Origin: an uncultured Phascolarctobacterium sp.
GTDB lineage: Bacteria > Bacillota > Negativicutes > Acidaminococcales > Acidaminococcaceae
DNA: 13,270 bases
Reading direction: 5' to 3'
NCBI GenBank assembly: GCA_949287345.1
Contig: CASEGD010000012.1
Coordinates: 1 to 13,270, forward strand
Part shown: one piece after another, positions 1 through 13,270 of the stretch
How positions within the stretch are numbered: the stretch's first letter is position 1
How the letters are laid out: each line of letters starts with the position of its first letter
The notes under the pieces: generated by a model
Database searches by the model: none
Seen by the model: the letters and a program-made list of their open reading frames with translations, nothing else
Told to the model about the DNA's origin: nothing
Made by a program: the position numbers and the translations under genes

Positions 1-207
1 AAAGGCGTGCGCGCAGCCGTTTGCGGCGATGTGTACAGCGCCAAAATGAGCCGCGAACACAACAACGCCAACATTCTGGCACTGGGCGAGCGCGTAACGG
101 GCGTCGGCCTTGCCGAGATGATTGTTGACGCATGGCTGGCAGCGGAATTTGCCGGCGGACGCCATGCACGCCGCGTCGATAAGATTATGGCGCTGGAGGC
201 GGAATAA
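1..207 (+). CDS. rpiB: Ribose-5-phosphate isomerase B, C-terminal part (5' truncated by the window edge)
   Basis: RpiB interconverts ribulose 5-phosphate and ribose 5-phosphate in the cytosolic pentose phosphate pathway. Only the last 68 codons are present, because the frame is already open at base 1. The segment shows the family's C-terminal signatures: AAVCGDVYSAKMSREHNNAN, followed by LGERVTG and the tail GGRHARRVDKI, where the arginines and asparagine bind the substrate phosphate in characterised members. The stop codon TAA shares its last A with the ATG of the next gene, so the two are translationally coupled. Its place ahead of ywlG and glyA matches the order known in Bacillus subtilis and related Firmicutes. 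Identification is from remembered family motifs; the start and N-terminal half lie outside the window. Confidence 0.93.
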   Translation, partial: KGVRAAVCGDVYSAKMSREHNNANILALGERVTGVGLAEMIVDAWLAAEFAGGRHARRVDKIMALEAE

Positions 208-758
208 TGAAGAAGGAAGAACTTGCTGCCGAAGCACAGCGCGCCGTGGAGGAGCTGATTGAAGTCAGCGAAATTAAACACGGCAGAGTGCTGGTTGTAG
301 GCTGCAGCACCAGTGAAATCGTGGGCGGCAAAATCGGCACCTGCGGTTCGGAAGAAGCTGCTGCTGCGGTTTTTGGCAGTATTTATAAAGCGGCTAAAGC
401 GCATGGCTTATACCTTGCGTTTCAGTGCTGCGAACATTTAAACTGCGCTTTGGTAACGGAGCGCGAAGCGATGGAAAAATTCGGCTGGGAAGAAGTTACC
501 GTAAGGCCGATGCCCCATGCGGGCGGCTCTATGGCAACGGCGGCTTACGATAATTTTGCCGAACCTGTTGTGGTGGAAGCCATTAAGGCCGACGCCGGTA
601 TCGACATCGGGCAGACCTTAATCGGCATGCACTTAAAACGCGTTGCCGTGCCGGTGCGCCTGGCGCAGAAAACCATCGGCGCTGCCAGCGTAACAGCGGC
701 AAGGACACGTCCGCCCCTTATCGGCGGCGAGCGCGCGCATTACCCCGAAAAACGCTGA
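207..758 (+). CDS. ywlG: YwlG / UPF0340 (TIGR01440) family conserved protein
   Basis: This 183-residue cytosolic protein belongs to a conserved family without an established function that I can name. The family signature is visible throughout: [19 protein letters not shown] near residues 30-48, [12 protein letters not shown] around 72-83, then [15 protein letters not shown] and [20 protein letters not shown], ending with [12 protein letters not shown]. The cysteines in the CCEHLN segment and the glycine-rich stretches suggest a ligand or metal site, but that is inference. No membrane segment or signal peptide is seen. The ATG overlaps the rpiB stop by one base, and glyA follows after 32 bases. 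The rpiB-ywlG-glyA-upp order is the same as in Bacillus, which supports the call. Confidence 0.9.
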
Positions 759-790
759 GCATTACAATTAAAATACATGGAGGGACTACA

Positions 791-2038
791 ATGAATTTAG
801 AAAAACTTGCAGTATGCGACCCCGAAATTGCTGCGGCAATGGGCGAGGAGCTGGGACGCCAGCGCAACAAAATTGAGCTGATTGCTTCCGAAAACTTCGT
901 CAGCCCCGCGGTTATGGAAGCCATGGGCAGCGTGCTGACCAACAAATATGCGGAAGGCTACCCCGGACACCGTTATTACGGCGGCTGCGAATACGTTGAC
1001 AAGGTAGAAACCCTTGCCATCGAGCGCGCCAAAAAGCTGTTCGGCGCAGACCACGCCAACGTACAGCCCCATAGCGGCGCCAATGCCAACACCGCTGTTT
1101 ACTTTGCCTTTTTGCAGCCGGGCGACACCATTATGGGCATGAACCTGTCGCAGGGCGGGCATCTTTCCCACGGTTCACCGGTAAACATCTCCGGCAAATA
1201 TTATAAAGTAGTCCCTTACGGCGTTACGCACGAAACGGAACGCATTGATTACGACGAGTTTGAACGCATCGCCAAAGAAGCGCAGCCCAAGCTGATTGTA
1301 GCGGGCGCAAGCGCTTACCCGCGCGTTATTGATTTTGAACGCATGGCAAATATTGCTCACAGCGTCGGCGCGATTTTTATGGTTGACATGGCACACATTG
1401 CAGGGCTTGTTGCAGTAGGTTTGCATCCCAGCCCGGTGCCCTATGCCGATATTGTTACCACCACCACGCACAAAACTCTGCGCGGTCCCCGCGGCGGCTT
1501 AATCCTCTGCAAGGAGCAGTACGCAAAACAAATCGACAAGGCAATTTTCCCCGGCGTGCAGGGCGGCCCGCTGATGCACGTTATCGCGGCGAAAGCCGTT
1601 GCTTTTGGCGAAGCGCTGAAACCGGAATTTAAAGACTACGCCAAACAGATTATTGCCAACTGCAAAGCGCTGGCTGAAGGCTTGACGGCGGAAGGCTTCC
1701 GCCTTGTATCAGGCGGCACTGATAACCATTTGATTTTAGTTGACGTGCGCGGGCAGAAGATGACCGGCAAAACCGCCGAACACCTGCTGGACGAAGTTGG
1801 CGTAACCTGCAATAAAAACACCATTCCGTTTGACCCCGAAAGCCCGTTTGTTACCAGCGGCATCCGCCTTGGCACTGCTGCCGTAACCACCCGCGGCTTT
1901 AAGGAAGACGACATGAAAGAAGTTGCCACCATTATCGGCCTTGTGCTGAACAATGCGGACGACGAAGCAAAACATGCGGAAGCAGCAAAACGCGTTGCCG
2001 CTTTGTGTGCAAAATACCCCATGTATCCTGAGCTGTAA
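791..2038 (+). CDS. glyA: Serine hydroxymethyltransferase
   Basis: This PLP-dependent cytosolic enzyme converts serine and tetrahydrofolate to glycine and 5,10-methylene-tetrahydrofolate, the main source of one-carbon units for thymidylate and purines. The 415 residues match the usual bacterial length. Visible signatures are [20 protein letters not shown] near the N-terminus, [20 protein letters not shown], the QPHSGANAN segment, and the PLP lysine in [14 protein letters not shown], where the Schiff-base Lys is residue 228. The C-terminal region contains [12 protein letters not shown] and [15 protein letters not shown], the latter with the carboxylate-binding Arg. The ATG is preceded by GGAGGGA at 779-785, an ideal spacing. 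The product feeds the same thymidylate route that the downstream dCMP deaminase supplies with dUMP. Nothing is broken or unusual. Confidence 0.98.
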
Positions 2039-2072
2039 CAGATTTCCTGAATATAAAAAGGAGGAGATTTTC

Positions 2073-2693
2073 ATGCAGATAACCGTTGTTGAACACCCTT
2101 TAATCAAACACAAACTTTCCAAAATGCGCGACGTGCAGACTACTTCGCGCGACTTCCGCGAATGGCTGGACGAAATTGCCATGCTGATGACCTACGAAGT
2201 AACCCGCGACCTTGCAGTTGATGAAATGCCGGTAATGACCCCGATTTGCGAAACCACCGGCTACAAGCTGCACAACAACATCGTCGTTGTGCCCATCCTG
2301 CGCGCAGGCCTTGGCCTTTTAAGCGGCGTTCTGCGCATGATTCCTAACGCGCATGTAGGCCATATCGGTTTGTACCGCGATGAGGAAACTTTGGAACCGC
2401 ATGAATATTACTGCAAAATTCCGCCCGATAAAGACCCGATTACCATTGTTGTTGACCCGATGCTGGCAACCGGCGGCAGCGCCGAAGCAGCCATTACCAT
2501 GCTGAAAGCGCGCGGGCTGAAAAATATCCGCTTTATGTGCCTTGTAGCAGCGCCGGAAGGCGTTGAGGTGCTGAACAAAGTACATCCCGACGTTAAAATT
2601 TACACGGCAGCGCTGGATGAAAAGCTGAACGAGCACGGCTATATCGTACCGGGCCTCGGCGACGCCGGCGACCGTATTTTCGGCACGAAATGA
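2073..2693 (+). CDS. upp: Uracil phosphoribosyltransferase
   Basis: Upp salvages uracil by joining it to PRPP to make UMP. The 206-residue protein starts at the ATG at 2073, directly after AAGGAGGAG at 2058-2066. The open frame runs further upstream to 1953, but that part overlaps glyA and lacks a ribosome binding site, so I exclude it. Signatures are [15 protein letters not shown] at the N-terminus, [14 protein letters not shown], the PRPP-binding loop [16 protein letters not shown], and the C-terminal uracil-binding [13 protein letters not shown]. The length is typical. Its stop codon overlaps the next start as ATGA, so translation of the deaminase is probably coupled. The glyA-upp pairing is conserved in Firmicutes. 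Confidence 0.98.
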
Positions 2694-3157
2694 CAACGCA
2701 GCAAAGGCCCGACTGGGACCATTACTTTATGGAAATTGCCCGCGTGGTAAGCAAGCGCAGCACATGCCTGCGCCGCAGCGTCGGCGCGGTAATTGTTAAA
2801 AACAGGCAGATTGTGGCGACCGGCTACAACGGTACGCCTTCCGGCCTGGAACACTGCGCCGTTACCGGCTGCCTGCGCGAGCAGCTTAATGTGCCCTCCG
2901 GCAAAATGCACGAGCTGTGCCGCGGCATCCACGCCGAGCAGAATGCGGTAATACAGGCTGCCTACCACGGCGTTTCCGTCAACGGCGGCACGGTTTACTG
3001 CACGCACCAGCCTTGCGTGGTATGCACTAAAATACTCATCAACGCTGGTATTAAACGCATCGTTTACGCCAATCCCTACCCGGATAAGCTGGCGCAGGAT
3101 ATGCTGCAGGCATCCGGCATGGAACTTGTAATTTTAGACGACGAAAAAGATAAATAA
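2690..3157 (+). CDS. comEB: Deoxycytidylate (dCMP) deaminase family, ComEB-like
   Basis: A zinc-dependent deaminase that probably converts dCMP to dUMP, the thymidylate synthase substrate. The 155 residues carry the cytidine/deoxycytidylate deaminase fold signatures: [20 protein letters not shown] at the N-terminus, [20 protein letters not shown], the zinc and proton-relay motif HAE at residues 81-83, and PCVVC, whose cysteines 109 and 112 are the other zinc ligands. The extra Cys/His residues around 55-77 resemble the second zinc site described for some dCMP deaminases; this is inference. The ATG overlaps the upp stop (ATGA), and no good ribosome binding site is seen, so expression likely depends on coupling. 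A strong terminator starts one base after the stop, which makes this the last gene of the operon. Confidence 0.93.
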
Positions 3158-3201
3158 AAAGAACTGCGATACAGAATTTGCTGTATCGCAGTTCTTTTTT
3201 T
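3158..3201 (+). terminator. Rho-independent terminator of the rpiB-comEB operon
   Basis: A perfect 14-bp stem (3161-3174 with 3181-3194), extended by A/T pairs, closes a 6-base loop (AATTTG) and is followed by seven T. It begins right after the deaminase stop. The preceding A run means it may also work weakly in the reverse direction. Confidence 0.95.
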
Positions 3202-3205
3202 GCTA

Positions 3206-3234
3206 TTGCCAAAATGTTGCAAGACTGTTAAAAT
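3206..3234 (+). promoter_or_regulatory. Promoter of the small toxin gene
   Basis: TTGCCA (3206-3211) and TAAAAT (3229-3234) each match the sigma-70/SigA consensus at five of six positions and are 17 bases apart. The predicted transcript would begin near 3241, exactly where the left arm of the long inverted repeat starts. No other gene uses this promoter before the 25-codon frame at 3294. Confidence 0.7.
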
Positions 3235-3266
3235 ATTATCTGCACGAAGATTGGTGATTCGGTTTT

Positions 3267-3288
3267 CCACTCCGCACGAGTGGGGGTG
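3267..3288 (+). promoter_or_regulatory. Hairpin overlapping the toxin ribosome binding site
   Basis: CCACTC (3267-3272) pairs perfectly with GAGTGG (3278-3283) around the loop CGCAC. The downstream arm runs into the Shine-Dalgarno sequence GGGGGTG (3282-3288), which sits five bases before the ATG at 3294. The stem could therefore limit ribosome access, as is common in type I toxin mRNAs. Confidence 0.6.
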
Positions 3289-3293
3289 ATACT

Positions 3294-3371
3294 ATGACGG
3301 TGTACGAATCGTTATCGCTTATGATAACCTTTGCTACCTTAGTAGTACTCATTCTTTCATTCCGTAAATAA
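3294..3371 (+). CDS. Small holin-like membrane toxin peptide (type I toxin-antitoxin candidate)
   Basis: A 25-residue peptide, MTVYESLSLMITFATLVV followed by LILSFRK. It is one hydrophobic membrane helix (about residues 8-22) with a short polar N-terminus and a basic C-terminal tail. It closely resembles the family annotated as putative holin-like toxin (Hol_Tox), small peptides encoded near antisense RNAs in Firmicutes; that resemblance is from memory. It has its own promoter (3206-3234), a strong Shine-Dalgarno sequence partly caught in a hairpin, and a convergent antisense RNA gene overlapping its 3' flank. Together these indicate a type I toxin, expected to insert in and damage the cytoplasmic membrane when the antisense RNA is absent. 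No peptide terminator with a T run is seen directly after it on the plus strand. The frame is too short for ordinary gene finders. Confidence 0.82.
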   Translation: MTVYESLSLMITFATLVVLILSFRK

Positions 3372-3378
3372 CGGCATG

Positions 3379-3409
3379 AAAAAAACCGTATAACACGGTT
3401 ACACGGTTT
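3379..3409 (-). terminator. Terminator of the antisense RNA
   Basis: Read on the minus strand, AAACCGT-G-TAA pairs with TTA-T-ACGGTTT (one G-U pair) around the loop CCGTG, followed by seven T (complement of A 3379-3385). On the plus strand the same hairpin has an A-C mismatch and no T run, so it should stop only the antisense transcript. Confidence 0.85.
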
Positions 3410-3466
3410 CCTTCAAACTATAAATTTGATAAGGGAAAACCGATGCGGCTAAACATCAATCTTCGT
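3379..3466 (-). ncRNA. Convergent antisense RNA, probable antitoxin of the holin-like toxin
   Basis: A minus-strand transcription unit of about 88 nt is defined by a near-consensus promoter (3473-3501) and an intrinsic terminator (3379-3409). Its start is inferred about seven bases after the -10 box, near 3466. The RNA does not cover the toxin codons, which end at 3371. It would be fully complementary to the 3' untranslated part of the toxin mRNA if that mRNA runs beyond 3409. This 3'-overlap layout is like known type I pairs such as txpA/RatA. Its first bases repeat the first bases of the toxin mRNA (GCACGAAGATTG, then CGGTTTTCC). It has no open frame worth calling. The regulatory role is inferred from layout only. 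Confidence 0.75.
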
Positions 3467-3472
3467 GCTTTT

Positions 3473-3501
3473 ATTATACCTGCTTTGGCAAAAATTTTCA
3501 A
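3473..3501 (-). promoter_or_regulatory. Promoter of the antisense RNA
   Basis: On the minus strand TTGAAA (complement of 3496-3501) lies exactly 17 bases before TATAAT (complement of 3473-3478). The -10 box is a perfect consensus and the -35 matches five of six. This is stronger than the toxin promoter on paper, as expected for an antitoxin RNA that must be in excess. Confidence 0.85.
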
Positions 3502-3591
3502 GCCGGTTTAAGTTAAAGCCGCAAGCTTTGCCTTAACGCGAATAGCAATGTGTTACTTTGTAACATTTCTGCAAAAAAATTTCAAAAAAGT

Positions 3592-3620
3592 TTTTCAAAC
3601 CGCGTTTTTTTTGATATACT
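3592..3620 (+). promoter_or_regulatory. Probable promoter of the wecA-wecB genes
   Basis: TTTTCA (3592-3597, four of six) and TATACT (3615-3620, five of six) are 17 bases apart in an AT-rich stretch, about 80 bases ahead of wecA. The leader contains a short GGCT/AGCC stem near 3674-3686. The stretch 3502-3591 otherwise holds only a small TGTTAC/GTAACA hairpin at 3551-3565 and no gene I can support. Confidence 0.5.
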
Positions 3621-3699
3621 ATTTACAATAATGTGATTGTATTGAGACCGCATAAAAACTGAATTTGAATACCGGCTTTTTTAGCCTCGAGGTGAAAGA

Positions 3700-4710
3700 T
3701 TGCAAGTGTATATTTTAGCGTTTATCATAGCTCTTTTAGCAAGCTGGGTGTTGACACCCTATGTCAAAAAACTGGCATTTCGCATCGGCGCTCTTGACAA
3801 ACCGGACGGACGCAAGGTCCATCACGGCATTATGCCGCGTTTGGGGGGCCTTGCTATTTATTTGGCCTTTGTAATTGCCGTGTTTGCCACCATGCACATT
3901 ACGCGCGATATTATGGCGCTGCTTTTAGGCGGCACGCTCATCGTCATCGTCGGCATTTTGGACGACAAATACCAGCTGCCCGCCAAAGTAAAACTGCTGG
4001 GGCAGATTGCGGCGGCCTTTGTGCTGGTGCTGTTTGATATTAAAATTGAATGGCTGAACAATCCGTGGGGCGGCTATTTTTACCTTGAATACCTTTCAAT
4101 ACCGCTGACGGTATTCTGGATTGTAAGTTTTACCAACGTCGTAAACTTAATTGACGGCCTTGACGGGCTGGCAGCCGGTGTCGGCGCTATTGCCTCCATT
4201 ACCGTCATCCTTGTTGCATTGCAGCAGGGCTTTTACCCCGTTGCCGTTATTACGGCGGCGCTGGCGGGCGGCATTATCGGCTTTATCCGCTACAACTTTA
4301 ACCCGGCCAGCATTTTTATGGGCGATACCGGCAGCATGTTCATTGGCTACATGCTGGCTGCCATTTCCATCTTCGGTGCGGTAAAAAGCGCGGCCACCAT
4401 TGCGCTGATTGTGCCTGCCGTTGCGCTCGGCCTGCCGATTATGGACACGGCATTTGCCATTGTACGCCGCTATACCAACGGGCGTCCGATATTCCAGCCG
4501 GATAAGGGGCATCTGCACCATCGCCTGCTGGCGATGGGCCTCAGCCAGAAACAGGCCGTGCTTTTAATGTACGTTATCAGCGCGGTGCTGGGCATTGCGG
4601 CCATCCTTTTAACCGAAGTTGACGGCTACCTTGCCGCCGGCATCATTGCATGTATTATTTCCGGCGTCGCAGTCGGCGCTAAAAAGATAGGCATTTTAAA
4701 CGACAGATAG
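3700..4710 (+). CDS. wecA: Undecaprenyl-phosphate GlcNAc-1-phosphate transferase (WecA/TagO/MraY family)
   Basis: A polytopic membrane enzyme that transfers a sugar-1-phosphate, most likely GlcNAc-1-phosphate, from UDP-GlcNAc to undecaprenyl phosphate. This is the first step of wall teichoic acid, enterobacterial common antigen or other envelope polysaccharides. The 336 residues form about ten or eleven hydrophobic segments. Family motifs are in place: the Mg-binding aspartates in GILDDKY (88-89), NLIDGLDGLAAG (149-160), NFNPASIFMGDTGSM around 199-213, and the cytoplasmic DKGHLHHRL (268-276), which is typical of the WecA/TagO rather than the MraY branch. The start is TTG at 3700, four bases after GAGGTGA. 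The stop codon is followed by wecB after 11 bases. The exact polymer made cannot be told from this window. Confidence 0.93.
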   Translation: MQVYILAFIIALLASWVLTPYVKKLAFRIGALDKPDGRKVHHGIMPRLGGLAIYLAFVIAVFATMHITRDIMALLLGGTLIVIVGILDDKYQLPAKVKLLGQIAAAFVLVLFDIKIEWLNNPWGGYFYLEYLSIPLTVFWIVSFTNVVNLIDGLDGLAAGVGAIASITVILVALQQGFYPVAVITAALAGGIIGFIRYNFNPASIFMGDTGSMFIGYMLAAISIFGAVKSAATIALIVPAVALGLPIMDTAFAIVRRYTNGRPIFQPDKGHLHHRLLAMGLSQKQAVLLMYVISAVLGIAAILLTEVDGYLAAGIIACIISGVAVGAKKIGILNDR

Positions 4711-4721
4711 GAGTGGGATTG

Positions 4722-5879
4722 ATGGCGAAACTGAAGGTAATGACGGTTTTCGGCACGCGCCCGGAAGCCATAAAAATGTGCCCGCTGGTTCTGGAGATGC
4801 GCAAGCACCCCGACGAAATTGAGCCGCTGGTGGCTGTAACAGCACAGCACCGCGAAATGCTGGACCAGGTACTGCACCTTTTTGGCATTACTCCCGACTA
4901 TGATTTGAATATTATGAGCGCCGGGCAGACGTTGTACGACGTTACGGAAAAAGCCCTGCGTGGTTTGCAGAAGGTTCTGGAAGAAGCAAAGCCCGATTTA
5001 GTTTTGGTGCACGGCGACACTACCACGACCTTTGCCGGCGCACTGGCAGCGTTTTACGCGCAAATTCCCGTCGGCCATGTGGAAGCAGGGCTGCGCACGG
5101 GCAACAAATATTCTCCCTTCCCGGAGGAGATGAACCGCAAATTAACCGGCGCTTTGGCGGATTACCACTTTGCGCCGACCGCGACCAGCAAAGCCAACCT
5201 GCTGCGCGAGAACGTGCCCGAAGCAAAAATTACCGTTACCGGCAACACCGTTATCGACGCTTTAAAAACCACGGTTAAGCCGGATTACCGTTTTGACGAC
5301 GACAACCTGCACGAAGTTCTGGACAGCGGCAAACGCCTGATTTTAATGACGACACACCGCCGCGAAAACCTCGGCGAACCGATGCGCCACGTTTACAAAG
5401 CGCTGTGCGAAGTGCTGCGTACCCACGACGATGTGGAAGCCATCTTCCCGGTACACAAAAACCCAAAAGTGCGCCAGATTGTCAGCGAAGAACTTGGCCA
5501 CCTGCCGCAGGTGCATTTGATAGAGCCGTTGGACTACCAGCCGTTTGCCAACTTAATGGCGCGCGTCGATGTAGTCCTTACCGACAGCGGCGGCATACAG
5601 GAAGAAGCCCCGGCGCTGGGCAAACCCGTGCTGGTGCTGCGCGATACCACAGAGCGCCCCGAAGCCGTAACCGCAGGCACGGTTAAACTCATCGGCACCG
5701 CGTATGAAGACGTTTTGCGCGAAACCAACCTGCTTTTGGATAACCCCGAACACTACCGCGCCATGGCGGAAGCCGTTAACCCTTACGGCGACGGCGAGGC
5801 CTGCGCAAGGATTGTAAGCAGGATTTTGCGGGAATTTGGTTTTGAAGTGAAAGATTTACCCGAATTTACTGCAATTTGA
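4722..5879 (+). CDS. wecB: UDP-N-acetylglucosamine 2-epimerase (non-hydrolysing)
   Basis: This cytosolic enzyme interconverts UDP-GlcNAc and UDP-ManNAc, the donor for teichoic acid linkage units or other ManNAc-containing envelope polymers. It is also called MnaA in Gram-positive bacteria. The 385 residues have the usual length and signatures: VMTVFGTRPEAIKM at the N-terminus, VHGDTTTTFAGALAAFY, GHVEAGLRTGNKYSPFPEEM with the catalytic region, VTGNTVIDAL, TTHRRENLGEP, FPVHKNPKVR and LTDSGGIQEEAPALGKPVL. I chose ATG 4722 because TAGGAG (4708-4713) lies eight bases before it; a GTG at 4713 overlaps that site and is unlikely. It shares an operon with wecA, and the two act on the same UDP-GlcNAc pool. 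The ATP synthase operon starts within about 90 bases. Confidence 0.95.
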   Translation: MAKLKVMTVFGTRPEAIKMCPLVLEMRKHPDEIEPLVAVTAQHREMLDQVLHLFGITPDYDLNIMSAGQTLYDVTEKALRGLQKVLEEAKPDLVLVHGDTTTTFAGALAAFYAQIPVGHVEAGLRTGNKYSPFPEEMNRKLTGALADYHFAPTATSKANLLRENVPEAKITVTGNTVIDALKTTVKPDYRFDDDNLHEVLDSGKRLILMTTHRRENLGEPMRHVYKALCEVLRTHDDVEAIFPVHKNPKVRQIVSEELGHLPQVHLIEPLDYQPFANLMARVDVVLTDSGGIQEEAPALGKPVLVLRDTTERPEAVTAGTVKLIGTAYEDVLRETNLLLDNPEHYRAMAEAVNPYGDGEACARIVSRILREFGFEVKDLPEFTAI

Positions 5880-5891
5880 TGTAGACAGAAT

Positions 5892-5918
5892 TTGTGAAAT
5901 ATTTTAAAATAATATTAT
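5892..5918 (+). promoter_or_regulatory. Possible promoter of the ATP synthase operon
   Basis: TTGTGA (5892-5897) and TATTAT (5913-5918, five of six) are separated by 15 bases, shorter than ideal, in an AT-rich gap between wecB and the first atp gene. No terminator hairpin is visible after wecB, so read-through from wecB is equally possible. Confidence 0.35.
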
Positions 5919-5970
5919 AGAAGGTATGAAGATTTATGATTTTTTTATGACGTGAAATGTGGTGAGCGCC

Positions 5971-6363
5971 ATGTTGGACGAAAATCTGGAAAAAGTTAAG
6001 CTTGCCGACAGAAAAAGGCAGGAAATTGCCCGGCGCATCAAGGCACGCCTTGAAAGGCAGCGCCGCCAGGAGCTTGAACGCATCCGCATGATGAATGCGT
6101 TTGCGATTGTTTCCTCGCTTGGCATGATGACGGTTATCGACTTTTTGCTGGCCTACTGGGGCGGCGATTATCTCGATGCTTATTTCCGGACGGAAGACCA
6201 TTTCTGGCGTAAAATCTGCCTTGGCCTTGCGGGGCTCACGTTTTTCCTGGCAATTTTTAAGTTAATTTATTTCAAACCCGAGGATACCAAGCCTCAGGAA
6301 GAAGAAAATGAAGAAAACGCTGAAAATGCCGTAATCGATAATTCAACAAAGGACAGCAAATAA
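5971..6363 (+). CDS. AtpZ-like small membrane protein of the ATP synthase operon
   Basis: A 130-residue protein with two membrane helices (about 42-62 and 82-100) at the head of the atp operon. Position and the hydrophobic pair separated by a short loop with GGDYLD match the AtpZ/AtpI-type proteins (F0F1-ATPase subunit, putative), which help assembly of the c ring or supply Mg2+ in characterised alkaliphilic Bacillus. The core is flanked by unusual additions: a very basic predicted helix at residues 8-39, rich in Arg, Lys and Glu, and an acidic tail from about 103 to 130. The start is uncertain. I prefer ATG 5971 with GGTGAG just before it, over GTG 5959, which has no ribosome binding site. 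It precedes atpI by only eight bases. Assignment rests on context and topology more than on sequence motifs. Confidence 0.65.
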   Translation: MLDENLEKVKLADRKRQEIARRIKARLERQRRQELERIRMMNAFAIVSSLGMMTVIDFLLAYWGGDYLDAYFRTEDHFWRKICLGLAGLTFFLAIFKLIYFKPEDTKPQEEENEENAENAVIDNSTKDSK

Positions 6364-6371
6364 AATATATT

Positions 6372-6779
6372 ATGGGAAACTTTGATTTAACGCCGCTGGT
6401 TAAAAGCGGCGGGTATAAAGTTATTTACCGTCTGTTTGTCTGGTCCGTGCCTTTGGTACTGCTTTTATTTACGTTTGGAAACCATGATTTTGCCGTTTCT
6501 TTTTTCAGAGGCGTGGTAATCGGCTTGCTTGACACAGTCGTTATGTTCCACGGAATGAAGCAGGCACTGCCTTACGTCGATACTCCCCGAAAGGGAGTTA
6601 AAGTAATGCGCAGGTACAGATATTACCGTTTGGGCATTGCAGGCAGCATTTTTGTGTTGATGTTAAGGATGAAATACCCGGTTTTCGGTGCAAGCCTGGG
6701 ATTTCTTCTGATACATATATTTTTAATCATCAATTTATTATTTTTCGCGTACCGTCTTAACAACAAGAAGGAAGCGTGA
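6372..6779 (+). CDS. atpI: ATP synthase subunit I-like membrane protein (AtpI)
   Basis: A 135-residue protein with four hydrophobic segments, roughly residues 18-36, 42-60, 87-99 and 104-126, with basic loops between (PRKGVKVMRRYRYYR near 72-86). Size, topology and position just before atpB fit the AtpI (ATP-synt_I) family, which assists assembly of the c ring in several bacteria but is not part of the mature enzyme. The ribosome binding site is weak: AAAGGA lies too far upstream, so it is probably coupled to the gene before it. Its TGA stop overlaps a GTG that could start atpB, although a better atpB start lies 21 bases downstream. No membrane-embedded catalytic residue is expected. Confidence 0.7.
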   Translation: MGNFDLTPLVKSGGYKVIYRLFVWSVPLVLLLFTFGNHDFAVSFFRGVVIGLLDTVVMFHGMKQALPYVDTPRKGVKVMRRYRYYRLGIAGSIFVLMLRMKYPVFGASLGFLLIHIFLIINLLFFAYRLNNKKEA

Positions 6780-6796
6780 GGAAAGGAGTGAAAAGG

Positions 6797-7513
6797 ATGG
6801 GAAATGAAGCAGCTGCTATGGCACAGGGAGCTGAACAGTCGGGTGAAATTATACATTACGCTGCAACAGAAATAGCACCTGGTATTGTAATCAATATGCA
6901 GACTATGTATATGACCTGGATTGCGATGGCTATCGTCTTTGTACTGTTTTTTATAGTTTCGCGCAATCCGAAGATGGTTCCGAGCGGCCTGCAAAATGTG
7001 ATGGAAATGGTTATCGATTTCCTTGATGGCATGATGAACCAGAATCTTGGCGAAAAAGGCCGTAAATATATGGCTTCTTTCATTATTACCTTGTTCATGT
7101 TCATCTTAATAAGCAACGAAATCGGCATGCTTCCTCAGATTGGTGTTCATTGGACGTCACCGACCAACGACATCAATACATGTTTTGCACTTTCGCTGTT
7201 AATCGCCCTTAGTGCTTACATTGTAGGCGTTGCAAGACAGGGTCTCAAACATTTTAAACATTTTGTGCAACCTGCCCCCGGCTTTATCGTGTTGCACTTG
7301 CTGGACGCGGTTACCAAACCGTTGACTATGGCACTTCGTCTTTTCGGTAACATTCTGGCAGGCGAAATTTTGCTGATAGTTCTTTACCAGCTGTCTCCGT
7401 GGATTATTCCGGAGTTCTGGGTAATGTTCAGCTTGTTCATTGGCTTTGTCCAGGCCTTTATCTTTACGATTCTGGCATTGGGCAGCTATGCTCTGGCGTT
7501 CTCCGAACATTAA
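6797..7513 (+). CDS. atpB: F0F1 ATP synthase subunit a
   Basis: Membrane subunit a forms the ion half-channels next to the c ring. The protein is 238 residues from ATG 6797, chosen because AAGGAG (6783-6788) is eight bases upstream; the in-frame GTG at 6776 would overlap atpI and has a poorer site. Five to six hydrophobic segments are visible. The essential stator arginine is Arg181 in MALRLFGNILAGE, and the preceding LDAVTKPLTMALR and the C-terminal FVQAFIFTILALGSYAL are typical. ISNEIGMLP (about 105-113) is the conserved loop after the second helix, where most families have N-x-x-G-L-x-P. A GFIVLHLLD stretch replaces the more usual loop, without disturbing the core. No break is seen. Confidence 0.96.
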   Translation: MGNEAAAMAQGAEQSGEIIHYAATEIAPGIVINMQTMYMTWIAMAIVFVLFFIVSRNPKMVPSGLQNVMEMVIDFLDGMMNQNLGEKGRKYMASFIITLFMFILISNEIGMLPQIGVHWTSPTNDINTCFALSLLIALSAYIVGVARQGLKHFKHFVQPAPGFIVLHLLDAVTKPLTMALRLFGNILAGEILLIVLYQLSPWIIPEFWVMFSLFIGFVQAFIFTILALGSYALAFSEH

Positions 7514-7566
7514 TTTAGTGTTTGGTGAGAGATTAAAAAATATTTAATTTTGAAAGGATGAATTAA

Positions 7567-7818
7567 ATGTCTGAAACTGCAATTATTACGGCTGCATCTT
7601 TGATTGGTGCAGGTCTTGTTTGCCTTGGTGCTGCTACCGGTGCTGGTGTTGGTAACGGTAATATGTGCGGAAAATCTATCGAATCTATGGCTCGTCAGCC
7701 GGAAGAATCTGGTAAAATCTTTACCAACATGCTGGTTTGCGTAGGCCTTATCGAATCCATGCCTATCCTTTGCTACGTTATAGCAATCGTTCTTGTATTT
7801 GCTAACCCTTTCATTTAA
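7567..7818 (+). CDS. atpE: F0F1 ATP synthase subunit c
   Basis: The c subunit forms the rotor ring and carries the ion. The 83 residues form a helical hairpin: helix 1 with the glycine motif GAGVGNG (25-31), the polar loop with RQPEE (43-47), and helix 2 with the ion-binding Glu63 in GLIESMPIL. Ser64 directly follows the Glu, a feature shared with Na+-binding rings, but the usual Gln of the GxGxGxG helix is Asn30, and Met65 and Leu68 replace the Thr and Tyr of the classic Na+ motif. Ion choice is therefore open. Two Cys (58 and 69) lie in helix 2. The gene has AAAGGA eight bases upstream, an AT-rich leader (7530-7550) like the translation enhancer known for E. coli atpE, and tandem stops TAATAG. 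Confidence 0.97.
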   Translation: MSETAIITAASLIGAGLVCLGAATGAGVGNGNMCGKSIESMARQPEESGKIFTNMLVCVGLIESMPILCYVIAIVLVFANPFI

Positions 7819-7865
7819 TAGCTTGATTTGTGATGTTAAAACAACAGTAAAAGGGAGGGTCATAA

Positions 7866-8345
7866 TTGATTGACTTCAACGCAACGTTAATTGCGCAGGT
7901 ACTGAACTTTTTGTTCTTGGTGTTCATTCTCGCAAAATTTGCGTACAAACCCGTCATTAACATGATGGAAGACCGCAAGAACAAAATCGCAAGCGACCTG
8001 GAAAACGCTGAAATGGCGAAAGCCGAAGCTGAAAAATTAAAAGCTGAATATGCTGCTCAGCTGGCTGCTGTACGTCAGGAAGCTCAGAGCATCATTGAAA
8101 ATGCACGCAAAACCGCTCAGTCCGTTCACGACAAGATTATTGCCGAAACCAAAGAAGAACAGGAACAAATTGTTGCTTCCGCGAAAGACGCAATTTTGCT
8201 TGAAAAACAGCAGGCTTTGGGCGAAGTTCGTGCTCAGGTTATCAAACTTAGTTTGGTTGCTGCCGGTAAAATCCTGGAACAGAAATTAAATTCTGCAGAA
8301 GATGAAAAATTGGCAGGTTCCGTTGTTGATAAAATAATGAAATAA
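7866..8345 (+). CDS. atpF: F0F1 ATP synthase subunit b
   Basis: Subunit b is the peripheral stalk that holds the F1 head against rotation. The 159-residue protein starts at TTG 7866 behind AAGGGAGGG (7851-7859). It begins with one membrane helix (residues about 6-26), then the VNxxxxxRxxxI-like segment KPVINMMEDRKNKIASDLEN, followed by a long Ala/Glu/Lys-rich coiled coil to the C-terminus (LVAAGKILEQKLNSAEDEKL). The length is normal for a lone b subunit, so it is not the b-delta fusion known from mycobacteria. In other bacteria the b C-terminus binds the delta C-terminal domain; here that domain is found on alpha, encoded by the next gene. The expected atpH gene does not follow: only 77 bases separate it from atpA. 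Confidence 0.95.
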   Translation: MIDFNATLIAQVLNFLFLVFILAKFAYKPVINMMEDRKNKIASDLENAEMAKAEAEKLKAEYAAQLAAVRQEAQSIIENARKTAQSVHDKIIAETKEEQEQIVASAKDAILLEKQQALGEVRAQVIKLSLVAAGKILEQKLNSAEDEKLAGSVVDKIMK

Positions 8346-8422
8346 ATATTGATTTGTGTTCCGAATACGCCGGATGCATCCTTTATGGGCATGAACCGGC
8401 AGATTGAGGTGATTGGTACAAT
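8346..8422 (+). other. atpF-atpA gap where atpH is expected, with a hairpin
   Basis: This is the place where delta (atpH) sits in most bacterial atp operons, but 77 bases cannot hold it. The gap contains a perfect palindrome GGATGCATCC (8372-8381) inside a larger imperfect hairpin: GCCGG (8369-8373) with CCGGC (8396-8400), and ATGC (8374-8377) with GCAT (8389-8392). GAGGTG at 8406-8411 is the atpA ribosome binding site. The frame following the atpF stop stays open to a TGA that overlaps the atpA start, but its 26 codons do not resemble delta. Confidence 0.6.
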
Positions 8423-10255
8423 ATGAAGAATGAAGAAAATATTGCTTTGATAGAGCAAGAATTGTCCGATTTCAAGATTGACCGCAGTTCTATCAAAGAT
8501 TTGCTGGAAGTAAAAGTTACTACTGCTAAAAAACTTACTTCCGACGAGTATCAATCCATTTCTGCAATTCTTACCGAGAGACTTGGCAGCGACATTTACA
8601 TGAACAAAATCGTGGATCCTGCTATCCTCGGTGGTATTATAGTACAAGTTGGCGATAAGGTATTCGACGCTTCCGCTCTCCGCAAACTGAAGAAAATGGA
8701 AGTTGTTATGGATGGCATTGACATCCACGAATACTCCTTACAGGACACCGCTAAAATCTCTGATGCCATGGGCGCTAAGCTCGAGAATTACAGTGTGGAT
8801 GTAAACTTGGAAGAAGTCGGCATTGTAGAAAAAATCGGTGACGGCATTGCTACCGTTATCGGTATGAAAAACGCTATGGCAGGCGAAATGGTTGAGCTGC
8901 CGAACAATGTAACCGGTATGGTACTCAACCTTGACCGTGAAGATGTCGGTATCGTACTTCTCGGCGGCGAAACCCGTGTTAAAGAGGGCGACATCGTACG
9001 CAGAACCGGCCGCATCATGGAAGTTGGCGTGGGCGAAGGACTTCTCGGCCGCGTTGTAAGCGCCCTGGGCGAGCCTATCGACGGTAAAGGCGCTATTAAC
9101 TACGCCGAAAAACGCCCGATTGAATCCCCGGCTCACGGCATTGCAGACCGTGAATCCGTAGATACCCCGCTGCAGACCGGTATTAAATGTATCGACGCTC
9201 TCGTTCCTATCGGACGTGGCCAGCGCGAACTTATTATCGGCGACCGCGGCACCGGCAAAACTGCCGTTGCAATTGATACCATTCTTAACCAGAAAGGCCA
9301 GAACGTAATCTGCATTTACGTTGCTATCGGCCAGAAGGCTTCCAACATTGCCCGTATCGTTCGTACCCTCGAACAGCACGGCGCAATGGAATATTCCATC
9401 GTTGTTGCAGCTACCGCGGCTGATTCCGCTCCGCTGCAGTACATCGCTCCGTATGCCGGTGTAACCATGGCAGAATACTTCATGGATCAGGGCAAAGACG
9501 TTCTGTGCGTATACGACGACCTTTCTAAACACGCCGTTGCATACCGCGCAATGTCCCTGCTGCTCCGCCGTCCTCCTGGACGTGAAGCATACCCCGGCGA
9601 CGTATTCTACTTACATTCCCGTCTGTTGGAACGCGCTGCTAAACTGAATAAAGAGCTTGGTAACGGCTCCATTACTGCACTGCCGGTTATCGAAACTCTG
9701 GCAGGCGATGTAGGCGGCTTTATTCCGACCAACGTAATTTCCATTACCGACGGCCAGATTTTCCTGGAATCCGAATTGTTCTACGCTGGTATCCGTCCGG
9801 CTATTAACTCCGGTTTGTCTGTATCCCGTGTAGGCGGCGCTGCACAGATTAAAGCAATGAAATCCGTTGCAGGCACCCTGCGCCTTGACCTTGCACAATA
9901 CCGTGAACTTGCTGCGTTTGCCCAGTTCGCATCTGACCTTGATAAAGCTACCAAGGCTCAGCTCGACCGCGGCCAGCGCCTGATGGAAATCATGAAGCAG
10001 GGCCAGTATCAGCCGCTGCCGGTAGAAAAAGAAGTTATGTCTATCTATGTAGGCACCAAAGGTTATCTTGATAATGTTGACGTTAAAAAGATTACCAGAT
10101 TCGAGAAAGAATTCCTTGAATTCATGGACGCAGCTCATCCGGCTGTTGGCGAATCCATCCGTGCCGAAAAGAAAATTACCGACGAAGCAGAAGCTGAACT
10201 GAAGAAAGCCATAGAACAGTTTAAGGAAACTTTTCTTGCCAGTGAAGGCAGGTGA
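8423..10255 (+). CDS. atpA: F0F1 ATP synthase alpha subunit with fused delta-subunit C-terminal domain
   Basis: The protein is 610 residues, about 104 more than a normal alpha. Residues 105-610 are a complete alpha: [12 protein letters not shown] at 112-123 matches the usual alpha N-terminal helix, the Walker A is GDRGTGKT (273-280, Lys279), and the arginine finger is Arg469 in [10 protein letters not shown]. Residues about 28-92 are not alpha. They match the C-terminal domain of ATP synthase delta (OSCP): [20 protein letters not shown], a helix ending [22 protein letters not shown], then [12 protein letters not shown], in the order and spacing seen in E. coli and Bacillus delta. The delta N-terminal six-helix domain is missing. 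The frame is continuous and the ATG has GAGGTG 12 bases upstream. In other enzymes delta clamps b to alpha, so the fusion would tether alpha directly to the stalk. Family matches are from memory, but the motifs are clear. Confidence 0.93.
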
Positions 10256-10262
10256 TTGACTG

Positions 10263-11162
10263 ATGGCTACTGCACGTGAGATTCATCGCCACATGAAAAG
10301 TGTCAAGAACATTGGTCAAATCACAAAGGCGATGAAAATGGTTGCTGCGGCACGTCTGCGCAAAGCGCAGGAAAGAGCTGCCGCCAGCCGTCCGTATGCT
10401 ATAAAAATTAAAGAGGTTTTAAGTAATATCGTCGGCGATAAAGGAACTTTGTCCGGCCTGAACCCGAGAAAACATCCTTTGCTCCAGAAACGTCCGGTTA
10501 AAAAGGTTGGTTTTCTGGTAATGTGCTCCGATAAAGGCCTTGCAGGCGCTTACGGCAGCAATGTTTTAAAACATGCTATGAGTGAAATCATGAAGGTTGA
10601 CGGCGAAGTGGTAGTTATTACCTGCGGCCGCCGCGCAAGAGATTTCTTCAGACACCGTGGATTTAACGTTCTTAAATCACATTTCGGTTTCTCCGATAAG
10701 CCCACCTACAATAATGCTGTTGAAGTTGCATATGACGCAGCACAGCGTTTTGCCGATGAGCAGTTTGATGAACTGCGCATTGTATATACTTTGTTTAAAT
10801 CGGCTTTGGCACAAATGCCTACCGCAGAAGTTATTCTTCCGCTGGAAGCTCCGAAAGAAGAAGTTTCCAAAGCAGGCGAAGCTCAGGTTAAAGCAAATAC
10901 CCAGTATCTGTTCATGCCTGAAGCCGAAGAAATCCTTGCCGATTTGGCACCTCGTTATCTGGAAACTGTTGTTTATGCCGCACTCGTACAATCCGCAGCC
11001 AGTGAGCTCGGTGCCCGTATGACTGCAATGAGTTCCGCAACCGATAACGCAGCTAAGCTGGTTAAGAGCCTTGAGCTTAACTACAACAAAGCCCGTCAGG
11101 CACAAATTACCCGCGAGCTGACCGAAATCTGCGGCGGCGCAGAGGCATTAAAACAGAACTGA
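10263..11162 (+). CDS. atpG: F0F1 ATP synthase gamma subunit
   Basis: Gamma is the central rotor shaft linking the c ring to the alpha-beta hexamer. The 299 residues are slightly longer than average. The N-terminal helix shows the family signature MATAREIHRHMKSVKNIGQI and TKAMKMVAAARLRKAQ, and the C-terminal helix shows ASELGARMTAMSSATDNAA and LELNYNKARQAQITRELTEI, the conserved coiled-coil that fits into the hexamer. The middle Rossmann-like part includes SDKGLAGAYGSN. AGGTGA (10250-10255), seven bases upstream of the ATG, overlaps the atpA stop. An insert-like stretch rich in Glu and Lys (about 198-212) lies where gamma lengths vary between species. Nothing suggests damage. Confidence 0.97.
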   Translation: MATAREIHRHMKSVKNIGQITKAMKMVAAARLRKAQERAAASRPYAIKIKEVLSNIVGDKGTLSGLNPRKHPLLQKRPVKKVGFLVMCSDKGLAGAYGSNVLKHAMSEIMKVDGEVVVITCGRRARDFFRHRGFNVLKSHFGFSDKPTYNNAVEVAYDAAQRFADEQFDELRIVYTLFKSALAQMPTAEVILPLEAPKEEVSKAGEAQVKANTQYLFMPEAEEILADLAPRYLETVVYAALVQSAASELGARMTAMSSATDNAAKLVKSLELNYNKARQAQITRELTEICGGAEALKQN

Positions 11163-11184
11163 GAATAATTTATAAGTAATTTAG

Positions 11185-12612
<1,428 letters not shown>

Positions 12613-12616
12613 TTGC

Positions 12617-13021
12617 ATGGCTAATTTAATGCAATTGGAAATTGTAACCCCTGATAAATACTTCATTAAAAGAGATGACGTTGTATATGCAGGCTTTGAA
12701 GCTTTAGACGGCGGTTTTGGCGTTTTCGCCAACCATATGCCTGCCATTGCAGCGCTTAAAGATGCCCCGTTTAAATACAGGGATTCCAATAATGAAGAAC
12801 ATTTCATTTATTTATCCGGCGGGTTTGCTGAAATAGTAAAAAATAAAATTACTATTCTCAGTATTTTAGCCGAAGCAGCCGAAGATATCGACCTTGAACG
12901 TGCGCACGCAGCTTTGGAAAGAGCTGAAAGCCGCATGAGCTCTCGGCAGAATCAGAACCGTGGAACTTTCCATGGCTGCCAAAATGAGATAAGCTTAATT
13001 TTAAAACGCACCTCTTATTAA
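12617..13021 (+). CDS. atpC: F0F1 ATP synthase epsilon subunit, probably frameshifted near the 3' end
   Basis: Epsilon sits at the foot of gamma and its C-terminal helices can inhibit ATP hydrolysis. The first 108 residues are typical: MQLEIVTPDKYF, the beta-sandwich with GGFGVFANHMPAIAALK and YLSGGFAEIVKNKITIL, then the first helix LERAHAALERAESRM. After that the frame given by the ATG reads a tail (SRQNQNRGTFHGC onward) that is not epsilon-like and runs to a stop at 13019 inside the terminator hairpin. The +1 frame, open from 12939, instead reads ALGRIRTVELSMAAKMR with a stop at 12990-12992, which resembles the normal second helix and ends before the terminator. I infer a one-base indel near 12935-12941, real or a sequencing error. 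AAGGTGG lies nine bases ahead of the ATG. Confidence 0.88.
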   Translation: MANLMQLEIVTPDKYFIKRDDVVYAGFEALDGGFGVFANHMPAIAALKDAPFKYRDSNNEEHFIYLSGGFAEIVKNKITILSILAEAAEDIDLERAHAALERAESRMSSRQNQNRGTFHGCQNEISLILKRTSY

Positions 13022-13037
13022 CCGGGGTGCGTTTTTT
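13003..13037 (+). terminator. Terminator of the ATP synthase operon
   Basis: A 12-bp stem (13003-13014 with 13024-13035, one G-T pair) closes the 9-base loop TTATTAACC, and T 13032-13037 follows. It ends the atp operon. The stop of the unshifted atpC frame falls inside this loop, while the stop of the +1 frame lies just before the stem. Confidence 0.9.
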
Positions 13038-13077
13038 ATTTGCTTTTTAACGTAAATGGATTTAGCATCGCTGCATT

Positions 13078-13102
13078 GAAATTTGCGAAAGCTGCAAATT
13101 TC
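13078..13102. repeat. Perfect inverted repeat upstream of the last gene
   Basis: GAAATTTGC (13078-13086) and GCAAATTTC (13094-13102) are perfect 9-bp arms around GAAAGCT. No T run follows, so it is not a standard terminator. It lies upstream of a probable promoter and might be a protein-binding operator; no regulator can be named. Confidence 0.75.
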
Positions 13103-13124
13103 TGCCCGTACACAAAATGTTTGC

Positions 13125-13153
13125 TTGTTTTATGCCGCCGGATACGATAAAAT
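13125..13153 (+). promoter_or_regulatory. Possible promoter of the gene at 13195
   Basis: TTGTTT (13125-13130, three of six) and TAAAAT (13148-13153, five of six) are 17 bases apart, about 40 bases before the next start codon. The weak -35 keeps this tentative. Confidence 0.4.
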
Positions 13154-13194
13154 ATATTTACGGTTTTTAGCCTGATTTTTACATGGAGGGTAAA

Positions 13195-13270
13195 ATGAAT
13201 AATACAAATCAAGATAAAACACCAAAAAAATCAATGTATTATTATTATATGCTGGCGCTGGCGATTTTGC
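13195..13270 (+). CDS. N-terminus of a membrane protein, possibly FtsH (cut by the window edge)
   Basis: Only 25 codons are visible: a polar, lysine-rich start (MNNTNQDKTPKKS) followed by MYYYYMLALAIL, the beginning of a membrane helix. GGAGGG (13185-13190) lies four bases ahead of the ATG, which supports the start. A short polar N-terminus followed directly by a Tyr-rich membrane helix resembles FtsH proteases of some Clostridia-like bacteria, but the fragment is too short to exclude another membrane protein. The AAA+ and zinc motifs that would decide lie outside the window. Confidence 0.5.
   Translation, partial: MNNTNQDKTPKKSMYYYYMLALAIL

Follow-up and report, generated by a model that had tools for sequence, protein, structure and literature searches.

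In the normal F-type ATP synthase, as described by Ueno et al. (Nat Commun 2025, PMC12229609), the N-terminal domain (NTD) of the delta subunit lies on the three-fold axis, where it is touched by two alpha subunits; the third alpha contacts the C-terminal part of delta, and delta holds the b2 dimer. Natural F-type ATP synthases are held, in that paper and in another, to have one outer stalk and one a subunit. Ueno et al. engineered in Bacillus PS3 FoF1 a fusion (deltaDeltaN-alpha) that joins the delta C-terminal domain (CTD), without the NTD, to the alpha N-terminus and leaves the F-type enzyme otherwise normal, and solved its structure. The engineered enzyme works and binds b2 canonically, with one, two or three stalks per particle: particles with three stalks were very rare, the mean was about two stalks, subunits a and b were respectively 2.2-fold and 1.8-fold higher than in the wild type, and the H+/ATP ratio was 5.8 as against 3.0. 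On these results, CTDs in excess of one can take up additional b2 stalks, each accompanied by an a subunit. Acidaminococcus fermentans is reported there to have such a gene naturally, and a multi-stalk enzyme in this organism is called highly likely; UniProt entries G4Q3K6 and A0A1I2C5T3 are also named, one of which could lie outside the Acidaminococcaceae. PDB chain 9jc1_I (580 amino acids, with both delta and alpha in its name) is, we infer, the structure from that study. In mycobacteria delta is likewise fused to another stalk subunit, in that case b (PDB 7jg5_d, 445 amino acids, 'ATP synthase subunit b-delta'), and alpha is separate; the N-ATPases have no delta subunit and a longer b (PMC5706428).

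The window analysed here, the whole stretch of 13,270 nucleotides from an uncultured Phascolarctobacterium sp. (GCA_949287345.1, contig CASEGD010000012.1), carries a gene of the kind named in 2025 (PMC12229609). It differs from the engineered PS3 fusion in being natural, and from that of A. fermentans in coming from another genus of the same family. A sequence-only reading of this DNA had treated the stator design as one it had not seen described, which is out of date: a delta CTD-alpha fusion has been both engineered and named in a natural case in PMC12229609. The operon runs in the order atpI-like, a, c, b, alpha, gamma, beta, epsilon, with no atpH, and the features of the window are:

5959..6363, + strand: small protein with a weak ATPase_gene1 match (Pfam, E 0.017, under the cut-off)
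6372..6779, + strand: atpI-like gene (Pfam ATP-synt_I, 21.4 bits, below the curated cut-off of 25.1)
6776..7513, + strand: atpB, subunit a (open reading frame (ORF), Pfam)
7567..7818, + strand: atpE, subunit c (ORF, Pfam)
7866..8345, + strand: atpF, subunit b, 159 amino acids, presumed partner of the delta CTD (ORF, Pfam, TIGR models)
8406..8412, + strand: Shine-Dalgarno-like GAGGTGA, 10 bases ahead of the fusion ATG, duplex energy -9.9 kcal/mol
8423..10255, + strand: atpA, delta-CTD-alpha fusion, 610 amino acids (ORF, Pfam, TIGR models)
8429..8467, + strand: leading helix ahead of the delta-CTD core, residues about 3-15; OSCP match from residue 7, profile position 82 (Pfam, low-confidence model)
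8504..8707, + strand: delta/OSCP CTD core, residues about 28-95, b-binding by homology (OSCP match, conserved residues, 9jc1_I alignment, dN/dS 0.05-0.18)
8708..8746, + strand: linker, residues about 96-108 (low-confidence model, dN/dS comparison)
8747..8785, + strand: alpha N-terminal helix, residues about 109-121, retained in the fusion (low-confidence model)
8786..10252, + strand: rest of the complete F-type alpha (Pfam, TIGR00962, 9jc1_I alignment)
10263..11162, + strand: atpG, gamma (ORF, Pfam)
11197..12612, + strand: atpD, beta (named from its own sequence and aligned relatives, not from Pfam)
12617..13021, + strand: atpC, epsilon (ORF, Pfam)

In epsilon (12617-13021) the match to the long-helix domain is limited to positions 1-24 of 47 and matches to most relatives end short of the protein's terminus; either the protein is truly shortened or the draft has a frameshift late in the gene. 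Subunit c (7567-7818) has GVGNGN near the usual ion-site helix and ESMPI at the carboxylate, where some relatives have GD; use of Na+ or H+ is not readable from these residues.

The atpA frame (8423-10255, + strand) has no internal stop, and its product contains a delta CTD in frame ahead of a complete F-type alpha, as the sequence-only reading had proposed. The Pfam OSCP model (PF00213) matches residues 7-93 at profile positions 82-169 of 172 (E 3.4e-16; 60.2 bits against a cut-off of 22.3; E 9.9e-18 when the first 116 residues are searched alone); these positions take in the C-terminal domain, and the N-terminal alpha-binding domain is absent from them. Further along the same ORF come the barrel, nucleotide-binding and C-terminal domains of alpha (Pfam), so that the order predicted beforehand, the C-terminal part of OSCP before the barrel, was obtained. 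Over residues 110-605 (positions 5-502 of 503) the score with TIGR00962 (atpA) is 806.9, well above the cut-off of 484.45. The 116-residue fragment scores 56.8 bits, slightly below the cut-off of 57.5, with TIGR01145, an equivalog model of the whole delta. Residues D65, G70, G71, G77, D78, D82, S84 and L89, all strongly conserved across 59 canonical delta CTDs, are kept in the fusion. Chain 9jc1_I aligns with residues 33-607, and the spacing from CTD to alpha, judged from the alignment ends, is about 16 residues there as against 19 in the window, roughly three more. The linker of some 12 residues suggested earlier fits the secondary structure of a low-confidence model (roughly residues 96-108, ahead of the alpha helix). 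The AlphaFold model of the full-length fusion was poor (mean pLDDT 66.5) and was therefore unused for domain placement; its structural matches (VIA-align) cover mainly residues 115-610, that is alpha only, and do not inform on the CTD. The delta CTD is under purifying selection, with dN/dS of 0.05-0.18 against seven relatives, similar to the 0.07-0.125 of alpha in the six computable comparisons; the linker value lies above that of the CTD in four of five comparisons, all these figures being rough because dS is near saturation in most pairs.

The window enzyme falls into neither of the other two known classes. Its b subunit is a separate ORF (7866-8345), and both b and the fusion score far under the cut-off of the b/delta model NF009961, so a b-delta of mycobacterial type was rejected. 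Like the N-ATPases (alternate F1F0; TIGR03321, TIGR03324) it has no separate delta subunit, although its CTD is carried on alpha; positions 178-242 of TIGR03321 match the window CTD weakly (E 0.00063, under the cut-off), and membership was rejected on the score of the window alpha with TIGR03324, the N-ATPase alpha model (613.3, below the cut-off of 750.5). In another genome (G055) a second operon, L161, has b and a delta CTD in one chain of 259 amino acids beside a 49% identical alpha, and is perhaps an N-ATPase.

The distribution of the fusion was surveyed by searching the window genome and 60 relatives with the OSCP model, 37 of these genomes belonging to the window's family, the Acidaminococcaceae (f1), and 24 lying elsewhere. 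In 34 of the 37, the match runs from position 76 onwards in frames of 460-639 amino acids, two of which are cut at contig ends; for G019 the match was reported in a frame of 750 running through two stops, its own ORF having 587 amino acids. In the 24 genomes from other families delta is full-length, encoded by frames of about 180-200 amino acids. A profile-based reading of the f1 loci, the window included, found CTD-alpha in 34 of 34, with records named Phascolarctobacterium faecium DSM 14760 (an isolate, L032), Phascolarctobacterium sp. and Acidaminococcaceae bacterium. Elsewhere in the Negativicutes an NTD-CTD delta lies upstream of an unfused alpha in 26 of 27 loci; in the remaining one, L156, hand-labelled as a separate delta for the tree, only a CTD was detected, in a frame of 141 amino acids. 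The NTD also stands upstream of an unfused alpha in 73 of 74 further loci, the exception, L098, ending at a contig end. In a class survey of 380 genomes, 50 of the 59 from f1 had an OSCP match, all with half-domain scores (E 1e-12 to 1e-19), 16 of the 50 being represented by scores only, with no match positions listed. In the nine f1 genomes where no OSCP match was found, the alpha search at E 1e-20 gave nothing in seven and just a 28% identical paralogue in two; these absences are read as assembly gaps. The fusion is family-wide in the Acidaminococcaceae.

The corresponding loss of the delta NTD was assessed with a profile built from 15 such domains, which finds delta in nine of nine control genomes, four of which (G037, G038, G039, G051) had contributed rows to the profile and five had not. 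With E values up to 10 it found no match in any of 15 f1 genomes, including that of the window (89.7% complete), nor in the Schwartzia-like genome G219; in the window genome (207 contigs) the fusion is the sole OSCP match up to the same E value. Only 77 bases lie between the end of atpF (8345) and the start of atpA (8423), so that there is no room for an NTD between them. G001 (100% complete) and G019 (98%) have no close alpha besides the fused gene, their other matches showing 26-28% identity. With the NTD gone and no other close alpha, gene content implies three CTDs per F1.

A possible route to the fusion is suggested by a neighbouring family of the same order, f2. Both of its genomes (G037, locus L144; G040, locus L145) have a full delta of 192 amino acids, a CTD-only ORF of 110 amino acids (L144 4868-5200, reverse complement; L145:4316-4648) and an unfused alpha, which has 511 amino acids in G037 and is cut at a contig end in G040; the stop and start codons of neighbours in this series overlap. 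Both alpha trees place f2 (G037) as the sister group of the fused clade, with support of 99 (135 rows) and 98 (79 rows). It is plausible that the f2 arrangement (INTERMEDIATE), seen in these two genomes, is an intermediate, and the path would then begin with a duplicate CTD gene, continue with removal of the stop ahead of alpha and end with loss of the full delta. The leading helix of the free CTD gene (L144, L145) resembles, by eye, the N-terminal helix of alpha, and the gene may have gained an alpha-like start. Families f3 and f4, with one genome each, have ordinary delta and alpha.

The fused synthase has also moved beyond the family. Two Schwartzia-like genomes, G218 and G219 (genus g58, family f15), carry the delta-CTD-alpha fusion; the other f15 genomes with an OSCP match have full or near-full delta scores (E 1e-34 or better), except G223, in which only the N-terminal half of delta was found. 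In both alpha trees G219, the sole Schwartzia row, lies inside f1 beside G017 and G033 with support of 99. These trees were built from 135 rows, after duplicates and truncated loci had been dropped, and from 79 of the same rows, thinned by hand and without the long rows L161, L229 and L237. An AU test rejected holding G219 with two other f15 alphas (p 1.7e-56) and holding f1 without G219 (p 0.006). The tree placement and these rejections indicate transfer from the Acidaminococcaceae to the Schwartzia-like genomes.

Reduced delta subunits were found in the Clostridia as well. In Clostridiales bacterium SUG145 (L052, 3470-5719), one of a set of 80 loci, a single ORF of 749 amino acids comprises a b-like part with a membrane helix (b'), a delta CTD and alpha, adjoined by a separate b gene (2942-3427), and no further OSCP match was found in this genome up to E 0.1. 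Loss of the NTD and the CTD on alpha are shared with the window, from which this form differs by having the b-like part in the chain. The same b'-deltaCTD-alpha form occurs in L213, L215, L220, L221, L227 and L246 (the last cut at a contig end), with ORFs of 736-812 amino acids where uncut and a separate b gene upstream. An OSCP match up to E 0.001 was found in 76 of 149 genomes, made up of that of L052 and its relatives. The 68 Clostridia loci counted comprise 30 with a full separate delta, four with full delta fused to alpha, 18 with CTD-alpha, seven with b'-CTD-alpha, six with a free CTD (72-74 amino acids) beside alpha, and one each with CTD-CTD-alpha, b-CTD beside alpha, and a short delta; matches such as those in G406, G441, G448, G450, G453, G462, G471 and G490 fall outside these loci, and three listed loci (L195, L211, L245) held no alpha. 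Some of the labels were given by hand: L216 is called full delta-alpha (662-residue ORF, OSCP positions 31-170), where the profile saw only a CTD; L244 is called CTD-alpha (OSCP positions 100-171), where the profile missed the CTD; and L219 is called a short delta. Homologous proteins are labelled Oscillospiraceae, Vescimonas, Limivicinus, Christensenellales and, once, Selenomonadaceae. Normal and reduced or fused operons occur together in four genomes: G392 (L205, L241), G427 (L188, L208), G437 (L193, L247) and G465 (L204, L246).

Several of these loci have further peculiarities. L217 has two tandem delta CTDs before alpha in one ORF of 675 amino acids; L218, counted as CTD-alpha, also has a b' of 242 amino acids with a CTD-like end, seen by eye; L247 has gamma and beta in one ORF of 766 amino acids, together with a chain that combines b and a delta CTD, and a separate alpha. 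L226 has gamma and beta in one ORF of 645 amino acids, with the beta match split over two frames, possibly owing to a frameshift.

Holding together the three Clostridia clades with CTD-only delta was not rejected by the AU test (p 0.23), and holding the window's family with the b'-deltaCTD-alpha clade was rejected weakly (p 0.03). Since the Clostridia grouping was not rejected, at least two origins rather than four are claimed, in the window's family and in the Clostridia.

The order of parts in the window protein is that of the engineered PS3 fusion and of 9jc1_I, and the proposed role of the CTD on alpha as the anchor of b2 is well supported by this analogy. Very probably, the delta CTD would bind the end of b2 in the usual way, straight on alpha, and the covalent link to alpha would replace the docking otherwise given by the delta NTD. 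This part of the sequence-only reading is accepted, with the NTD found in none of 15 family genomes and the CTD fused in 34 of 34 loci; of that interpretation the CTD-only delta, the covalent link and the stoichiometric puzzle stand, and the novelty of the design, in view of PMC12229609, does not. The puzzle, three CTDs for one b dimer, is a real one, and is answered in principle by the extra b2 stalks on the engineered enzyme (PMC12229609). Three CTDs per F1, with no symmetry-breaking cap, would allow more than one b2 stalk and a subunit in the natural enzyme too; that it can take them is a serious possibility falling somewhat short of an even expectation, the stalk number not being visibly encoded in the sequence. 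In the triple fusions of the Clostridia, b' and alpha are in the ratio 1:1, which makes three b' per F1 as long as the chain is neither cleaved nor translated from an internal start; the separate b could pair with each b'. The chain order in these proteins, b end, CTD and alpha start, matches the way those ends come together atop F1. A joint reading of the two groups, put forward tentatively, is that a delta NTD that limits the number of stalks has been lost repeatedly, and that the Clostridia b'-deltaCTD-alpha with a separate b would fix that number at three. No protein data on any natural fused enzyme were found in a literature search.

Extra a subunits would raise the number of ions used per ATP, as in the engineered PS3 enzyme, and an association with Na+-pumping decarboxylases was considered. 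The Na+-decarboxylase beta subunit (TIGR01109) was found in 18 of 24 hand-picked genomes, unfused relatives included, and was not found in four of four Clostridia genomes, in G218 or in the incomplete genome of the window. The decarboxylase is not special to the fused genomes; a special tie with the fusion was rejected, and the physiological case for a high ion/ATP ratio is consequently weak.

About as likely as several stalks is a single one, with one CTD binding b2, the other two idle, and the fusion merely making the NTD unnecessary; this too is a reading on which we stop a little short of even confidence. Nothing unusual is seen in the genes for a, b and c, a single stalk would result if b or a were in short supply, and triple-stalk particles are rare even in the engineered enzyme (PMC12229609). 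However, that engineered homologue fills more than one site (PMC12229609), and in the Clostridia a single stalk on b'-deltaCTD-alpha would leave two membrane-bound b' without a stalk. Selection on the CTD does not decide the matter, because all three copies come from one gene.

The puzzle would also disappear if an internal start or proteolysis yielded normal alpha as well, so that only some alphas carried a CTD. In 24 of the family's 34 genes, several of which are near-identical, an in-frame ATG stands 15 codons ahead of the alpha core, some metagenome copies of the Clostridia proteins have been called from inner starts, and individual triple fusions have strong inner sites (for example L246, ATG at residue 260, -10.3 kcal/mol; L215, at 191-192, -9.7 kcal/mol). 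Against this, the other 10 family genes lack the ATG, Shine-Dalgarno energies at the inner ATGs are +0.4 to -5.0 kcal/mol whereas the presumed true starts have -6.8 to -13.8, the mean for 461 in-frame ATGs within alpha is -2.5 kcal/mol, and no strong site near alpha is common to the triple fusions. With signals that are weak and not conserved, internal initiation was rejected as the answer to the 3:1 ratio, and mixed alphas are improbable. Less probable still is a diverged or unrelated protein that replaces the NTD and still fixes one stalk: a wholly replaced protein would be invisible to profiles, but the NTD profile finds nothing in the 15 family genomes even at E values up to 10, and just 77 bases separate b and alpha in the window. 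That a frameshift or misassembly joined atpH to atpA, as a draft genome in 207 contigs might suggest, is practically inconceivable and is refuted by the same joint in all 34 f1 loci, including the isolate P. faecium DSM 14760, none of which has the normal alpha and separate atpH that the sequence-only reading had looked for in related strains as the mark of an artefact, although neighbouring families do have separate delta and alpha.

The family-wide presence of the fusion, the plausible intermediate, the transfer to Schwartzia-like genomes and the Clostridia forms were not found in PMC12229609, its supplement aside, or in the other literature searched. How many ions are spent per ATP is set by the number of outer stalks and a subunits together with the c-ring, and if the CTD on each alpha is used, as many as three stalks could be attached to this motor, where one is usual. 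The design that gives up to three stalks when engineered is encoded throughout a bacterial family that includes cultured members, the neighbouring family f2 represents a likely step towards it, and the Clostridia b'-deltaCTD-alpha genes come close to specifying the number of b' per F1; together these make the natural use of multi-stalk F-type enzymes a question that can be addressed in cultured species.
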